64,000 nt of DNA from Exiguobacterium antarcticum DSM 14480 (GCF_000685865.1 NZ_JMKS01000003.1:1555001-1619000); one strand, 5' to 3'. Numbered from the stretch's first letter, positions 1 to 64,000 are shown. The notes: generated from the letters alone by a model not told the origin. Translations and numbers: made by a program.

Positions 1-6
1 ATGCTA

Positions 7-2921
<2,915 letters not shown>

Positions 2922-2970
2922 AGCAGATGATCTTGTTGATGACTTCAGTTTTGAGGGCGCGAGCCCTGTC

Positions 2971-3087
<117 letters not shown>

Positions 3088-3103
3088 CATTTATTTTACT
3101 TAT

Positions 3104-3178
3104 TCCGCAATAGCTCAGTGGTAGAGCAACCGGCTGTTAACCGGTAGGTCGTAGGTTCAAATCCTACTTGCGGAGCCA
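3104..3178 (+). tRNA. tRNA-Asn (GTT anticodon)
   Basis: Cloverleaf with acceptor TCCGCAA/TTGCGGA, D-arm start AGCTCAGTGG, anticodon loop CTGTTAA and T-loop TTCAAAT. CCA is encoded. First of seven tRNAs transcribed with the rRNA operon; no promoter is visible between 5S and this gene. Confidence 0.96.
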
Positions 3179-3180
3179 AT

Positions 3181-3255
3181 GGCCCGTTGGTCAAGCGGTT
3201 AAGACACCGCCCTTTCACGGCGGTATCACGGGTTCGATTCCCGTACGGGTCACCA
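3181..3255 (+). tRNA. tRNA-Glu (TTC anticodon)
   Basis: Acceptor GGCCCGT/ACGGGTC, anticodon loop CTTTCAC, T-loop TTCGATT, encoded CCA. Only two bases separate it from tRNA-Asn, so the two are processed from one precursor. Confidence 0.96.
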
Positions 3256-3266
3256 TTTCTTTTTTT

Positions 3267-3339
<73 letters not shown>

Positions 3340-3376
3340 CTGTTTTTTTTCAATTGTATAAGTTCCTAGACAAACT

Positions 3377-3460
3377 GGGGGGGTAGCGAAGTGGCTAAAC
3401 GCGGCGGACTGTAAATCCGCTCCCTCGGGTTCGGCGGTTCGAATCCGCCCCCCCCCACCA
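3377..3460 (+). tRNA. tRNA-Tyr (GTA anticodon)
   Basis: A class II tRNA with a long variable arm. The acceptor is seven G against seven C, the anticodon loop is CTGTAAA and CCA is encoded. Confidence 0.96.
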
Positions 3461-3464
3461 TGTC

Positions 3465-3537
3465 GAGCCATTAGCTCAGTTGGTAGAGCATCTGACTTTT
3501 AATCAGAGGGTCGCAGGTTCGAATCCTGCATGGCTCA
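3465..3537 (+). tRNA. tRNA-Lys (TTT anticodon)
   Basis: Acceptor GAGCCAT/ATGGCTC, anticodon loop CTTTTAA, T-loop TTCGAAT. CCA is not encoded. Confidence 0.96.
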
Positions 3538-3543
3538 TATTTT

Positions 3544-3615
3544 GCGGAAGTAGTTCAGTGGTAGAATACGACCTTGCCAAGGTCGGGGTCGCGGGTTCGA
3601 ATCCCGTCTTCCGCT
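3544..3615 (+). tRNA. tRNA-Gly (GCC anticodon)
   Basis: Acceptor GCGGAAG/CTTCCGC, anticodon loop TTGCCAA, T-loop TTCGAAT, discriminator T. CCA is not encoded. Confidence 0.96.
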
Positions 3616-3627
3616 TTTTGTTTTTGA

Positions 3628-3703
3628 GGGGCCTTAGCTCAGCTGGGAGAGCGCCTGCCTTGCACGCAGGAGGTCAGCGGTTCGATCCCGCTAGGCTCCA
3701 CCA
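3628..3703 (+). tRNA. tRNA-Ala (TGC anticodon)
   Basis: Acceptor GGGGCCT/AGGCTCC with a G-U pair, anticodon loop TTGCACG, encoded CCA. Last tRNA of the cluster, followed directly by a terminator hairpin. Confidence 0.96.
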
Positions 3704-3718
3704 ATTTTGCTTAAAGAT

Positions 3719-3751
3719 CTTAAGCGAGTTTCGTTCGTCTTAAGTTTTTTT
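3719..3751 (+). terminator. Terminator of the rrn-tRNA operon
   Basis: CTTAAG and its complement enclose an imperfect CGA-rich stem, followed by seven T. It sits 15 bases after the last tRNA. Confidence 0.7.
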
Positions 3752-3786
3752 ATACTTGAAATGCCTGCACTTAAAGTACGTACGCG

Positions 3787-3820
3787 AAAGCACTGTGAGT
3801 TTACTCACGGTGCTTTTTTG
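3787..3820 (+). terminator. Second intrinsic terminator before the arginase gene
   Basis: AAAGCACTGTGAG pairs with CTCACGGTGCTTT around a short loop, followed by a T run. It doubles the barrier between the rrn operon and the arginase gene. Confidence 0.7.
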
Positions 3821-3856
3821 TTGGGGTTCTGTATAATCATGCGTCATCATGTCGAG

Positions 3857-3885
3857 TTGAACCACTTGGTTGTTACCGCTTACAA
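3857..3885 (+). promoter_or_regulatory. Possible sigma-A promoter for arginase
   Basis: TTGAAC (3857-3862) and TTACAA (3880-3885) with a 17-base spacer. An alternative perfect -10, TATAAT, lies at 3832-3837 but has no matching -35. Both are motif guesses. Confidence 0.35.
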
Positions 3886-3919
3886 TTGAGATAACTTACT
3901 GAGTAAAGGGGAATACGTG

Positions 3920-4828
3920 ATGAACATTGCATATATCAGCGTACCGTATCGTTATGGTCAAGGAAAACCGGGGACGGAACAAGGACCGGCTGCTGTCGAA
4001 CAAGCGGGGTTATTTGAGACACTGGCAGTACACGGTCAAGAAGCGGTCCGCTACGGGGAAGCGGCTGTCTTGTCAGAGGATGCAGTCCGGGAAGAAGATC
4101 CGCAACTGAAACGCCTAGAAGGTGTTGTCCATACGACAAACGATTTACATTTAATCGTTCGTGATACGCTGACGGAGCAACGTTTTCCATTACTTGTCGG
4201 TGGCGATCACAGCATGGCGATCGGAACGATTGCCGGGCTCCAACAAGTCGTGCCACGTCTTGGAGTCATCTGGTTTGATGCGCATGGTGATTTAAACACA
4301 CCCGATACGTCACCATCAGGTAACATTCACGGGATGCCGCTTGCCGTCGCATTAGGGGAAGGGCATCAACGTTTAACGGAGATTGGTGGCAGTGACGTCA
4401 AACTACAACCGGAACACCTTGTGTTCATCGGCTTACGGGATGTCGATGCAGGGGAACAGGAATTGATTGATCGTCTTGGGATCCGCGTCTACGATATGGA
4501 AGCGATTCGGACACGGGGAATGGATACGATCATGGAAGAAGCGATCGCCTATCTGAAAGAGACGACGGATGCCTTTTATCTCAGCTTCGACATGGACGGC
4601 CTCGATCCGAGTCTGGTCGAAGGGACAGGGACGCGTGTCGCAGACGGAATCCTACTGGATGACGCGAAAACGGTCTTACGTCATTGTGCGGAACAAGAGG
4701 ACTTCATCGCAGCTGAATTCGTCGAAGTTAATCCGTTGTTGGAAGAAGGAAACGGGACGGCACTCCTTGCCAACGAATTGATTGGAAACTTACTCCAGTA
4801 TATGCGGAACCACCGTTTAGTAAAATAA
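3920..4828 (+). CDS. rocF: Arginase (L-arginine amidinohydrolase)
   Basis: Hydrolyses L-arginine to ornithine and urea in the cytoplasm. The 302-residue product has the ureohydrolase manganese ligands in order: GGDHS, then DAHGDLN, then SFDMDGLDPS; the SGNIHGMPL stretch matches the arginase substrate loop. Length is typical. I chose ATG 3920 over GTG 3917 because the AAGGGGAA ribosome site then has normal spacing. It stands alone between terminators. The window also holds the arginine deiminase pathway (51835-57421), so the cell has two competing routes for arginine breakdown. Guanidine-type ureohydrolases are related, but the motif set favours arginase. Confidence 0.9.
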   Translation: MNIAYISVPYRYGQGKPGTEQGPAAVEQAGLFETLAVHGQEAVRYGEAAVLSEDAVREEDPQLKRLEGVVHTTNDLHLIVRDTLTEQRFPLLVGGDHSMAIGTIAGLQQVVPRLGVIWFDAHGDLNTPDTSPSGNIHGMPLAVALGEGHQRLTEIGGSDVKLQPEHLVFIGLRDVDAGEQELIDRLGIRVYDMEAIRTRGMDTIMEEAIAYLKETTDAFYLSFDMDGLDPSLVEGTGTRVADGILLDDAKTVLRHCAEQEDFIAAEFVEVNPLLEEGNGTALLANELIGNLLQYMRNHRLVK

Positions 4829-4835
4829 TGGATGG

Positions 4836-4872
4836 AACTTGAACTCTTTTCGTCAGAGTTCAAGTTTTTTTT
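4836..4872 (+). terminator. Terminator after arginase
   Basis: AACTTGAACTCT pairs with AGAGTTCAAGTT and is followed by eight T. Confidence 0.85.
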
Positions 4873-4891
4873 GTTACAATTCAAATTGAGA

Positions 4892-4918
4892 TGAAACATT
4901 ATGTAGGTCGACTCCGTA
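4892..4918 (+). promoter_or_regulatory. SigW-type autoregulatory promoter
   Basis: TGAAAC (4892-4897) and CGTA (4915-4918) are separated by 17 bases, matching the ECF sigma-W consensus TGAAAC-N16/17-CGTA known from Bacillus. It lies directly before the sigW gene, so the sigma factor probably drives its own transcription. Expected start is near 4925. Confidence 0.8.
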
Positions 4919-4949
4919 TAAGAGATTGACCGCATAGAGCGGGGGGTAT

Positions 4950-5519
4950 TTGAAAGTGGAAGAAACAACACTACGTTTGATTGAACGGGTGAAGCAGGGA
5001 GACCGTGACGCATTTGCGGCACTTGTTGATCTATATAAAGAAGGTGCTTTTCTAGTTGCATTCCGCGTCCTGCGTGACCGGATGGAAGCAGAAGATGCGA
5101 CACAGGAAGCCTTTATTCGGGTATTCACGAAAATTGACTCTTACAATGCCCAATGGAAGTTCCGGACGTGGTTGTACCGAATCGTGACGAATGTCTCGAT
5201 TGATCGACTTCGAAAAAAACGTCCCGACTATTCGCTTGATGCTGAAATGTCAGGAACAGAAGGACTGACTTTGTACTCCCAGTTAGAAAGTAAGGACCAG
5301 CTCCCCGAAGATCAAGTGATTGATTCTGAACAACGGCAAGACGTTGGGGAAGCGATTGCCGGTTTACCGGAAAAATACCGGATTCCGCTTGTCTTGAAAT
5401 ACATTGAAGATTTATCGCTCAAAGAAATCAGCGAACTGATTGATTTACCTGTTGCTACTGTCAAAACTAGAATTCATCGTGGACGGGAAGCATTGAAAAA
5501 GCATTTTGGGAAACGATGA
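4950..5519 (+). CDS. sigW: ECF sigma factor SigW
   Basis: RNA polymerase sigma factor of the extracytoplasmic-function type, controlling cell-envelope stress genes. The 189 residues have the sigma-2 region (about 22-90, with the DATQEAFIRVF and TWLYRIVTNVSIDRLRK segments) and the sigma-4 helix-turn-helix (about 130-185, with LSLKEISELIDLPVATVKTR). Gene order sigW-rsiW-cdaA-cdaR-glmM-glmS equals that of Bacillus subtilis, which supports the SigW assignment. The start is TTG 4950 or GTG 4956; the G-rich ribosome site ends at 4946, so GTG 4956 is also reasonable. A SigW-type promoter lies upstream. Confidence 0.92.
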   Translation: MKVEETTLRLIERVKQGDRDAFAALVDLYKEGAFLVAFRVLRDRMEAEDATQEAFIRVFTKIDSYNAQWKFRTWLYRIVTNVSIDRLRKKRPDYSLDAEMSGTEGLTLYSQLESKDQLPEDQVIDSEQRQDVGEAIAGLPEKYRIPLVLKYIEDLSLKEISELIDLPVATVKTRIHRGREALKKHFGKR

Positions 5520-5535
5520 GAAGGAGGCACTCACC

Positions 5536-6150
5536 ATGACACGAGAAAAAGTGTACGAACGGATACAGGATTATTTAGATCAGAATCAACCCCCAGAAGA
5601 CTTCAAACGACTTGAAGCGGAGTTACGGGAAGCGGATGCGATGAACGAGTTCGAAGAGTATCGGCTCCTCGATGCAGAGTTACGCACGCTTCCAGCACCC
5701 AAGCTTTCGGCGGACTTTACATCCCGCGTGCTGGCACAATTGCCCGAACAGGTGGAACATCCGAATGTAACTCCGCTTCGCTCATCATCTCGCTTCGGCG
5801 GCAAGATGAAACAGTATCCGTTACTGGCTGCAGCGTCTGTCTTCATGCTGTTATCCGTCGGCAGTCTCGGTGGATACTTGACGCAAGAAGAACAGGACTT
5901 GTCCTATACGAACGTCCCTGGAATCGTCGCTGAAAATGGCGAGGTCGTCGTACCGGAAGGGGTCACGGTCGACCAAGACCTTTACGTCGAAGGTGGAAAC
6001 GTCCGCATCGAAGGGAAAGTCAACGGGAACGTGACGACGGTAGACGGGAAAGCCTACACAGCAAGCGCCGGAAACGTCACGGGCGAGATCAAGCAGATCG
6101 ATCAGCTGTTTGAACGCGTCTGGTACGGAATTAAACGAATCTTTGAATGA
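5536..6150 (+). CDS. rsiW: Anti-sigma-W factor RsiW
   Basis: Single-pass membrane protein expected to hold SigW inactive until regulated proteolysis. It has 204 residues: a cytoplasmic acidic helical part (1-90), one membrane helix (about 94-116), and an outer part with beta-repeat sequence such as VEGGNVRIEGKVNGN and TASAGNVTGEI. The outer part closely resembles my memory of B. subtilis RsiW, which confirms the identity. Unusually, the zinc anti-sigma motif HxxxCxxC is missing: there is no cysteine at all and only one histidine, near residue 75. The start ATG 5536 is set by AAGGAGG at 5521. Confidence 0.88.
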   Translation: MTREKVYERIQDYLDQNQPPEDFKRLEAELREADAMNEFEEYRLLDAELRTLPAPKLSADFTSRVLAQLPEQVEHPNVTPLRSSSRFGGKMKQYPLLAAASVFMLLSVGSLGGYLTQEEQDLSYTNVPGIVAENGEVVVPEGVTVDQDLYVEGGNVRIEGKVNGNVTTVDGKAYTASAGNVTGEIKQIDQLFERVWYGIKRIFE

Positions 6151-6157
6151 ATCAGGT

Positions 6158-6181
6158 GGGACGAGTCTAACTCGTCCCTTT
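6158..6181 (+). terminator. Weak terminator between rsiW and cdaA
   Basis: GGGACGAG (6158-6165) pairs perfectly with CTCGTCCC (6171-6178); only a short T run follows. Confidence 0.6.
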
Positions 6182-6182
6182 G

Positions 6183-6191
6183 TGCTATAAT
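6183..6191 (+). promoter_or_regulatory. Extended -10 promoter for the cdaA operon
   Basis: TGCTATAAT is a perfect extended -10 element. No good -35 is seen because the position falls in the terminator hairpin. It gives cdaA-cdaR-glmM a promoter independent of sigW. Confidence 0.6.
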
Positions 6192-6227
6192 GAAAGCTGT
6201 TTAAATCAGATGAGATAGGGGGCACGG

Positions 6228-7091
6228 TTGGTGAATTACTTCAACTGGCAACCACTTCAATTTCAATTGTTGAAACTGGGAGAAAACGTACATTGGTACG
6301 ATTATATTAATGATGTGATCGATATCGCGGTCGTGACATTCGTCATTTACCGTTTGATGATCATTGTCAAAGGAACAAAAGCAGTCCAATTGATCAAAGG
6401 GATTTCTGTCATTTTGATCAGCTGGTTCTTAAGCGGATTCTTCGGACTGAAGACGTTACAATTTCTGCTGAACCAAATCATTACGTACGGCCTGCTCGGA
6501 ATCATCATCATCTTCCAGCCGGAGTTACGCCGGGGACTCGAACACCTCGGACGGACGAGCAAATTTTTCTCGCGCAGCGCCATCAGTGATGAAGACGAGC
6601 AAGTCCGGATCGTCGACGCGTTAGTCACGTCGGCTCAGTACATGTCAAAACGTCGAATCGGGGCACTGGTCACGATCGAGCGGGAGACGGGGCTCAGTGA
6701 ATATGTCGAAACGGGCATTCCGCTTGGTTCACAAATCACGAGTCAGTTGCTGATCAACCTGTTCATCCCGAACACACCACTCCATGACGGAGCGGTCATC
6801 GTCCAACAAGGGAAACTCGCAGCAGCAGCTTGCTACTTGCCGCTTTCTGAGAGTGCACATATCTCAAAGGATCTTGGGACACGCCACCGGGCAGCAATCG
6901 GTGTCAGTGAAGTGACGGACAGTGTCACACTGGTCGTGTCGGAAGAAACAGGTGGTGTCTCACTTGCGATCAATGGTCGTCTTTACCGAGAGCTGGATGA
7001 AGAATCCCTCCGAACGAAGCTGCTTGAGACGATCGTCAAAGTCGAACCGACGAATACTTCCTTCTTGAACTGGATGGGGGCGAAAAAATAA
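6228..7091 (+). CDS. cdaA: Diadenylate cyclase CdaA
   Basis: Makes the second messenger c-di-AMP from two ATP at the membrane. Three N-terminal membrane segments (about residues 25-100) are followed by the DAC domain with the DGA motif (NTPLHDGAVIV) and the RHR motif (TRHRAAIGVSE). The 287-residue length fits. It overlaps cdaR by one base and precedes glmM, the arrangement in which CdaR and GlmM modulate CdaA activity in other Bacillota. The start is TTG 6228 or GTG 6231 (adjacent codons) after the GGGGGG site. Confidence 0.93.
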   Translation: MVNYFNWQPLQFQLLKLGENVHWYDYINDVIDIAVVTFVIYRLMIIVKGTKAVQLIKGISVILISWFLSGFFGLKTLQFLLNQIITYGLLGIIIIFQPELRRGLEHLGRTSKFFSRSAISDEDEQVRIVDALVTSAQYMSKRRIGALVTIERETGLSEYVETGIPLGSQITSQLLINLFIPNTPLHDGAVIVQQGKLAAAACYLPLSESAHISKDLGTRHRAAIGVSEVTDSVTLVVSEETGGVSLAINGRLYRELDEESLRTKLLETIVKVEPTNTSFLNWMGAKK

Positions 7092-8377
7092 TGTTCGAAA
7101 AATGGTTCAATGAACGCTGGTTCCTTCGAATCGTTGCCGTCTTGCTCGCCATCATGCTGTATTTGATGGTGGCTGGGTCGAATTCGACCGGAAAAAGTGA
7201 TGCCGCCAGTCTGTTACCGATTGCCGGTCAAGGATCAGCAAAGTTTGACGTACCGGTGACCGTCAATTATGATGAAACGCAGTGGGTCGCCTATAATATT
7301 CCAGAAACGATTGAAACGACGGTCAAAGGACCGTCCAGCAGCTTAACGATGTTACGGCTCGTCAAAGACTTTGGTCTATCGATTGATTTGACGGGACTTG
7401 ATCCCGGGTATCATCGTGTCCGCTTAGCGGCGAATGGATTTGGCAAGGACGTCGAAGTGACCCCAAAACAAGAAACGATCGAAGTTTTCCTTGATAAAAA
7501 AGTCACAAAAGAAGTCCCGGTCCAAGTCGCACTCTTAAATAAAAACAAGATTGCCGAAGGATATGTCGTCGGCGAAGCACAGCCGACGCGGCAAACGGTG
7601 TCTGTGACGGGCGGGGCAGAAAAACTTCAAGCCATCACGGCGATTCAAGTTCCGATTGACGTGACGGGACGAGCGGAGACCTTTACGGAATCGTTTAACG
7701 TCAAAGCGACGGATGCGAACGGAAATACGATCAGCGCGACCTATGACCCAGAACAACTGGATGTCACGGTGCCGGTCTATAAAGAAAGCAAAACCGTTCC
7801 GATCAATGTCGAGACGACAGATGCGGTCAAAAAGGGTTATAAAGTCGTCAAAATCGTTCCTGTCATCACGGAAGCGCGGTTATACGGAACAAAAGAGGAG
7901 TTATCCCGGATTGGTTCCGTCAATACGGAAGCAGTCTCCTTAAAAGGTTTAACGAAGACGGTGGATCGGACGGTCAAACTGGTCGAACCGGATAACGTGA
8001 CAGCGATGGAACCAACATCGATCACGGTCAGCATCGTCGTCGAAAAGGAAAATGCCAAAGCGACGACGGAAACAGTCGAAGATCGGGCCGAAAAAACGAT
8101 TTCCGGTATTCCGGTCACGCTGAACGGATTTGACGAGGCGAAGTATACGATTGACTATGAACAGACGATTGATCTTGTCGTCCGTGGCAGTGAAGCGGAT
8201 CTTGCGTCGATTGATGCAACGGATATCAAAGCGGTCATCGATGTGACCGGTTTAAAAGAAGGAACACACGGATTACCGATTTCGTACCAGACGTCGAAAG
8301 CCTTTGACGTCTTGCGTCCGGATAATATGGATATCACACTAAAAGCGATTCCCCGGACATCGGTCCAAACCAATTAA
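7091..8377 (+). CDS. cdaR: CdaA regulator CdaR (YbbR repeats)
   Basis: Membrane-anchored, mostly extracytoplasmic protein that interacts with CdaA. The 428 residues begin with one membrane helix (about 10-30) and continue with about four beta-rich YbbR repeats of some 80 residues. Each repeat carries the pattern of a conserved glycine/leucine turn followed by PxxVxV-type strands. Its ATG overlaps the cdaA stop codon, indicating translational coupling. It has no catalytic motif; a regulatory role is known for the family. Confidence 0.9.
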   Translation: MFEKWFNERWFLRIVAVLLAIMLYLMVAGSNSTGKSDAASLLPIAGQGSAKFDVPVTVNYDETQWVAYNIPETIETTVKGPSSSLTMLRLVKDFGLSIDLTGLDPGYHRVRLAANGFGKDVEVTPKQETIEVFLDKKVTKEVPVQVALLNKNKIAEGYVVGEAQPTRQTVSVTGGAEKLQAITAIQVPIDVTGRAETFTESFNVKATDANGNTISATYDPEQLDVTVPVYKESKTVPINVETTDAVKKGYKVVKIVPVITEARLYGTKEELSRIGSVNTEAVSLKGLTKTVDRTVKLVEPDNVTAMEPTSITVSIVVEKENAKATTETVEDRAEKTISGIPVTLNGFDEAKYTIDYEQTIDLVVRGSEADLASIDATDIKAVIDVTGLKEGTHGLPISYQTSKAFDVLRPDNMDITLKAIPRTSVQTN

Positions 8378-8406
8378 ATCAACTTTGTGAAATGAGGAAA
8401 TAGAAC

Positions 8407-9762
8407 ATGGGTAAGTATTTTGGAACTGACGGCGTCCGCGGCGTCGCAAACGTAGAATTGACACCTGAACTGGCATATCGTCTTGGTCGGATAGGTGGAT
8501 ATGTCTTAACGAAACACGAAAGTACACGTCCGAAAGTTTTGATCGGTCGCGATACACGTGTCTCTGGACAAATGCTTGAGAGCGCGTTGATCGCAGGGCT
8601 CCTATCGATCGGAGCAGAAGTCATGCGTCTTGGTGTCATCTCGACACCCGGCGTCGCCTACTTGACGAAAACAATGGATGCGACTGCAGGCGTCATGATT
8701 TCCGCGTCACACAACCCGGTTGAAGACAACGGAATCAAGTTCTTCGGGTCAGACGGCTTTAAGCTTGATGACGCAACAGAACTTGAAATCGAAGGTTTAC
8801 TGGATGAAGTGGAAGATACGTTACCACGTCCGTCAGGCAAAGAACTTGGATTCGTTCATGACTACTATGAAGGGGCACAAAAGTACCTTCATATGTTACG
8901 TCAGACATCGGATGAAGATTTCTCAGGCATCCATGTCGCAATCGACGGAGCGCACGGAGCGACTTCAAGTCTTGCGCCACGTCTGTTCGGTGACTTGGAA
9001 GCGGAAGTCTCGACGATCGGTACGACACCAAACGGTCTCAACATCAATGAAGGTGTTGGTTCGACGCATCCGGAACACTTGGCGGCATTCGTCCTTGAAA
9101 AAGGTGCTCACGTTGGTCTGTCGTTTGACGGCGACGGTGACCGTTTGATTGCAATCGATGAGAACGGTGAAATCGTCGATGGCGATAAAATCATGTTCAT
9201 CTGTGGAAAATACCTCAACGAAATCGGTCGTTTGAAAGACAATACGATCGTCGCGACGGTCATGAGTAACCTTGGTTTCCACAAAACAGTTGAAGCCCAC
9301 GGTATGACAGCATTACAAACAGCGGTCGGTGACCGCTACGTCGTCGAAGAAATGCGTAAAAACAACTATACACTCGGTGGCGAACAGTCAGGGCACATCA
9401 TCTTCATGGATTATTCGACGACAGGAGACGGCATGCTTTCAGGCGTCCAACTTCTGCAAATCATGAAGGCGACGGGCAAGAAATTGTCGGAACTGGCAGC
9501 CGAGATGCCGGTCTTCCCGCAACGTCTCGTCAACATCCGCGTGTCGGATAAAAATGGTGCGATGAACGGTCCAGCCGTTCAAGCGATCATTGCGGAAGTC
9601 GAGTCGGAAATGGCCGGCAACGGTCGGATTCTCGTCCGTGCGTCCGGAACAGAACCACTTGTCCGTGTCATGGCGGAAGCACCTTCGCAAGAAGCGTGTG
9701 ACATGTATGTCGAACGGATTGCGAACGTCGTCCGTGAAAACTACGCGTTACAAGAAAACTGA
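8407..9762 (+). CDS. glmM: Phosphoglucosamine mutase
   Basis: Interconverts glucosamine-6-phosphate and glucosamine-1-phosphate for UDP-GlcNAc and peptidoglycan synthesis. The 451 residues show the active phosphoserine loop ([20 protein letters not shown], serine near residue 100), the metal loop DGDGDR (near 240-245), and the C-terminal phosphate-binding [12 protein letters not shown]. Length is as usual. It follows cdaR by 29 bases with its own ribosome site (TGAGGAAA), completing the cdaA-cdaR-glmM unit. Confidence 0.97.
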
Positions 9763-9772
9763 GTGAATCGGA

Positions 9773-9803
9773 GGGGCGGATGAATAATCCGCTCCTTTTT
9801 TTG
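9773..9803 (+). terminator. Terminator after glmM
   Basis: GGGGCGGAT pairs with ATCCGCTCC around a 5-base loop, followed by seven T. Confidence 0.85.
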
Positions 9804-9865
9804 TTGGACGGATTGTCAGAGGGACTATGACAGCTTTCAAACTGACTCTGTCAAAATGCTTTTTT

Positions 9866-9934
9866 TCACGCGCTTTTCTCAGGCGGAACGCAAGCTAGCT
9901 GTCGTCTTTGACAACCGGGTCTTGCCTGTTCCTG
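9866..9934. repeat. Interspersed repeat, copy 1
   Basis: Bases 9866-9903 match 43859-43896 on the other strand at 33 of 38 positions (core CACGCGCTTT and CTCAGGCG). Bases 9916-9934 match 43997-44015 inverted at 17 of 19 (CGGGTCTTG and TGTTCCTG). Both copies are intergenic, and the two modules are in a different order. The family is unknown to me. The rest of 9804-10130 shows no convincing gene. Confidence 0.6.
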
Positions 9935-10130
9935 GCGGAAGCGGAGCTTCCTCTTCCTGTAGAAGTCGCATGAAAAATGCATTTCTGTGTCACATGATAA
10001 AAAAGCATCATCAAACAGACAAAAGACAAAAAAGCAGAGCAAAAATAAAAAAAGAGTTTTTTACAAAATCTAGGTATTAGAGGTATCGTTTAGAAAAATA
10101 TCGGGAATAGTTACAAATACGTTACCTTTC

Positions 10131-10159
10131 TTGCTTTTTCCAAATAAAGTTCGTATGAT
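10131..10159 (+). promoter_or_regulatory. Sigma-A promoter of glmS
   Basis: TTGCTT (10131-10136) and TATGAT (10154-10159) with a 17-base spacer. The predicted transcript starts near 10166, shortly before the ribozyme. Confidence 0.6.
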
Positions 10160-10189
10160 TGTAAAGTCGGACAGAAACGGGGTCAGACA

Positions 10190-10345
10190 GAATCAAAAAG
10201 CGCCAGGGCTGTCTATGTGATAGGCAGCTGACGAGGTGGGGGTTTATCGAATCATTCGGCGGATGCCTCCCGGTACCATGTCAGTACCGAAAAACTCATC
10301 TGAAATCGTTTAAGTGATTAGACGGACAAACAGATGTGTCATGAC
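10190..10345 (+). ncRNA. glmS ribozyme-riboswitch
   Basis: Self-cleaving RNA activated by glucosamine-6-phosphate, placed in the 5' leader of glmS. Conserved elements are present in order: AGCGCCAG with the cleavage site expected between 10199 and 10200, GCAGCTGACGAGGTGGGG, TTTATCGA, TTCGGCGGATG, CCTCCCGGT, and the late pseudoknot part GGACAAACAGATG and TGTCATGA. When the sugar phosphate is plentiful, the ribozyme cuts and the downstream mRNA is degraded, closing the feedback loop with GlmM and GlmS. Confidence 0.95.
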
Positions 10346-10407
10346 AACTCTCGACAAGAGCCGTTTCCTCTTCAGGGAAATACTTGTAAATGGGAGAGAA
10401 AAACATT

Positions 10408-12204
10408 ATGTGCGGTATCGTAGGTATGATCGGACAGGTTAACACAAAAGAAATTTTATTAAAGGGACTCGAAAAACTCGAGTACCGTGGTTATGATTCG
10501 GCTGGTCTTGCGTTCGTCAACGACGGCGTTCAAGTCCATAAAGAAGTTGGCCGCATCGCCGCGCTACGCGCAGTCGTTCCTGCAGAAGCAGATGGTCTCG
10601 TTGGGATTGGTCACACACGTTGGGCGACACATGGTGTCCCAAGCGTACCGAATGCCCATCCACACCAAAGTGCGTCATCACGTTTCACACTCGTGCATAA
10701 CGGTGTCATCGAAAACGATGAGCAGTTAAAAGCAGAACTCAATGTCGATCTCCTCAGCGACACGGATACAGAAGTCATCGTTCAGATGATCGAAAAGAAC
10801 TTTGAAACAACAGGTGACGTGACGGAAGCATTCCGCCAAACACTTCGTGTCCTTCACGGTTCATATGCACTTGCATTAATCGATGCTGAAAACCCGGATG
10901 TTTTGTATGTCGCAAAAAATAAATCACCACTTCTCGTGGGTCTTGGTGACGGTACGTTCAACGTTGTCGCGTCTGACGCGATGGCCATGCTTCAAGTAAC
11001 GGATCAGTTCGTTGAGTTGCATGACGGCGAAATGATCATCTTGACGCGTGACAGTGTCACGATCCAGGATTTAGACGGAAACGTCAAAGAGCGTGACGCG
11101 TATACAGCGGAAATCGATGCATCAGATATCGAAAAAGGCACATACGCACACTATATGCTTAAAGAAATGGATGAGCAGCCGGCAGTTATCCGGAACATCG
11201 TTCAAAAATACCAAAACGAGTCAGGCGAAATCACACTCGATCAGTCAGTCCGTGATTTAGTCCTTGGACGTGATCGTGTCTACATCATCGGTTGCGGAAC
11301 AAGCTACCACGCGGGATTGATCGGAAAACAATTGATCGAACAAATCGCGGGTATCCCGACAGAAGTCCACATCTCGTCTGAGTTCGGCTACAACATGCCG
11401 CTTTTGACGGAGAAACCATTGTTCCTCTTCCTGTCACAATCAGGTGAAACAGCGGACAGCCGTGCGGTTCTCGTCGAAGCGAAAAAACTCGGTCACCCGG
11501 CACTCACCATCACAAACGTTGCAGGTTCTACCCTGTCACGTGAAGCAAACGCAACGCTCTTGTTGCATGCAGGTCCTGAAATCGCGGTTGCCTCAACAAA
11601 AGCGTACACAGCACAAATCGCTGTTCTCGCAGTCCTTGCGTTTGACCTCGCTCAAGCAAAAGGTGTCGCCGTCAACTTCGATCTTATGAAAGAACTCGGC
11701 AAGATCTCAAGTGCGATGGAATCCGTCATGTCACAAAAAGAACGGTTCCAGGAAATCGCTACAGAATACTTGTCTGAATCACGCAATGCCTTCTTCATCG
11801 GTCGTGGTCAAGATGCGTATGTCGGAATGGAAGGGGCGCTCAAGCTCAAAGAAATTTCGTATATCCAAGCAGAAGGTTACGCCGGCGGCGAATTGAAACA
11901 CGGTCCAATCGCTTTGATCGAAGACAACACACCGGTCATCGCCCTCGTGACACAACCACACGTTCACCTCAACAACCGAGGTAACGTCAAGGAAGTCGTC
12001 GCACGTGGCGCTAACGCGTGTGTCATCGCAGCGGAAGGTCTCGAATTGCCGACGGATGCGTTCGTCATCCCAGCAGTCGAGCCGCTCTTGTCACCACTCT
12101 TGTCTGTCTTACCGCTTCAGTTGATCTCATACTATGCGGCACTTGGCCGTGATTGCGACGTCGACAAGCCACGTAACTTGGCGAAATCGGTAACAGTCGA
12201 ATAA
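10408..12204 (+). CDS. glmS: Glutamine-fructose-6-phosphate aminotransferase (isomerizing)
   Basis: Converts fructose-6-phosphate and glutamine to glucosamine-6-phosphate, the first step of amino-sugar synthesis. The N-terminal type II glutaminase begins with Met-Cys-Gly-Ile, so the cysteine becomes the N-terminal nucleophile; this fixes the start at ATG 10408, not the in-frame ATG 10390. GHTRWATHG follows near 74. Two SIS domains carry [14 protein letters not shown] and the sequence [18 protein letters not shown]. The C-terminus ends [13 protein letters not shown] as in the family; 598 residues. Expression is controlled by the upstream ribozyme. Confidence 0.98.
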
Positions 12205-12218
12205 TTGACTCATCCTAT

Positions 12219-12254
12219 ACCCTTTCAGATGAAACCATCTGGAAGGGTGTTTTT
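12219..12254 (+). terminator. Terminator after glmS
   Basis: ACCCTTTCAGATG pairs with CATCTGGAAGGGT; TGTTTTT follows. Confidence 0.85.
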
Positions 12255-12293
12255 ATATGCCGGAACGTATTTGAAAAGGGAAGGGGACATCCT

Positions 12294-12839
12294 ATGATCA
12301 ATATCGGATTGGTCTATGACGAAACGAACAAAATCGACAAGGAACTGGGGCGACTCCTTCACTATCTTGAAAAGCAAGGTGCGTGGGTGCTCGACGCATG
12401 CGTTTCTTTGGACGAAGACGGGGAGAAGTGGGTGGGAAACAATCAGAAAGAACTGGACTATGCGCTGCTCACCCGTTATTACTACGGAGAAGTTTCCGTC
12501 TGTCTCAAAGTTTGTCATGGAATGAAAGAGATTCCGATTCAGATTAGTATTCAAAAAGAACAGCAGTTTTTTGGATTTGTTCTGTCTTTTGACGAGATAC
12601 GTTTTGAAGAAGTAGGAATCGATCGACTAGAAGACATCGCGATTCAGTTCATGCGACAGCTAACCAATGTGACTCATTTTCAATATGCTTTTTGTGATTA
12701 CGATAGCGAAATCGAACTGCATCCAAAACAAAAGAAACAAATAGACAGCGGATACGCCATCGTCTATTGGCATGGAGAAGAAGTGATGAAAAACAGTTGG
12801 AAAATTGATGGACTGACAGCGCGAGGAAAGGAGGAATGA
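12294..12839 (+). CDS. Hypothetical protein, 181 residues
   Basis: I do not recognise the family. The product is acidic and soluble, without membrane helix or signal. It starts MINIGLVYDETNKIDKEL and contains hydrophobic strands alternating with aromatic-rich parts (RYYYGEVSVCLKVC, FGFVLSFDEIRFEEVG). It has a clear ribosome site (AAGGGGAC). The overall look is like small immunity-type proteins of polymorphic toxin systems, but no toxin gene is adjacent, so this is only a comparison. The next gene starts 4 bases after its stop and uses a ribosome site located inside this gene, so they form an operon. Confidence 0.75.
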   Translation: MINIGLVYDETNKIDKELGRLLHYLEKQGAWVLDACVSLDEDGEKWVGNNQKELDYALLTRYYYGEVSVCLKVCHGMKEIPIQISIQKEQQFFGFVLSFDEIRFEEVGIDRLEDIAIQFMRQLTNVTHFQYAFCDYDSEIELHPKQKKQIDSGYAIVYWHGEEVMKNSWKIDGLTARGKEE

Positions 12840-12843
12840 GCAG

Positions 12844-13425
12844 ATGAATAGAAAATGGAACTGGGTCCAAGCCTTTCCGCAGTCCTGCGCGGTCGATGTA
12901 CGGCTCGTGACACGTCTTTTGCCACGCCGATTATTCAGAACAACGACTTCTGGAACGATTGAGATCGCATGTGGGGAAGAACGGTTGATTCTTCCGTCCC
13001 GTGTGTACTTCGAGGAAGTACCAGAGGAAAAAATCCAAGCATTAACGAAACGACAACGGTGGTTGCTGTATTGTTTGTACACGCGCCATCATGATGGGTA
13101 TATCCGTGAAAAATACGTGCGACGGCTGGAAGCAGAGCAGGCGGATGCGGACTGGGTGCTGCCCTATCTGATTGAATTGACCGGAGAATACGTCTACGAG
13201 ATTCTCGAGAGGATTGAACCGATGTTACATGACTGGTCAGAGATGCAACTGTCTTCCTTTGTTCAAACCGATGATGTCTATATGGCACGCATCGAGCAGC
13301 GGATTATCAGTTACTGGAACTTACATCAGCGGACAGCCTATCCGATTTTGTGGGATTCCTCGTATGTAGGGTTCCGAATCGGAGAATATTATCGGTTGAA
13401 ACGTCGTCCGGGAGTTCGTTCTTGA
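12844..13425 (+). CDS. Hypothetical protein, 193 residues
   Basis: Function not recognised. A basic, aromatic-rich soluble protein with a helical central part (KRQRWLLYCLYTRHHDGYIREKYVRRLE) and a C-terminal half listing arginine-rich helices. No membrane segments and no known catalytic motif. Its ATG lies 4 bases after the previous stop with AAAGGAGG in front, so the two unknown proteins are probably made together. A strong terminator follows. Confidence 0.75.
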   Translation: MNRKWNWVQAFPQSCAVDVRLVTRLLPRRLFRTTTSGTIEIACGEERLILPSRVYFEEVPEEKIQALTKRQRWLLYCLYTRHHDGYIREKYVRRLEAEQADADWVLPYLIELTGEYVYEILERIEPMLHDWSEMQLSSFVQTDDVYMARIEQRIISYWNLHQRTAYPILWDSSYVGFRIGEYYRLKRRPGVRS

Positions 13426-13465
13426 AGAATATGTTTGATTTTAGGCTAAAGTAAATCACCAGCAC

Positions 13466-13504
13466 AAAAAAACCGTACTTCCGATAGAGGGAGTACGGTT
13501 TTTT
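13466..13504. terminator. Bidirectional terminator
   Basis: AAAAAACCGTACT and AGTACGGTTTTTT form a stem with A and T tracts on both sides. Confidence 0.85.
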
Positions 13505-13671
13505 GGGTTAGACCTTGCAACAATTCCAGACATAACATCCTTCCTATCGTTTTACTTAAGGCATCAGACAGTCGAAAAGTTTCAGGAAGGATTGAATTCG
13601 CTCACAAAAACAGGATTTTCCAGGGGTAAAAGGAAAAGAGTATCAAAGAAACTAAAAGGAGGTACATTACG

Positions 13672-14232
13672 ATGCGACAAGCGGTACTCATCATCGATTT
13701 TCAAAACGATCTCGTCGAAGGTACACCCGAAGAATCCGGTGTGCATGCGAAGGAAAACGTCATCGAGGTCATCAATCAGGTCGTGCAAGAAGCACACAAC
13801 GATCATCATGCCATTGTCTTTATTCGGGATCTCGATGTCGCGAACGGACAAGGAGCTGGTTTTTTGGTCCATCCGTCGATTCAAATCCCGAATCATGCCG
13901 TCACGTTCGATAAAGCCGCAACCAACTCGTTCCATGGGACCCCGTTGCTCGGTTATCTGAAAGAGCAACAAATTGAACATGTGGTCATCCTTGGCTGCAA
14001 GACGGAACACTGTATCGACACGGCTGTCCGCAGTGCAACGGTCAACGGTTTTGATGTGACACTTGTCGCCGACGGACATACGACAAACGGATCCGTTGTT
14101 TTATCGGCAGAGCAGATGATTGCCCATCATAACCAGGTCTTGCATGGTCATTACAATGTCGAACATTTTGCGATGGTCCGTCCTTCAACGGAGAAGTTGT
14201 TTGAACCGATCCACGATCAATATAGAATGTAA
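13672..14232 (+). CDS. Isochorismatase-like cysteine hydrolase
   Basis: Cytoplasmic amidohydrolase of the isochorismatase fold (nicotinamidase-like). The catalytic triad is visible: Asp in IIDFQND (residue 9), Lys in TFDKAATN (about 82) and Cys in HVVILGCKTEHCID (the second cysteine, about 111, in the family position). The 186-residue length is typical. Substrate cannot be told from sequence. It is followed after 13 bases by an acetyltransferase and then a kinase-like gene, making a small three-gene set that could act on a common small molecule. The start follows AAAGGAGG. Confidence 0.85.
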   Translation: MRQAVLIIDFQNDLVEGTPEESGVHAKENVIEVINQVVQEAHNDHHAIVFIRDLDVANGQGAGFLVHPSIQIPNHAVTFDKAATNSFHGTPLLGYLKEQQIEHVVILGCKTEHCIDTAVRSATVNGFDVTLVADGHTTNGSVVLSAEQMIAHHNQVLHGHYNVEHFAMVRPSTEKLFEPIHDQYRM

Positions 14233-14245
14233 AAGGAGTGAAGTC

Positions 14246-14722
14246 ATGATTGAACTGCGAAAGATGGACGAAGCGGATTATCCCGCCTATGCGACACTCG
14301 TCATGGATGAGCGGGTCATGCGGACGGAACACGCCTTAACGGAAAGCGAAGCGAAACGACGGTTTGCGTCAATCATCGAACGACAACGGCATGATCGTCT
14401 CGGAACGTATGTGGTCTATCAGGACGAAACATGGATCGGCATCGGTCATGTCACACGTAGCGTACGACAACCGTTTGAAGCAGAACTCGGGTATATGTTA
14501 TTACCGGAACAATGGGGCAATGGGTATGGATCATTGCTCGCCTCACGATTGCTCGAACTGGCAACGGAACATGAATTGACCGTCGTCACGGCAACGATTG
14601 ATCCAAATCACCTGGCGTCACGAAAGATATTAACGAATCTTGGATTCCACTCGACGTATGTGGGACCAATTGACGGGTTGCCCGGCGAAATTCTCGAAAA
14701 ACGATTGGGGGATCCGGTATGA
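14246..14722 (+). CDS. GNAT family N-acetyltransferase
   Basis: Transfers an acetyl group from acetyl-CoA to an unknown amine. The 158 residues have the GNAT core: ELGYMLLPEQWGNGYGSLLASRLLELA contains the Q/RxxGxG/A-type pyrophosphate loop, and DPNHLASRKILTNLGF is the conserved late motif. I use ATG 14246 with ribosome site AAAGGAGTG rather than the longer open frame. The stop overlaps the next start (ATGA), showing coupling to the phosphotransferase-like gene. The RimJ/RimL branch is likely. Confidence 0.87.
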   Translation: MIELRKMDEADYPAYATLVMDERVMRTEHALTESEAKRRFASIIERQRHDRLGTYVVYQDETWIGIGHVTRSVRQPFEAELGYMLLPEQWGNGYGSLLASRLLELATEHELTVVTATIDPNHLASRKILTNLGFHSTYVGPIDGLPGEILEKRLGDPV

Positions 14723-15615
14723 CCCGGGAAGAATGGATCCAATGGTTTGACCTCGATGTTGCAGACAGTTTTCCCGTCACCGATTCCTACAGTTCAGACG
14801 TCGACCGGCTGTTACTGCGCGACGGACGGACCGTGTTTTTAAAGCGACCTTATACTGCCGACAAATGGTATCGGGAACACGGTTGGTTGACGTATTTAGC
14901 CAATCGAGTCGCTGTGCCGAAGATTCTCATGGAGGCGCGACCGACCAGACAGACGACGGGTGCATTTGTGCTGGAAGCATTAAATGGTGCGACAATCGAG
15001 ACAGTGACACCGGCACTGGCAATACAAATCGGACGGTTGCACGCAACACTCCACAATTGTACACGCGATGCCTACGGCGATTTTAGCGAGGATGGATTTA
15101 CAGCGTTTCCTTCGCAGGACTGGCATGTTTTTCGGAACGCGAAATTGACCTCGTTCCAACCGGCCATCCAACACGTTTTATCACCCGCTCTGTATCACGC
15201 CGCCTTTACGGAATTAGAGCGGCGTGAACGTGAGTTACCAACTCCGTCAGACTCCGTTGCCGTTCATCTGGATTTTCGACTCGGCAATCTGCTCGCAGAC
15301 GGCGAGTCATTGACGGGGATGATTGACTTCGAGACAGCACGTTTCGGGGCGACGGAAATCGACTTCACGAAACTCGATCGGGATGTGTTCCAAGGGGGAA
15401 GAGCCTTGCTTGATGCCTATCAAGACGGATACGGACAGGTCCGGACACCGGAACCAATCGAAGTCTATTTGCCGTACTACCGTCTCTTTGAAGCACTGAC
15501 GGGAATCGGCTGGTGTGTTAAGCGCGGACTGGAACACCATCAACAGTTTTTTAACAATAACCATGCCCGCTTACTGGTAGAGTTGGAACGGACGAGCATA
15601 TTCGAAGAACGTTAA
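14719..15615 (+). CDS. Aminoglycoside phosphotransferase (APH) family protein
   Basis: Protein-kinase-like small-molecule phosphotransferase. The 298 residues hold the Brenner motif HLDFRLGNLL (about 178-187) for catalysis and the metal-binding IDFETARFG (about 199-207). The N-lobe lysine is in VFLKRPYT. The family includes aminoglycoside kinases, homoserine kinases and fructosamine kinases; the substrate is not predictable. It overlaps the upstream acetyltransferase by four bases. Adjacent acetyl- and phosphotransferases could both detoxify the same compound, which is inference. Confidence 0.8.
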   Translation: MTREEWIQWFDLDVADSFPVTDSYSSDVDRLLLRDGRTVFLKRPYTADKWYREHGWLTYLANRVAVPKILMEARPTRQTTGAFVLEALNGATIETVTPALAIQIGRLHATLHNCTRDAYGDFSEDGFTAFPSQDWHVFRNAKLTSFQPAIQHVLSPALYHAAFTELERRERELPTPSDSVAVHLDFRLGNLLADGESLTGMIDFETARFGATEIDFTKLDRDVFQGGRALLDAYQDGYGQVRTPEPIEVYLPYYRLFEALTGIGWCVKRGLEHHQQFFNNNHARLLVELERTSIFEER

Positions 15616-15680
15616 AAGACGTTGTTTGACCGGCAAACCGTTATACTTGGAAAAATGAAGCAAGTAGAGGGGGAAGTTGG

Positions 15681-16670
15681 ATGGAACAACAAAAACGGAT
15701 TGGGATTATTGGTGGCGGACTCGCCGGGATTTTTGCGGCACGTCAACTGTTGGCGGAAGGATATGCGGTCGAGGTCATCGAAAAAAGCCAGAGTGTCGGG
15801 GGACGGATGGCGACGAGACGGATTAATCAAGGGACAGCGGACCATGGCGCCGTCTTCTTTACGGTCCGGACGGACGAACTCGCGCAAGAAGTCGACGAAT
15901 GGCTCGAAAAAGGATGGATCCGGAAGTGGTTCGGCGATGATTTTCCACGCTATATCGCAGTCAACGGGATGAATCAGCTCGTTCAATCGATTGCCAACGG
16001 GATTCCGGTCTACTTGAACGAACAAGTCGAACAAATCATATCGGATGAGCCCGGTCTTCAGACCATCTCGTCTGAACAAACACGGACATATGATGCGATT
16101 CTCGTAACGGCACCCGTTCCGCAAGCCTATGATTTATTTAAGGCATCACCACTGACGCTCGTTGAGACCGATCACGCCCGTCTCGAAAAAGTGACGTTTG
16201 AGCCGACTTTCGTGGGGCTGTTTGAGCTTCAAGAGGCATTCGACATTGGCGAATTTGGTCTACTCGACGAGGGTCTCGTATCCGGAATGTTGAAAATCGT
16301 CAACAATGCGCAAAAAGAAGTCTCAACCACCCCACTCCTGAGCGTCTATATGACAGGTGATTGGAGTGAAGCCTGGTATGACAAAGGGGAAGACAAGACG
16401 CTTACGGAAATCGAACAGTTACTGCAGAAGCAACTTGGACCAGTCAAAATAATTTCAAAACAGCTGAAACGTTGGCGGTATGCACAGGCGCGGGACGTTT
16501 TCCATACCCCTTATCTGAAGCTCGATCGGCACCCTGTTTGGCTCGCGGGAGATGCCTTCCTTGACCCGCAAGATACGTCCGGAAGGACACGGGTCGAGAG
16601 TGCCGTCATCTCTGGTCTGCGTGTCGCAGCAGCGCTCGATACCCATTTTAAACAATTGACGAACGTTTAG
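15681..16670 (+). CDS. FAD/NAD(P)-dependent amine-oxidase-like protein
   Basis: Flavoprotein with an N-terminal Rossmann nucleotide fold: RIGIIGGGLAGIFAARQL (residues 6-23) with GxGxxG spacing, then an acidic residue ending strand 2 (VEVIEKS) and the GGRMATRR motif. The C-terminal half closes with DAFLDPQDTSGRTRVESAVISGLRVA, the usual FAD-binding end of renalase-like proteins. At 329 residues it matches the short renalase-like family. Substrate is unknown. It appears monocistronic. Confidence 0.82.
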   Translation: MEQQKRIGIIGGGLAGIFAARQLLAEGYAVEVIEKSQSVGGRMATRRINQGTADHGAVFFTVRTDELAQEVDEWLEKGWIRKWFGDDFPRYIAVNGMNQLVQSIANGIPVYLNEQVEQIISDEPGLQTISSEQTRTYDAILVTAPVPQAYDLFKASPLTLVETDHARLEKVTFEPTFVGLFELQEAFDIGEFGLLDEGLVSGMLKIVNNAQKEVSTTPLLSVYMTGDWSEAWYDKGEDKTLTEIEQLLQKQLGPVKIISKQLKRWRYAQARDVFHTPYLKLDRHPVWLAGDAFLDPQDTSGRTRVESAVISGLRVAAALDTHFKQLTNV

Positions 16671-16706
16671 CCCCAGCGATTATGATAAAGATAAGTTCAT
16701 CTGAAC

Positions 16707-16732
16707 GTTTCTGATTCAGACGCTTTGGGTAA
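16707..16732 (+). promoter_or_regulatory. SigB-type promoter candidate before the PPK2 gene
   Basis: GTTTCT (16707-16712) and GGGTAA (16727-16732) with a 14-base spacer resemble the general-stress sigma-B consensus GTTTAA-N12/14-GGGTAT. The start codon lies 36 bases downstream. Confidence 0.5.
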
Positions 16733-16767
16733 ATATCCCTTACGTACTTAAAACAAGGGGGACTATC

Positions 16768-17619
16768 ATGAACATCAAAAAATATCGTGTGGCACCAGGT
16801 GAATCGATCCGATTATCGGACTATCCGACATCGGATGAAGAACGGATTGCGGAAGACGAATTACTGGAAACACATATTCCAAAAAGCGTCGAGGAGTTAA
16901 AAGAACTCCATTGGCGTCTGCATGCGGAAGAGAAAAACGGGATTTTGGTCATCCTGCAGGCGATTGACGCCGGCGGGAAAGATGAAGCCATCAGTTATAT
17001 CTTCTCGAACTTGAATGCTCAAGGCTTGCGGACGATTTCGGTCAAGAAACCATCCGACACGGAGAAAAAACATGACTATCTCTGGCGGATCCATGAAGGA
17101 TTGCCGGAAAAAGGTGAAGTCGGTATTTTGAACCGGTCGTATTACGAAGAAGTTATCGCACCGCGGATTCATGATTTACTGGAAGAAGAAGAAGTGCCGG
17201 ACGATCAAGATGTCTGGAAGATGCGTTACCGTCAAATCAATGACTTTGAGCGGTATCTCGTCGAAAACGGCTTCCGCGTCGTCAAGTTTCTATTTAACGT
17301 CTCAAAAGACGAGCAGAAAAAACGGTTGCTCGAACGGATCAAAGACCCGAAGAAGAACTTCGAGTTTTCGTTCAGCGACGTCGAAGAACGGGAACATTGG
17401 GACGAGTACCAGGACATTTTTGCCGAACTCGTTTCACATACATCGACGGAACACGCGCCGTGGCACATCCTGCCGGCAGACGACGAGTGGTTCACACGCT
17501 ATATCGTGACGGAAGTCATGAACGACGTCCTGCGTGAGATCGACCCGCAGTATCCGAAGCTGACGGATGAGGATCAGGAAAAACTCGACGAAGCGATCAA
17601 AAAGCTGGAAAGTGAATAA
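16768..17619 (+). CDS. Polyphosphate kinase 2 (PPK2) family phosphotransferase
   Basis: Moves phosphate between polyphosphate and nucleotides. The 283 residues show the PPK2 P-loop-like motif LQAIDAGGKDEAI (about 66-78), the lid segment with LNRSYYEEV, and WDEYQDIF with a conserved tryptophan-aspartate pair. The class I PPK2 layout (N-terminal helix, single domain) fits. A SigB-like promoter upstream suggests stress induction, consistent with polyphosphate use in stress, though this is inference. A strong terminator follows. Confidence 0.9.
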   Translation: MNIKKYRVAPGESIRLSDYPTSDEERIAEDELLETHIPKSVEELKELHWRLHAEEKNGILVILQAIDAGGKDEAISYIFSNLNAQGLRTISVKKPSDTEKKHDYLWRIHEGLPEKGEVGILNRSYYEEVIAPRIHDLLEEEEVPDDQDVWKMRYRQINDFERYLVENGFRVVKFLFNVSKDEQKKRLLERIKDPKKNFEFSFSDVEEREHWDEYQDIFAELVSHTSTEHAPWHILPADDEWFTRYIVTEVMNDVLREIDPQYPKLTDEDQEKLDEAIKKLESE

Positions 17620-17655
17620 ACGCAGGGGCTGACACGAAAGTCAGTTTCAGATGCT

Positions 17656-17692
17656 AACGGGAGACGGATTCCAACATCCGTCTCCCGTTTTG
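17656..17692. terminator. Terminator after the PPK2 gene
   Basis: AACGGGAGACGGAT pairs with ATCCGTCTCCCGTT around a six-base loop. Confidence 0.85.
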
Positions 17693-17740
17693 TCTGTTTC
17701 CAACCAACTCTTTTTTCCTGCAACAAGCTGTTTGTTCTTT

Positions 17741-17749
17741 TGCTATACT
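17741..17749 (+). promoter_or_regulatory. Extended -10 promoter
   Basis: TGCTATACT forms an extended -10; the following gene starts 38 bases downstream after a GGAGG site. Confidence 0.5.
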
Positions 17750-17787
17750 CAAGTGAAAGAATCAATCAAGTATTGGAGGAATGAGAT

Positions 17788-18126
17788 ATGAATGAATACC
17801 CAAATTGTCCGAACTGCGGTTCAACGTATACATACGAAGATGGTAACCTGTTCGTATGCCCGGAATGTGCCCATGAATGGACAGCTGCGGATACGGAAGT
17901 GGCAGAAGAAACCAACGTCATCCGCGACGCGAACGGAAATGTACTGAACGACGGCGATACGATCACCGTCATCAAGGATTTAAAAGTGAAAGGCACATCA
18001 CTTGTCGTCAAACAAGGGACACGCGTCAAAGGAATCCGCCTCGTCGATGGGGACCATGACATCGATTGTAAGATTGATGGACTGGGTGCGATGAAGTTGA
18101 AGTCGGAGTTCGTCAAAAAAATTTAA
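17788..18126 (+). CDS. YjdM/PhnA-type zinc ribbon protein
   Basis: A 112-residue protein with an N-terminal zinc ribbon ([21 protein letters not shown], cysteines at about 7, 10, 24 and 27) and a C-terminal beta barrel-like part ([18 protein letters not shown]). This is the full pattern of the YjdM family, historically called PhnA. The name suggested alkylphosphonate uptake, but its actual role is unclear. It is monocistronic between its own promoter and terminator. Confidence 0.92.
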
Positions 18127-18133
18127 TTGAGAT

Positions 18134-18164
18134 GCCGCCTGTCATCACGATGAGGCGGTTTTTC
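18134..18164 (+). terminator. Terminator after the yjdM-type gene
   Basis: CCGCCT pairs with AGGCGG, followed by TTTTTC. Confidence 0.7.
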
Positions 18165-18189
18165 ATGGAGAGGTTATGAATGATTGTTC

Positions 18190-18203
18190 AGGACAAATGT
18201 CCT
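18190..18203 (+). promoter_or_regulatory. Palindromic operator, probable Crp/Fnr-type site
   Basis: AGGACAAATGTCCT is a 14-base palindrome. Its centre is 41.5 bases before the start expected from the promoter at 18204-18231, the classic activator position. Confidence 0.5.
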
Positions 18204-18231
18204 TTAACAGTTTTTCAAATTCCGTTTAAAT
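18204..18231 (+). promoter_or_regulatory. Promoter of the ydcZ-crp-ydcZ operon
   Basis: TTAACA (18204-18209) and TTAAAT (18226-18231), spacer 16. The -10 is poor, as expected for an activated promoter. Confidence 0.45.
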
Positions 18232-18265
18232 GAAGATAAGAAAAATCAGGAGAGGAGGAACACGG

Positions 18266-18691
18266 ATGCGGGGAGTTCTTTTTGCAATCAGCGGTGGTTT
18301 TTTTCTGACGCTCCAAAGCGTTGCCAATGCCCGGATCAGTAACGGCATCGGCACGTGGCAAGCGGCGACATTGACTCAGATGACAGGTTTTATCGTCGCT
18401 TTATTGATTACACTGATCTTACGCGACCGGACCTTTCGGCAGATGAAAGAGGTCAAATTGCTGTATCTGTCCGGTGGTGCCTTAGCGGCAGCGGTCTTAT
18501 TCAGTAACATGACGGCCGTTCATTTGATGGGTGTGACGTTGACGATTTCTTTATTCCTGATTGCTCAGCTTGGATTAGCTTTGGTAATTGATTGGAACGG
18601 CTGGTTCGGGATGATCAAACGACGGCTCCAGCTGCCGCAAGTCATCGGAATCTTGATGATGATTGGCGGCGTGCTGATCTTAAAGTGGTAA
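18266..18691 (+). CDS. DMT-type transporter, YdcZ (DUF606) family, unit 1
   Basis: Small membrane protein of 141 residues with about five helices and inner basic loops, beginning MRGVLFAISGGFFLTLQSVANARI. The DUF606 family is related to drug/metabolite transporters and is often found as paired short proteins. The start ATG 18266 follows AGAGGAGG. A second, different member lies at 19385, on the other side of a regulator gene. The two probably form a heteromeric transporter. Substrate unknown. Confidence 0.82.
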   Translation: MRGVLFAISGGFFLTLQSVANARISNGIGTWQAATLTQMTGFIVALLITLILRDRTFRQMKEVKLLYLSGGALAAAVLFSNMTAVHLMGVTLTISLFLIAQLGLALVIDWNGWFGMIKRRLQLPQVIGILMMIGGVLILKW

Positions 18692-18703
18692 GGGGGAAAC
18701 AAC

Positions 18704-19372
18704 GTGGAACAAGCGCAACTGGACGAGTATTTGGAACGGTTTCAATTGACGGAAGTGTTTGCCGGCGGGTTGCGTGAGCATTTACAACCGGTCGCTTTTC
18801 AAGCAGGAGACTGGTTGTGCCGTCAAGGGGATGCGGCGGACCGGATGTACTTGTTGCTCGAGGGGAAACTGAAAATCACCCATATGTCGGCGACTGGAAA
18901 ACGGCTCGTCTTATCGTTTAAGCATCCGTTTGATCTGGTCGGCGACATCGAATACGTTCGCCGGACCCCGTTGATGAATACAGTCGAAGCCGTCACACCG
19001 GTCACGGCAGTCAGCATTTCCTATGCGGCACTCGAGCAAAAGGGAACGGACAATCCGGCACTGCTTCGGTTTTTACTCGAGACGATTACGATGAAGTTTG
19101 AATTGAAGTCGCATTCGATGAGTTTTAACCTGCTGTATCCGGTCGAGGTCCGGCTCGCCAGTTATCTCCTGTCGATGACACCGGAAACACCGACGTTACC
19201 GGTCAGTGATCTGGTCGATGCGGCGGATTTGATCGGGACGAGTTATCGTCACCTCAACCGTGTCTTACGGCAATTCAGTCAGGACGGCTTGATTGAACGG
19301 ACGAACCGGACGATTACGATCGTGGACCGGAATGGTCTGACGGAACGGGTCGGCGAAAGTATCTATGAGTGA
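18704..19372 (+). CDS. Crp/Fnr family regulator (YeiL-like)
   Basis: A 222-residue transcription factor. Residues 15-125 form a cyclic-nucleotide-binding-type beta barrel (AGDWLCRQGDAADRMYLLLEGKLKI) and residues 165-215 a winged helix-turn-helix (LIGTSYRHLNRVLRQFSQDGLI). No Fnr-type cysteine cluster is present. It lies between two YdcZ-family genes and likely controls them; a palindrome at the -41.5 position of the operon promoter supports auto-activation. The start codon is GTG. The YeiL resemblance is from recollection. Confidence 0.85.
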   Translation: MEQAQLDEYLERFQLTEVFAGGLREHLQPVAFQAGDWLCRQGDAADRMYLLLEGKLKITHMSATGKRLVLSFKHPFDLVGDIEYVRRTPLMNTVEAVTPVTAVSISYAALEQKGTDNPALLRFLLETITMKFELKSHSMSFNLLYPVEVRLASYLLSMTPETPTLPVSDLVDAADLIGTSYRHLNRVLRQFSQDGLIERTNRTITIVDRNGLTERVGESIYE

Positions 19373-19384
19373 GGAGGAAACAAG

Positions 19385-19855
19385 ATGACGCTTGGAATAG
19401 TCCTCGCCTTATTCGGCGGGATGATGGTCTGTATCCAAAATACATTTAATGCCAAGGTCAAGGAACGGGTCGGGGCATGGGCGACGACGACACTCGTGTT
19501 AGGTCTCGGATTCCTCGCTTCCCTGACGATCGGATTGATCGTTGAAGGCGGCGGACTTTTTTCGATGAACGGGATGCAACCGTGGTTTTGGTTCAGCGGG
19601 ATTATCGGCGTCGGCGTCGTTTTGTGTGTGACGCAAGGAGTGCAACAGCTCGGACCGAGTTACGCGATCTCAATCGTCATGGTCTCACAAATCCTGTTTG
19701 CTTTACTCTGGGACACACTTGGCTGGTTCGGACTCGATCAAGTGGCGTTCACCTGGACAAAAGCTGTCGGTGTGGTTCTGATCGGCGGCGGTGTTTTATT
19801 GTTCCAACTCGGCGGCAAATTGACTGAACGACGGATGTTACGAAAAGGAGCCTAA
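19385..19855 (+). CDS. DMT-type transporter, YdcZ (DUF606) family, unit 2
   Basis: A 156-residue membrane protein with about five helices (MTLGIVLALFGGMMVCIQNTFNAKV at the N-terminus). The sequence GPSYAISIVMVSQILFALLWDTLGWFG is typical of DUF606. It follows the regulator by 12 bases and precedes the HAD gene by 3, in the same operon. It probably pairs with the unit at 18266. Confidence 0.82.
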   Translation: MTLGIVLALFGGMMVCIQNTFNAKVKERVGAWATTTLVLGLGFLASLTIGLIVEGGGLFSMNGMQPWFWFSGIIGVGVVLCVTQGVQQLGPSYAISIVMVSQILFALLWDTLGWFGLDQVAFTWTKAVGVVLIGGGVLLFQLGGKLTERRMLRKGA

Positions 19856-19858
19856 TAA

Positions 19859-20572
19859 ATGAATTACACGACATTGTTATTTGATATCGATCATACCTTG
19901 CTTGATTTTGATGCGACGGAACGCTCTGCTTTACGACAATTGTTTGAAGACGAGCAGCTCGAGTGGACAGAAGAGCGGGAAGCCCGTTACCGGACGATTA
20001 ACCAATCTTTATGGAAAGCGCTTGAACGGGGAGAAGTAACACGGAATGAAGTGATTACGTCACGTTTTGTGACGTTTTTTGCCGAGCAGGGCCGGACGGT
20101 CGACGGCAGTCAAATCGATGCACGATACCGGACCTACTTAAGCCGTGGAACAGAATTAATCGAAGGAGCGATCGAACTCCTCCATGTGCTCAAAGGGAAG
20201 TATCAGTTGTATGTCGTGACGAACGGTGTCGCGGTGACACAACGGGCACGACTTAGAGGATCTGGTCTCGCGCCTTATTTTGACGGGGTTTTTGTCTCAG
20301 AAGAAACCGGTTATCAAAAGCCGATGGCGGCCTTTTTTGATTATGTGTTTGACCGGATCCCGGATGCGACGCGCGAACAGACCATGATTATCGGCGATTC
20401 GTTGACGGCAGACATCCAAGGCGGCATTATGGCAGGGATTGCGACATGTTGGTTTAATCCTACTCATGCCGCGGCGCCGGCAGAACTGATGCCGACCTAT
20501 ACGATCGAGCGGCTTGATCAGCTTGTGACGCTGCTTGGGACGAAAGAGGTAGTTCGGACAACCTCGAAATAA
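19859..20572 (+). CDS. HAD family hydrolase, YjjG/YfnB type
   Basis: Phosphatase of the haloacid dehalogenase superfamily, 237 residues. Motif I is LLFDIDHTLLDF (nucleophile Asp 9), motif II VVTNGVA, motif III lysine in TGYQKPMA, and motif IV IGDSLTADIQGG. The length and cap pattern match YjjG, a nucleotidase acting on pyrimidine and non-standard nucleotides. It is the last gene of the ydcZ operon, separated from the transporter by three bases; whether it serves transport or is a passenger is unknown. Confidence 0.87.
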   Translation: MNYTTLLFDIDHTLLDFDATERSALRQLFEDEQLEWTEEREARYRTINQSLWKALERGEVTRNEVITSRFVTFFAEQGRTVDGSQIDARYRTYLSRGTELIEGAIELLHVLKGKYQLYVVTNGVAVTQRARLRGSGLAPYFDGVFVSEETGYQKPMAAFFDYVFDRIPDATREQTMIIGDSLTADIQGGIMAGIATCWFNPTHAAAPAELMPTYTIERLDQLVTLLGTKEVVRTTSK

Positions 20573-20593
20573 AATCTAAGTAATGAGATGGAT

Positions 20594-20622
20594 TTAACAT
20601 ATCCTGGATACCATCCGATAAT
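20594..20622 (+). promoter_or_regulatory. Sigma-A promoter of the leader-acetyltransferase unit
   Basis: TTAACA (20594-20599) and GATAAT (20617-20622), spacer 17. Start expected near 20629, about 20 bases before the leader ORF. Confidence 0.55.
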
Positions 20623-20650
20623 AATTAAAAGATTACGAAAGGAGGCGATC

Positions 20651-20698
20651 ATGGTGAACATGACGCAAACAAAACAGGAAACGGGGCGCGATGCGTAA
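20651..20698 (+). CDS. Putative 15-residue leader peptide
   Basis: ATG to TAA encodes MVNMTQTKQETGRDA. A strong ribosome site, AAAGGAGG (20638-20645), precedes it. Nothing is known of such a peptide. Its stop codon directly touches a hairpin that overlaps the ribosome site of the acetyltransferase gene, which is the layout of translational attenuators for resistance genes. It may also be chance; only the strong ribosome site and promoter argue for translation. Confidence 0.45.
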   Translation: MVNMTQTKQETGRDA

Positions 20699-20718
20699 CC
20701 CGTTTTCTAAAAAACGGG
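20699..20718 (+). promoter_or_regulatory. Hairpin hiding the acetyltransferase ribosome site
   Basis: CCCGTTTT (20699-20706) pairs perfectly with AAAACGGG (20711-20718) around the loop CTAA. The 3' arm includes part of the GGGGGG ribosome site (20716-20721) of the next gene. Confidence 0.55.
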
Positions 20719-20728
20719 GGGAATGGAT

Positions 20729-21169
20729 ATGCAGATTGAATTACGACCAGTCACGAACGAGAACTGGGAAGCCTGTTGTGCACTCGAATTAACAACAGAA
20801 CAACAGGGATTTTTAGAACCGAACGTCTACTCGATTGCTCAGGCCGGTTTTGAGCCGGCGCTCGTCATGCAGGCGATTTATGCAGCGGATGAGTTGGTCG
20901 GATTTTTGATGTACAATACGGAGCGGGAAGAACTGGATGGCTACTGGATTTACCGCTTGATGGTTGACCGCCGTCATCAAGGGTCAGGAATCGGACGGGA
21001 AGCGATGCGGTTGTTGCTTGTAGAAATGCAACAGCTTCCGAAAGTGGCATGCATTGTAGTCGGTTATCATCTGGACAATCAAGTTGCGCACCGTCTGTAC
21101 GAACGACTCGGATTTGTTGATTACGGCGACCGCTTCGGAAAGGAAATGGCGGTCCGATATACGTTTTAA
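20729..21169 (+). CDS. GNAT acetyltransferase, BltD/PaiA (spermidine/spermine) type
   Basis: A 146-residue acetyltransferase. It resembles B. subtilis BltD and PaiA, polyamine N-acetyltransferases: LRPVTNENWEACCALELTTEQQGFLEPNVYSIAQA near the start, then YRLMVDRRHQGSGIGREAMRLL (the acetyl-CoA loop) and NQVAHRLYERLGF. I chose ATG 20729 because ATG 20723 is only one base from the ribosome site. Expression may be controlled by the leader peptide and hairpin just upstream. A terminator follows. Polyamine acetylation is the best guess; other amines are possible. Confidence 0.83.
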   Translation: MQIELRPVTNENWEACCALELTTEQQGFLEPNVYSIAQAGFEPALVMQAIYAADELVGFLMYNTEREELDGYWIYRLMVDRRHQGSGIGREAMRLLLVEMQQLPKVACIVVGYHLDNQVAHRLYERLGFVDYGDRFGKEMAVRYTF

Positions 21170-21174
21170 GCAAC

Positions 21175-21203
21175 AAGATCTTAGCCTGGATAAGGTCTTT
21201 TTT
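21175..21203 (+). terminator. Terminator after the BltD-like gene
   Basis: AAGATCTTA pairs with TAAGGTCTT (with a G-U), followed by a T run. Confidence 0.6.
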
Positions 21204-21407
21204 GAAGGAACAGAACCGCCGGACGTTCGAGAAATTAAGCCGAAAGTCACCGTTCTAGATGCGAATAAACAGAGGTTCCGGTCGACGTTCCGCCTGCCGG
21301 AACCGTCCGAACACACGCGGGAAGAATATTATCTCGAAACTGGGTACAGCAATACTGTGCTCAATACACCACTGGCCTTGCAACCGATCCCGTTTACGGT
21401 TAACTAA
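21186..21407 (+). pseudogene. Possible 5'-truncated gene remnant
   Basis: An open frame of about 73 codons without a credible start codon or ribosome site. It reads like protein (FFEGTEPPDVREIKPKVTVL, later FRLPEPSEHTREEYY) and ends in TAA at 21405. I do not recognise the family. Its upstream end merges with the terminator of the previous gene, suggesting that the 5' part was lost by deletion. It could also be a chance frame. Confidence 0.35.
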
Positions 21408-21470
21408 CAGGAAAACCGAACCGGACGTCGAACTCCAAACGGATATCGATTTAACAAGGAGTGGGAGAGT

Positions 21471-21950
21471 ATGAATGTACGGGCAATGACCGCAGCCGAT
21501 TATCCGGAAGTCGGTCGGATTTACAAACAGGGGATAAAGACGCAGAATGCGACGTTTCGAACGGAAGTACCGTCGTTTGACTACTGGGATGCCCATCATC
21601 ACATACACAGCCGGCTGGTGGCGGAAGAAGACGGGAAGATGCTCGGATGGGTCGCTATTAGTCCCTTTTCGTCGATTCCCGCCTATCAGGGCGTGGCGGA
21701 AGTCAGTCTTTATATTGACGAAGATGCCCGTGGCAAAGGAGTCGGCACCGCATTGATGCATGCTGTCATCGAAGCGAGTGAAGCGGCTGGGATCTGGACG
21801 TTGCATTCACAAATCTTTCCGGAAAATACGGTCAGTCTGAAGTTGCACCACCGGTTTGGTTTCCGGGAAGTCGGCCGGCGGGAACGGATCGGACAATTGG
21901 CCGGCGTCTGGCGGGATACGATTTTACTGGAACGCAGAAGTCAGATTTAA
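21471..21950 (+). CDS. GNAT acetyltransferase, phosphinothricin-acetyltransferase-like
   Basis: A 159-residue enzyme of the PAT/YwnH branch. It shows VRAMTAADYPEVGRIYKQGI with NATFRTEVPSFDYW after it, the family's N-terminal signature. The acetyl-CoA loop is YIDEDARGKGVGTALMHA, and the late motif is NTVSLKLHHRFGFREVG. Such enzymes acetylate phosphinothricin, methionine sulfoximine or amino-acid analogues. The start ATG 21471 follows AAGGAGTGGGAG. It appears monocistronic, with a stem of G- and C-rich arms (21971-22007) downstream. Confidence 0.85.
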   Translation: MNVRAMTAADYPEVGRIYKQGIKTQNATFRTEVPSFDYWDAHHHIHSRLVAEEDGKMLGWVAISPFSSIPAYQGVAEVSLYIDEDARGKGVGTALMHAVIEASEAAGIWTLHSQIFPENTVSLKLHHRFGFREVGRRERIGQLAGVWRDTILLERRSQI

Positions 21951-22023
21951 AACGAAGCGAATTATATGAAAAGGGGAGATGGATGTTAGTGTCCGCCTCC
22001 CTTTTGTGTCTTAAAAATTAAAG

Positions 22024-22581
22024 TCATTCACTTGCTTTTAAAACAAGCGCAAAAATCTGTTCGTCCTTCTTCACATCAATATCCTCAGGACCATGGATAT
22101 CTTCGAGTGAATGCGTCTCGATTTTACCACTTGTTGATACATGACGAAGCAACAGCACGTCATAATCACTCAGCGTGAAGTTCGAGCTAGGACCCGTAGT
22201 GCTGAAGGCAACTGGTTTTTGTTTTAACGCTTCATGGGCACGAATACTTCCGCCTTCTAGATTCGCGCCAAAGTGAATGTATTTCGCTGAAGAGGATTGA
22301 AGGACTCGGAGTGTCGAATCGTATTTCTTTGGTTCAATTTCCATGGAAAAGAGTGTCCGTTCTTTGTGGTTCGGCAAATATTCCACGCCTTTTAACAGAT
22401 AGTTTTTGTTCAGCTTACCTTTTAAGTGATAAGCAGCGATATCTTGATCATTGATTTCCGCAAAAACTTTTTCACCGGCTTTTAATTTAATGGAAGATAC
22501 GGTCAATGTATCACTTGTTGGTGATGTGCAGCCACTCAATAAGAAGGTAGCCGTCAGCAAAAAGACGCTGTATGTTTTCAT
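22024..22581 (-). CDS. Putative lipoprotein
   Basis: A 185-residue secreted protein with a type II signal peptide: MKTYSVFLLTATFLLSGCTS has a hydrophobic core and the lipobox LSGC, giving a lipid-anchored cysteine at residue 18. The mature part is polar and beta-rich with no family that I recognise. I use ATG 22581 (ribosome site GAGGAT) rather than the longer open frame, because only this start places the signal at the N-terminus. It is divergent from the GTPase gene. Confidence 0.75.
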   Translation of the reverse strand: MKTYSVFLLTATFLLSGCTSPTSDTLTVSSIKLKAGEKVFAEINDQDIAAYHLKGKLNKNYLLKGVEYLPNHKERTLFSMEIEPKKYDSTLRVLQSSSAKYIHFGANLEGGSIRAHEALKQKPVAFSTTGPSSNFTLSDYDVLLLRHVSTSGKIETHSLEDIHGPEDIDVKKDEQIFALVLKASE

Positions 22582-22712
22582 GATCAGATCCTCATCTCGT
22601 AAGTAGTTACTGGTAATATTCACCAACGGATGAAAATAGACCTTCTTTTCAAGGATGATTTCAATGGAGAACGGGAAAAGACCGACAGCAGGTATTTTCA
22701 GGAGGGATAAAG

Positions 22713-23765
22713 ATGGATGATTTTTTTGGAGAAGGTCTTGAGACCAATGAGCAGAAACGCAAACGAAAACTCGAAGAAGTGTTTGACCAATCGTTTGAGT
22801 CAGAACGCCGCGACTTTAACCAGTCACTTGAACAAGAAGTGACTGTTGCTTTAATCGGGGACGTCAATGCGGGCAAATCCTCGACGCTGAATGCGATCCT
22901 TGGTCGGGAAGTTGCGACCGTTGGAGCAAAACCGGGGGAGACGACACGGATCGATCAAATCCGGCAACATCCGGAAGATAAGGTCGTCTTCGTCGATACG
23001 CCGGGACTGAACGATGCGAACAGCCTAAACTCGGACACGACATGGAAGTTTTACCAAAGCGCGGATGTCATTCTCTACTTCTTGAACGCCGCCGGGACCG
23101 TCTTATCGGAAACGGAAACAAAAAACTTCAAGAAGATTTATGCCCACAATAAAAACATCGTCATCGTCGTCACGAAAATCGATGCGACGAACGACCTCGC
23201 GACGATTTTGTCGCATATCGAATCGAAGTTACCGGGACCGAAAGTCGTGCCGGTCTCCGCGATGGACGGGACGAACATTGACCGTCTGCGGCGTGAGGTG
23301 CTCGACATTTTAAAAAAGTTCAACAAGGATAATCTGTTTGTTCGCGAGATCGATCCGGCGTTGCGGGGGAAAATTGCGAACAACTGGATCGTCGGAGCAG
23401 GGACAGCAGCTGGAGCAATTGGAGCGGTACCGTTTCCGGGAGCCGACATCATTCCGTTAACATCGATTCAAATCGGACTGATGCTGAAGCTGTCAAATTT
23501 GTACGAGCGGAATCTCTCGAAGGAAAGTGCGAAGGAGTTATTGGTCGTGACGATTGTCGGCAACTCCGGGAAAACAGCGTTCCGGCAACTGGCGAAGATG
23601 GTCCCAGGATACGGAGCAATCATTGGGGCCGGTGTCGCCTCGACGGCGACAATCGCGCTCGGATACGGGACGAAATACGCTTATGAAAATAAACTCGAAC
23701 TGACACCGGAAAGTCTGATGGGCTTCATTAAGAAATTCCGCAAAAAACCGGACGGAGCAAAATAA
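22713..23765 (+). CDS. Era/YeeP-like GTPase with DUF697-type tail
   Basis: A 350-residue GTPase. G1 is LIGDVNAGKSS (about 48-58), G3 VDTPGLND, and G4 VTKIDAT. Residues 210-350 hold two hydrophobic glycine-rich stretches (NWIVGAGTAAGAIGAVPFPGADIIP and GYGAIIGAGVASTATIALGYG) of the DUF697 type that associates with membranes. The first 45 residues are a charged helix. The role of such GTPases is not established; dynamin-like or membrane-linked functions have been proposed. ATG 22713 follows AGGAGGG. It is followed by a peroxiredoxin gene after 58 bases. Confidence 0.85.
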   Translation: MDDFFGEGLETNEQKRKRKLEEVFDQSFESERRDFNQSLEQEVTVALIGDVNAGKSSTLNAILGREVATVGAKPGETTRIDQIRQHPEDKVVFVDTPGLNDANSLNSDTTWKFYQSADVILYFLNAAGTVLSETETKNFKKIYAHNKNIVIVVTKIDATNDLATILSHIESKLPGPKVVPVSAMDGTNIDRLRREVLDILKKFNKDNLFVREIDPALRGKIANNWIVGAGTAAGAIGAVPFPGADIIPLTSIQIGLMLKLSNLYERNLSKESAKELLVVTIVGNSGKTAFRQLAKMVPGYGAIIGAGVASTATIALGYGTKYAYENKLELTPESLMGFIKKFRKKPDGAK

Positions 23766-23823
23766 CGGACAGATTGCGGAAGTCCCTGCTATGCTGTAAG
23801 ACAAACATAAAGGGGGACACATC

Positions 23824-24459
23824 GTGTCTACATTGCTCGAAGAAATCCGCGCGTATCAAGAACAATTTCGTCAAAAGGCGCCGCAGGAAAAACAACGACT
23901 GATGGCACAAGCGACAAACGAGTTAGCCGCATCAGATGGTGCCAAAGGATTGAGCGTCGGAGATGAGGCACCCCGCTTCACGTTGCCGAGTGCATCCGGT
24001 CAGTCCGTGTCGTTAGAGGAACTGCTGCAAGATGGTCCGGTCATCGTAACGTTTTATCGGGGAGGCTGGTGCCCGTATTGTAATTTGGAGCTCCGGGCCT
24101 ACCAACGGGAATTAGAAAAAATTGAGGCAAAAGGAGCGACGCTAGTAGCGATCAGTCCGGAAACACCGGATCACTCGCTCTCGACGCAGGAAAAAAATGA
24201 CCTGGCATTTCAAGTGTTGAGTGATGTCGATAACGTCGTCGCCCGTCAGTTCGACCTTGTGTTCGACATGCCGGACTATTTAATCGACGTGTACAAGGCA
24301 TCCGGTCTTGACGTTGCCGGCCATAACGGTAACGAGGACTGGCAGTTGCCGAAACCGGCAACGTTCATCATTCAGCCGTCCGGTAAAGTTTCAATTGCTG
24401 ACGTCCCGGCGGATTATACAAAACGGACAGATCCGCTCACAATCATCGAAACGCTATGA
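23824..24459 (+). CDS. Peroxiredoxin-like protein (AhpC/TSA family)
   Basis: Thiol peroxidase-like thioredoxin-fold protein of 211 residues. The N-terminal helix (1-45) precedes GDEAPRFTLPSASG, and the active-site motif is FYRGGWCPYCNLEL (CxxC near 82-85), where classical peroxiredoxins have a TxxC form. The strand VAISPETPD and the cis-proline PKPATFIIQPSGKV follow. This is the 'peroxiredoxin-like' subgroup that may act as a reductase rather than a peroxidase. GTG start after GGGGGAC. Ends at a strong terminator. Confidence 0.88.
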   Translation: MSTLLEEIRAYQEQFRQKAPQEKQRLMAQATNELAASDGAKGLSVGDEAPRFTLPSASGQSVSLEELLQDGPVIVTFYRGGWCPYCNLELRAYQRELEKIEAKGATLVAISPETPDHSLSTQEKNDLAFQVLSDVDNVVARQFDLVFDMPDYLIDVYKASGLDVAGHNGNEDWQLPKPATFIIQPSGKVSIADVPADYTKRTDPLTIIETL

Positions 24460-24469
24460 ACTGAGAACG

Positions 24470-24502
24470 AAATCCCGCCTTTCATTCAGGCGGGATTTTT
24501 TT
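24470..24502 (+). terminator. Terminator after the peroxiredoxin gene
   Basis: AAATCCCGCCT pairs with AGGCGGGATTT, followed by a T run. Confidence 0.9.
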
Positions 24503-24522
24503 CTGTGGCGTACCATTCTTTT

Positions 24523-24548
24523 GTTGATAAATGTATATAAATGGGTAT
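24523..24548 (+). promoter_or_regulatory. SigB-type promoter candidate before manA
   Basis: GTTGAT (24523-24528) and GGGTAT (24543-24548), spacer 14, a perfect -10 for sigma-B and a partial -35. Overlapping A/T-rich sequence could also serve sigma-A. Confidence 0.45.
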
Positions 24549-24612
24549 ATAAAGGTAACGAATTGAAGAAATGGAGGTGGGCGTTACTCCTTTTTCAATC
24601 AAGGAGTTCGCG

Positions 24613-25578
24613 GTGTCTATGTATAAAATCGAGCCAGTATTCAAAGAACGGATTTGGGGTGGTCGTCGTCTTGAAGAGTTGTTTCATTTCGATTTACCGG
24701 CAGGATCAATCGGAGAATGCTGGACGGTTTCGGCACATCCGAGCGGACGAACTCCTTTAGCGGATGGTCCCTATCAAGGACAGACGTTAGATCAATTATG
24801 GCAGAATCACCGGACAAGTTTGTTTGGTCCATACGCATTGGATGCTTTTCCTTTACACGTCAAGCTGCTCGATTCCTCGTCATATTTATCCGTTCAAGTC
24901 CATCCGAATGATGCGGACGCCAAACGACTGGAAGGGGAACCGTACGGAAAAAATGAATGTTGGTATATCCTCGAGGCGAAGGAAGGGGCGGAAGTCATCG
25001 TCGGTCACCATCTGTCCTGTCGCGAAGAACTCGTGACGTGTGCTGAGCGGAAGGAGTGGGATGCCTGTCTTCGTCATCAGTCTGTCCGCAAAGGAGATTT
25101 CATCTACATTCCGAGTGGAACGATTCATGCGCTTGGTCCGGGAATCGTGTTGCTCGAAATTCAACAGATGAGTGACCGGACGTATCGACTGTATGATTAT
25201 GACCGTCTTGATGCGGATGGAAATCGACGTGAACTACACCTCGAAAAAGCAATCGCTGTCACGACGATTCCGGATGAACCGTTGACGATCCGACCGATTC
25301 AGGAGACGACGACTTCTGGGACGAAAACGACGTTACTGGAAGTCCCGTTCTTCACGGTCATCCATCATGACATCAAGGGGGCGGACTACTGCTTATCCAA
25401 CAGTCCGACGTTTCGGCTGCTCACCGTCGTGTCAGGTCATGGGGAATTGCGTTCGGCAAATCATTCTGAACAACGTCTCTTGCAAAAAGGGGATCAGTAT
25501 TTCATTCCCTGTTCAGCGGGGGAATACCGCATCTCCGGACAACTGGAGTGCGTGACAAGTGAGGTGTTTCCAAGTTAA
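24613..25578 (+). CDS. manA: Mannose-6-phosphate isomerase, class I
   Basis: Interconverts fructose-6-phosphate and mannose-6-phosphate, feeding GDP-mannose synthesis. The 321-residue cupin protein begins MYKIEPVFKERIWGG after two residues. The zinc-site segment is YLSVQVHPNDADAK, and GKNECWYILEA and IPSGTIHALG follow in family order. I chose GTG 24613, six bases after AAGGAG; ATG 24619 would be too far from that site. It converges with the GDP-mannose pyrophosphorylase gene, and the two together supply GDP-mannose for the glycan genes further right. Confidence 0.92.
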   Translation: MSMYKIEPVFKERIWGGRRLEELFHFDLPAGSIGECWTVSAHPSGRTPLADGPYQGQTLDQLWQNHRTSLFGPYALDAFPLHVKLLDSSSYLSVQVHPNDADAKRLEGEPYGKNECWYILEAKEGAEVIVGHHLSCREELVTCAERKEWDACLRHQSVRKGDFIYIPSGTIHALGPGIVLLEIQQMSDRTYRLYDYDRLDADGNRRELHLEKAIAVTTIPDEPLTIRPIQETTTSGTKTTLLEVPFFTVIHHDIKGADYCLSNSPTFRLLTVVSGHGELRSANHSEQRLLQKGDQYFIPCSAGEYRISGQLECVTSEVFPS

Positions 25579-25579
25579 A

Positions 25580-25606
25580 GGCACGTATCGCTTTTGCGAT
25601 ACGTGC
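25580..25606. terminator. Hairpin between convergent manA and manC
   Basis: GGCACGTATCGC and GCGATACGTGCC form a perfect 12-bp stem with loop TTTT. No long T tract follows. Confidence 0.65.
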
Positions 25607-25611
25607 CGCCG

Positions 25612-26946
25612 TTAATTCGAACCGAGTGAGATCGGAAGCGGATAGTTGTCTTCCTCCGTCCAGTCGATGGAGTATTTGATTTCGATCATAATCAAGTCAC
25701 TCAATGTCTTTAATGTATGCGGCACCTCGCGTGGAATGTGGACGACGGAAGTGGGACCAAGCAATTGATGTTCCCCGTCGATGATCGCTTCGGCTTGTCC
25801 TTGAAGAATGCTCCACGTCGAGTCTGTCTGAGCATGGTAATGATGACTGATCTGGTGGTTGGCTTGGATATGCAGACGACGTGTCACGGCATACCGTCCG
25901 TCTTCAAGTTGTTGTTGATGAAGAATCGTCGCATACCCCCAGCGTTTCCATTCAAATTGCGGGGGCAGTTCTTGATCGACAAGATAATCTTTAAGATGAG
26001 GCGTTTCATCTTTTGATGAAACGAGGACACCGTCGGGGCTGACCGAAACAATTAAATCGGTCAAGCCGATTCCGAGGACAGGCACTTGCATTTCATTGAC
26101 GATATGCGTATTAGTGGAATGGATCAATCGCGCATTGCCATGAATCGAACTCGGCATTTCTTCCGTCAGAGTATTCCAGGTCCCGAGATCTTTCCAGTAT
26201 CCGTCATACCGGTGGACAAACAGGTTGGTTGTTTTCTCGACGACGGCATAATCAAACGATGTTTTCTCAAGCAAGTCATACGCCGTTCGTAAGTCCTGAT
26301 ACGTCACAGGCACCTGTTGCTCGTTCAGTCGTTCCGTTAAGAAGTCAAGCCGGCAGGCGAATACCCCGCAATTCCACAACGCTCCTTGATCAATCAACTC
26401 GACTGCAGTCTCCAAGGATGGCTTTTCACGGAATTGTTGAACCGTAGACATCGGACTTGTAGATTCAGGAATAATATAGCCGTATTTCGACGTCGGATGA
26501 AGCGGTTCGACCCCCATCAAGTGAAGGGCATCGGGATGAGCCTGAACGGCCTCATCGAGCATAGAAAATCGTTCAAAAAAAGAAGCATCGACATAAGGGT
26601 CAACGGGCATGATGATGATTGTTTCTGTTGGATCAATCCGTTCTGCCAAGTAACTTGTTGCGAGCATGATGGCAGGAAACGTATCCCGCCGAGACGGTTC
26701 GTGGATGACGGACACCTTTGTGCCAAGCTGATGTTCAATTGCATCGAGCTGGGCTTCGGTCGTCGTGATGACGGTTCGATCCGCTAGACCACTTGTTTCT
26801 AACTGTTGAAACACCCGCTCCATCATCGATTGTTTTTGTCCGTCGGCATCTTCAAGAATCCGCAGGAATTGTTTGGAGTTTAAATCGTTCGACAGCGGCC
26901 AAAGTCGTTTTCCGGATCCACCTGATAATAAGAGAATATACATCAT
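25612..26946 (-). CDS. manC: Mannose-1-phosphate guanylyltransferase (GDP-mannose pyrophosphorylase)
   Basis: Makes GDP-mannose from mannose-1-phosphate and GTP. The 444 residues start MMYILLLSGGSGKRLWPLS, the nucleotidyltransferase signature GGxGxRLWPxS. DPYVDASFF and FREKPSLETA follow, and the C-terminal cupin half (LHIQANHQISHHYHAQTDSTW) is the type II mannose-6-phosphate isomerase-like domain of bifunctional ManC proteins. ATG 26946 or the adjacent ATG 26943 follows AAAGGGTG. Because a separate ManA is present, the isomerase half may be redundant. Only about 32 bases separate it from the divergent receiver-like gene. Confidence 0.9.
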   Translation of the reverse strand: MMYILLLSGGSGKRLWPLSNDLNSKQFLRILEDADGQKQSMMERVFQQLETSGLADRTVITTTEAQLDAIEHQLGTKVSVIHEPSRRDTFPAIMLATSYLAERIDPTETIIIMPVDPYVDASFFERFSMLDEAVQAHPDALHLMGVEPLHPTSKYGYIIPESTSPMSTVQQFREKPSLETAVELIDQGALWNCGVFACRLDFLTERLNEQQVPVTYQDLRTAYDLLEKTSFDYAVVEKTTNLFVHRYDGYWKDLGTWNTLTEEMPSSIHGNARLIHSTNTHIVNEMQVPVLGIGLTDLIVSVSPDGVLVSSKDETPHLKDYLVDQELPPQFEWKRWGYATILHQQQLEDGRYAVTRRLHIQANHQISHHYHAQTDSTWSILQGQAEAIIDGEHQLLGPTSVVHIPREVPHTLKTLSDLIMIEIKYSIDWTEEDNYPLPISLGSN

Positions 26947-26978
26947 CCAACACCCTTTCTGAACTGGAGGTTTTAAAG

Positions 26979-27590
26979 ATGGCACTGTACTTATTAGTTG
27001 ATGCGCATGAGCCGACAAGAAAGATTTTGCAACGAAAGTTACTGGAACGAAATCAGGAAGTACTGGAAGCTGAATCGGCAGAAGAGGCCTTATCGGTACT
27101 CGAAGTACAAGATGTTGATGTCATCATGACAGAATTGCGGTTGCCACAACTCGACGGTGTCGAACTGCTGAAAAAGGTCACGCAATTGTACCCGTTAACG
27201 AAACAGATTGTTCTGACCGACTACATGCAATTGCATACGTTACTCGCTGCCGTCAATTCCGGAAACATCAGTCGTTTGATGACAAAACCATTGAAAATTG
27301 ATGAAACGATTCTTCGCATCATGGAAAAGGTCGGAGCCGAAGTCGTTGAGACGAAACATCGAAAGAAAAATATTGGCGTCATGTTTAATGGGATTTTGAC
27401 CAATGCGAATCGTCCGTATTGTTTATTTTTTGAAGATGGAACGATTGTTGGCCGCCGTGCGTTGGAAATTCCGAATCAAGAAGCGCCGGATGATGAAATG
27501 AACGGCTTGCACCGTTTTGAGTTTCCGACGCAATTCGGAACCTATATCTTGTACCAATCAATGAATGGGACGGTCATGAAACACGTTTGA
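26979..27590 (+). CDS. Pseudo-receiver protein with unknown C-terminal domain
   Basis: A 203-residue protein whose first 120 residues have the response-regulator receiver fold. The usual phosphorylated aspartate is a glutamate (VIMTELRLP, residue 52), and the first acidic pair is DA (LLVDAHEP, 8-9) rather than DD. The switch threonine (VLTDY, 80) and lysine (LMTKP, 103) remain. It may be permanently in the active-like state. Residues 125-203 form a small beta-rich domain that I do not recognise (CLFFEDGTIVGRRALEI). It sits among glycan genes, divergent from manC, and its 3' end overlaps the convergent GT2 gene by 17 bases. ATG 26979 follows GGAGG. Confidence 0.82.
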   Translation: MALYLLVDAHEPTRKILQRKLLERNQEVLEAESAEEALSVLEVQDVDVIMTELRLPQLDGVELLKKVTQLYPLTKQIVLTDYMQLHTLLAAVNSGNISRLMTKPLKIDETILRIMEKVGAEVVETKHRKKNIGVMFNGILTNANRPYCLFFEDGTIVGRRALEIPNQEAPDDEMNGLHRFEFPTQFGTYILYQSMNGTVMKHV

Positions 27591-28440
27591 AGACAAGCGA
27601 CTCGACTCCGATGAAGCTGAGGCGGATGTACATGTAAATCACACCAGCAGCAAGAAGCGGATGGCGAACGTATTTTTTGAGATTTGTTTTGTGATACAAG
27701 ACCGGTCGGAAAAAGTACCAACGCTGTAATGCCTTTGTTAGTCCGCCGTCTTCGTTTTGAAGCGTCTTCGGCATGACGTCAAAGTAATAGCGTTTCTTTT
27801 GGAGCAGGTCGGTAAGTTCGACCTGTTTTTCATTGTGCCGGACGAAAGTGAAGGTCGCCCGCCGGATTTGTCCCCCTTGCTCCAAATAGCGGATGGTTGG
27901 TTGTGTTTCCTCAAAACTGATTTGCGTTGGATCAATTTCACCTGAAGTCACATAGGCGTCGAGCCGCCAAAAACGAGCGGCTTCAATCGAATTGGCATCG
28001 AGCTGATCCGTCGGAATATTAAACAAATTCCGTTCGAACACCTTGACCTGACTGAAAAAATTCGAATGGTCGCTGTATGCCTGTTCCGGGATGACAAGTG
28101 CTCCGATATCCGGGTGGGCTTCGAGGTACAACAAACAACTTTTCAGCATGTCATCCGAAAGCACCATGTCCGAATCGATGATGTACAGATACTCGACGTG
28201 GAGTGCTTTTAGACGATCGATAGCCGTTTTTCGCGCAATCCCGCGTTCACCATGCGGTAAAGCGATGACCTCAAAGCGTTCATCGTGTTGTGTTAATCGT
28301 CTGATCGTCTGAACCGTTTGGTCGGTCGATCCATCGTCGGCAATGATACAACGAAAAGGTGAAGCTTGGGCTTGGAGCGAACGAATCGTTTCCTCAATAA
28401 TGGCTTGATTTTGATACGTCGACATTGCGATTCCAATCAT
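27574..28440 (-). CDS. Glycosyltransferase family 2
   Basis: Inverting sugar transferase with a GT-A fold, 288 residues. It starts IGIAMSTYQNQAIIEETIRSL, with the nucleotide site IIADDGSTDQT and the metal motif in IIDSDMVLSDD (DxD). A C-terminal hydrophobic helix (LLAAGVIYMYIRLSFIGV) probably anchors it to the membrane. The start overlaps the end of the GT4 gene (ATGA-like overlap at 28437-28440), so the two are translated together. GDP-mannose or another nucleotide sugar could be the donor; the locus favours mannose. Confidence 0.87.
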   Translation of the reverse strand: MIGIAMSTYQNQAIIEETIRSLQAQASPFRCIIADDGSTDQTVQTIRRLTQHDERFEVIALPHGERGIARKTAIDRLKALHVEYLYIIDSDMVLSDDMLKSCLLYLEAHPDIGALVIPEQAYSDHSNFFSQVKVFERNLFNIPTDQLDANSIEAARFWRLDAYVTSGEIDPTQISFEETQPTIRYLEQGGQIRRATFTFVRHNEKQVELTDLLQKKRYYFDVMPKTLQNEDGGLTKALQRWYFFRPVLYHKTNLKKYVRHPLLAAGVIYMYIRLSFIGVESLVFKRVS

Positions 28441-29576
28441 ACATACTCCTCCTTCACATCAACTAGTGGAAGTTCGTTCTGGAGCCAATTTCGAAAGTGT
28501 TGACCTGTGTTATCCCAGTGCAGTGTCTGGGCGAAGCGATGTGCAGCATAACGAATCGTATCGTATTGTTCGGTGTCTTGAATGCAGGAACGCATTTCAG
28601 AAGCGAGTGCACCGGGCGACTGGGCAACTGTCATATAACCCGCCATCCCGTAATGGACGGCATCTCGTAAACCGGGGGCGTCATAGACGATCGTCGGTGT
28701 GCCGACTGCTGCCGCTTCGCTGACCGTCAAGCCCCAGCCTTCGCGTTTGGAAGGGAAGAGGAGTGCGGTCGCACGACTCATCCGTTCAAGCTTTTCCTCT
28801 GCGCTGACAAAGCCGAAGTACGTAATATCTCCCCGGATTTTTTCCGGGACAAGCGGGTCCAGCTGTTGTTGAACATAGCGCGCATCTTTTTTACCGATGA
28901 CCCAAAACTTCGCTGTCGGGAATTCTTGTTTCAAGATGACGAAGGCTTGAATGGCATCGTCGATTCCTTTATAGGCAGACATCCGTCCGACGTATAAAAA
29001 GGTCGGGACCGATTCTTTTGGTTGCCATTCCTCTTCTTTCCACGGAATGAAATCGAGTCCTTCGGGCAGAATCGTAATCTGTGGTTTAGAAAAACCGATG
29101 GAGCGTAAGTCATCCGCCGTCGACTGACTGACCGTCAAGGCACGTCCGTGACGGTACAGCTGAAGCCGGGGCGTCTCGGTCTGTTCACCGAGCCAGGCAT
29201 ACGGGCGCTTGACGTTGATCTGCCAGATTTCACGCGTGAACTGATGAATGAACAGGGCACGCTTAGCGCGTGGGACATACAACGGCGTGAAGAACTGATG
29301 CGTGTTGACCTGATCGACGACGAGATCGATCGAAGAGGCGTGTTTGTAATAGTAAGATGCCGCATACGGAATGACGGTTGCGAGCGTACCGTGGCGGACA
29401 TACGTGATGCCGTCTAAAAATTCGACGTCACGCCCCCCTTCAAAGGCGGGGGATAGATGCGTGATTGTATAGTCATCCGCGACACGGCGAAGCATTTCGT
29501 GTGTAAAGACCTCGGCACCACCGGCCTTCGGGTGTTTGATGTCACGCCACGATAAGAATAAGAGACGGGGTTTCAT
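28437..29576 (-). CDS. Glycosyltransferase family 4
   Basis: Retaining GT-B glycosyltransferase of 379 residues. It begins MKPRLLFLSWRDIKHPKAGGAEVFTHEML, the GT4 N-terminal glycine motif. The C-terminal half has FLYVGRMSAYKGIDDAIQA, then LLFPSKREGWGLTVSEAAAVGTP with the EGxGLxxxEA donor-binding motif. The ATG at 29576 follows GGAGGAG, which lies inside the preceding flippase gene. It overlaps that gene by four bases. Substrate unknown; part of the mannose-linked locus. Confidence 0.9.
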   Translation of the reverse strand: MKPRLLFLSWRDIKHPKAGGAEVFTHEMLRRVADDYTITHLSPAFEGGRDVEFLDGITYVRHGTLATVIPYAASYYYKHASSIDLVVDQVNTHQFFTPLYVPRAKRALFIHQFTREIWQINVKRPYAWLGEQTETPRLQLYRHGRALTVSQSTADDLRSIGFSKPQITILPEGLDFIPWKEEEWQPKESVPTFLYVGRMSAYKGIDDAIQAFVILKQEFPTAKFWVIGKKDARYVQQQLDPLVPEKIRGDITYFGFVSAEEKLERMSRATALLFPSKREGWGLTVSEAAAVGTPTIVYDAPGLRDAVHYGMAGYMTVAQSPGALASEMRSCIQDTEQYDTIRYAAHRFAQTLHWDNTGQHFRNWLQNELPLVDVKEEYV

Positions 29577-30760
29577 AAAAGCTCCTCCTTTTTCACAATC
29601 AATCGCTGTTTTGGCAAAATGAATCTCAGGACAAAGGCACTTCCTAACAAGACGATCGCTTGCCCGGTCAACCAAATTTCAACCGTTTGGCGGACGAACA
29701 AGAGGGAGAGGACCAATAAGACGAGAATCCCCCAAAACCATTTCAGATAGCTTGTCCGGTGTAGCGAAAATTGGACAAGTGCCTCGTACTGGATCAGCGT
29801 GATGCCGGCGTAGACGAGCACCATGTATTTGACATACTGTCCGGCTAAATCGTAGCCGTCTCCGAATAACCAGGGAATGAGATACGGGACAATCGTGACG
29901 TAAAAGATGACGGCACAGGCGAGCCCACTCAATAGAAACAGGTACAACTTACGTTCCCAAATGTGAAAGGACTGTTGGTGATTGAAACTGCTGAGACGCG
30001 GCAACAACAGTTGGGATAAGGAGAGTGCGACGAACAACAATAATTGACCGAACCGCAACGCAACGGAATAGTCTCCGGCAAATGTCGGGAAAAATCGTGT
30101 TACAAGAAGACTGTCTAGTGTAAAGAAAAGGGTCATGACGACTTGGGTGTGAATCAAATGCGTCAGACCGTTCCAACGGGTTGGACCGGTACTCTCTGGG
30201 AATGGTGTCTGAAGAAGGCTGACAAGATAAGCCATTAGCATCCCGATCAAGATAAAGGCTAAGGCAAGGGTTACGTTCGTATACTGAAGCAAAAGCCAGG
30301 TGGCGATCACTTTCGTTAACGATTCGACATAATAGGAAAGGTTCAGCGCGTAAAAACGTTCTTGTGCTTGAATGACACCACGCCTGAAAGATAATAAGAT
30401 ATGGAAAAAGACTGTAAGCACAACAAGAAGAAGGTTTATTCTGGTAAAAGGTAGAAGGATAGGTAAGACATACAGTAAGATAAGTAAAATGACTCCGACG
30501 ACAGCAAGCAACCGGTTTCGTAAAACACGATAATGATTCGTTAAATGTTGACTGAGGTCGCGTGTGACCGTCCACTGCAAGGCGCTTCCGATGATAAGGA
30601 GCAGACCCAGTAAAGCGAGATAACCGTTTAAAAATCCATAGTCGACACTCGATAATTGACGGGCTAACAACAAGTGGTAGGCATAGTTGACGATGTTCAA
30701 TAAAATGTCTAGAATTGGAAAAATTAAAATCACTGCATGACGGTTTAGAAAACCAGTCAT
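29573..30760 (-). CDS. Wzx-type polysaccharide flippase
   Basis: Multi-spanning membrane protein of 395 residues with about 10-12 helices, of the MATE/MVF-like polysaccharide exporter family. It begins MTGFLNRHAVILIFPILDILLNIVNYAYHLLLARQLSSVDYGFLNGYLALLG, where the LSxxDYGxxN segment is typical of Wzx-type flippases (the text is my reading of the start). ATG 30760 follows GGAGGTG. It would move a lipid-linked saccharide across the membrane. It is first in the transcript flippase-GT4-GT2. The divergent GT2 fusion gene starts only 51 bases away. Confidence 0.82.
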   Translation of the reverse strand: MTGFLNRHAVILIFPILDILLNIVNYAYHLLLARQLSSVDYGFLNGYLALLGLLLIIGSALQWTVTRDLSQHLTNHYRVLRNRLLAVVGVILLILLYVLPILLPFTRINLLLVVLTVFFHILLSFRRGVIQAQERFYALNLSYYVESLTKVIATWLLLQYTNVTLALAFILIGMLMAYLVSLLQTPFPESTGPTRWNGLTHLIHTQVVMTLFFTLDSLLVTRFFPTFAGDYSVALRFGQLLLFVALSLSQLLLPRLSSFNHQQSFHIWERKLYLFLLSGLACAVIFYVTIVPYLIPWLFGDGYDLAGQYVKYMVLVYAGITLIQYEALVQFSLHRTSYLKWFWGILVLLVLSLLFVRQTVEIWLTGQAIVLLGSAFVLRFILPKQRLIVKKEELL

Positions 30761-30811
30761 CAGAACACCTCCCATCAATCGGTTTGAATGATACGGAAAG
30801 GATGAATCAGC

Positions 30812-31966
30812 ATGAACCAAGGTCACATCGCTATTTTCACGGATCATGGACGACAAATTTCCTACGAAACTCTGATTCCTTATTATCCAATACTCTTTTA
30901 CACACAACCGGGTAAATGTCCTGCCTCCTTCGAACAAATCGCTATTACAGAAGTTCAGAGTGCGGAAGAAGAACATGATATCAAGCTGTATATCGTCGAC
31001 TATCAGATGGGTGCAGACGAGTTGAAAATCTTAAATCAAATCCGTAGTATCCGCTCACGGGCAAAAATTTTGCTGATCAAGGATGTCGTACGGATGAAAG
31101 GCGATTTCCCGTATGAAGCGGTAAAAGGGGATGGGGTTCTCCGTACCTTTTCCTATCGAGCGAGCTATCCGAATGAATTGTTTGCTGAAATCCAACATAT
31201 CATCCATCCTGAATATCCCATTTTAAAAGATACTATAGCCTTTATATTACCAATATTTAACGAAGAGAAACGTTTTATGTATGTAAAACAATTTTTAGAA
31301 GCATTAGCGGAACTAATCAGTGAAGATTACATTCATGCTTCGATCAACTTTTTTGATGATGCGTCTTCCGATCAATCGAAAGCGTTGTTGCAGGATTATC
31401 GTTCCATCGTCATGGACGCGACGGATACATTGTTCACGGTCGGGTATCTCGAAGTCCACCAGGTGGAACGGAATACCCGGAAAGCCGGGTTGTTCATCGA
31501 AGGGATGAAAAACATCTCGAGTGATTATTATGTATTTGTCGATGCCGATAACTCGTTTAAGACGGAAGACATCGCCCGTTTACTGACGATTGCCCAAAAT
31601 GATTATTATGATATCGTCATTGGGACAAAAGATTTGACGATTGAAGACCGTGGACTTGTCCGGCGTCTGCTCAGTTTCGCCAAACGAAATCTGACACGGA
31701 CCTTTTTACCGAAAGGGGTCACCGATTCGCAGACCGGTCTAAAAATCATCAATCGTCGTGTCGTCCCGCGGATCCTGCCGTATTTAAACGTCGAGAGTGG
31801 ACTGGCGATTGATCTTGAATTGATGTATGCCGCGAAAAAAGAACGGTTGCGTGTGTTCCAACAGCCCGTGACCTGTATCGAGCGGGAAGGATCACACGTC
31901 AATCTGGTCAAGGACTCGATTGCTTTTTTAAAGACGATGGTTGCCTTGTATCAACGGCATCGTTAA
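30812..31966 (+). CDS. Receiver-like domain fused to glycosyltransferase family 2
   Basis: A 384-residue fusion. Residues 1-135 look like a receiver fold (IKLYIVDYQMGADELKILNQI, then AKILLIKD) in which a few receiver motifs are visible but the acidic pocket and lysine are not convincing. Residues 142-384 form a GT2 domain: IAFILPIFNEEKR, FFDDASSDQSK, and the DxD motif in YVFVDADNSF. TDSQTGLKIINRR matches the dolichol-phosphate-mannose-synthase-like subgroup. No membrane helix is seen. The ribosome site is AAAGGATG. It lies in the glycan locus and is divergent from the flippase. The fusion is unusual. Confidence 0.8.
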   Translation: MNQGHIAIFTDHGRQISYETLIPYYPILFYTQPGKCPASFEQIAITEVQSAEEEHDIKLYIVDYQMGADELKILNQIRSIRSRAKILLIKDVVRMKGDFPYEAVKGDGVLRTFSYRASYPNELFAEIQHIIHPEYPILKDTIAFILPIFNEEKRFMYVKQFLEALAELISEDYIHASINFFDDASSDQSKALLQDYRSIVMDATDTLFTVGYLEVHQVERNTRKAGLFIEGMKNISSDYYVFVDADNSFKTEDIARLLTIAQNDYYDIVIGTKDLTIEDRGLVRRLLSFAKRNLTRTFLPKGVTDSQTGLKIINRRVVPRILPYLNVESGLAIDLELMYAAKKERLRVFQQPVTCIEREGSHVNLVKDSIAFLKTMVALYQRHR

Positions 31967-32012
31967 ATACCCTGTACCGACCCGCTGCATATCGAGTCGG
32001 TACAGGGTATTT
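31967..32012. terminator. Bidirectional terminator between convergent genes
   Basis: AATACCCTGTACCGAC pairs with GTCGGTACAGGGTATT across a 14-base loop. Confidence 0.9.
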
Positions 32013-32013
32013 G

Positions 32014-35000
32014 TCATGTCTTGGATTTTTTAGGCCGACGAATCGTTGAGGACAGTTTCTCGCGGAACCGCTGACGAACCGCTCCGAACCGTTGACCTGT
32101 CATCCACCAGATCAGCAGCCCGCTCAAGGGGAACGCGAGCAGCAGGACGGTCAGTCCGACATAATAGACGGGACGTAAGACGACAGTGACATCGGCGGTT
32201 GCTTGAGTGGACCGGTACAACTGACTGACGCCGTTCAGCGCGATGTTACCCCGCATCGGCGCGACACCGTCACGCAACTCAAAGAGCGGTGTCGGCGAAT
32301 CGTTGACCGTAAAACGACCAAGGGGCTCCTGACTCGTAATATGTCGATTCATCAACGACGGGGTGACACCAAGTTTCTCGGCTGGTGTTTGAGCGAACAG
32401 CGGTTTTCCGGTCTGCTCCGCCATCACAAACTGATCGACGAGGATCAGTTGATCGTAAGGGAGAAACTCCAGATTTTTAAGCTGTAAGCTGCCCGCCTTT
32501 TTCTCATTACCGCGTGTCCAGATGTGGAGTTGCATCCGCACCGCCTTTTTCGGAGGAATGATCATCTGTTCGTAATGATTCCAGCGGCTCTTTTTGTCTT
32601 CCTCGACTTCATTGATGAAATCGGTCCCGATGACACGGTCTTTTTCATCCAGATAAAAGACTTTCAAGTGACGTTGCCGCACGTTTTTACTGACCGCATC
32701 AAACTGCAACAAGTATTCATGGTTCGGACGTGCCTTGATTTTTTGAGAGGCGAAGATATACCAGTCACACGAACAAGTTGCTTCATATTCCATTCGATAC
32801 GTACCGTCTTTTTCGCTCCCGCTAAACATATCGTCCGTGATCGAGACACATGTCGCACAATTGGCGGCTGCTTCCGGTTCCGTAAGTGGCTTGTCGGTGA
32901 CGATTTCACTCGGATCAAACTGATGCAGATCGTCCATCGTAACGAGTGACGGAACGGCACTCGCATACACCAGTTCAATCTCATAACGACCGCCCATCAA
33001 CGGAATGTCTTCCAGCGTAATCTGATGAAGTGCCGAGTAGACATCCGGCAAAGATTCGAGTTGATACGGAAAATCCCGGTGCAACGGATCGAAGGTCACG
33101 GTTTCTTGACCAATCGCTTGTTTTCGGATGTCCGGCGTCTTGAAATCCTGCGCTGTCAAGACACGCCGGTAGATGATTTTTTTCCCATCGCGCAGCAAGA
33201 CGGTCAACCGGCCATTTGTGTTCGTCGGTCGTGTCGCTTTCAGCTGGATGTCATAGGTTCCATCCTCAGCAACATCAATCGTTCGGCGTAACGTTCCTTT
33301 TTGAGCAGCTACACCTTTTCCGAAACTGAATCCGGGATAGTTACGTTCGGATTGAAGGTGTCCCTCGTAATCAAAGGCGTTTTCTGCTTCGAGCACCATC
33401 AACGTTTTGGTGATTGGAAGTTTCTCTTCCAGTCGTTCCTGAACTTTCGTCCATTCTGTTTTTGGAATCAAGACGATGTTTTGAACGGCATTAAAGCCGG
33501 ACGTATTCGTGATGCGGAGTGTCGAACTTGTGTTGTCTGCGACGAAGTTTCCGAGAGGCACCCAAACGAGTTTTGCGCCTGCCGCTTGCTTCGTCTTGAC
33601 AGAGAATGTTTGGTCGTTGAATTCAAAGTCAAGCTGGCCGCCGTTTTGGTTCAATAAGACACGTGCGTAACCGGCATAACGACCTCGGGTAGTCTCTTTT
33701 GTCATCTCAATCGTGTTCGGTACCATATAGTCCTCGAAACTGAAAATCTTGATATCGTGGACCCACCAATACGTCTTCCGTTCCGGACGCTGAAAACTCA
33801 GCAAATCAATCCGCATCGTCTTGGCGTCTTTCGGGGTGACGTACTCGCCTTGAAGATGGATTGCGTCAAGATCACCGGAGTCGCGGGGAGCGACGACATA
33901 CGTCTGATTCAGTTCACGATCTTTGGCATCGTAAAACCGGACTTTGACGTGCAACCGGTCAACACCACGACCGGACGCTGTGATGTCAAACCGGTACGCA
34001 TTGTTCGGTAAGGCGTCCAGCTTGCCGGATTTCGCGACCTGCCAAATGTATTTCGGATCACCCTCTGCGACTTCCGCCCGCAGGACAGGCAGGTTATTTT
34101 CCTTTGACAAAGGATTAGGGGATAAGTCGACGATGTCCGGATTATCCGCTTTGAAAAATGTCTCGTCCTCAAGCATCGAGTTGAACGACGCGACTTGTTT
34201 CGTCTTCAACTGATCGAGTTTATAGACGGGGGCATCTATCTTTGCCGAGGCGAAAGACAAGCCGATTCCATCCCCGAAGTCGAGATCGAATGATGGATTG
34301 CTGATTCCTTGTGTCCGTAAATACCAGCGCCAATCACTGTTTGCCAAAAACGTTTTGCCCCAGTTCAGGAACGAGTTGGCGGAGTCGATCGCGTCAAACG
34401 GTTTCCAGAAGTATTGTTCCGGTACCTGACTCAGTAACACATCGTTTTCTTCCGCCATCTCGATGATGTCGTCTTTCTTTAACCACGATAAGCCGTCTTG
34501 ATGGGCTTGGGTCGCATACAAAATGGATTGGGGACCAAGTTTATAATCATCCAAAGTCGAGAAAGTGACTGACCGTTCGAGACCGTATGGGGTCAGAATC
34601 AACTGTGGAACAGTCCGACTGTCAAGTGGCTCGATTAAATCGAATAACGTAAACAGCCCCACTTGTTTTGTCGCGAGCAGATCGTGTTGGGTGGCGAGAA
34701 TCTTTTTATTGAAGGCTTGCCGCTCCTTCATGCCCGTATATTCCGTCCGGTACGCGAACTGTTGCAGACCAAACGCCTGTGCAATTTGCCCGGCTTGATC
34801 GGAGCGGCCCGTATCGAGCAAATATTGCATGAACGTCATCATGTAGCGGACCGTCTGGGTGGTACCTTCGTGATGAAAAACCGTGTTTGCCTGCGAACCG
34901 TAGACTTGGACGTCCCCGGTCGCTTTGGTTTCGCCGTCCGGATGCGGATTTTTATTCCAGGTCGGTGTCGCGACCCCCGTACTCGGTTGTGTCATTTCAT

Positions 35001-36474
35001 CTGCAATCGGAAACTGAAGCCATTTCCCGTCAATCAGTTCTTGAACGACGGTATATTCTTTCGGCATCTTCACCGGATGATAAAAACCTTCCATGTAGAC
35101 GGCGCGATACGGCCAGAAAAACAACCCGAGGGCGATGACAGTCGTTCCAATCGCAAGCAGGCGGTAAACCGGAAGCGGCAACGTTTTGGAAGGGCGGTTG
35201 AACACGGTCGCGAGGCTTGAAGCGAGCAACAAACTATAGCTGACCATCAGCAATCCGACTAACTTGTTGGGGTCACGAAACATGGCGCCGATCAGCGGAG
35301 TCTTCGTGACGAACAAGACAAAGAGGTCGGCGACCTGCTCGTGAGTCCCTGTCGCAAAAACAATCAACGGGATGCTGAGACCGGTGAAGAATAACAGGAT
35401 TGGCTGACGATAGGAGACAAACGCACCAAACGAAATCAACAACAGAATAACGCCGCCGCCTAACCAGAAACTGAGCGGTAACGTCGTCAGATCGAACATC
35501 GGCCACCAGTAGCTCGTTAAATAAAACACATTCGTCCACGAAGAATGACGGCTGAACAACATCAACGTATCAGAGACATTGATGTTGTGTTGCGAAGCTT
35601 GCGATCCGGTCAAGATGGAACCGACATACATGAAAAACCAGTATGAATTAAACAATAGGAAAACAAGAGAAAAGGCAATCGTGGAGCGGACATAAAAACC
35701 AATCAACGGTTTAATGATCTGCTCTTTCCGACGTGTCCAAAAGGTCTTCGCAAAAATCAGGGCGACCATGATGCCCATGTAGATCAAGGAGAAGAAAAAG
35801 TAATGGATGCCGGCTGCCATGAAAGCAAAGACGACGGATAGTCCGGTAATGTCGATCCATGTCCGGCGCGACAGCCGGTCGGATAATGAAAAGTTCGGAT
35901 TGAATTGTTCACGGAACTTGGGATCAAATATATTAAAAAACAACAACAAGGCGAGTGGGAAGACGGAGTAGCCACATAAGAGATAAATGTGCTGGATCCG
36001 CGTGATGACCCATGGATTCAAGGCATAAAACAAAGCGGCGATGCCAAAAGCGACGAGTGATAAAAAAGAAAAGTGAGGTGAGACGTAGACCGAATGCAAC
36101 CGTTTTGTTAAAGCGAACATCGAAACAGCGGACACGATCAACAAGCCAAAAATAAACGACTTGATCAAAATCGGACCGGACGCACCAAACAGTAAACTGA
36201 GCAGATAAAAGGGAAAGATGTAAATCAGACGGGCGACATTCAACAAGGTCGTCGTACTCCAGCGGTTATTCCAGGCGCCAAAAATTTCCTCGAGATAACG
36301 ATTGGACGAGAGACCAAATGACATATCACTGAAGACGACCATTCCCGGTTTCAGCAGGGGGGCGCCGTACAAAACAATCAAAACGAGAACGCCGGTTAAC
36401 ACGAGAGCATCTTTGTGATAGGTTCGACCAAATCTGCGGGCAACATCGAGTAGTGATTGTAGTGAGGTCTGCAT
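32014..36474 (-). CDS. Giant GT-C-like membrane glycosyltransferase (AftD-type)
   Basis: A 1486-residue protein. The first 480 residues hold about 11-13 membrane helices, with an acidic residue in the first outer loop (VVFSDMSFG), as in GT-C enzymes that use lipid-linked sugars. The remaining 950 residues are extracytoplasmic and beta-rich, including carbohydrate-binding-like parts (LEAENAFDYEG, then DVAEDGTYDIQLKATRP), and a last helix near 1440 anchors the C-terminus. The layout resembles AftD/DUF3367 arabinofuranosyltransferases of actinobacteria and the YfhO group. ATG 36474 follows AGGAG; TTG 36477 is also open. It is probably the polymerising or transferring enzyme of the locus. Donor and product are unknown. 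Confidence 0.75.
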   Translation of the reverse strand: MQTSLQSLLDVARRFGRTYHKDALVLTGVLVLIVLYGAPLLKPGMVVFSDMSFGLSSNRYLEEIFGAWNNRWSTTTLLNVARLIYIFPFYLLSLLFGASGPILIKSFIFGLLIVSAVSMFALTKRLHSVYVSPHFSFLSLVAFGIAALFYALNPWVITRIQHIYLLCGYSVFPLALLLFFNIFDPKFREQFNPNFSLSDRLSRRTWIDITGLSVVFAFMAAGIHYFFFSLIYMGIMVALIFAKTFWTRRKEQIIKPLIGFYVRSTIAFSLVFLLFNSYWFFMYVGSILTGSQASQHNINVSDTLMLFSRHSSWTNVFYLTSYWWPMFDLTTLPLSFWLGGGVILLLISFGAFVSYRQPILLFFTGLSIPLIVFATGTHEQVADLFVLFVTKTPLIGAMFRDPNKLVGLLMVSYSLLLASSLATVFNRPSKTLPLPVYRLLAIGTTVIALGLFFWPYRAVYMEGFYHPVKMPKEYTVVQELIDGKWLQFPIADEMTQPSTGVATPTWNKNPHPDGETKATGDVQVYGSQANTVFHHEGTTQTVRYMMTFMQYLLDTGRSDQAGQIAQAFGLQQFAYRTEYTGMKERQAFNKKILATQHDLLATKQVGLFTLFDLIEPLDSRTVPQLILTPYGLERSVTFSTLDDYKLGPQSILYATQAHQDGLSWLKKDDIIEMAEENDVLLSQVPEQYFWKPFDAIDSANSFLNWGKTFLANSDWRWYLRTQGISNPSFDLDFGDGIGLSFASAKIDAPVYKLDQLKTKQVASFNSMLEDETFFKADNPDIVDLSPNPLSKENNLPVLRAEVAEGDPKYIWQVAKSGKLDALPNNAYRFDITASGRGVDRLHVKVRFYDAKDRELNQTYVVAPRDSGDLDAIHLQGEYVTPKDAKTMRIDLLSFQRPERKTYWWVHDIKIFSFEDYMVPNTIEMTKETTRGRYAGYARVLLNQNGGQLDFEFNDQTFSVKTKQAAGAKLVWVPLGNFVADNTSSTLRITNTSGFNAVQNIVLIPKTEWTKVQERLEEKLPITKTLMVLEAENAFDYEGHLQSERNYPGFSFGKGVAAQKGTLRRTIDVAEDGTYDIQLKATRPTNTNGRLTVLLRDGKKIIYRRVLTAQDFKTPDIRKQAIGQETVTFDPLHRDFPYQLESLPDVYSALHQITLEDIPLMGGRYEIELVYASAVPSLVTMDDLHQFDPSEIVTDKPLTEPEAAANCATCVSITDDMFSGSEKDGTYRMEYEATCSCDWYIFASQKIKARPNHEYLLQFDAVSKNVRQRHLKVFYLDEKDRVIGTDFINEVEEDKKSRWNHYEQMIIPPKKAVRMQLHIWTRGNEKKAGSLQLKNLEFLPYDQLILVDQFVMAEQTGKPLFAQTPAEKLGVTPSLMNRHITSQEPLGRFTVNDSPTPLFELRDGVAPMRGNIALNGVSQLYRSTQATADVTVVLRPVYYVGLTVLLLAFPLSGLLIWWMTGQRFGAVRQRFREKLSSTIRRPKKSKT

Positions 36475-36571
36475 CAAAGAACTCCTCTCTCAAAAAAAGG
36501 TCAATTCTCTTACTATTCGGGATATGATGGGATGATTCCTAGAACGGCTCCACTTAATTTTAACAAAAATG

Positions 36572-36608
36572 CAAGCAGGCTCCTCCGTCTGAAGGAGGAG
36601 CCTGCTTG
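36572..36608 (-). terminator. Terminator of the chemoreceptor gene
   Basis: AAGCAGGCTCCTCC pairs perfectly with GGAGGAGCCTGCTT; on the minus strand GCATTTTTG follows. Confidence 0.85.
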
Positions 36609-36615
36609 ATTTAGG

Positions 36616-38142
36616 TTACCGATCGATATGATTGGTCAATTCATCAACCAATTGTTCCAACGAACTTGTCATCTGACCGAGTGATTGGGTCATCGTTTCA
36701 AATTCGTGTTGGACGGTCGTTTGCTGTTCGAGTGAGACGGCAGTCGACTCAATGCCGTACCGGACTTCAAGCGAAGCGGCTCGGGTCGTCTCCATCCGTT
36801 GTTCGATATCGAGCATCTGGACACCGACTCCTTGACGCGCTGTTTGAATCGAGTTGATGCTTTGTTCGACCTCCTGTACCAGTTGCGTGATGTCAGAAAA
36901 TGTCTGCCGGACACGCTTGGTCATCTGTCGGTTTTCCGACAGTGTCGTCGTATAACTGGCTGCCGTTTCCTTGATTTGATCGGTATCCGCAATCAATGCC
37001 TGTAAAACTTCCGTCACTTCATTGGCATAACTGCGCGACTGGACGGCAAGGTGACCAACTTCCGTCGCGACGACGGCAAAGCCACGTCCGGCATCACCGG
37101 CACGTGCCGCTTCGATGGCTGCATTTAACGCTAGCAAGTTCGTCTGACCGGCAATCGCTTCCAGATTCGCCAGGATTTTTTGGATTTTATCGGACCGACC
37201 GGCCATGGCGGTGATGGAAGTATGCAGACCATTCGTCGATTCGACCATCGCTTCGACCCGGCGATCCATCAGATGCATTTCTTCATTTCCGGTCAAAGCG
37301 GTTTTCGTCATATTTTCCGTCGTTGTGGCCGTCCGTGCCATTTTCGCCTGAATCGTTGCGATAGCCGCATTGACCTGATGCAATTGATCTGTTCCTTGTT
37401 GCATCGATTGGTGTTGTCCGTCGGCAGAGTCAACAATCGGCGCAATCGCAGTCGCAATTTGATTGGTCGCTTCGACCGATTGGACAGCGGCTTGTTGTAA
37501 ATGCCTCGTATTGGTTTTTAAACTACCGACCAGGGATTCAATCTGCTGACTGACATTCGTGATCAGTTTCGTCGCATCCGCTTCGCGGCGTGATGCCGCC
37601 TGACGTTCCTTATTCTGAACAGCGATTTGAATGATGAGCGCAGCACTCGTCAAAATCAGGAAGACAGCATGAATCATCAGGATACTGAACGGATAACCGG
37701 CTGTACCGCAAATCAACGCCGGTACAAAAAAGAATCCGGCAAAATGTTGAACGGCGAACAGAACGGTACTGACAAGAATCAAATCAATCCGACGGAAGTA
37801 GGCAATCAAGGCCAACACCATAAAAATTGAGAAATGGTATTCGACGAGTCCGTTTCCGCCGGCGACAATCGACATACTGGAGAAAGTTAACGTCACCGTC
37901 AACAAAAGCGGTACGTTTTTACTGCGCGGGCGCATTCGGTACAAGACTGTAGCAGCAAGCAAACAAATGACCGGTAACAAAGCAATCCAAGTCAGAGCGA
38001 TTGGTGAGGCGGCACTGACGTTTCCACGAATGATTTGATAGCCGTCAGCAAAAGTGGTGAATCGGTGTAAAACATGAACGATGAGTGACAAGATGACAAC
38101 AAATGAACTAATCCCAAGCATAAGCTGATTCCGGCGTTTCAT
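36616..38142 (-). CDS. Methyl-accepting chemotaxis protein
   Basis: Chemoreceptor of 508 residues. The N-terminal half has about six membrane helices (residues 8-190) rather than the common two-helix sensor with a periplasmic domain. A cytoplasmic coiled coil with the signalling tip follows: [35 protein letters not shown]. No HAMP domain is evident between membrane part and signalling domain. It probably senses a signal within the membrane or energy state. ATG 38142 is preceded by GGAGGAA at a rather long spacing of about 11 bases. No flagellar genes are nearby. Confidence 0.88.
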
Positions 38143-38346
38143 AAAATAAAATTCCTCCAATTTTTAGTTGCAGCTGAAATAAAGCACGAATGCACACGCT
38201 GAATGTATCTCACTATCGGTTGGCCATTTCAGATTGTTTAGCTTCAAGATGTTTAAAATAAAATTAAATCTTAAAATAGGAAATCAAGGATAAACAAACA
38301 CGATGTGGGGTATAGAAATGCATTGAGACTTGTAGGAGGAACGCGT

Positions 38347-39192
38347 ATGAAATGGAAGGGTAGAGAAAGAAGTTCAAACGTCGAAGATCGACGGGGGATG
38401 GGTGGAAAAGGAGTCGCTGGGATTGGTGGTGGCCTTGGAATCATTATTCTAATCGTTGTTACTTTGATGGGAGGCAATCCGGCTGATCTGTTAGGGGGAC
38501 TAACAGAATCGGATAACGGCAGCCAGACAGAGTACCAAGAAACGGCGAAAGAAAAAGAAGCGGCTGATTTTGTCTCTGTTGTCTTAGCCGACACGGAAGA
38601 AGTCTGGACAAAGGAATTTAAACAAGACGGGATGACCTATAAAGAACCGACGCTCGTCCTCTATAAGGATCAGGTCAGTTCAGCGTGTGGACAAGCCGGG
38701 AAGTCTGTCGGGCCTTTTTATTGTCCAGGTGATCAGAAATTATACATCGATCTTAGTTTTTATGATGAGTTACAAACGAAGTACGGCGCACCCGGCGATT
38801 TTGCGATGGCGTATGTCATCGCCCATGAAGTCGGACACCATGTCCAGACACTGCTCGGTACGTCGGACGAAATCATGCCGCTCCGTCAAAAGATGAGTGA
38901 AGAGAAGTTTAACAAATACCTCGTTCGTTTTGAGTTGCAGGCGGATTATTATGCCGGCGTTTGGGCGCACCATGCGCAAGGACAAAACTTGCTTGAAGAA
39001 GGGGATCTGGAAGAGGCGCTTGGTGCTGCGAATGCAGTTGGGGACGATACGTTACAAGAAAAAGGACAAGGTTATGTCGTGCCGGAAAGCTTTACCCACG
39101 GTACTTCCGCACAGCGGGAACGTTGGTTCCAAAAAGGATTCGACAACGGAACGATTGAAGGCGGCGACACCTTCAAGGCGAAGAACTTATAA
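38347..39192 (+). CDS. YpfJ-type neutral zinc metallopeptidase
   Basis: Membrane-anchored metalloprotease-like protein of 281 residues. A signal-anchor helix (GIGGGLGIIILIVVTLMGG, about 25-43) precedes an outer domain with the zinc motif AHEVGHHVQ (HExxH) and the third-ligand region RFELQADYYAGVWAHH. FYCPGDQKLYIDLSFY is a family signature. The physiological substrate of the YpfJ family is unknown. ATG 38347 follows GTAGGAGGA. A hairpin terminator separates it from the convergent NTF2-like gene. Confidence 0.9.
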   Translation: MKWKGRERSSNVEDRRGMGGKGVAGIGGGLGIIILIVVTLMGGNPADLLGGLTESDNGSQTEYQETAKEKEAADFVSVVLADTEEVWTKEFKQDGMTYKEPTLVLYKDQVSSACGQAGKSVGPFYCPGDQKLYIDLSFYDELQTKYGAPGDFAMAYVIAHEVGHHVQTLLGTSDEIMPLRQKMSEEKFNKYLVRFELQADYYAGVWAHHAQGQNLLEEGDLEEALGAANAVGDDTLQEKGQGYVVPESFTHGTSAQRERWFQKGFDNGTIEGGDTFKAKNL

Positions 39193-39200
39193 GCATGAGC

Positions 39201-39238
39201 AACAGGCACCACTTCATAACGAAGTGATGCCTGTTTTA
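39201..39238. terminator. Bidirectional terminator
   Basis: AACAGGCACCACTTC pairs with GAAGTGATGCCTGTT with one mismatch. Confidence 0.75.
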
Positions 39239-39240
39239 GA

Positions 39241-39633
39241 TTAATCGTTGTATTGGTTGAACATCGCTGTATCGTCCGGGACATTGGCAAGGTAGACGAT
39301 TTTTCCGTCTGCATCCAGTCGGGCGATATCCGTTCCGTCTTGCGTGAAGACCGATCCGTCCGCCCGCTTACCGCAAACGGCCCAGCGTGTTTCCATCGTA
39401 TCCCCTGTTTCTGAAGGAACCCAGCCGGCGTACATGTGCTTGATGTCTTGATTGGCCGTAAAAACCATCCGGACGAACTGTTTCCACGCTTCGATTCCGT
39501 GTTGTCCCTGTCCGTTGAGGACGAATGTGATGTCATCCGAAAATAGTGCAATCAAATCCGTAAAGGCTTGCTCGTCGGTCCGGGAAGCGTCAAATAAATC
39601 AAAATAACGGTCAAGTGTAGTAGTGTTCATCAT
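39241..39633 (-). CDS. NTF2-like (SnoaL-type) protein
   Basis: A 130-residue protein of the cone-shaped NTF2-like fold (LDRYFDLFDASRTDEQAFTDLIALFSDDITFV and later HMYAGWVP). Such proteins bind small molecules or act as simple isomerases; no specific active site can be read. It is encoded 12 bases after the Rrf2 regulator gene on the same strand and is probably cotranscribed with it. Role unknown. Confidence 0.8.
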   Translation of the reverse strand: MMNTTTLDRYFDLFDASRTDEQAFTDLIALFSDDITFVLNGQGQHGIEAWKQFVRMVFTANQDIKHMYAGWVPSETGDTMETRWAVCGKRADGSVFTQDGTDIARLDADGKIVYLANVPDDTAMFNQYND

Positions 39634-39645
39634 AATAATCTCCTT

Positions 39646-40128
39646 TTAGTTGCGAATCATTTTTTCTTCGATTAAGCTTTGCAGTTTTGTCAGATGGTCA
39701 GGCGGACAATTCAAATAAATTTCGCGGCGGATCGAATCAATCGTTTCGCGTTTGAGCGTCGATTGCCACGACTGTTCGGCTTCTGTCATCAAGTCGGACA
39801 ATAAGCAGATGTTTTGGTTTTGGATGCCCATCAAATCTTCAAAGACTCCGCTTGACGCATACAACGATTGTTTCCCTTCAATCGCTTCATAGACATCAAA
39901 AACACGAATTTGTTCAGGGGAAGCTTTCAGACGGAATCCGCCTTTGGCTCCGGGAACGGATATCAACAGATCCGCATGAACGAGCTTCCGGAGCAGTTTT
40001 TGAAAATAGGTCGGGGAAGCGCCGAGTTGTTGGCTGATGAATTCGCCCGGCAGGACCCCTTTATCCGGTAAAAACGTCAATAACAGCATGGCATAGATGG
40101 ATTGCTCAACACCGGTTTTCATTTGCAT
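39646..40128 (-). CDS. Rrf2 family transcriptional regulator
   Basis: A 160-residue DNA-binding protein with an N-terminal winged helix (LPGEFISQQLGASPTYFQKLLRKLVHADLLISVPGAKGGFRL), the Rrf2 signature. Iron-sulfur types such as IscR and NsrR carry three close cysteines; here only isolated cysteines (ICLL and LNCPP) are found, so it may be a non-cluster type. Its start is ATG 40128 after AAGGAGAA. A palindrome directly upstream is the likely operator. It is divergent from cydDC, so it may also influence those genes. Confidence 0.88.
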   Translation of the reverse strand: MQMKTGVEQSIYAMLLLTFLPDKGVLPGEFISQQLGASPTYFQKLLRKLVHADLLISVPGAKGGFRLKASPEQIRVFDVYEAIEGKQSLYASSGVFEDLMGIQNQNICLLSDLMTEAEQSWQSTLKRETIDSIRREIYLNCPPDHLTKLQSLIEEKMIRN

Positions 40129-40151
40129 AAAACATTCTCCTTTTTGTATAA

Positions 40152-40172
40152 CGTGGATAACTATTGTCCACG
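40152..40172 (-). promoter_or_regulatory. Probable Rrf2 operator
   Basis: CGTGGATAA and TTGTCCACG form an imperfect palindrome with centre near 40162. TTGTAT-like arms extend it outwards. It lies 24 bases before the Rrf2 start codon and can overlap that gene's promoter. Confidence 0.55.
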
Positions 40173-40246
40173 ATACAACCGGATCAATGAATTGTCCAGT
40201 AAAATGTCTCTCACAAAACCGTCACACCTTTTCGGCAGCATACCCG

Positions 40247-40275
40247 TGGCATCAACAGAATGGATTCGGTATACT
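40247..40275 (+). promoter_or_regulatory. Possible promoter of cydDC
   Basis: TGGCAT (40247-40252) and TATACT (40270-40275), spacer 17; start near 40282. Confidence 0.45.
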
Positions 40276-40286
40276 AAATGTACGAT

Positions 40287-40304
40287 ATGTGAAAATATTC
40301 ACTA
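40287..40304 (+). promoter_or_regulatory. Rex operator of cydDC
   Basis: TGTGAA-AATA-TTCACT matches the Rex consensus TTGTGAA-N4-TTCACAA in its core. It is placed just after the predicted start, suited to repression when NADH is low. A further TTCACA-CTT-TGTGAA repeat (40312-40326) lies against the ribosome site. Confidence 0.7.
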
Positions 40305-40339
40305 AAAGTCGTTCACACTTTGTGAAAGGGCGTTTGATT

Positions 40340-42070
40340 ATGAATCCACTTAAAGGAATCATCACGATTCCGCGTTCAATTTTAATACAACTGATGCTGG
40401 CGGCCGTCTTAATGGGTGTTGCCGTCATCGGTCAATCCTATTTAATCGTCATCATCGTCGATCGGATTTTCCTGCAAGGGGATCCGTTCGCGGCAGTCAT
40501 TCCGTTGCTTGGTGTCCTATTGTTGATGCTTGTCCTGCGCGTCGGCGTCACGTATTGGAACGGACGTCTCGGGACGAATCTTGCGGCACGGGTCAAACAA
40601 GACTTACGCCAGGCACTTGTCGCGAAATATACGAAAAACTCCGTTGAATCGATGCTCGAAGGACAATCCGGAAAAAAGGTCAGTGTCCTACTGGATTCCG
40701 TCGATGAGATGGACAGTTATTACAGTCAGTACATGCCGAAAGTCATCCAGACGTCGATCGTCCCGCTGATGGTGCTGATTGCAGCCTTCAGCTATGACTG
40801 GGTCACGGGACTCGTCATGATGATTACAGCCCCGTTCATTCCGTTGTTTTACATCGTCATCGGGATCATGACCCAAAATCGGGCCGATACGCAACTGGAG
40901 AAGATGAATGCCTTCTCCGGAACATTTCTGGATACGTTACAGGGACTGACGACGTTGAAATTATTTGGTCGGGCGAAGGCCCAACAGGACGTCATCGAAC
41001 GGAGCAGCCTCGACTTTCGGGATGCGACATTGACGGTGTTGAAACTTGCCTTCTTGTCATCACTGATGCTCGAATTCATCTCGATGCTCAGTATGGGAAT
41101 GATTGCGCTTGAAGTCAGCTTACGTTTGATTCTGTTCCAAAGTATCACCTTTGTCCCGGCCTTTTTGATGTTGGTATTGGCGCCGGAATACTATCTGGCG
41201 TTAAAGGAAATGGGCGCAGCCTTCCATACGGGACGGGGCAGTGTCGCGGCCGCGAAACAGATTGCAGCGGAACTGACGGAAGATGACCGGAGCGTCGTCT
41301 TCGGACAGACGGAACTACCGGCAGCCCGTCCACCACGGATCGAATTAAAGGACGTCGCTTTTTCATACCGCGATGCCCGGTTTGCGATGACCGAACTGAA
41401 TCTTGCGATCGAACCGTATCAGAAGGTCGCGTTGATCGGTCGCAGCGGAGCCGGCAAATCAACGGTCCTTCAGTTATTGGCGGGTCTCGCCGATCCGCAG
41501 GACGGACAACTGTTACTTGACGCTCAACCCCGTCAGATGATCACCGAAGCAAGCTGGTTCCGCCAACTGAGCTATATCTCCCAGCATCCGTATTTGTATG
41601 CCGGGACACTTGCGGAGAATATTGCAATTGGTGAATTACGCGAGGCATCACGTTCAGCGATTGAACAGGCCGCATCTGACGCCGGTCTGACAGAACTGAT
41701 TCAGCAGTTGCCGAACGGACTCGATACGGTGATCGGGGAAGGCGGACGCGGATTATCCGGCGGAGAAAAACAGCGCGTTGCCTTGGCGCGTGCGTTCTTA
41801 AAACGACCGAACATCATCTTGTTTGATGAACCGACGACCGGTCTTGACGTCAAGACGGAACGGTTGCTGCAAGAAGCAATCACTGTTTTAGGACGTGAAG
41901 CAACGGTCATCACGGTCGCCCACCGATTGCATACGATTGAACAATCGGATCAAATCGTCATTCTGGAAGCAGGACGGATTGTCGACCGGGGAACACATGA
42001 AGAATTACTCGAACGTGAATCGGAGTATGCGATGATGCGTGCCGTTCAACGAGGGGAGGAGACACGATGA
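40340..42070 (+). CDS. cydD: Cytochrome bd biogenesis ABC transporter subunit CydD
   Basis: Half-size ABC exporter, 576 residues, six membrane helices (about 15-310) and a nucleotide-binding domain with Walker A LIGRSGAGKSTV, signature LSGGEKQRVALARA and Walker B IILFDEPTTGLD. With CydC it exports thiols (cysteine/glutathione) needed to assemble cytochrome bd oxidase. The start ATG 40340 follows AAAGGG. It overlaps cydC by four bases (ATGA). The cydAB oxidase genes are not in this window. Control by Rex is likely. Confidence 0.9.
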   Translation: MNPLKGIITIPRSILIQLMLAAVLMGVAVIGQSYLIVIIVDRIFLQGDPFAAVIPLLGVLLLMLVLRVGVTYWNGRLGTNLAARVKQDLRQALVAKYTKNSVESMLEGQSGKKVSVLLDSVDEMDSYYSQYMPKVIQTSIVPLMVLIAAFSYDWVTGLVMMITAPFIPLFYIVIGIMTQNRADTQLEKMNAFSGTFLDTLQGLTTLKLFGRAKAQQDVIERSSLDFRDATLTVLKLAFLSSLMLEFISMLSMGMIALEVSLRLILFQSITFVPAFLMLVLAPEYYLALKEMGAAFHTGRGSVAAAKQIAAELTEDDRSVVFGQTELPAARPPRIELKDVAFSYRDARFAMTELNLAIEPYQKVALIGRSGAGKSTVLQLLAGLADPQDGQLLLDAQPRQMITEASWFRQLSYISQHPYLYAGTLAENIAIGELREASRSAIEQAASDAGLTELIQQLPNGLDTVIGEGGRGLSGGEKQRVALARAFLKRPNIILFDEPTTGLDVKTERLLQEAITVLGREATVITVAHRLHTIEQSDQIVILEAGRIVDRGTHEELLERESEYAMMRAVQRGEETR

Positions 42071-43785
42071 AAGAGTTGATGGGAATTTTTCGCTTGATGT
42101 TGCACCAAAAACGAGACATCGTCTTCTCGATTGTCTTCGGTGTTCTGGCTGGAGTCACAGCGGTCGGTTTATTTGCGGCAAGCGGCTTTCTGATTTCAAA
42201 AGCCGCTTTATTGCCACCGATCCAGACACTGGCTGTCTTGATTGCCTTACAGAAACTGTCGAGCTTGACGCGGGCGGCGAGTCGTTACGCCGAACGCTAT
42301 TATTCACACCGGGCGACGTTTACGATTCTCAGTGACTTACGGACGACGTTTTATAAACGACTCGAGCCGCTTGCACCGGGGATCTTTGCGAAGTACCGGA
42401 GTGGTGACCTGCTCGCACGAATTGTCGGTGACGTCGAAAGTCTCCAAAATACGTTTTTACGGGTCGTCTATCCACCGATCATCTTAGTGCTCGTTTTTCT
42501 TTGTACGATCTTTTTCGTCAGCTTCTTTTCACTCAGTGTTGCGCTTGTCCTCGTGATTGGTCTTCTGTTGACGGGATTCGTCATTCCCGGCTGGTTTGCC
42601 TACCGGGAACAACGCTTTGCCCGGTCCGTTCGGGCACGGCGGGGGGAACTGTCGACGGAAGTGACGGAATTGTTCCAGGGCTACCGGGATTTAAAGATTT
42701 ATCAACAACTCGGAAACAAGGAAGCAGAACTGAATGCTGTCGCAGCGCGGTACGTGGCGGAAGAAAAACGCAACGGGCTGCACGCCGTCTCGAATCTTGC
42801 ATGGAATACACTCGCCACCTTGATCATTTCCTGGATTGTGTTGGGTCTCGGTGCTTATCTGGTCGCCGACGGTCAGCTCGACGGTGTTTTCCTGGCCTTA
42901 CTCGTCATGACCTCGTTGACGGTGTTTGAAAATGCAGCCCCAATGGCGATTTTGCCGGGCTTCTTTGAAGACAGCCGCCATGCGGCGCGACGGCTCGATG
43001 ATGTGGTCGAAGCGACAGCGGAACCGGAATATCGTTCGTTTGAGCTGACGCGGGCACCGGAACTCCGGGCCGAACAGGTCACGTTTGCGTTTCCCGATCA
43101 GGAACGTCCGGTCTTACGAGACGTCAGCGTGACGTTTCCTGCCGGCAGCAAAACAGCAATTGTCGGAGCGAGCGGCTCCGGGAAATCGACCTTACTGCAA
43201 CTGTTGTTGCGGATGTATCCGGCAGACGGGATCCGGATTGAGGGAACCCCCGGTCAAGAGATCGATCCGGAAGCGGTATGGCGACAGTCGAATGTCGTCT
43301 TGCAACAAAACCATTTCTTTTACGGAACGATCCGCGACAATCTGCAGCTTGCTAGTAGCGAGGCAACGGATGATCAGATGATCGAAGCACTGAATCAAGT
43401 GGGCCTTTCGTTGCTCGCTCTTGACGACCGGGTGCTCGAAAAAGGGGAAAACCTGTCCGGCGGTGAAAAACAACGGCTGGCGATTGCCCGGATTTTCTTA
43501 CGGCAAGCTCCGCTCTACCTGCTCGACGAACCGACCTCATCAGTCGATGCCTTGACGGAACAGACGATCTTGCAGCACTTATTCGCACGTGCAACGGATG
43601 CAACGCTGTTGCTGGTCAGTCACCGTCTCGCAGGACTCGAGAAGATGGACCAAATCGTTGTCATGGAGCAAGGTCAAGTCGTCGAAGTTGGCACGTATGC
43701 TGATTTGATGGCACGACAAGGTGCTTTTTATGCCTTAAAACAAGTCGAACAATCAGTCTTTACACCGGATCAACTGGTCCGTTAA
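42067..43785 (+). CDS. cydC: Cytochrome bd biogenesis ABC transporter subunit CydC
   Basis: Partner of CydD, 572 residues. Six membrane helices are followed by a nucleotide-binding domain: Walker A IVGASGSGKST, signature LSGGEKQRLAIARI, Walker B LYLLDEPTSSVD, and the switch histidine in LLVSHRLA. The four-base ATGA overlap with cydD shows translational coupling and supports a heterodimer. A strong terminator follows. Confidence 0.9.
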   Translation: MKELMGIFRLMLHQKRDIVFSIVFGVLAGVTAVGLFAASGFLISKAALLPPIQTLAVLIALQKLSSLTRAASRYAERYYSHRATFTILSDLRTTFYKRLEPLAPGIFAKYRSGDLLARIVGDVESLQNTFLRVVYPPIILVLVFLCTIFFVSFFSLSVALVLVIGLLLTGFVIPGWFAYREQRFARSVRARRGELSTEVTELFQGYRDLKIYQQLGNKEAELNAVAARYVAEEKRNGLHAVSNLAWNTLATLIISWIVLGLGAYLVADGQLDGVFLALLVMTSLTVFENAAPMAILPGFFEDSRHAARRLDDVVEATAEPEYRSFELTRAPELRAEQVTFAFPDQERPVLRDVSVTFPAGSKTAIVGASGSGKSTLLQLLLRMYPADGIRIEGTPGQEIDPEAVWRQSNVVLQQNHFFYGTIRDNLQLASSEATDDQMIEALNQVGLSLLALDDRVLEKGENLSGGEKQRLAIARIFLRQAPLYLLDEPTSSVDALTEQTILQHLFARATDATLLLVSHRLAGLEKMDQIVVMEQGQVVEVGTYADLMARQGAFYALKQVEQSVFTPDQLVR

Positions 43786-43788
43786 ACC

Positions 43789-43832
43789 AACAGCCCCCTC
43801 CGTCGCTACCAAAGCGTTGGAGGGGGCTGTTT
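43789..43832 (+). terminator. Terminator after cydC
   Basis: AACAGCCCCCTCC pairs perfectly with GGAGGGGGCTGTT, followed by T. Confidence 0.88.
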
Positions 43833-43858
43833 ACTATGAAGAGAATTCAATAAGGCAG

Positions 43859-44015
43859 GACAGCTGGCTTGTGTCTCGCCTGAGGAAAGCGCGTGAGAAA
43901 AGAGTGATTGCTTTTGAAACCATCCCTTTTGAGGCTATCAAAAAGCCGCCTTGTTTCACGATTCTGAAAGTAAAAAGTACAATTCAGCTGCGCTGTCAGG
44001 AACAAACAAGACCCG
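43859..44015. repeat. Interspersed repeat, copy 2
   Basis: Bases 43859-43896 are the inverted equivalent of 9866-9903 (33 of 38 identical), and 43997-44015 of 9916-9934 (17 of 19). In this copy the second module coincides with the 3' arm and tail of the kyn terminator, and 100 bases without other recognisable content lie between the modules. Confidence 0.6.
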
Positions 44016-44046
44016 ATTTTCTGTCTTTAGACAGGAAATCGAGTCT
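44007..44046 (-). terminator. Terminator of the kyn operon
   Basis: On the minus strand, GACTCGATTTCCTGTC pairs with GACAGAAAATCGGGTC around the loop TAAA, followed by TTGTTTG. Confidence 0.75.
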
Positions 44047-44076
44047 TATTTCTCGTGTAAGTCAAATCTATTGATT

Positions 44077-44700
44077 TTAATACGGTCGCATCAACGCACG
44101 GACGGGACTGCCGTCACCGTCGACGAGCGGAAGCGGAACGGCGTTTAAGTGATAGTCACCTGGTGTGATCGCATCGAGTACGAGCCCTTCCAAGATGTGG
44201 ACACCGTGTGCTGCGAGGGCATGGTGGGCACTCATCTCTTTACTGTCGATTGCGTCAACAGACGGTAAATCAAGACCAATCAATTCGATACCCAGTGCTC
44301 CGAGACGTTCGGCAAGACTCGGTGTCAGGACCGGAATCGTCTCCGGGAACACGGATTTATCGACCCAGCCGTCCGTTTTGATGATCAACCGGCGGACATC
44401 GGTTAAATCAAATGCCTCGAGATCACTTGCGACAAGTTCGGTCCGACCGGGCAGATAAATGACACGGGCATGACCGATGTAGAGGTCCGGATCAAGATCA
44501 ATCACTTTTTGACCGGCATCGTCAAAGTGAAACGGTGCATCGATGTGGGTGCCGGTGTGCAGACTCATCGTGACTTGACCGACGTTGACGGAACCGGTGT
44601 CGGCTTTACTCCAATTAATCGTGTAGTTGAACTTCGTATCGCCCGGCCATGTCGTAACGGACGAGGTTAATGGTTGTGAGACATCGATCCAACGGTTCAT
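44077..44700 (-). CDS. kynB: Kynurenine formamidase
   Basis: Hydrolyses N-formylkynurenine to kynurenine and formate. The 207-residue cyclase-fold protein has the metal motif HTGTHIDAPFHFDD (HxGTHxDxPxH) near 50-62. It ends with LLDAITPGDYHLNAVPLPLVDGDGSPVRALM-type family sequence (quoted in parts). I chose ATG 44700 because it follows GAGGGGG and gives the family N-terminus MNRWIDVSQPL. It is the last gene of kynU-permease-kynA-kynB, 13 bases after kynA. Confidence 0.93.
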   Translation of the reverse strand: MNRWIDVSQPLTSSVTTWPGDTKFNYTINWSKADTGSVNVGQVTMSLHTGTHIDAPFHFDDAGQKVIDLDPDLYIGHARVIYLPGRTELVASDLEAFDLTDVRRLIIKTDGWVDKSVFPETIPVLTPSLAERLGALGIELIGLDLPSVDAIDSKEMSAHHALAAHGVHILEGLVLDAITPGDYHLNAVPLPLVDGDGSPVRALMRPY

Positions 44701-44713
44701 AGAAGATTCCCCC

Positions 44714-45553
44714 TCAAAGTTTTGTCCGGACCGACCAGAGTTCCGGGAAAAAGCGGTGGTCGAGCACACGGCGCAGATAACTGACGCCGGACGAACCACC
44801 CGTTCCCGGTTTTTGACCGATGATCCGTTCGACGGTGCTCATATGATTAAAGCGCCACATCTGTTGCTGGCTGCCGATGTCGAGCAACTTTTCACCGAGT
44901 TCATATAAATCCCAGTACTGTTCGACGTCCTGATAGACGATGGCCCAGGCGGCTTCGACACTCGCGTCAGCTTCCCAGTCTTGCGTGACATCCCGGTTGA
45001 GGATCGTCTCGTCAATCGGTAAGCCGCGCCGGTGCATCGCCCGGACGGTTTCGTCATAGATGCTCGGTGTCTTCAAGTCTGCCGTTAATTGAGTGAACAG
45101 CGCCGTTTCGTGCTCATAGACCCGCAGCATCTGCGCATTCTTAAACCCGAGGGCAAACTCGATTTGCCGGTTTTGGTAAGACTGGAATCCGGATGAATGT
45201 CCCAGCGAATCACGGAACTCCAGATACTCAGCCGGTGTCAGCGTCGAGAGGACACTCCACGATTGAATCAATTGTTGTTGAATTTTCGAGATCCGGGCGA
45301 GCATCTTAAACGACCGCTCAAGCTGATCGTCGGCAATCGCTTTAGTGGCGGCCGACATCTCATGCAAAATCAACTTCATCCAAAGCTCACTTGTCTGATG
45401 GATGACGATGAACAGCATCTCATCATGATGGTCCGATAAGCGTTGCTGGCTCGTCAAAAGCGAGTCGAGCTGTAAATAATCCCCGTAAGACATATCTTTT
45501 TTGAAGTCGGTTTGAATCGTTTCTTCGATTTGCGTCGCATCCGTCTGTTTCAT
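44714..45553 (-). CDS. kynA: Tryptophan 2,3-dioxygenase
   Basis: Haem enzyme that opens the indole ring of tryptophan to N-formylkynurenine. The 279 residues show [12 protein letters not shown], the [19 protein letters not shown] segment with the distal histidine, RVYEHE, and [24 protein letters not shown]-type C-terminal sequence with the proximal histidine (quoted in shortened form). Length is normal. It follows the permease gene by 20 bases and is in the kyn operon. Confidence 0.95.
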
Positions 45554-45573
45554 TCCAATCGATCCCCTTTACG

Positions 45574-46956
45574 TCAAAGTGATTGTGAACGGTTTGTTTG
45601 ATCCGCTTGCGGCGGATTGTTGCGTTTCCAAAACACATAGGCAATCGTCAAGAACAGTAACCATGGAACTCCGAATTTCAAGACGATTTGGAAATCCGTG
45701 AACCAGGTCGTGATGACGAGGGCAAACAGCAGGATGGCCCCGAGTGCCGTCAAGTACGGATAGCCCATCATGCGGACCGGCAGTTTCCGTCCACCGTCCC
45801 GTTCCCAGGCTTTCCGGAAATAGAGGTGGGAGATGAAAATCATGAACCAGGTGAAGATTGCCCCGAACATCGAAATCCCCATCATGAACGGATAAGAGAC
45901 ACTCGACTGGCTGCTGATGACAGCGGCAAGGAAAATCCCGAGCGTCGAGACGGCAAGTGCAAACAAGGGAACACCTTTCGTATTCAATCGGCTGAAAATC
46001 CGCGGTGCGTACGTTGCTTTCGACAACGAGTACATCATACGCGTCGACGCATACAACTGACTGTTCATCGCGGATAAGGCAGCCGTCAGGATGATGAAGT
46101 TCATGATGCCGGCAGCACCGGGAATCGATAACATCTCCATCACTTTGACGAACGGGCTTTGATCGACACCGCCCGCCTGTTGCCACGGCACGATCATCAA
46201 CATCAAGGCAATCGTGATGACATAAAATGTCGATAAGCGGAAGACGGTGGCCTTCAGTGCTTTTGGCACCGCGACATCCGGATCTTTCGCTTCACCGGCC
46301 GTGACGGCAATCAGTTCCGTCCCGAGAAAACTAAATAACGAGATGAAGACGGCAATCCAGAGACCGGAAAAACCAAACGGCAGGAAGCCACCGTCATTCG
46401 TAAAGTTTTGCGTACCGATGTCCGGAGAGTTACTCCCGAAGACCAGGTATGCGCCGAGAATCATGAACATTAAAATCGCACTGATTTTAATGACGGAGAA
46501 CCAGTATTCAAATGTCGCAAACGTATTGACGGTCGTTGCGTTGATATAAATCAAGGCAATCGCAAAGACAAAAATCCAGATGTAACCGGGAACGTCCGGA
46601 AACCAGTATTTCATGTAGATGGCGATGGCGCTGACTTCGACACCGATTGCAAGAACGTTCGCGACCCAGTAAGAATAGCGGACAAGAAATCCAGCGTATG
46701 GACTGATGTATTGTTCGGCAATCGTTCCGAATGAGCCGGACGTCGGGTGGGCGACGGTCATTTCCGCGAGGCAACCCATCAAGAGCAGGACGATGAAGGC
46801 ACCGATCGCGTAACTGACGAGGACACTTGGTCCGGCGAGACTGATGGCGAGACCGCTCCCGAGAAAAAGTCCCGTTCCGATCGCGCAACCCATCGCAATC
46901 ATTGTTAATTGGCGTGTTTTTAAGTCACGCCGTAGTTCAGTAGGGTGTTCTTTCAT
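45574..46956 (-). CDS. Amino acid permease (APC family), probably for tryptophan or kynurenine
   Basis: Twelve-helix transporter of 460 residues in the amino acid-polyamine-organocation family. The first helix carries the glycine-rich motif MGCAIGTGLFLGSGLAIS, and FISLFSFLGTELIAVTAGEAKDP follows in the position seen in aromatic and GABA permeases. It is placed between kynU and kynA, 9 bases from kynU, so import of tryptophan or a kynurenine-type compound is the most likely role; this is inferred from context. Confidence 0.87.
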   Translation of the reverse strand: MKEHPTELRRDLKTRQLTMIAMGCAIGTGLFLGSGLAISLAGPSVLVSYAIGAFIVLLLMGCLAEMTVAHPTSGSFGTIAEQYISPYAGFLVRYSYWVANVLAIGVEVSAIAIYMKYWFPDVPGYIWIFVFAIALIYINATTVNTFATFEYWFSVIKISAILMFMILGAYLVFGSNSPDIGTQNFTNDGGFLPFGFSGLWIAVFISLFSFLGTELIAVTAGEAKDPDVAVPKALKATVFRLSTFYVITIALMLMIVPWQQAGGVDQSPFVKVMEMLSIPGAAGIMNFIILTAALSAMNSQLYASTRMMYSLSKATYAPRIFSRLNTKGVPLFALAVSTLGIFLAAVISSQSSVSYPFMMGISMFGAIFTWFMIFISHLYFRKAWERDGGRKLPVRMMGYPYLTALGAILLFALVITTWFTDFQIVLKFGVPWLLFLTIAYVFWKRNNPPQADQTNRSQSL

Positions 46957-46965
46957 AATTCCTCC

Positions 46966-48243
46966 TTACGCGACGACTTCGCGTTCGTTCTTAAACTGTT
47001 CATATTGTTTTTCGTCCATGATCGTTTTCAAAATCGAGACGACCTCATAGACATCTTCAAAGCTATTATACAAGGCAACAGGGGCCAGCCGGACAATATT
47101 CGGTGCCCGGAAATCAGGAATGACGTGATGCGCCTTCAATGCTTTACAGATCCGTGCCGCTTCCGGATGTTCGAGACTCAAGTGAGCACCACGTCGTTTG
47201 TCGTCACGCGGGTTCCCGATTACAAAGCCGTACGGCGTCAATTCCTGATCGACGAGCGTCATCATGTAGTCCGTCAGTGCCAATGACTTTGTCCGGACTG
47301 CGTCGATCCCGACTTCTGCAAACAGCTCGAGTGCACCGATTTGCGGGGCGAGGCTCAAGACGTGCGGCGTTCCGATCTGGAAGGCACCGGCGTTTTCGGC
47401 AGGAGTCATCGTATGATCCATATCAAACTGTTTATCTTTACGGGAGCCGAACCAGCCGGTCAGACCCGGCAACGTGCCGAAATGCCGTTCGTGGACAAAC
47501 AGTCCGCCGACCGTTCCCGGACCGCCATTTAAATGTTTGTAGTTGCACCAGTAGGCAAAGTCGACGCCCCAGTCATGAAAGGCATGCGGAATCGCACCGA
47601 CGGAATGACAGCCGTCAAAGCCGATCAAGATACCGCGGGCATGGGCTTCCCGTGTCAGACGTTCCATATCTAAAATCTGACCACTCCGGTACAGGACGGT
47701 CGGTAAGACAATCAACGCGATCTCCTCCGTCATCGCGGCAATGATATCCGCTTCATCGAGAAACCGTCCGTCACGACTCTCGACTTGGACGAGATGTTCT
47801 GCCGGATCGAGTCCGCGCAACCGCAGCTGACTTTGAAGCGCATAAATGTCAGACGGGAATGTTAAGCTGTCGGCTAAAATCTTTGTCCGTTGTCCGGATG
47901 GGGCAAAAAACGTTGCTACGAGTTGATGCAGATTGACCGTCGTCGAACCGGTCACCATGACTTCATCCGCACTTCCGCCAACGAGGGGTGCGTTTAAGGC
48001 AGCCAGTTTTTCAGACAGTTCAAACCACGGATGGCGTCCTTTCATCCATCCGTCAATCCCGAGTTCGCGCCAATCGGCGAGTGATTCGAGCAACGTGGTT
48101 TCCGCCCGTTTCGATAACAGCCCAAGTGAGTTGCCGTCCATGTAAATCGAGCCTTCCTGGAGATAAAATTCGTCCCGGTAAGGGGCCAGTCGATCCTGTT
48201 CGTCTCGTTCGATTGCTTCCGCACGCTTAGCGGTCAATGGCAT
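46966..48243 (-). CDS. kynU: Kynureninase
   Basis: PLP enzyme that cleaves kynurenine to anthranilate and alanine. The 425 residues have [13 protein letters not shown] near the N-terminus, [21 protein letters not shown] (PLP aspartate) and [17 protein letters not shown] with the PLP lysine. It is the first gene of the kyn operon; the ATG at 48243 follows GAGGAGGAAC. A palindrome near 48301 lies in the divergent promoter region shared with a TetR regulator. Anthranilate could be reused for tryptophan synthesis or excreted. Confidence 0.95.
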
Positions 48244-48300
48244 GTCCGTTCCTCCTCAAAATGAATCCGTAATCAATTTTGACAAAAGCGTAGCAAACAA

Positions 48301-48317
48301 ATTGACATTGTGTCAAT
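48301..48317. promoter_or_regulatory. TetR-type operator between kynU and its regulator
   Basis: ATTGACA-TTG-TGTCAAT is a perfect 7-bp inverted repeat with a 3-base spacer. It contains the -35 hexamers in both directions: TTGACA (48302-48307) with GATAGA (48325-48330) for the regulator, spacer 17, and TTGACA on the minus strand for kynU. Confidence 0.65.
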
Positions 48318-48354
48318 ATTATCGGATAGAGAAGCAGGAGAGGTGGGGAAAATC

Positions 48355-48978
48355 ATGAAATCAGACGACATGAAAATCGATAAACGGCATCTTCGGACAA
48401 TCCGGACACGGGAAAAACTGTTGGTGGCAGCCCGGGAAGTTTTTCTCGAAAACGACTTTCAAACGACGACGATTTCACAAATCATCAAGCGGGCAGGTGT
48501 CGGCTACGGGACGGCATACGTTCACTTTGAAGGAAAAGATGAACTGTTAATCGTCCTGATGGAAGACGTCATGGATCGTTTTCATCAAGTGGCGGAACAA
48601 CCGTTTGAGCCAGGAACAGCTGAAGAAGCTAAAAAACAAATCGAGCAACAGGCGACGGCTTTCCTGCGGCTCGCCGAACAAGAACGGGAGATGCTCCGAA
48701 TCGTCGAACAGGCAATCGGCGTGTCGTATATCATCCGGGCCAAGTGGAAACAAATCCGCGAACGCTTCATTGAACGGATCAGCCGCGACGTCCGCTATGC
48801 GCAGGGCAGTGGACTCGCCCGTTCGGACCTCAATCCGACACTCGTTGCACGCGGCTGGTTTTTTGCAAACGAAATGTATCTGTTCGAAGTGATCCGGGAA
48901 GAGACGACAGCGTCGATTGAAGAAATCGCGAAAACCTTGACGGCGGTCTATACGACCGGACTGTACGAACACGATTAA
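48355..48978 (+). CDS. TetR family regulator of the kyn operon
   Basis: A 207-residue DNA-binding protein with the TetR helix-turn-helix (TTISQIIKRAGVGYGTAYVHFEGKDELLIVLMED, about 38-70) and a helical ligand-binding part. It is divergent from kynU with a palindrome between them, so it probably represses the kyn operon in response to tryptophan or kynurenine. I chose ATG 48355 with AGGAGAGGTGGGG in front; the longer frame (48310) would begin inside the operator. Confidence 0.85.
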   Translation: MKSDDMKIDKRHLRTIRTREKLLVAAREVFLENDFQTTTISQIIKRAGVGYGTAYVHFEGKDELLIVLMEDVMDRFHQVAEQPFEPGTAEEAKKQIEQQATAFLRLAEQEREMLRIVEQAIGVSYIIRAKWKQIRERFIERISRDVRYAQGSGLARSDLNPTLVARGWFFANEMYLFEVIREETTASIEEIAKTLTAVYTTGLYEHD

Positions 48979-49023
48979 AGCCGCTTGTTCCCGGGAATCC
49001 TTTAGGGGAAGGGAGCGATAAGC

Positions 49024-49476
49024 ATGGCATTTGATTACGATTTAGATTTTGAGACGACGGATTTTCGGAAAGAACCGGAAAAGTACCGCGTCGGACGGGG
49101 GGAGCAGGGCGTCCTGCTCGTTGAACCGTATAAAGGAGAAATTTTGCCGCACTGGCGATTCAAGACGCCGGAAATCGCAACGGAATCTTCTGAAAAAATC
49201 TATCAGATGTATTTGGATTACAAAGAAGCCGGAGACTTCGTCGGGATGGACATGGCGCGGAAATTTATTCAGATGGGACACACACGGGCACGCCGGTACA
49301 CGAATTACAAAGGCGGACGGAAATATAAAAACAAAGAGACGGGCGAGTTGAACGAGCGGAAAATCGATCCGGAAAAAGCGAAGTCGGCTGAAATTTTCCG
49401 AGAAAAATGGAATCTGATCCGGGCGGATGAAGAGTATTTAACATTAAAAAAGGCGCATCAAAAACAATATGGCTAA
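49024..49476 (+). CDS. DUF4385 family protein
   Basis: A 150-residue soluble protein of the DUF4385 type. Its sequence shows the family hallmarks FDYDLDFETTDFRKEPEKYRVGRGEQGVL (in part), LPHWRFKTPEIA and MGHTRARRYTNYKGGRKY. Function is unknown. It is rich in charged residues and aromatic side chains, without membrane segments. GGGAAGGGAG provides the ribosome site. It is 36 bases upstream of the DM13 protein gene. Confidence 0.85.
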   Translation: MAFDYDLDFETTDFRKEPEKYRVGRGEQGVLLVEPYKGEILPHWRFKTPEIATESSEKIYQMYLDYKEAGDFVGMDMARKFIQMGHTRARRYTNYKGGRKYKNKETGELNERKIDPEKAKSAEIFREKWNLIRADEEYLTLKKAHQKQYG

Positions 49477-49512
49477 ACGAACGGTCAGGAGTTCTACAAG
49501 CGGAGGAATGGA

Positions 49513-50058
49513 GTGGAGACGGTGCGAAACGGATCAAAAATCATATTGGCAATTGTGGTCGTCGGTGTACTGGCGTTGAGTTGGTGGCTCGTATCGCCGC
49601 TGTTCTTGCATCAAGCCGTGGATGAGAAATTGCCTCCCGCTTCTTCGACGGTAGAACAAGAAGATGAGACAACAGCATCCGAGACGGACCAGTCGGAACC
49701 TACAACACCGGCTCCCGAAGAAGCACAGGCTGACTTCTACGGAACGTTTGTGGACGGTGAAAAAAATTATCAAACGTCAGGAAAGATTAAAACGGTAACG
49801 GCAGACGACGATGTGTTATATCTGCGATTCGAAGATTTTCAAACGATGAACGGACCGGACTTGTTTGTTTACTTGGTGGAGCCAGGCAAAGAAACGGCAG
49901 ACGGGATCCGCCTCGGGGCGCTAAAAGGGAATCAGGGAGACCAAAACTACGTCCTCCCGAAAGAAGTGGATTTGACGCAACATAGCCGTGTCGTCATCTG
50001 GTGTCGCGCCTTTGATGCTGATTTTGGAACGGGTGAATTAAAAGCAACAAGTGAATAA
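49513..50058 (+). CDS. DM13 domain protein, membrane-anchored
   Basis: A 181-residue protein with an N-terminal signal-anchor helix (ILAIVVVGVLALSWWLVSPLF, in part), a threonine- and glutamate-rich linker (50-80), and a DM13 domain (84-181): FYGTFVDGEKNYQTSGKIK, FQTMNGPDLFVYL, and VVIWCRAFDADFGTGEL with the conserved cysteine. DM13 domains are thought to take part in extracellular redox reactions. GTG 49513 is supported by GGAGGA. A strong terminator follows. Confidence 0.85.
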   Translation: METVRNGSKIILAIVVVGVLALSWWLVSPLFLHQAVDEKLPPASSTVEQEDETTASETDQSEPTTPAPEEAQADFYGTFVDGEKNYQTSGKIKTVTADDDVLYLRFEDFQTMNGPDLFVYLVEPGKETADGIRLGALKGNQGDQNYVLPKEVDLTQHSRVVIWCRAFDADFGTGELKATSE

Positions 50059-50061
50059 AAA

Positions 50062-50106
50062 CAGCAACTCGCTTCCGGATGTGATATCGGAAGCGAGTTG
50101 CTTTTT
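50062..50106. terminator. Bidirectional terminator
   Basis: AGCAACTCGCTTCC pairs perfectly with GGAAGCGAGTTGCT across a 12-base loop, followed by TTTTT. Confidence 0.9.
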
Positions 50107-50114
50107 GTCTGGTA

Positions 50115-51311
50115 TTAAGACGTTTGTTCGATTTTTTTGATCAGCCGGGACTGACGGCGTTGCCAGATGACAGAACCAATCAAGGTCACAGCGAGGAAAA
50201 CAAGTCCGAGTACGAACGGATAGAGAATGTTGACGTCATATAACAATCCGGCAAGTGTCGGACCGAGGACGTTTCCGATACTCATGTAGGCATTGTTCAT
50301 GCCCATCGCAAAACCTTGTTCGTTTCCGGCGAGCTTGGAAATCATCGTGTTCAAGACCGGACGTAGGATGGATGTCGCAAGGAAAATGACGAGTGTGACG
50401 GCAAAGAATCCACCGTAGCTCGCTGTCAGTAACGACAACAAGAAACCGAGTGTCGCAATCAACAGGAAGATGTTCAAGACTTTTCCTTCGCCGAGATTGC
50501 GCGACAACTTGTCGACGACGAAAATTTGGGCGATGACACTGATGATTCCGGTCGACGTCACCATGATGGCGATGTCTTTTGGAGACGCCCCAAACTGATT
50601 GTCGACGAACAGACCGAGGACAGACTCATAGGCCATCAACCCAAAACTCATGACAAGCGTGATGACGAGCGGGACGAAGTAGGGTTTATGGAACGACGCG
50701 CCGAGTTTGCTCCACATCGAACCTTCATCCGGTGCCATCGCCGTTGCGTCATGGACGTCACTTTCTTGAAGCAACAGAACGCTGAACAAAACAGCAAGTA
50801 ACGAGACGAGTGCTGAGATGAGCAGTGGCAATTTCAAATCGAATTCAGCAAGAAAACCGCCGATTCCGGGACCGATGACGATTCCGAGTGACATCGCTGC
50901 AGAGACATAACTATTCCCTTTTGCGCGCTGATCCATCGTCGTGATGTCCGCGACGTAAGCAAAGATCGCTGGAATCAATAATGCCGCACCGACACCACCG
51001 ATTGCCCGCGATATATAGAGAATCGTGACGGAATTCGAGAAGTAAAAGACGAACATCGATAACGTCAGCCCAATCAAACCATAAATGATCATCTTCCGGC
51101 GACCGTATTGATCCGCCCATTTTCCGGCGACGGGTGACATGATGAGCTGTGCTCCGGCAAATATGGCAATCATCAGACCGGCAGCGGTTCCGCCTTGACC
51201 GATTGAAGCTAAATAAGCGGGCAGAATCGGAATGATGATCCCGAAGCTCCCGACGGCGATGAACATATTGATCATCAGGACCGTTAATTTTTTACGTTGA
51301 TCCGCTTGCAA
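50115..51311 (-). CDS. MFS multidrug exporter (NorA/Bmr type)
   Basis: Twelve-helix major facilitator of 398 residues. The loop 2-3 motif GKWADQYGRRKMI and the antiporter motif C in SLGIVIGPGIGGFLAE mark a drug:proton antiporter of the 12-helix group related to NorA. It starts with TTG at 51311 after GAAGGGA; ATG codons lie further inside. A minus-strand promoter TTGACA (51391-51396) with TAAGAT (51367-51372), spacer 18, is present. Substrate range cannot be told. Confidence 0.88.
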   Translation of the reverse strand: MQADQRKKLTVLMINMFIAVGSFGIIIPILPAYLASIGQGGTAAGLMIAIFAGAQLIMSPVAGKWADQYGRRKMIIYGLIGLTLSMFVFYFSNSVTILYISRAIGGVGAALLIPAIFAYVADITTMDQRAKGNSYVSAAMSLGIVIGPGIGGFLAEFDLKLPLLISALVSLLAVLFSVLLLQESDVHDATAMAPDEGSMWSKLGASFHKPYFVPLVITLVMSFGLMAYESVLGLFVDNQFGASPKDIAIMVTSTGIISVIAQIFVVDKLSRNLGEGKVLNIFLLIATLGFLLSLLTASYGGFFAVTLVIFLATSILRPVLNTMISKLAGNEQGFAMGMNNAYMSIGNVLGPTLAGLLYDVNILYPFVLGLVFLAVTLIGSVIWQRRQSRLIKKIEQTS

Positions 51312-51366
51312 GGGGATCCCTTCTTTCTGGACGCTACTGTCAGCGTTTAGTGTATGTACCTTTACT

Positions 51367-51396
51367 ATCTTAGTTTCAAGGGAAAGACCGTGTCAA
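51367..51396 (-). promoter_or_regulatory. Promoter of the MFS gene
   Basis: On the minus strand TTGACA and TAAGAT, 18 bases apart. The long spacer resembles promoters that need an activator. Confidence 0.45.
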
Positions 51397-51505
51397 TTTA
51401 GAGCGTTGAAAAAGCTTAAAACAGACAAACGATGATTTAAAGTAAAAAGGAGTGATTCTGAACTGCTCCCACAAAAAAGGTTACAGTTTTTCGATTTGTC
51501 TGACT

Positions 51506-51595
51506 CACGCCCCATGCTTCACTTCGTAGTCTAGGTTTGTCTGTGTCCATCCGCCAGTTCTCTTATTTTTGCTAACAGACTCATCAATTAAATGA
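51506..51595 (-). other. Peptide-like fragment in the arc upstream region
   Basis: On the minus strand, a frame of about 27 codons (SKNKRTGGWTQTNLDYEVKH and flanks) ends in a stop. It has no start codon with a ribosome site. It may be a gene or element remnant, or chance. Apart from this, 51400-51630 contains no gene that I can support. Confidence 0.25.
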
Positions 51596-51630
51596 AGGAT
51601 TACATATTTTTGAAAAAAAAAAGAATCGTT

Positions 51631-51649
51631 CATGCAAAAACAATGCAAG
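51631..51649 (+). promoter_or_regulatory. ARG box-like site, distal
   Basis: CATGCAAAAACAATGCAAG resembles the Bacillus ARG box CATGAATAAAAATGCAAG, bound by AhrC/ArgR. Confidence 0.45.
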
Positions 51650-51704
51650 GATTCGGGGTGCAATTGGGGAGCGACCAGAATGTTATTGCATGGGGATACG
51701 TTCA

Positions 51705-51722
51705 CTTGCATAAAAGTTCTGG
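51705..51722 (+). promoter_or_regulatory. ARG box-like site, proximal
   Basis: CTTGCATAAAAGTTCTGG partly matches the inverted ARG box. The outer GACCAGAA (51673-51680) and TTCTGGTC (51717-51724) form a separate inverted repeat around the region. Confidence 0.35.
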
Positions 51723-51729
51723 TCATATG

Positions 51730-51743
51730 TGTAAACGCTTACA
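51730..51743 (+). promoter_or_regulatory. Catabolite-responsive element (CRE)
   Basis: TGTAAACGCTTACA is a perfect palindrome matching the CcpA consensus TGWAANCGNTNWCA. It lies about 90 bases before arcA and overlaps a possible -10 TACATA (51740-51745), so glucose repression of the arc operon is likely. Confidence 0.85.
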
Positions 51744-51834
51744 TAGTTAGGGACGGAAGCCCGCTGCATATGCTCAACAGTGAGCATAAACTAAGGGTGT
51801 AAGCAGGAATGATATCCCTAAAGGAGGATTCATC

Positions 51835-53103
51835 ATGACACAATCACTAGATGGACATGAACGGACGACTGGGGCGATACGAAATTTACCAATCCACGTC
51901 ACGTCCGAGATCGGTGAATTGAAGACGGTACTCTTGAAACGGCCGGGCCGGGAGCTCGAGAACTTGACACCAGACCATCTCGGTCGTCTGCTGTTCGACG
52001 ATATCCCACACCTGCCCGTCATCCAAAAGGAGCACGACTATTTTGCCGCTGTCCTGAGAAACAGAGGAATCGAGGTGCTCTACCTCGAGAAGCTGATGGA
52101 GGAGGTACTCGCGATTCCTCACTTGCGGGAACAGTTCGTCGCCAACGTCCTCGAGGAATCGAAGTCGAACATCAATGGATCGTACGAGAAGCTTCGCGAT
52201 TATCTGCTCAGCTTCGACAACGAGCAGCTCGTCGAGGCCGTCATGGCGGGTATCCGCAAGACGGAAATTCCGCACAGCAAGCGGACGCACCTGCATGAGA
52301 TGATCGAGGACACATATCCGTTCTATCTCGATCCGATGCCGAACCTCTATTTCACGCGTGATCCAGCAGCTGCGATCGGCGACGGCCTGACGATCAACCG
52401 GATGAAGGAACCGGCGCGGCGGCGTGAATCACTCTTCATGCACTATATCATCACATATCACCCCCGCTTCGCGAAGCATGACATCCCGGTCTGGTCGGAC
52501 CGTGAATACCGCTTCTCGATGGAAGGGGGCGACGAACTCGTTCTGTCGAAAGAAGTGCTCGCAATCGGTATCTCGGAACGGACGACGGCACAAGGGATCG
52601 AACGGCTCGCACGCAACCTGTTCGAGCGGAGCGAGTTCAAGAAGGTCATCGCGATTGAAATTCCGAAATCCCGCGCATTTATGCATCTCGACACCGTCTT
52701 CACGATGGTTGACTACGACAAGTTCACGATCCATTCGGCGATACAGGGATCGGGCGGGCAGATGAACATCTTTGAGCTGACGCGCGGTGCGGACGACATT
52801 ACGATCACGAAACGGACCGACCTGCTCGAGACGTTGAAGGAAGCGCTCCATCTCGACCACCTTGTCCTCATCCCGTGCGGCGGAGGGGACGCGATCGCCT
52901 CGGCCCGCGAGCAGTGGAGCGACGGATCGAATACGCTCGCAATCGCACCGGGCGTCGTCGTCACGTACGACCGAAACTACGTCTCGAACGAGCTGCTACG
53001 GTCACACGGAATCGAAGTAATCGAGATTGGGTCGAGCGAACTGTCACGTGGACGAGGTGGTCCGCGGTGTATGAGTTGTCCGTTGGTACGAGAAGATATC
53101 TAA
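51835..53103 (+). CDS. arcA: Arginine deiminase
   Basis: Converts arginine to citrulline and ammonia, the first step of the ADI pathway. The 422 residues have the conserved [40 protein letters not shown] and the catalytic cysteine in [15 protein letters not shown] near the C-terminus. The long N-terminal extension of about 15 residues is slightly unusual. AAAGGAGG at 51821 sets the start. The third-position base use is clearly GC-richer (GAG and CTC codons) than in nearby genes. Regulated by CRE and ARG box-like sites upstream. Confidence 0.96.
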
Positions 53104-53124
53104 AACCAAGAGGAGGAACCTATC

Positions 53125-54150
53125 ATGTCGAAAACAGCGCATATTGATCTCCGGAATCGTCACTTCCTTTCATTGAATGAGTTTACAGAAAGTGAGATCA
53201 ATTACCTGATTGATCTATCGGCAGAACTGAAACGGCAGAAACAGGAAGGCATTCCGCACCGTGTCCTTAGTGGTAAGAACATCGCGCTCTTGTTCGAGAA
53301 ACCGTCGACTCGGACGCGCTGCGCCTTCACAGTCGCTGCAATCGATCTCGGAATGCATCCGGAGTACCTCGGTAAGAACGACATCCAGTTCGGCAAGAAG
53401 GAATCGGTCCGTGACACGGCGATCGTCCTCGGCCGGATGTTCGACGGCATCCAGTATCGCGGCTTCAGCCACGCGACGGTCGAAGGTCTCGCGAAGGACG
53501 CAGGCATCCCGGTCTGGAACGGCTTGACCGACCTGTACCATCCGACGCAAATCCTCGCTGACTTCCTGACCGTCAAGGAACAGAGAGGGCATCTGAAAGG
53601 CATCAAGTTCGTCTATGTCGGTGACGGCCGGAATAATATGGGCAATACCCTTTTGATTGGCGGGGCGAAGGTCGGGATGGACATCCGGATCTGCGCGCCG
53701 GAATCGCTCTGGCCGGAACGCTCGATCATCGACTACGCGGAAGCGGTCGCTGCCGAGAACGGCGGACGGATCATGGTGACGGAAGACATCGACGCCGCCG
53801 TCGACGGGGCGGACGTCATCTATACGGACGTCTGGGTCTCGATGGGTGAAGAAGCTCAATTCGAGGAGCGGATCAAGCTGCTCACACCGTATCAGGTCGA
53901 TATGGAGATGATCCGCAAGACAGGCAACGACGATGTCGTCTTTCTCCACTGCCTGCCTGCCTTCCATGATCAGGAGACGGAGGTCGGGCGCGCCATCTTT
54001 GAGAAATACGGACTGCGCGAGATGGAGGTGACGGATGAGGTGTTCCAAAGCACGCATTCCTCCGTCTTCGATCAGGCAGAGAACCGGATGCATACGATCA
54101 AGGCCGTGATGGCGGCGACGATGACGGACTGCTCTGACATTTGGAACTGA
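53125..54150 (+). CDS. arcB: Ornithine carbamoyltransferase, catabolic
   Basis: Splits citrulline with phosphate into ornithine and carbamoyl phosphate. The 341 residues carry the carbamoyl phosphate motif [12 protein letters not shown] (STRTR), the HPTQ motif in [10 protein letters not shown], and HCLPAFHD with the conserved cysteine. It follows arcA by 21 bases with GAGGAGGAAC and is in the arc operon. It differs from anabolic ArgF only by context. Confidence 0.95.
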
Positions 54151-54177
54151 TTTCTCACACCAGAAAGGATGAGAGTT

Positions 54178-55647
54178 ATGGTTACCAAACCGCATGACAC
54201 GACCGGCACATCAGGTACGTCGCCAGCGAAACAACAGAAGAAATTAGGATTCTTCGCACTGACGGCAGTCGTCGTCGGCTCGATGATTGGGGGCGGGGCG
54301 TTTAACCTCGCCGCCGACATGGCGGTCGGCGCGAGCGCCGGCGCTGTCCTGATCGGATGGGTGATCACCGGCATCGGGATCATCGCGCTCGGACTCAGCT
54401 TCCAAAACTTGACGATGCGTCGGCCGGACCTCGACGGCGGCATCTACAGTTACGCCCGTGCAGGGTTTGGTCCGTTCGTCGGCTTCAACTCGGCTTGGGG
54501 ATACTGGCTGTCGGCCTGGCTCGGCAACGTCGCCTATGCCACGCTCCTGTTCAGCTCGGTCGGTTATTTCTTCCCCGTCTTTGAGGGCGGGCAGAACCTC
54601 GCCTCGATCCTCGGGGCATCCGTTCTTCTCTGGCTCGTCCACGCCTTGATCCTGCGCGGCGTCCATGAGGCCTCGCTCGTCAACATCATCACGACGATTG
54701 CGAAGCTCGTCCCGATTTTTGCCTTCATCACGCTCATATTGTTTGCCTTCAACCTCGACCAGTTCACGTTCCAGTTCTTCGGTGAAGGTGGCTTCAACTT
54801 CAGCTCGGTCAAGGAGCAAGTCGTCTCGACGATGCTCGTCACGCTCTGGGTATTCATCGGTGTCGAAGGGGCGGTCGTCCTGTCAGGGCGCGCAAATAAA
54901 CGCTCTGACATCGGAAAGGCGACCGTGATCGGTCTGATTGGGACACTCATCATCTACGTCCTGATCTCCGTCATGTCGCTCGGTGTCATGTCCAATGCGG
55001 ATCTTGCCACCATCGACCGTCCGGCGATGGCGTATATCCTCGAGAGCGTCGTCGGGCAATGGGGTGCCGTCCTGATTAACATCGGGCTCGTCATCTCGGT
55101 GCTCGGGGCATGGCTCGGCTGGACGCTGCTTGCGGCCGAGATTCCGTATATCGCAGCGAAGGATGGGGTCTTCCCGAAATGGTTTGCGAAAGAGAACAAG
55201 AACGAGGCACCGGTCAATGCCCTTTGGCTGACGAACGGCTTGATTCAGCTCTTCCTGTTCACCTTCCTGATTTCGGACGCCGCCTACACGTTCGCTTTTT
55301 CGCTCGCTTCGAGCGCGATCCTGATCCCTTACGCGGTCTCTGCCTTCTTCCAGGTGAAGGTGTCGCGCGGTGAGATCGGTTATGCGCCGGGTGAGAAACG
55401 GACGCGCGACCTGATGCTCGGGCTCGTCGCTTCCGCCTACGGCATTTGGCTAATTTACGCGGCAGGTATGGATTATCTTCTGCTGACGACGCTCCTGTAC
55501 GCACCGGGTACGCTTCTGTACGTCAAGGCACAACGGGAGGCAGGCATCAAAGGACTGACGAAATGGGAATGGACGGGTACTGCGGTACTGACGGTCCTCG
55601 CGTTTGCTGCGCTCATCGCAATGTGGAATGGCAATTTATCCATCTAG
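54178..55647 (+). CDS. arcD: Arginine/ornithine antiporter
   Basis: Twelve- to fourteen-helix APC transporter of 489 residues that exchanges arginine for ornithine. The first helix has VVVGSMIGGGAFNLAADMA, the basic amino acid antiporter signature. Other blocks are WVFIGVEGAVVLSGRAN and LLAAEIPYIAAKDGVFP. It lies between arcB and arcC, as in the arcABDC arrangement of Bacillus licheniformis. I chose ATG 54178 over ATG 54169 for ribosome spacing (AAAGGATGAG). Confidence 0.92.
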   Translation: MVTKPHDTTGTSGTSPAKQQKKLGFFALTAVVVGSMIGGGAFNLAADMAVGASAGAVLIGWVITGIGIIALGLSFQNLTMRRPDLDGGIYSYARAGFGPFVGFNSAWGYWLSAWLGNVAYATLLFSSVGYFFPVFEGGQNLASILGASVLLWLVHALILRGVHEASLVNIITTIAKLVPIFAFITLILFAFNLDQFTFQFFGEGGFNFSSVKEQVVSTMLVTLWVFIGVEGAVVLSGRANKRSDIGKATVIGLIGTLIIYVLISVMSLGVMSNADLATIDRPAMAYILESVVGQWGAVLINIGLVISVLGAWLGWTLLAAEIPYIAAKDGVFPKWFAKENKNEAPVNALWLTNGLIQLFLFTFLISDAAYTFAFSLASSAILIPYAVSAFFQVKVSRGEIGYAPGEKRTRDLMLGLVASAYGIWLIYAAGMDYLLLTTLLYAPGTLLYVKAQREAGIKGLTKWEWTGTAVLTVLAFAALIAMWNGNLSI

Positions 55648-55659
55648 GAGGAGTTTGAC

Positions 55660-56616
55660 ATGAAAGGAAAACGAATCGTCATCGCGCTTGGAGGGAACGC
55701 GATTCAGCAAGGGAAGGAAGCGACGGCTGAGGCGCAGATCCGGGCCGTTGCAAGGACAGCAGACGCGCTCGCTGGGCTCGTTTCGGAAGGCTATGAGATG
55801 GTCGTCACCCACGGGAACGGACCACAGGTCGGGAGCCTGCTACTTCAGCAGGCGTCGTCGATCCCAGCAATCCCGGCGATGCCACTCGACGTCTGTGTTG
55901 CGATGACACAAGGGATGATCGGCTACTGGTTTCAGAACGCGCTCGACCATGCGTTCCTGCACAGAGAAAGTCCGCCGACGGTCGCGACCGTCGTCACGCG
56001 TTGCGTCGTCGATCCGAATGACCCGGCCTTCCTGAATCCGACGAAACCGATTGGTCCGTTCTATAGCGAGGAGGCGGCGAACGCCCTGACGATGAACGGA
56101 TATGTCTACCGCGAGGACGCGGGGCGCGGCTACCGACGTGTCGTCCCGAGCCCACGCCCACAGTCGATCATCGAGCATCGCGTGTTGACCGACCTCGTCG
56201 AACGGGGACATCTCGTCGTCGCCTCGGGTGGTGGTGGGATCCCCGTCGTTGAGACAGGAGAAGGATATGTCGGCGTCGAGGCCGTCATCGACAAGGACTT
56301 TGCGGCCGAGAAGCTCGCTGAGCTGATCGAGGCCGACACGCTCGTCATCCTGACGGCGGTCGAACATGTCGCGATCCACTATCATCAGCCGGACGAGCTG
56401 GCGCTTCGGGAAGTGACCGCCGCGGAGCTTGAGCGATATATCGCAAGCGGGGAGTTCGCGCCCGGCAGTATGTTGCCGAAGGTCGAGGCCGCGCTCGAGT
56501 TCGTCCGTTCGAAGGACGGACGCCGAGCCGTCATCACCTCGCTCGACCGGGTGAAGGAGGCGCTTGCCGGTGAGACGGGCACGATGATCGCTGTCTCGTT
56601 CAACCAGCTCGTCTGA
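55660..56616 (+). CDS. arcC: Carbamate kinase
   Basis: Makes ATP from carbamoyl phosphate and ADP, the energy-yielding end of the ADI pathway. The 318 residues have VIALGGNAIQQGKEA, THGNGPQVGSLL, VVASGGGGIPVV and AVIDKDFAAEKLAE, all standard carbamate kinase blocks. It follows arcD by 12 bases with GGAGGAGTT. It is GC-rich like the rest of the operon. Confidence 0.96.
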   Translation: MKGKRIVIALGGNAIQQGKEATAEAQIRAVARTADALAGLVSEGYEMVVTHGNGPQVGSLLLQQASSIPAIPAMPLDVCVAMTQGMIGYWFQNALDHAFLHRESPPTVATVVTRCVVDPNDPAFLNPTKPIGPFYSEEAANALTMNGYVYREDAGRGYRRVVPSPRPQSIIEHRVLTDLVERGHLVVASGGGGIPVVETGEGYVGVEAVIDKDFAAEKLAELIEADTLVILTAVEHVAIHYHQPDELALREVTAAELERYIASGEFAPGSMLPKVEAALEFVRSKDGRRAVITSLDRVKEALAGETGTMIAVSFNQLV

Positions 56617-56737
56617 AGGAAAAGGAGCGACTGCGGCCGCTCCTTTTCGATTGCCTTAAAACCGTGACATCCTGCATACGCACGGCTCGATGAGGGAATG
56701 TATGATAGTGAGGAGAACAAGTGAAGGAGGGAACGGG

Positions 56738-57421
56738 ATGAAACGGAACGTGACGACGGAAGAACTGCGCGGTCTCGACATCTTCGAAACATGTACGGAA
56801 CGGGAGCTTGCGCAGCTTCTGCCGCACGTCTTCCACCGGACGTACCGGAAAGGGCAACTGCTGTTCATGGAAGGGGACCCGCGCGAGCGAATCTACTTCC
56901 TGCTCGAAGGGTATGTCCGATTAGAGCGGCTGAATCTCGCCGGGACGCTCCAGTATTCCGATTACCTGAAGCCATGCCAGCTCTTCCCTTACAGCGGGAT
57001 ATTCGAGGACGAATTCTACAGGTACACGGCGGAAGCGCTGACGGACATCGAGGTCTACTATGTCCCGACGTACCAGCTTGAGCAGATGGCGAAGCGGCAC
57101 TCGGCCATGTTGTTTCATATCATCAAGCAGATGAACCGTCTGCTCGACCTGCACGAGCGGCGCGTCCAGGAGATCATCACGCCGAACGCGACGGTGCGCG
57201 TCATCAACACGATCCACTTCCTGATGGAGGACCTCGGGGACACGCGGGAGGATGGGATTCACGTAAGCTGTCCGTTCACGACGATCGAACTGTCGCGTCT
57301 GTCCGGGACGTCGCGAGAGACGGTGTCCGGCGTCCTGTCGAAGCTGCGCAAGGACAACATCATCCGCTTCAGTGCGAAGCATCTGATCATCGGAAAGCCG
57401 GACTTTTTTGTGAAGGAATGA
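56738..57421 (+). CDS. arcR: Crp/Fnr-type regulator ArcR
   Basis: Probable activator of the arc operon under low oxygen. The 227 residues have a cyclic-nucleotide-type beta barrel (LLFMEGDPRERIYFLLEGYVRL) and a winged helix-turn-helix (TTIELSRLSGTSRETVSGVLSKL, about 175-197). No iron-sulfur cysteine cluster is seen. The ATG at 56738 follows GAAGGAGGG. The position right after arcC is the same as in B. licheniformis arcABDC-arcR. It shares the higher GC content of the operon. Confidence 0.88.
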   Translation: MKRNVTTEELRGLDIFETCTERELAQLLPHVFHRTYRKGQLLFMEGDPRERIYFLLEGYVRLERLNLAGTLQYSDYLKPCQLFPYSGIFEDEFYRYTAEALTDIEVYYVPTYQLEQMAKRHSAMLFHIIKQMNRLLDLHERRVQEIITPNATVRVINTIHFLMEDLGDTREDGIHVSCPFTTIELSRLSGTSRETVSGVLSKLRKDNIIRFSAKHLIIGKPDFFVKE

Positions 57422-57502
57422 CCGGAATACAAAAGAAGGCCGTCTCTTCTTTGAACGGCTGTCCGTCAAGTAGACAGGTGAAATAATAATAATAAATAGT
57501 CT

Positions 57503-57541
57503 GACGGCCTGAACCCTGAAATCAAGGAAACTCAGGCCGTT
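57503..57541 (+). terminator. Possible terminator after arcR
   Basis: ACGGCCTGA and TCAGGCCGT pair across a loop of about 19 bases; the T run is weak. Confidence 0.5.
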
Positions 57542-57565
57542 TAGTCGTTGTTCTTCCTTGATCAT

Positions 57566-57624
57566 AAAAAAAATCCCTTCAGAAGTAGGCAGTTGAAATA
57601 ACTAAACTGTCTACTTTTGAAGGG
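57566..57624 (-). terminator. Terminator of the teichoic-acid-side minus operon
   Basis: Two 21-base arms (57575-57595 and 57604-57624) pair at 19 positions; on the minus strand a run of eight T follows. Ends the acyltransferase transcript. Confidence 0.85.
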
Positions 57625-57648
57625 AGCATATCAATGGGAGTCAAAGCG

Positions 57649-58707
57649 TCAAAGTGTTTTCTTGAACAGCCAATTGACGTTTGGTGATAGTAGCGGTCGG
57701 AACAGTCGGACGACCGGACGACTTGATAAAATCCAAACGAAGAACAAAGCGAGCAAGAAGGAGGAACCAATCAGTAACACCGGCGATTCGGCAATCCATG
57801 GTGGAACGGAATCCCGAAACAGTCGGACGATGAATGAGTGTAACAAATAAATCGCCAACGTCTGAATCCCGATTTGATCAAACCGTTCACCGAACGAACG
57901 GTGTGGAATCATCATTAATACGGAGAAAATCATCACGGTACTGACCGCATATAAAAAGAGTTGAATCAATGCTCCTTTCAGTACCGGGACGTCAAACTCC
58001 CCATAGGTATCCCTGTAGAACAGCCAGACGGTGTCAAATCCGTTTTTTGTCCAAACTGCCATAGCGATGGCAATGGACACGGAAACGATCAATCCGGTCA
58101 AACGACCGATTGGTGATGTCAGACAATCGCGAATCCGCCCATCAGCGAGCCATCCCCGTTCTTTGACGAGATACCCCATCAAGAAGAACGGATAAAAACT
58201 GACGACCTTTTGGAGGGACAGGAAATTCGTGATGGAACCCGGATTGGCATTGATCAGTAAGGCAAACAGCACACTGATTAACAGCGGATACCGAAGCGTC
58301 AGGAAACCAGGGGTCACGATCTGCCAGATGATGATGCCTAGCAGATACCATAATGTCCAACTCGGGACGAGCGGGTGAAGTAGCCCGTCCATCAATCCAT
58401 CGACCGTCTTTTCATTGACGTAGGCAAGATAGACTTCATGAATCGATTGCCAAATCAAGTAAAGCACGACGAACGAAATGATCCGTTTGGGTCGGACTTC
58501 CTTAAAAAAGTAACCGCTCATGAAGATGAACGCCGGCATATGCAACAAGTAGATGATGTTGTAGACGATTTGAACGGAGTCGTTGCCATCCAGGTTACGG
58601 AACGTTTCAATCAGATGACCAAACACGACCATGAAGATCAGTAATACTTTGTAGTTCCCGAGCCAATGATCGTATGAAAAGGTCATTGGTTTTGGTGTTT
58701 GGTTCAT
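57649..58707 (-). CDS. Acyltransferase 3-type membrane protein (fucose 4-O-acetylase-like)
   Basis: Ten-helix membrane O-acyltransferase of 352 residues. HWLGNYKVLLIFMVVFGHLIE holds the conserved histidine after the first helix, followed by LLHMPAFIFMSGYFFKEVRPKR and PSWTLWYLLGIIIW. The family transfers acetyl or succinyl groups to sugars or polyols at the cell surface. Its ATG overlaps the stop of the upstream glycerophosphotransferase gene (ATGA), so it likely decorates a teichoic acid or related polymer. The exact acyl group is not readable. Confidence 0.83.
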   Translation of the reverse strand: MNQTPKPMTFSYDHWLGNYKVLLIFMVVFGHLIETFRNLDGNDSVQIVYNIIYLLHMPAFIFMSGYFFKEVRPKRIISFVVLYLIWQSIHEVYLAYVNEKTVDGLMDGLLHPLVPSWTLWYLLGIIIWQIVTPGFLTLRYPLLISVLFALLINANPGSITNFLSLQKVVSFYPFFLMGYLVKERGWLADGRIRDCLTSPIGRLTGLIVSVSIAIAMAVWTKNGFDTVWLFYRDTYGEFDVPVLKGALIQLFLYAVSTVMIFSVLMMIPHRSFGERFDQIGIQTLAIYLLHSFIVRLFRDSVPPWIAESPVLLIGSSFLLALFFVWILSSRPVVRLFRPLLSPNVNWLFKKTL

Positions 58708-60470
58708 TTGTTTTCTCCAAGAATGATTTGATCGACAAAACGTTGACTGGATTTCCCGTCCTGCTGTTCGAAGAAGTATTCAGCAAAGGCCTTGACGTTT
58801 TGCATCTCGAAGTCTTCGTTTTTGATCCGCTCAATCAATTCTTCAGATGTTCGAACAATCGGTCCAGGGACAAATTCTTCAAAGTCATAGTAGAAGTCAC
58901 GTTTCGAGATATAATCTTCTAAATCATAGGCAAAGAACAACATTGGTCGGTCGAGCAGTGAAAATTCAAAACATGTCGATGAGTAGTCGGTAATCAAAAT
59001 GTCAGAGACGAACAGTAACTCATTGATTTCTCGATGATCCGTCAGATCAAGGAAGAAGTCGGCATAGACTTCCGGGATCTCCATCCGGCGTCGGACGAAC
59101 GGGTGCATCTTCAAGACAAACACGTAGTCTTCATGGAAGGCTTCATACAAGGCATCCAAATCGAGTTGGCTGAAATCATAATGCGCACTCTTCGCCCCAT
59201 TTCCTCGGAACGTCGGCGCAAACATGATGACTTTTTTAGTTTTGAAAATCGGATATTCTTCATAAATCCGTTCCTTCGCCTCGGCGATGTAGTCTTGGTC
59301 AAAGAACATATCGGTCCGTGGAATACCGGTTGCGACGACTTGATCTTCGCGTAAGCCGAATCCTTCCGCATAATGACGTGCGACGTTATGCGAACTGACG
59401 ATGGCTTTCGTATAGTTCCGGTGACTGAGCGAGTTGGCACTTGGACCGCCTGGTTTTCCGAGACGGCTGTAGCCGAATGTCTTGAAGGCTCCGACAGCAT
59501 GCCAGACCTGAACAAGATCGCTTCCTTTACGGATGTTGAGCGGATAAATCATCGGATAAAAATCATCGACTAAAATCGTTTTTGCCGTCGCGAGATGATA
59601 CGGTAACGTAAATTTATCGCGCCAATCGCGTCGTGATTGGAGATTCGGTTTGAAAAACGTTTTAACGTCTAAATGTAGGTCACGTCGTTCGATTTCATTT
59701 AAGATGTAAGCGAAGTTCCCACTGACATCGCTCCGAGAGTCGGAAGCAAAAATGACTTTATTCTCTTGGATCGGCTGTGTCCACTTCGTCACATTGTAGA
59801 TGGCCTTAAACGTAAAACGACGGAACTTGAACGCCCGTTTTCGCCAATTCTTCTTCGTTTTATTGAATTTTTCAATCATCCGGATAAAACGTTTCGTCTC
59901 CCCTTGCTTAAGGGAATGGAAACTTAAAGTATTACTGTATTCTGAGTACTGGACGACCACTTCGTACTCTAGTTTAAGCAACAGGTTACTATGTTTCGTA
60001 TCGACTCGATAGATGACAGGAATCAAAGGACGCGTATCACCAAATGGAGCTTCATGTAAAATCGATTCTCCTTGGACGATAGCGAAGAAAGCATCAAAAT
60101 AGCCCATCGGTAAAGGACGACCGGTTGGTGTGATGTGATTGAGGTCGAGTTCTCCGCTAAAGGTTTCCTCAGCCCAGTCGCCTTCGAATGGGAAACGTAG
60201 GATGAACGTTCGTTTATTTCGTTTGTTCCGGAAGATGATTGCCCGCTCGAGTGGAATCGGTTCTTCGGCAGCTTCAGACTGGATGTAACCATCTTCCGGC
60301 TGTGTTTCTTCTGTCAGTTCAGGAGTAGCTGGATTTTCAAAAAGTAACTGCTCGGCCTGAAGAAAATCAGTTAATCCAAAAAGGCGTGCCTCGAAGCGGA
60401 ATTTTGTTCCGGCTAGTTCTAGATAGTTAACGTGTGCCTGTAGTAGTGGCATCTGTATTTCTTCTGTCAA
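58704..60470 (-). CDS. CDP-glycerol glycerophosphotransferase-like protein
   Basis: A 588-residue enzyme of the TagB/TagF/TarL class. The N-terminal 210 residues form an accessory beta-rich domain that I do not recognise. The C-terminal 370 are the catalytic domain: LVQVWHAVGAFKTFGYSRLG, MFAPTFRGNGAKSAHYDF, MHPFVRRR and ILITDYSSTCFEFSLLDRP, with the histidines typical of the family. It starts with TTG 60470 after AGGAGAG. It is divergent from tarI and coupled to the acyltransferase gene. Confidence 0.88.
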   Translation of the reverse strand: MTEEIQMPLLQAHVNYLELAGTKFRFEARLFGLTDFLQAEQLLFENPATPELTEETQPEDGYIQSEAAEEPIPLERAIIFRNKRNKRTFILRFPFEGDWAEETFSGELDLNHITPTGRPLPMGYFDAFFAIVQGESILHEAPFGDTRPLIPVIYRVDTKHSNLLLKLEYEVVVQYSEYSNTLSFHSLKQGETKRFIRMIEKFNKTKKNWRKRAFKFRRFTFKAIYNVTKWTQPIQENKVIFASDSRSDVSGNFAYILNEIERRDLHLDVKTFFKPNLQSRRDWRDKFTLPYHLATAKTILVDDFYPMIYPLNIRKGSDLVQVWHAVGAFKTFGYSRLGKPGGPSANSLSHRNYTKAIVSSHNVARHYAEGFGLREDQVVATGIPRTDMFFDQDYIAEAKERIYEEYPIFKTKKVIMFAPTFRGNGAKSAHYDFSQLDLDALYEAFHEDYVFVLKMHPFVRRRMEIPEVYADFFLDLTDHREINELLFVSDILITDYSSTCFEFSLLDRPMLFFAYDLEDYISKRDFYYDFEEFVPGPIVRTSEELIERIKNEDFEMQNVKAFAEYFFEQQDGKSSQRFVDQIILGENK

Positions 60471-60524
60471 AACAATCTCTCCTCGCTTAAATGATTACAA
60501 TGCATTTACACAATAATGACAGAT

Positions 60525-60553
60525 TTTTAAAATCAGCATGAACATAGTATAGT
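60525..60553 (+). promoter_or_regulatory. Possible promoter toward tarI
   Basis: TTTTAA (60525-60530) and TATAGT (60548-60553), spacer 17. A minus-strand pair TGTCAT/TGTAAT in the same area could serve the divergent gene. Confidence 0.4.
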
Positions 60554-60566
60554 GATATTAGAAATC

Positions 60567-60637
60567 ATCCATCATTATATCGTGACGAACCAAAAAAAAT
60601 AGAACTTTGTCTATTTTTTTTGGTTTGGTTGATGGAT
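60567..60637. repeat. Large A/T-rich inverted repeat in the divergent region
   Basis: The inner arms AACCAAAAAAAATAGA (60588-60603) and its exact complement (60610-60625) form a 16-bp stem with loop ACTTTG. Outer arms ATCCATCA (60567-60574) and TGATGGAT (60630-60637) pair as well. The stem contains A and T tracts, so it could stop transcription in either direction, and would lie in the tarI leader. No gene lies in 60471-60753. Confidence 0.6.
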
Positions 60638-60724
60638 TCTTTGAAAATTAGACCATATTTTAAGAGATACCCACATCGCTGGCAAGTGGAAACAAAAAAC
60701 TTTTTTATAAGGGAGGGAAGCGGA

Positions 60725-60757
60725 GTGACTCATGACAGCGCCATCGTTGATGGATGA
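60725..60757 (+). CDS. Putative 10-residue leader ORF before tarI
   Basis: GTG to TGA encodes [10 protein letters not shown]. It is seven bases after GGGAGGG, and its stop codon overlaps the ATG at 60754 of the tarI frame (ATGA). This may be needed because the family start of tarI lacks a ribosome site. It is only a sequence-based proposal. Confidence 0.3.
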
Positions 60758-61488
60758 TCACTCTGCGATACAAGATGATTTATGCAGCAATCTTAGCCGG
60801 CGGAAAAGGAACAAGAATGGGGAACGTGGACCGTCCAAAACAATTCCTCTCAATTGGAGAGCGTCCGATTCTCGTGCATACCGTCGAAAAATTTCTTTTA
60901 AACGAAGACTTTGATCAAATCATTATTGTGACACCAACTGCGTGGATCAACTATACACGTGATATTTTAGATAAGTATATCGGAAATGATACACGGATTG
61001 TCATCACGGCAGGCGGAAACGATCGAAACGAATCAATCATGGCTGCCATCAACTGGATTGAGAACAAAAATGGTTTGTCTGACGAAGACATCATCGTCAC
61101 ACATGATGCGGTCCGCCCGTTCTTGACACACCGGATCATCAAAGAGAACATCTCGACTGCTTTGGAATATGGTGCTTGCGATACCGTGATCTCCGCGATC
61201 GATACGATTGTTGCATCGACAGACGGAAAAACAATCTCAGACATTCCGGTTCGGGATCAGATGTATCAAGGACAAACGCCACAAAGTTTCCAAATCACGA
61301 AATTAAAAAAACATTACGAAGCGTTGTCAGCAGAGGAACGAGCCATCTTAACGGACGCGTGTAAGATTTTATTGCTTAAAGGCGAAGATGTTGCACTGGT
61401 GACAGGTGAATTGTTTAACATTAAAGTCACGACGCCATATGATCTGCGGATCGCCAATGCAATTCTGAAGGAGCGGATTCACCAATGA
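60754..61488 (+). CDS. tarI: Ribitol-5-phosphate cytidylyltransferase
   Basis: Makes CDP-ribitol for wall teichoic acid. The 244 residues belong to the IspD/TarI family; [24 protein letters not shown] is the nucleotide-binding start, and [37 protein letters not shown] and [17 protein letters not shown] follow. The sequence is much closer to my memory of Staphylococcus TarI than to IspD, and tarJ is adjacent. The family start would be ATG 60775, but no ribosome site fits; ATG 60754 is seven residues longer and may be reached by coupling to a leader ORF. Confidence 0.9.
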
Positions 61489-62510
61489 TTAACCAAGTCT
61501 ATCAACTCGTGGCGCCACGCCAGATCGAGGTGACGTATGACGAACGGTCACTCAATTCGGACCGGGTTGTCGTACGCCCGACCTACCTGTCGATTTGTCA
61601 TGCCGATCAACGGTATTTCACGGGAAGCCGAAGTGCTGAAGTGTTGGCGAAGAAATTACCGATGGCGATGATTCACGAAGGAATCGGTAAAGTTGTCCAT
61701 GATCCGTCTGGAACGTTTGCGATCGGTACATTAGTTGCAATGGTTCCGAATACACCGTCAGAAACAGATGACATCATCGGGGAAAACTATTTGCGGACAA
61801 GCCGTTTCCGTTCGAGTGGCTATGATGGTTACATGCAGGATTATGTTTTCATTAAATCAGACCGTCTGGTTGAAGTACCAGCCGATCTCGATCCGGAAGT
61901 TGCTGCCTTCACGGAACTTGTCAGTGTGTCGGTTCATGCGATGACTCGTTTTGATCAAATCGCCCATCCACGCCGCGAAACATTTGGCGTTTGGGGAGAT
62001 GGGAATCTAGGGTTCATCACAGCACTGATGCTTCGGAAATTATACCCGGAAGCGAAATTGTTTGTGTTCGGAAAAACACAATCCAAACTGGATTATTTCT
62101 CATTTGCGGACGAGACATATCATATCGACCAAATTCCAGAAGGTGTTTCGTTTAACCATGGTTTTGAGTGTGTTGGTGGAATCGGCAGTCAATACGCCAT
62201 CAATCAGATGATTGACTACATCATCCCGGAAGGAACGATGGCGTTACTCGGTGTTTCAGAAGAACCGGTCGCCATCAACACGCGGATGATTCTTGAAAAG
62301 GGACTTCGTGTCTATGGATCAAGCCGAAGTACACCGGCTGACTTTGCACGGACGATGGAATTGTATCAACTGTATCCAGATATTCCAGCCTATCTCTCGA
62401 ATCTTGTCTCAGGCGTATTCCAGATTCGCCAAATCGAAGATATTCATCAGGCATTTGAAAGTGATTTGACGAACCGTTTCGGGAAAACCGTCATGGAATG
62501 GTGTATGTAA
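61485..62510 (+). CDS. tarJ: Ribulose-5-phosphate reductase (ribitol-5-phosphate dehydrogenase)
   Basis: NADPH-dependent alcohol-dehydrogenase-family protein that reduces ribulose-5-phosphate to ribitol-5-phosphate, the substrate of TarI. The 341 residues start [16 protein letters not shown]. They have [11 protein letters not shown] with the first zinc-ligand cysteine, [10 protein letters not shown], and the Rossmann loop [15 protein letters not shown]. It overlaps tarI by four bases (ATGA), so the two are made together. Zinc-site residues are conserved. Confidence 0.92.
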
Positions 62511-62541
62511 GCATGAGATCGGGAAGAGAAGGGATCACTTT

Positions 62542-63750
62542 ATGAAACAGAAATTACGGTTGATTCAACGACGAACGGTCCACTATCTGCTCGTGGTGAC
62601 GTACTGGATGTCTAAACTTTTTCCGGTACAACCTAAAAAAGTCGTCTTCGCCACGTATCGTTCGGACAAACTCGTCGATAACTTCCGCGCCGTCTACGAT
62701 GAACTGGAAAGTCGAGAACTTGGATTTCACTATGTGTTTTTATTGAAACGATTTCCGCAAAATCTGTTCGGTCAGGTGAAGTACGTTTTTCATATGATGC
62801 GAGCAACGTATGAACTGGCGACGGCTCGTTACTTCATCATCGATGACTACTACTATCCTGTGTACGTCTCGTCACTGCGCAAAGGGACAGAAGTGGTTCA
62901 GTTATGGCATGCGTGTGGGGCGTTCAAAAAGTTCGGGTACAGTGTCCTGGATAAGTCCTATTCGCCGGATGACGATTATTTAAAAATGGTCGATATTCAT
63001 CGCAACTACTCGAAAGTCTATGTTTCGGGAGAAGCATGTGTCGCACCGTTTGCAGAAGCGTTTGGGATGGATTCAAAACGGATTCACCCATTTGGTGTTC
63101 CCCGGACGGATCAGTTGTTGAATCAAGAGCGACAGGTTCAGATTGAGAACAAATTATATGCGAGTCATCCCGAGTGGCGTTCGAAAAAGTTGATTTTGCT
63201 GGCACCGACGTTTCGCGGGAATGGACAGACGACCGCCCATTACGATCAGGAGCTTGATTTTCAGCAATTTCGCGAACAGCTTGGACCGGATCATATTCTT
63301 CTGTTACGGATGCATCCGTTTGTCTTGAATCGTCCGGTCGTTCCGGCAGAATTTTCCGATCAAATCATTGACATGACGGATTATCCTGACATCAATGATT
63401 TAATGCAAATTTCGGATATTTTGGTGACGGATTATTCTTCCGTCATCTTCGAATTTGCCTTGCTCAAAAAACCCATCATCTTTTTGGTCAACGATTTGAA
63501 TTCGTATAAGGAAGAACGTGATTTTTACTTCCCGTACGAATCGTTTGTGCCGGGACCCATCGTGTCGTCATTCCATGACGTCATTACGTGGATCAAAGCG
63601 AATCAGTTTGAACCGGAGCAAATTGAACGTTTTGCCGCACGTTTCTTTACGTATCAGGATGGACAAGCGACGAAACGCATCGTCGACCATGTCTTGACGG
63701 GAGCACTCCCGGAGGCGCCTGCGCATCAAGAGAAGATGAAAACCGTCTAA
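62542..63750 (+). CDS. CDP-glycerol/CDP-ribitol phosphotransferase (TagB/TarL class)
   Basis: A 402-residue teichoic acid polymer enzyme located 31 bases after tarJ. It has a short N-terminal hydrophobic part (VHYLLVVTYWMSKLF) and the catalytic domain blocks VVQLWHACGAFKKFGYS, LLAPTFRGNGQTTAHYD, LRMHPFVLNRP and ILVTDYSSVIFEFALLKKP. Position suggests use of CDP-ribitol from TarI/TarJ, but the length is nearer TagB/TarF than TarL; glycerol-phosphate priming is also possible. A terminator follows. Confidence 0.88.
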   Translation: MKQKLRLIQRRTVHYLLVVTYWMSKLFPVQPKKVVFATYRSDKLVDNFRAVYDELESRELGFHYVFLLKRFPQNLFGQVKYVFHMMRATYELATARYFIIDDYYYPVYVSSLRKGTEVVQLWHACGAFKKFGYSVLDKSYSPDDDYLKMVDIHRNYSKVYVSGEACVAPFAEAFGMDSKRIHPFGVPRTDQLLNQERQVQIENKLYASHPEWRSKKLILLAPTFRGNGQTTAHYDQELDFQQFREQLGPDHILLLRMHPFVLNRPVVPAEFSDQIIDMTDYPDINDLMQISDILVTDYSSVIFEFALLKKPIIFLVNDLNSYKEERDFYFPYESFVPGPIVSSFHDVITWIKANQFEPEQIERFAARFFTYQDGQATKRIVDHVLTGALPEAPAHQEKMKTV

Positions 63751-63776
63751 TTCAAAAAAACATCTATGCGTGATCA

Positions 63777-63816
63777 AACAGGTTCATTCCTTCATCCGGG
63801 GAATGAACCTGTTTTT
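63777..63816 (+). terminator. Terminator after the teichoic acid operon
   Basis: AAACAGGTTCATTCC pairs with GGAATGAACCTGTTT, followed by T. Confidence 0.88.
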
Positions 63817-63830
63817 GATTCAAAGGAAAC

Positions 63831-63891
63831 AAAAAAAGCGTCCATCTTTTACGATTCCGTTTGGGGAGGGAATGGAAAGAGGGACGCTTTA
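63831..63891 (-). terminator. Terminator for a minus-strand gene at the window end
   Basis: AAAGCGTCC and GGGACGCTTT arms (14 of 15 positions pair) with a T run on the minus strand. Confidence 0.6.
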
Positions 63892-63950
63892 GATGATTTA
63901 ATGGGGCTTGATTGGCGCGAGCAGGGGTAGCCCGCAGAATGCGCACCGGT

Positions 63951-64000
63951 TTAGAAGTGCGTTAACTTGTCACGTGCAGCCGTTCGTTTTTTGAGCGGGG
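63951..64000 (-). CDS. Possible 3' end of a gene continuing beyond the window
   Basis: On the minus strand a frame reads LKKRTAARDKLTHF and then stops at 63951. A terminator in the same direction lies 60 bases further, which fits a real gene end. Too short to assign. Confidence 0.35.
   Translation of the reverse strand, partial: PLKKRTAARDKLTHF

What the first reader, a model, noticed from the sequence alone, without database searches (positions are those of the whole stretch)
24613..36474. Mannose-linked surface-glycan locus with an AftD-like giant enzyme and two receiver-like modules
Seen: manA and manC (GDP-mannose supply), two GT2 genes, GT4, a Wzx-type flippase, a 1486-residue GT-C-like protein with a large beta-rich outer part, a stand-alone pseudo-receiver and a receiver-like-GT2 fusion, all contiguous. 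Known: AftD-type proteins build actinobacterial arabinan-containing glycans and are not part of standard Bacillota wall synthesis; receiver-like domains in glycan enzymes are uncommon. Inference: the locus makes a mannose-rich glycan whose synthesis or length is set by receiver-like modules. I could not recall a described system of this composition.
Basis: partly seen in the sequence, partly recalled or inferred. Interest (0 to 1): 0.78.

Follow-up and report, generated by a model that had tools for sequence, protein, structure and literature searches.

The report
Glycan locus with built-in signalling receivers
A block of sugar-polymer genes in Exiguobacterium, found again in distant Paenibacillus-like bacteria, carries bacterial 'receiver' signalling modules, one of them fused to an enzyme that probably makes the lipid-linked sugar, so signals may control surface sugar building directly rather than through gene switches.

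Summary
In Exiguobacterium the genes manA, manC, stand-alone receiver (psRR), GT2, GT4, Wzx-type flippase, receiver-GT2 fusion (RRGT2) and a 1486-residue membrane protein form one unit. psRR, RRGT2 and the giant are intact in exactly the same 17 of 38 family genomes, in fixed order and orientation, and decayed together in one more. The block recurs around 40-43%-identical giants in one f22 and eight f4 (Paenibacillaceae-like) genomes; there it also carries kinase-type genes and ordinary response regulators. A thermophile-like genus keeps the giant, GT4, GT2 and another GT2, but no receivers.

psRR is an aspartate-less receiver in Exiguobacterium: Asp is Glu in 17/17, while all eight far orthologues have the complete phosphorylation site, seven of them beside a kinase-like gene. 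The RRGT2 N-domain is a degenerate receiver. Its GT2 domain resembles polyprenyl-phosphate sugar synthases (GtrB, ArnC, DPMS).

'AftD-like' fails by sequence: neither AftD (PF11847) nor YfhO (PF09586) matches the giant. Membrane layout and invariant acidic residues suggest an unassigned GT-C-type family. 'Mannose-rich' is unproven.

[quoted passage not shown] New variant of a known kind; function inferred.

The parts
24613..25578 (+). manA, mannose-6-phosphate isomerase
   Evidence: TIGR00218 above cut-off; next to the block in all 11 intact g1 loci and 4 of 6 g2 loci; no hit at the site in 7 locus-less genomes
25612..26943 (-). manC-like mannose-1-phosphate guanylyltransferase with cupin domain
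   Evidence: PF00483, PF07883, TIGR01479 below curated cut-off; present in 17/17 Exiguobacterium-family loci and all 8 f4 loci
26979..27590 (+). psRR: stand-alone aspartate-less receiver plus about 90-residue C-terminal domain
   Evidence: Response_reg 1.6e-15; Glu52 at the phospho-Asp site in 17/17 Exiguobacterium-family copies, canonical Asp in 8/8 far orthologues
27574..28440 (-). GT2a, family-2 glycosyltransferase with one C-terminal hydrophobic segment
   Evidence: PF00535 1.3e-20; 51-55% identical in far loci, 36% in G782/G899
28437..29576 (-). GT4 glycosyltransferase
   Evidence: PF00534 9e-29; overlaps GT2a by 4 bases; survives alone at the locus site in six genomes that lack the rest
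29573..30760 (-). Wzx-type flippase, multi-TM
   Evidence: weak PF01943 7.7e-4, many hydrophobic segments, homologues at the same place in far loci
30812..31216 (+). RRGT2 N-terminal degenerate receiver domain
   Evidence: hhalign against receivers score 30.0, 0 of 100 column-shuffled decoys reach it; weak FleQ pseudo-receiver hits in far members; beta/alpha order in the model, mostly pLDDT 75-85 with weaker stretches
31217..31966 (+). RRGT2 GT2 domain, probable polyprenyl-phosphate sugar synthase
   Evidence: NCBIfam PpgS, ArnC and AglJ among the best sub-threshold models; fold matches to GtrB, ArnC, DPMS and mannosylglycerate synthase; ArnC by profile in PDB sequences, 8e-6
32014..36474 (-). 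giant GT-C-like membrane protein, 1486 aa: roughly 12 N-terminal TM helices, about 976-residue outer part, one C-terminal TM
   Evidence: hydropathy and 21-sequence alignment with invariant Asp50 and Glu62 in the first outer loop; homologues in f22, f4 and f141
36572..36608 (.). strong hairpin between the giant and the neighbouring MCP gene, boundary of the locus
   Evidence: 15-pair stem; MCP is also present in locus-less genomes

Best explanation
[quoted passage not shown] RRGT2 charges a polyprenyl phosphate (probably undecaprenyl phosphate) with a sugar, possibly mannose from the GDP-mannose made by ManA/ManC. The Wzx-type flippase carries the lipid-linked sugar or oligosaccharide outward, GT4 and GT2a add sugars on the inside, and the giant protein transfers sugar on the outer face and holds the acceptor with its outer domains. 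The receiver fused to RRGT2 and the stand-alone receiver psRR set the output of the pathway, most simply by receiver-receiver contact that turns RRGT2 up or down. In Paenibacillaceae-like relatives psRR can be phosphorylated, presumably by the kinase-like protein encoded in the locus; in Exiguobacterium no kinase lies in the locus and Asp became Glu, which would hold psRR in an active-like state. Shown: gene content, linkage, receiver identity, residue states, constraint. Inferred: enzyme reactions, sugar, direction of flipping, receiver control.
For: Linkage: psRR, RRGT2 and giant intact in the same 17 of 38 genomes, order and strands fixed, joint decay in G021. Far recurrence with about 40% identity over the full giant. 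In f4, the HATPase protein, p138 or its counterpart, and psRR occur together in 7 of 8 loci and are missing together in G607. psRR: five phosphorylation-site residues complete in 8/8 far copies; Glu in 17/17 Exiguobacterium-family copies, Thr and Lys kept. RRGT2 N-domain receiver ancestry. GT2 domain like GtrB/ArnC/DPMS. Giant: TM layout, invariant Asp50/Glu62 in outer loop 1. dN/dS 0.03-0.27 in both receiver proteins' signalling domains where computable. Known scheme GT-A plus flippase (GtrA- or Wzx-type) plus GT-C with carbohydrate-binding outer domains: PMC8035078.
Against: No structure of the giant could be obtained (pLDDT 46), so GT-C is argued from layout and conserved acids only. The RRGT2 model is low-confidence outside the N-domain (mean 59.5). 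The sugar is not fixed: the best RRGT2 models include GalNAc and formamido-arabinose synthases, and manC is missing from the G130 and f141 loci. No initiating phosphoglycosyltransferase is in the block. The f4 and G130 loci also hold DNA-binding response regulators, so signalling there may be transcriptional. Nothing shows that psRR touches RRGT2.
Confidence: 0.55

Rival explanations
1. An ordinary surface-polysaccharide locus in which the receiver modules are only transcriptional or scaffold leftovers: psRR is a relic of a two-component system lost in Exiguobacterium, and the RRGT2 N-domain is a structural or membrane-docking domain with no signalling role.
For: RRGT2 N-domain lacks Ser/Thr and Lys of the active site in Exiguobacterium and Asp is Ala in two f4 copies; DNA-binding response regulators (OmpR type, LytTR) sit in far loci; no kinase homologue was seen in the Exiguobacterium loci.
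Against: psRR has no recognised DNA-binding domain. Both receivers are under purifying selection, Glu52, Thr80 and Lys103 are invariant in Exiguobacterium, and the fusion is kept in every far Bacilli locus that could be read.
Confidence: 0.25
2. The giant is not a sugar transferase but a lipid or glycan handling membrane protein (export, anchoring or length control), and the flippase plus GTs follow a Wzx-dependent route with a polymerase or ligase elsewhere.
For: No GT-C family matches the giant; its only curated hint is a sub-threshold match to MmpA trehalose lipid delivery protein (5e-5).
Against: Invariant Asp and Glu in the first outer loop across 21 homologues and the TM-core plus giant outer part layout; constant company of GT2a, GT4 and a second GT2, down to the f141 loci without receivers.
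Confidence: 0.2
3. The locus builds the S-layer glycan or the cell-wall polymer that holds S-layer proteins (a statement about the product, compatible with the best explanation).
For: SLH-domain proteins flank four of the nine far loci.
Against: No SLH gene was seen beside the Exiguobacterium, G130 or f141 loci, though neighbours there were not searched for SLH systematically; SLH genes are common in Paenibacillaceae.
Confidence: 0.15

Closest known systems
Multi-component transmembrane glycosylation systems (CsbB-GtcA-YfhO; GacI-GacK-GacL of Streptococcus pyogenes), PMC8035078
   Same: Cytoplasmic polyprenyl-phosphate sugar synthase, flippase (Wzx type in Gac) and large outer-face GT-C enzyme
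   Different: Donor synthase carries a receiver; separate receiver and, in relatives, kinase genes in the locus; giant is in no known GT-C family; extra GT4/GT2a and manC
AftD arabinofuranosyltransferase of actinobacteria (PF11847)
   Same: Overall layout: many TM helices and very large outer part
   Different: No sequence or profile match; host lineage and donor system differ
YfhO family (PF09586)
   Same: Multi-TM protein with large outer part, paired with a polyprenyl-phosphate GT2
   Different: No Pfam or profile-profile match; canonical YfhO occurs in four g2 genomes that lack this locus
Aspartate-less / pseudo-receivers (PMC12632262, PMC4395418)
   Same: psRR and the RRGT2 domain lack conserved site residues; Glu is the commonest replacement of Asp
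   Different: Here the likely output is a glycan-lipid enzyme, and orthologues with the intact site and a neighbouring kinase-like gene exist
Archaeal REC-glycosyltransferase fusions such as MTH_548 (PMC5847659)
   Same: Receiver domain fused to a GT2-superfamily enzyme
   Different: BcsA-like PF13641 enzyme, one or two receivers, three genera of Methanobacteriaceae; not the ArnC/DPMS type

Membership tests
AftD (GT-C_AftD, PF11847) | Match to the family model | tested here: not met
   No hit for any of 13 giants up to E=1; the family search of the own genome finds only a 7.7-bit match elsewhere while the Corynebacterium control rings
AftD (GT-C_AftD, PF11847) | GT-C fold | tested here: inconclusive
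   Model of residues 2-1018 too poor (pLDDT 46)
YfhO (PF09586) | Match to the family model | tested here: not met
   None in own genome; hhalign with four YfhO proteins 0.2%
GT-C glycosyltransferases in general | Conserved acidic residues in the first outer loop after TM1 | tested here: met
   Asp50 and Glu62 invariant in 21 homologues, between hydrophobic segments 23-41 and 80-98
Polyprenyl-phosphate glycosyltransferase (GtrB/ArnC/DPMS type GT2) | Fold and sequence similarity of the GT2 domain | tested here: met
   Polyprenyl-linked matches 5ekp, 9bhe, 5mlz, 9ep0 (Z about 14, rmsd about 4), ArnC 8e-6 by profile; soluble sugar transferases such as mannosylglycerate synthase score as high, and the model is low-confidence here, so specificity is open
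Polyprenyl-phosphate glycosyltransferase (GtrB/ArnC/DPMS type GT2) | Transfer to polyprenyl phosphate | not testable with these tools
   Needs enzyme assay
Receiver domain, psRR | PF00072 match | tested here: met
   1.6e-15, above cut-off
Aspartate-less receiver (ALR), psRR of Exiguobacterium | No Asp at the phosphorylation site | tested here: met
   Glu in 17/17
Receiver domain, RRGT2 N-terminus | Sequence or fold match to receivers | tested here: met
   hhalign above all 100 decoys, FleQ-like weak hits, beta/alpha order in a mostly pLDDT 75-85 domain; Pfam Response_reg itself gives no hit
Multi-component transmembrane glycosylation system | Donor synthase, flippase and outer-face GT-C encoded together | tested here: inconclusive
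   All three candidates are linked in every readable far Bacilli locus, but GT-C and flippase roles rest on weak family matches
Multi-component transmembrane glycosylation system | Sugar added to a cell-surface polymer | not testable with these tools
   Needs glycan analysis

The most novel reading that the evidence does not exclude
A non-transcriptional two-component output: a phosphorylatable stand-alone receiver directly controls a receiver-fused polyprenyl-phosphate sugar synthase, and in Exiguobacterium the switch has been fixed by an Asp-to-Glu change after loss of the kinase; the giant founds a new GT-C family.
Probability: 0.35. Interest if true: 0.78.

Novelty: new variant of a known kind. 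Interest (0 to 1): 0.6.

Why it matters
How pseudo-receivers work is an open question (PMC12632262). This locus supplies orthologous pairs of the same protein, one with an intact phosphorylation site next to a kinase-like gene and one with Glu and no kinase gene in the locus, acting in the same pathway, so the phosphomimic idea can be tested directly. It also links signal transduction to the lipid-sugar step of surface glycan synthesis without an obvious DNA-binding step for psRR, and defines a 1400-1500-residue membrane protein family that current family models miss.

Tried and rejected
Giant structure by AlphaFold2: pLDDT 46; its Foldseek hits are chance-level beta-sandwich matches and are not used. 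No GT-C entry appeared there, which means nothing for a model this poor. PDB sequence search with the giant profile: no relative. p138, the small protein between the kinase-like gene and psRR in f4, looks receiver-like by eye but fails the profile test (28 of 100 decoys score as high); left unassigned. VIA-align of the RRGT2 model reports only the GT2 part (137-358), so it says nothing on the receiver. Viral contigs and plasmids hold no RRGT2 relative. MCP at 36616-38160 as part of the locus: rejected, present in locus-less genomes and absent in some carriers. Recent horizontal gain in the window: GC 0.44-0.51 like the flanks.

Full report
WHAT IS THERE. The window lies in an Exiguobacterium genome: RRGT2 from Exiguobacterium sp. 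KRL4 is 100% identical. The finding's genes are all present at the stated place and are read from both strands: manA +, manC -, psRR +, GT2a -, GT4 -, wzx -, RRGT2 +, giant -. GT2a, GT4 and wzx overlap by a few bases, as in an operon. Hairpins at 24469-24499, 25580-25607 and 36572-36608 mark the ends. GC content resembles the surroundings.

IT IS A UNIT. In 38 genomes of the family, intact psRR, RRGT2 and giant occur in the same 17, in two genus-level groups. Order and strands from manC to giant are identical in all 17, although the flanking genes differ between the two groups. In G021 psRR carries a stop, wzx and giant are fragments and RRGT2 is gone. In seven g1 genomes without the locus the same site was read: six keep a single GT4 there and one keeps none of the block. 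A tree of GT4 proteins places the six lone GT4s inside the Exiguobacterium locus clade (95/97 support), so loss of the rest is the simplest history; long branches make the number of losses unsure. Pairwise dN/dS is 0.01-0.27 for every part where it could be computed, including both receiver domains.

FAR RELATIVES. Around them lie GT2a, GT4, wzx and RRGT2 in every locus whose contig reaches that far, psRR in 8 of 9, and manC in all 8 f4 loci but not in G130. These loci add signalling genes: an OmpR-type regulator, PAS histidine kinases, a membrane protein with a C-terminal HATPase domain (weak Pfam match), and in G130 an Hpt protein, a LytTR regulator and a PAS kinase. The HATPase protein, small protein p138 (or its counterpart in G400) and psRR are all present in seven f4 loci and all absent in G607, as expected if they work together. 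A phylum-wide sample adds five genomes of one genus, f141/g284. In the two read (G782, G899) the giant is accompanied by GT4, GT2a, a multi-TM protein and a GT2; in G782 that GT2 aligns end to end with the RRGT2 enzyme domain (22% identity, E 6e-5) and has no receiver. The glycosylation core therefore exists without receivers, which look like an addition within Bacilli.

THE RECEIVERS. psRR is a clear receiver. In all 17 intact Exiguobacterium-family copies the phosphorylated Asp is Glu and one residue of the acidic pair is lost, while Thr and Lys remain; all 8 far orthologues have the complete site. By the published definition (PMC12632262) the first set is aspartate-less receivers, and Glu there is a plausible phosphomimic. 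The RRGT2 N-domain has no Pfam Response_reg hit, but three lines agree that it is a decayed receiver: profile comparison with receivers scores 30.0 against a best of 18.5 in 100 column-shuffled decoys; two far members weakly hit the FleQ pseudo-receiver family, E 0.01 and 0.18; and the predicted N-domain, mostly at pLDDT 75-85 with weaker stretches near residues 31-50 and 91-100, has the receiver order of strands and helices. Some far members keep Lys and Thr, two have Ala for Asp.

THE ENZYMES. The RRGT2 enzyme domain is closest, below family cut-offs, to polyprenyl-phosphate sugar synthases, and its model matches GtrB, ArnC and dolichyl-phosphate mannose synthase, though mannosylglycerate synthase scores as well. 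The giant has about 12 hydrophobic segments in its first 455 residues, a 976-residue outer part and one last segment; 171 columns are invariant in 21 homologues, among them Asp50 and Glu62 in the first outer loop. It matches neither AftD nor YfhO. Its structure could not be predicted.

HOW IT PROBABLY WORKS. The gene set fits the known scheme of cytoplasmic donor-lipid synthesis, flipping, and transfer on the outer face by a GT-C enzyme with carbohydrate-binding outer domains (PMC8035078). What is new is that the donor-lipid enzyme carries a receiver and is always accompanied by signalling genes in Bacilli. I infer that psRR acts on RRGT2, because psRR has no recognised DNA-binding domain and RRGT2 offers a receiver as partner; this is not shown. 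The alternative, that far loci are controlled only by their DNA-binding regulators, stays open. The sugar is not established.

KNOWN OR NEW. Receiver-glycosyltransferase fusions are reported for methanogenic archaea with a different enzyme type (PMC5847659); the paper searches made here found no description of this locus, but the library is open-access only. I file it as a new variant of a known kind, with an unassigned giant family.

Noticed in passing
L182-L187, site between the peroxiredoxin-like and Zn-peptidase genes: Six g1 genomes without the locus keep one lone, fast-evolving GT4 at the site; its tree position inside the locus clade suggests loss of the other genes and reuse of the GT4.
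   Followed up: partly
L104:3654-6212, L106:48-2960, L138:5222-8191, L141:4077-7400: SLH-domain (S-layer type) proteins flank four of nine far loci.
   Followed up: partly
L104:17719-18132 and equivalents in six other f4 loci: Small conserved protein p138 between the kinase-like gene and psRR, no family match; looks receiver-like by eye but fails a profile test.
   Followed up: yes
G130 C12, positions 18080-20545 of L102+L103 joined: Flippase and GT4 lie in one uninterrupted 821-codon reading frame, a natural fusion of neighbours that are separate elsewhere.
   Followed up: no
L189-L192: Canonical YfhO genes occur in four g2 genomes that lack this locus; in at least G015, G007 and G019 a GT2 gene lies next to them.
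   Followed up: no
L102:6117-10557: Beside the G130 locus: a trypsin/NACHT/pentapeptide protein next to a metallo-beta-lactamase fold protein, a pair that resembles defence genes.
   Followed up: no
window 3104-3703: Seven tRNA genes in a row (Asn, Glu, Thr, Tyr, Lys, Gly, Ala).
   Followed up: no
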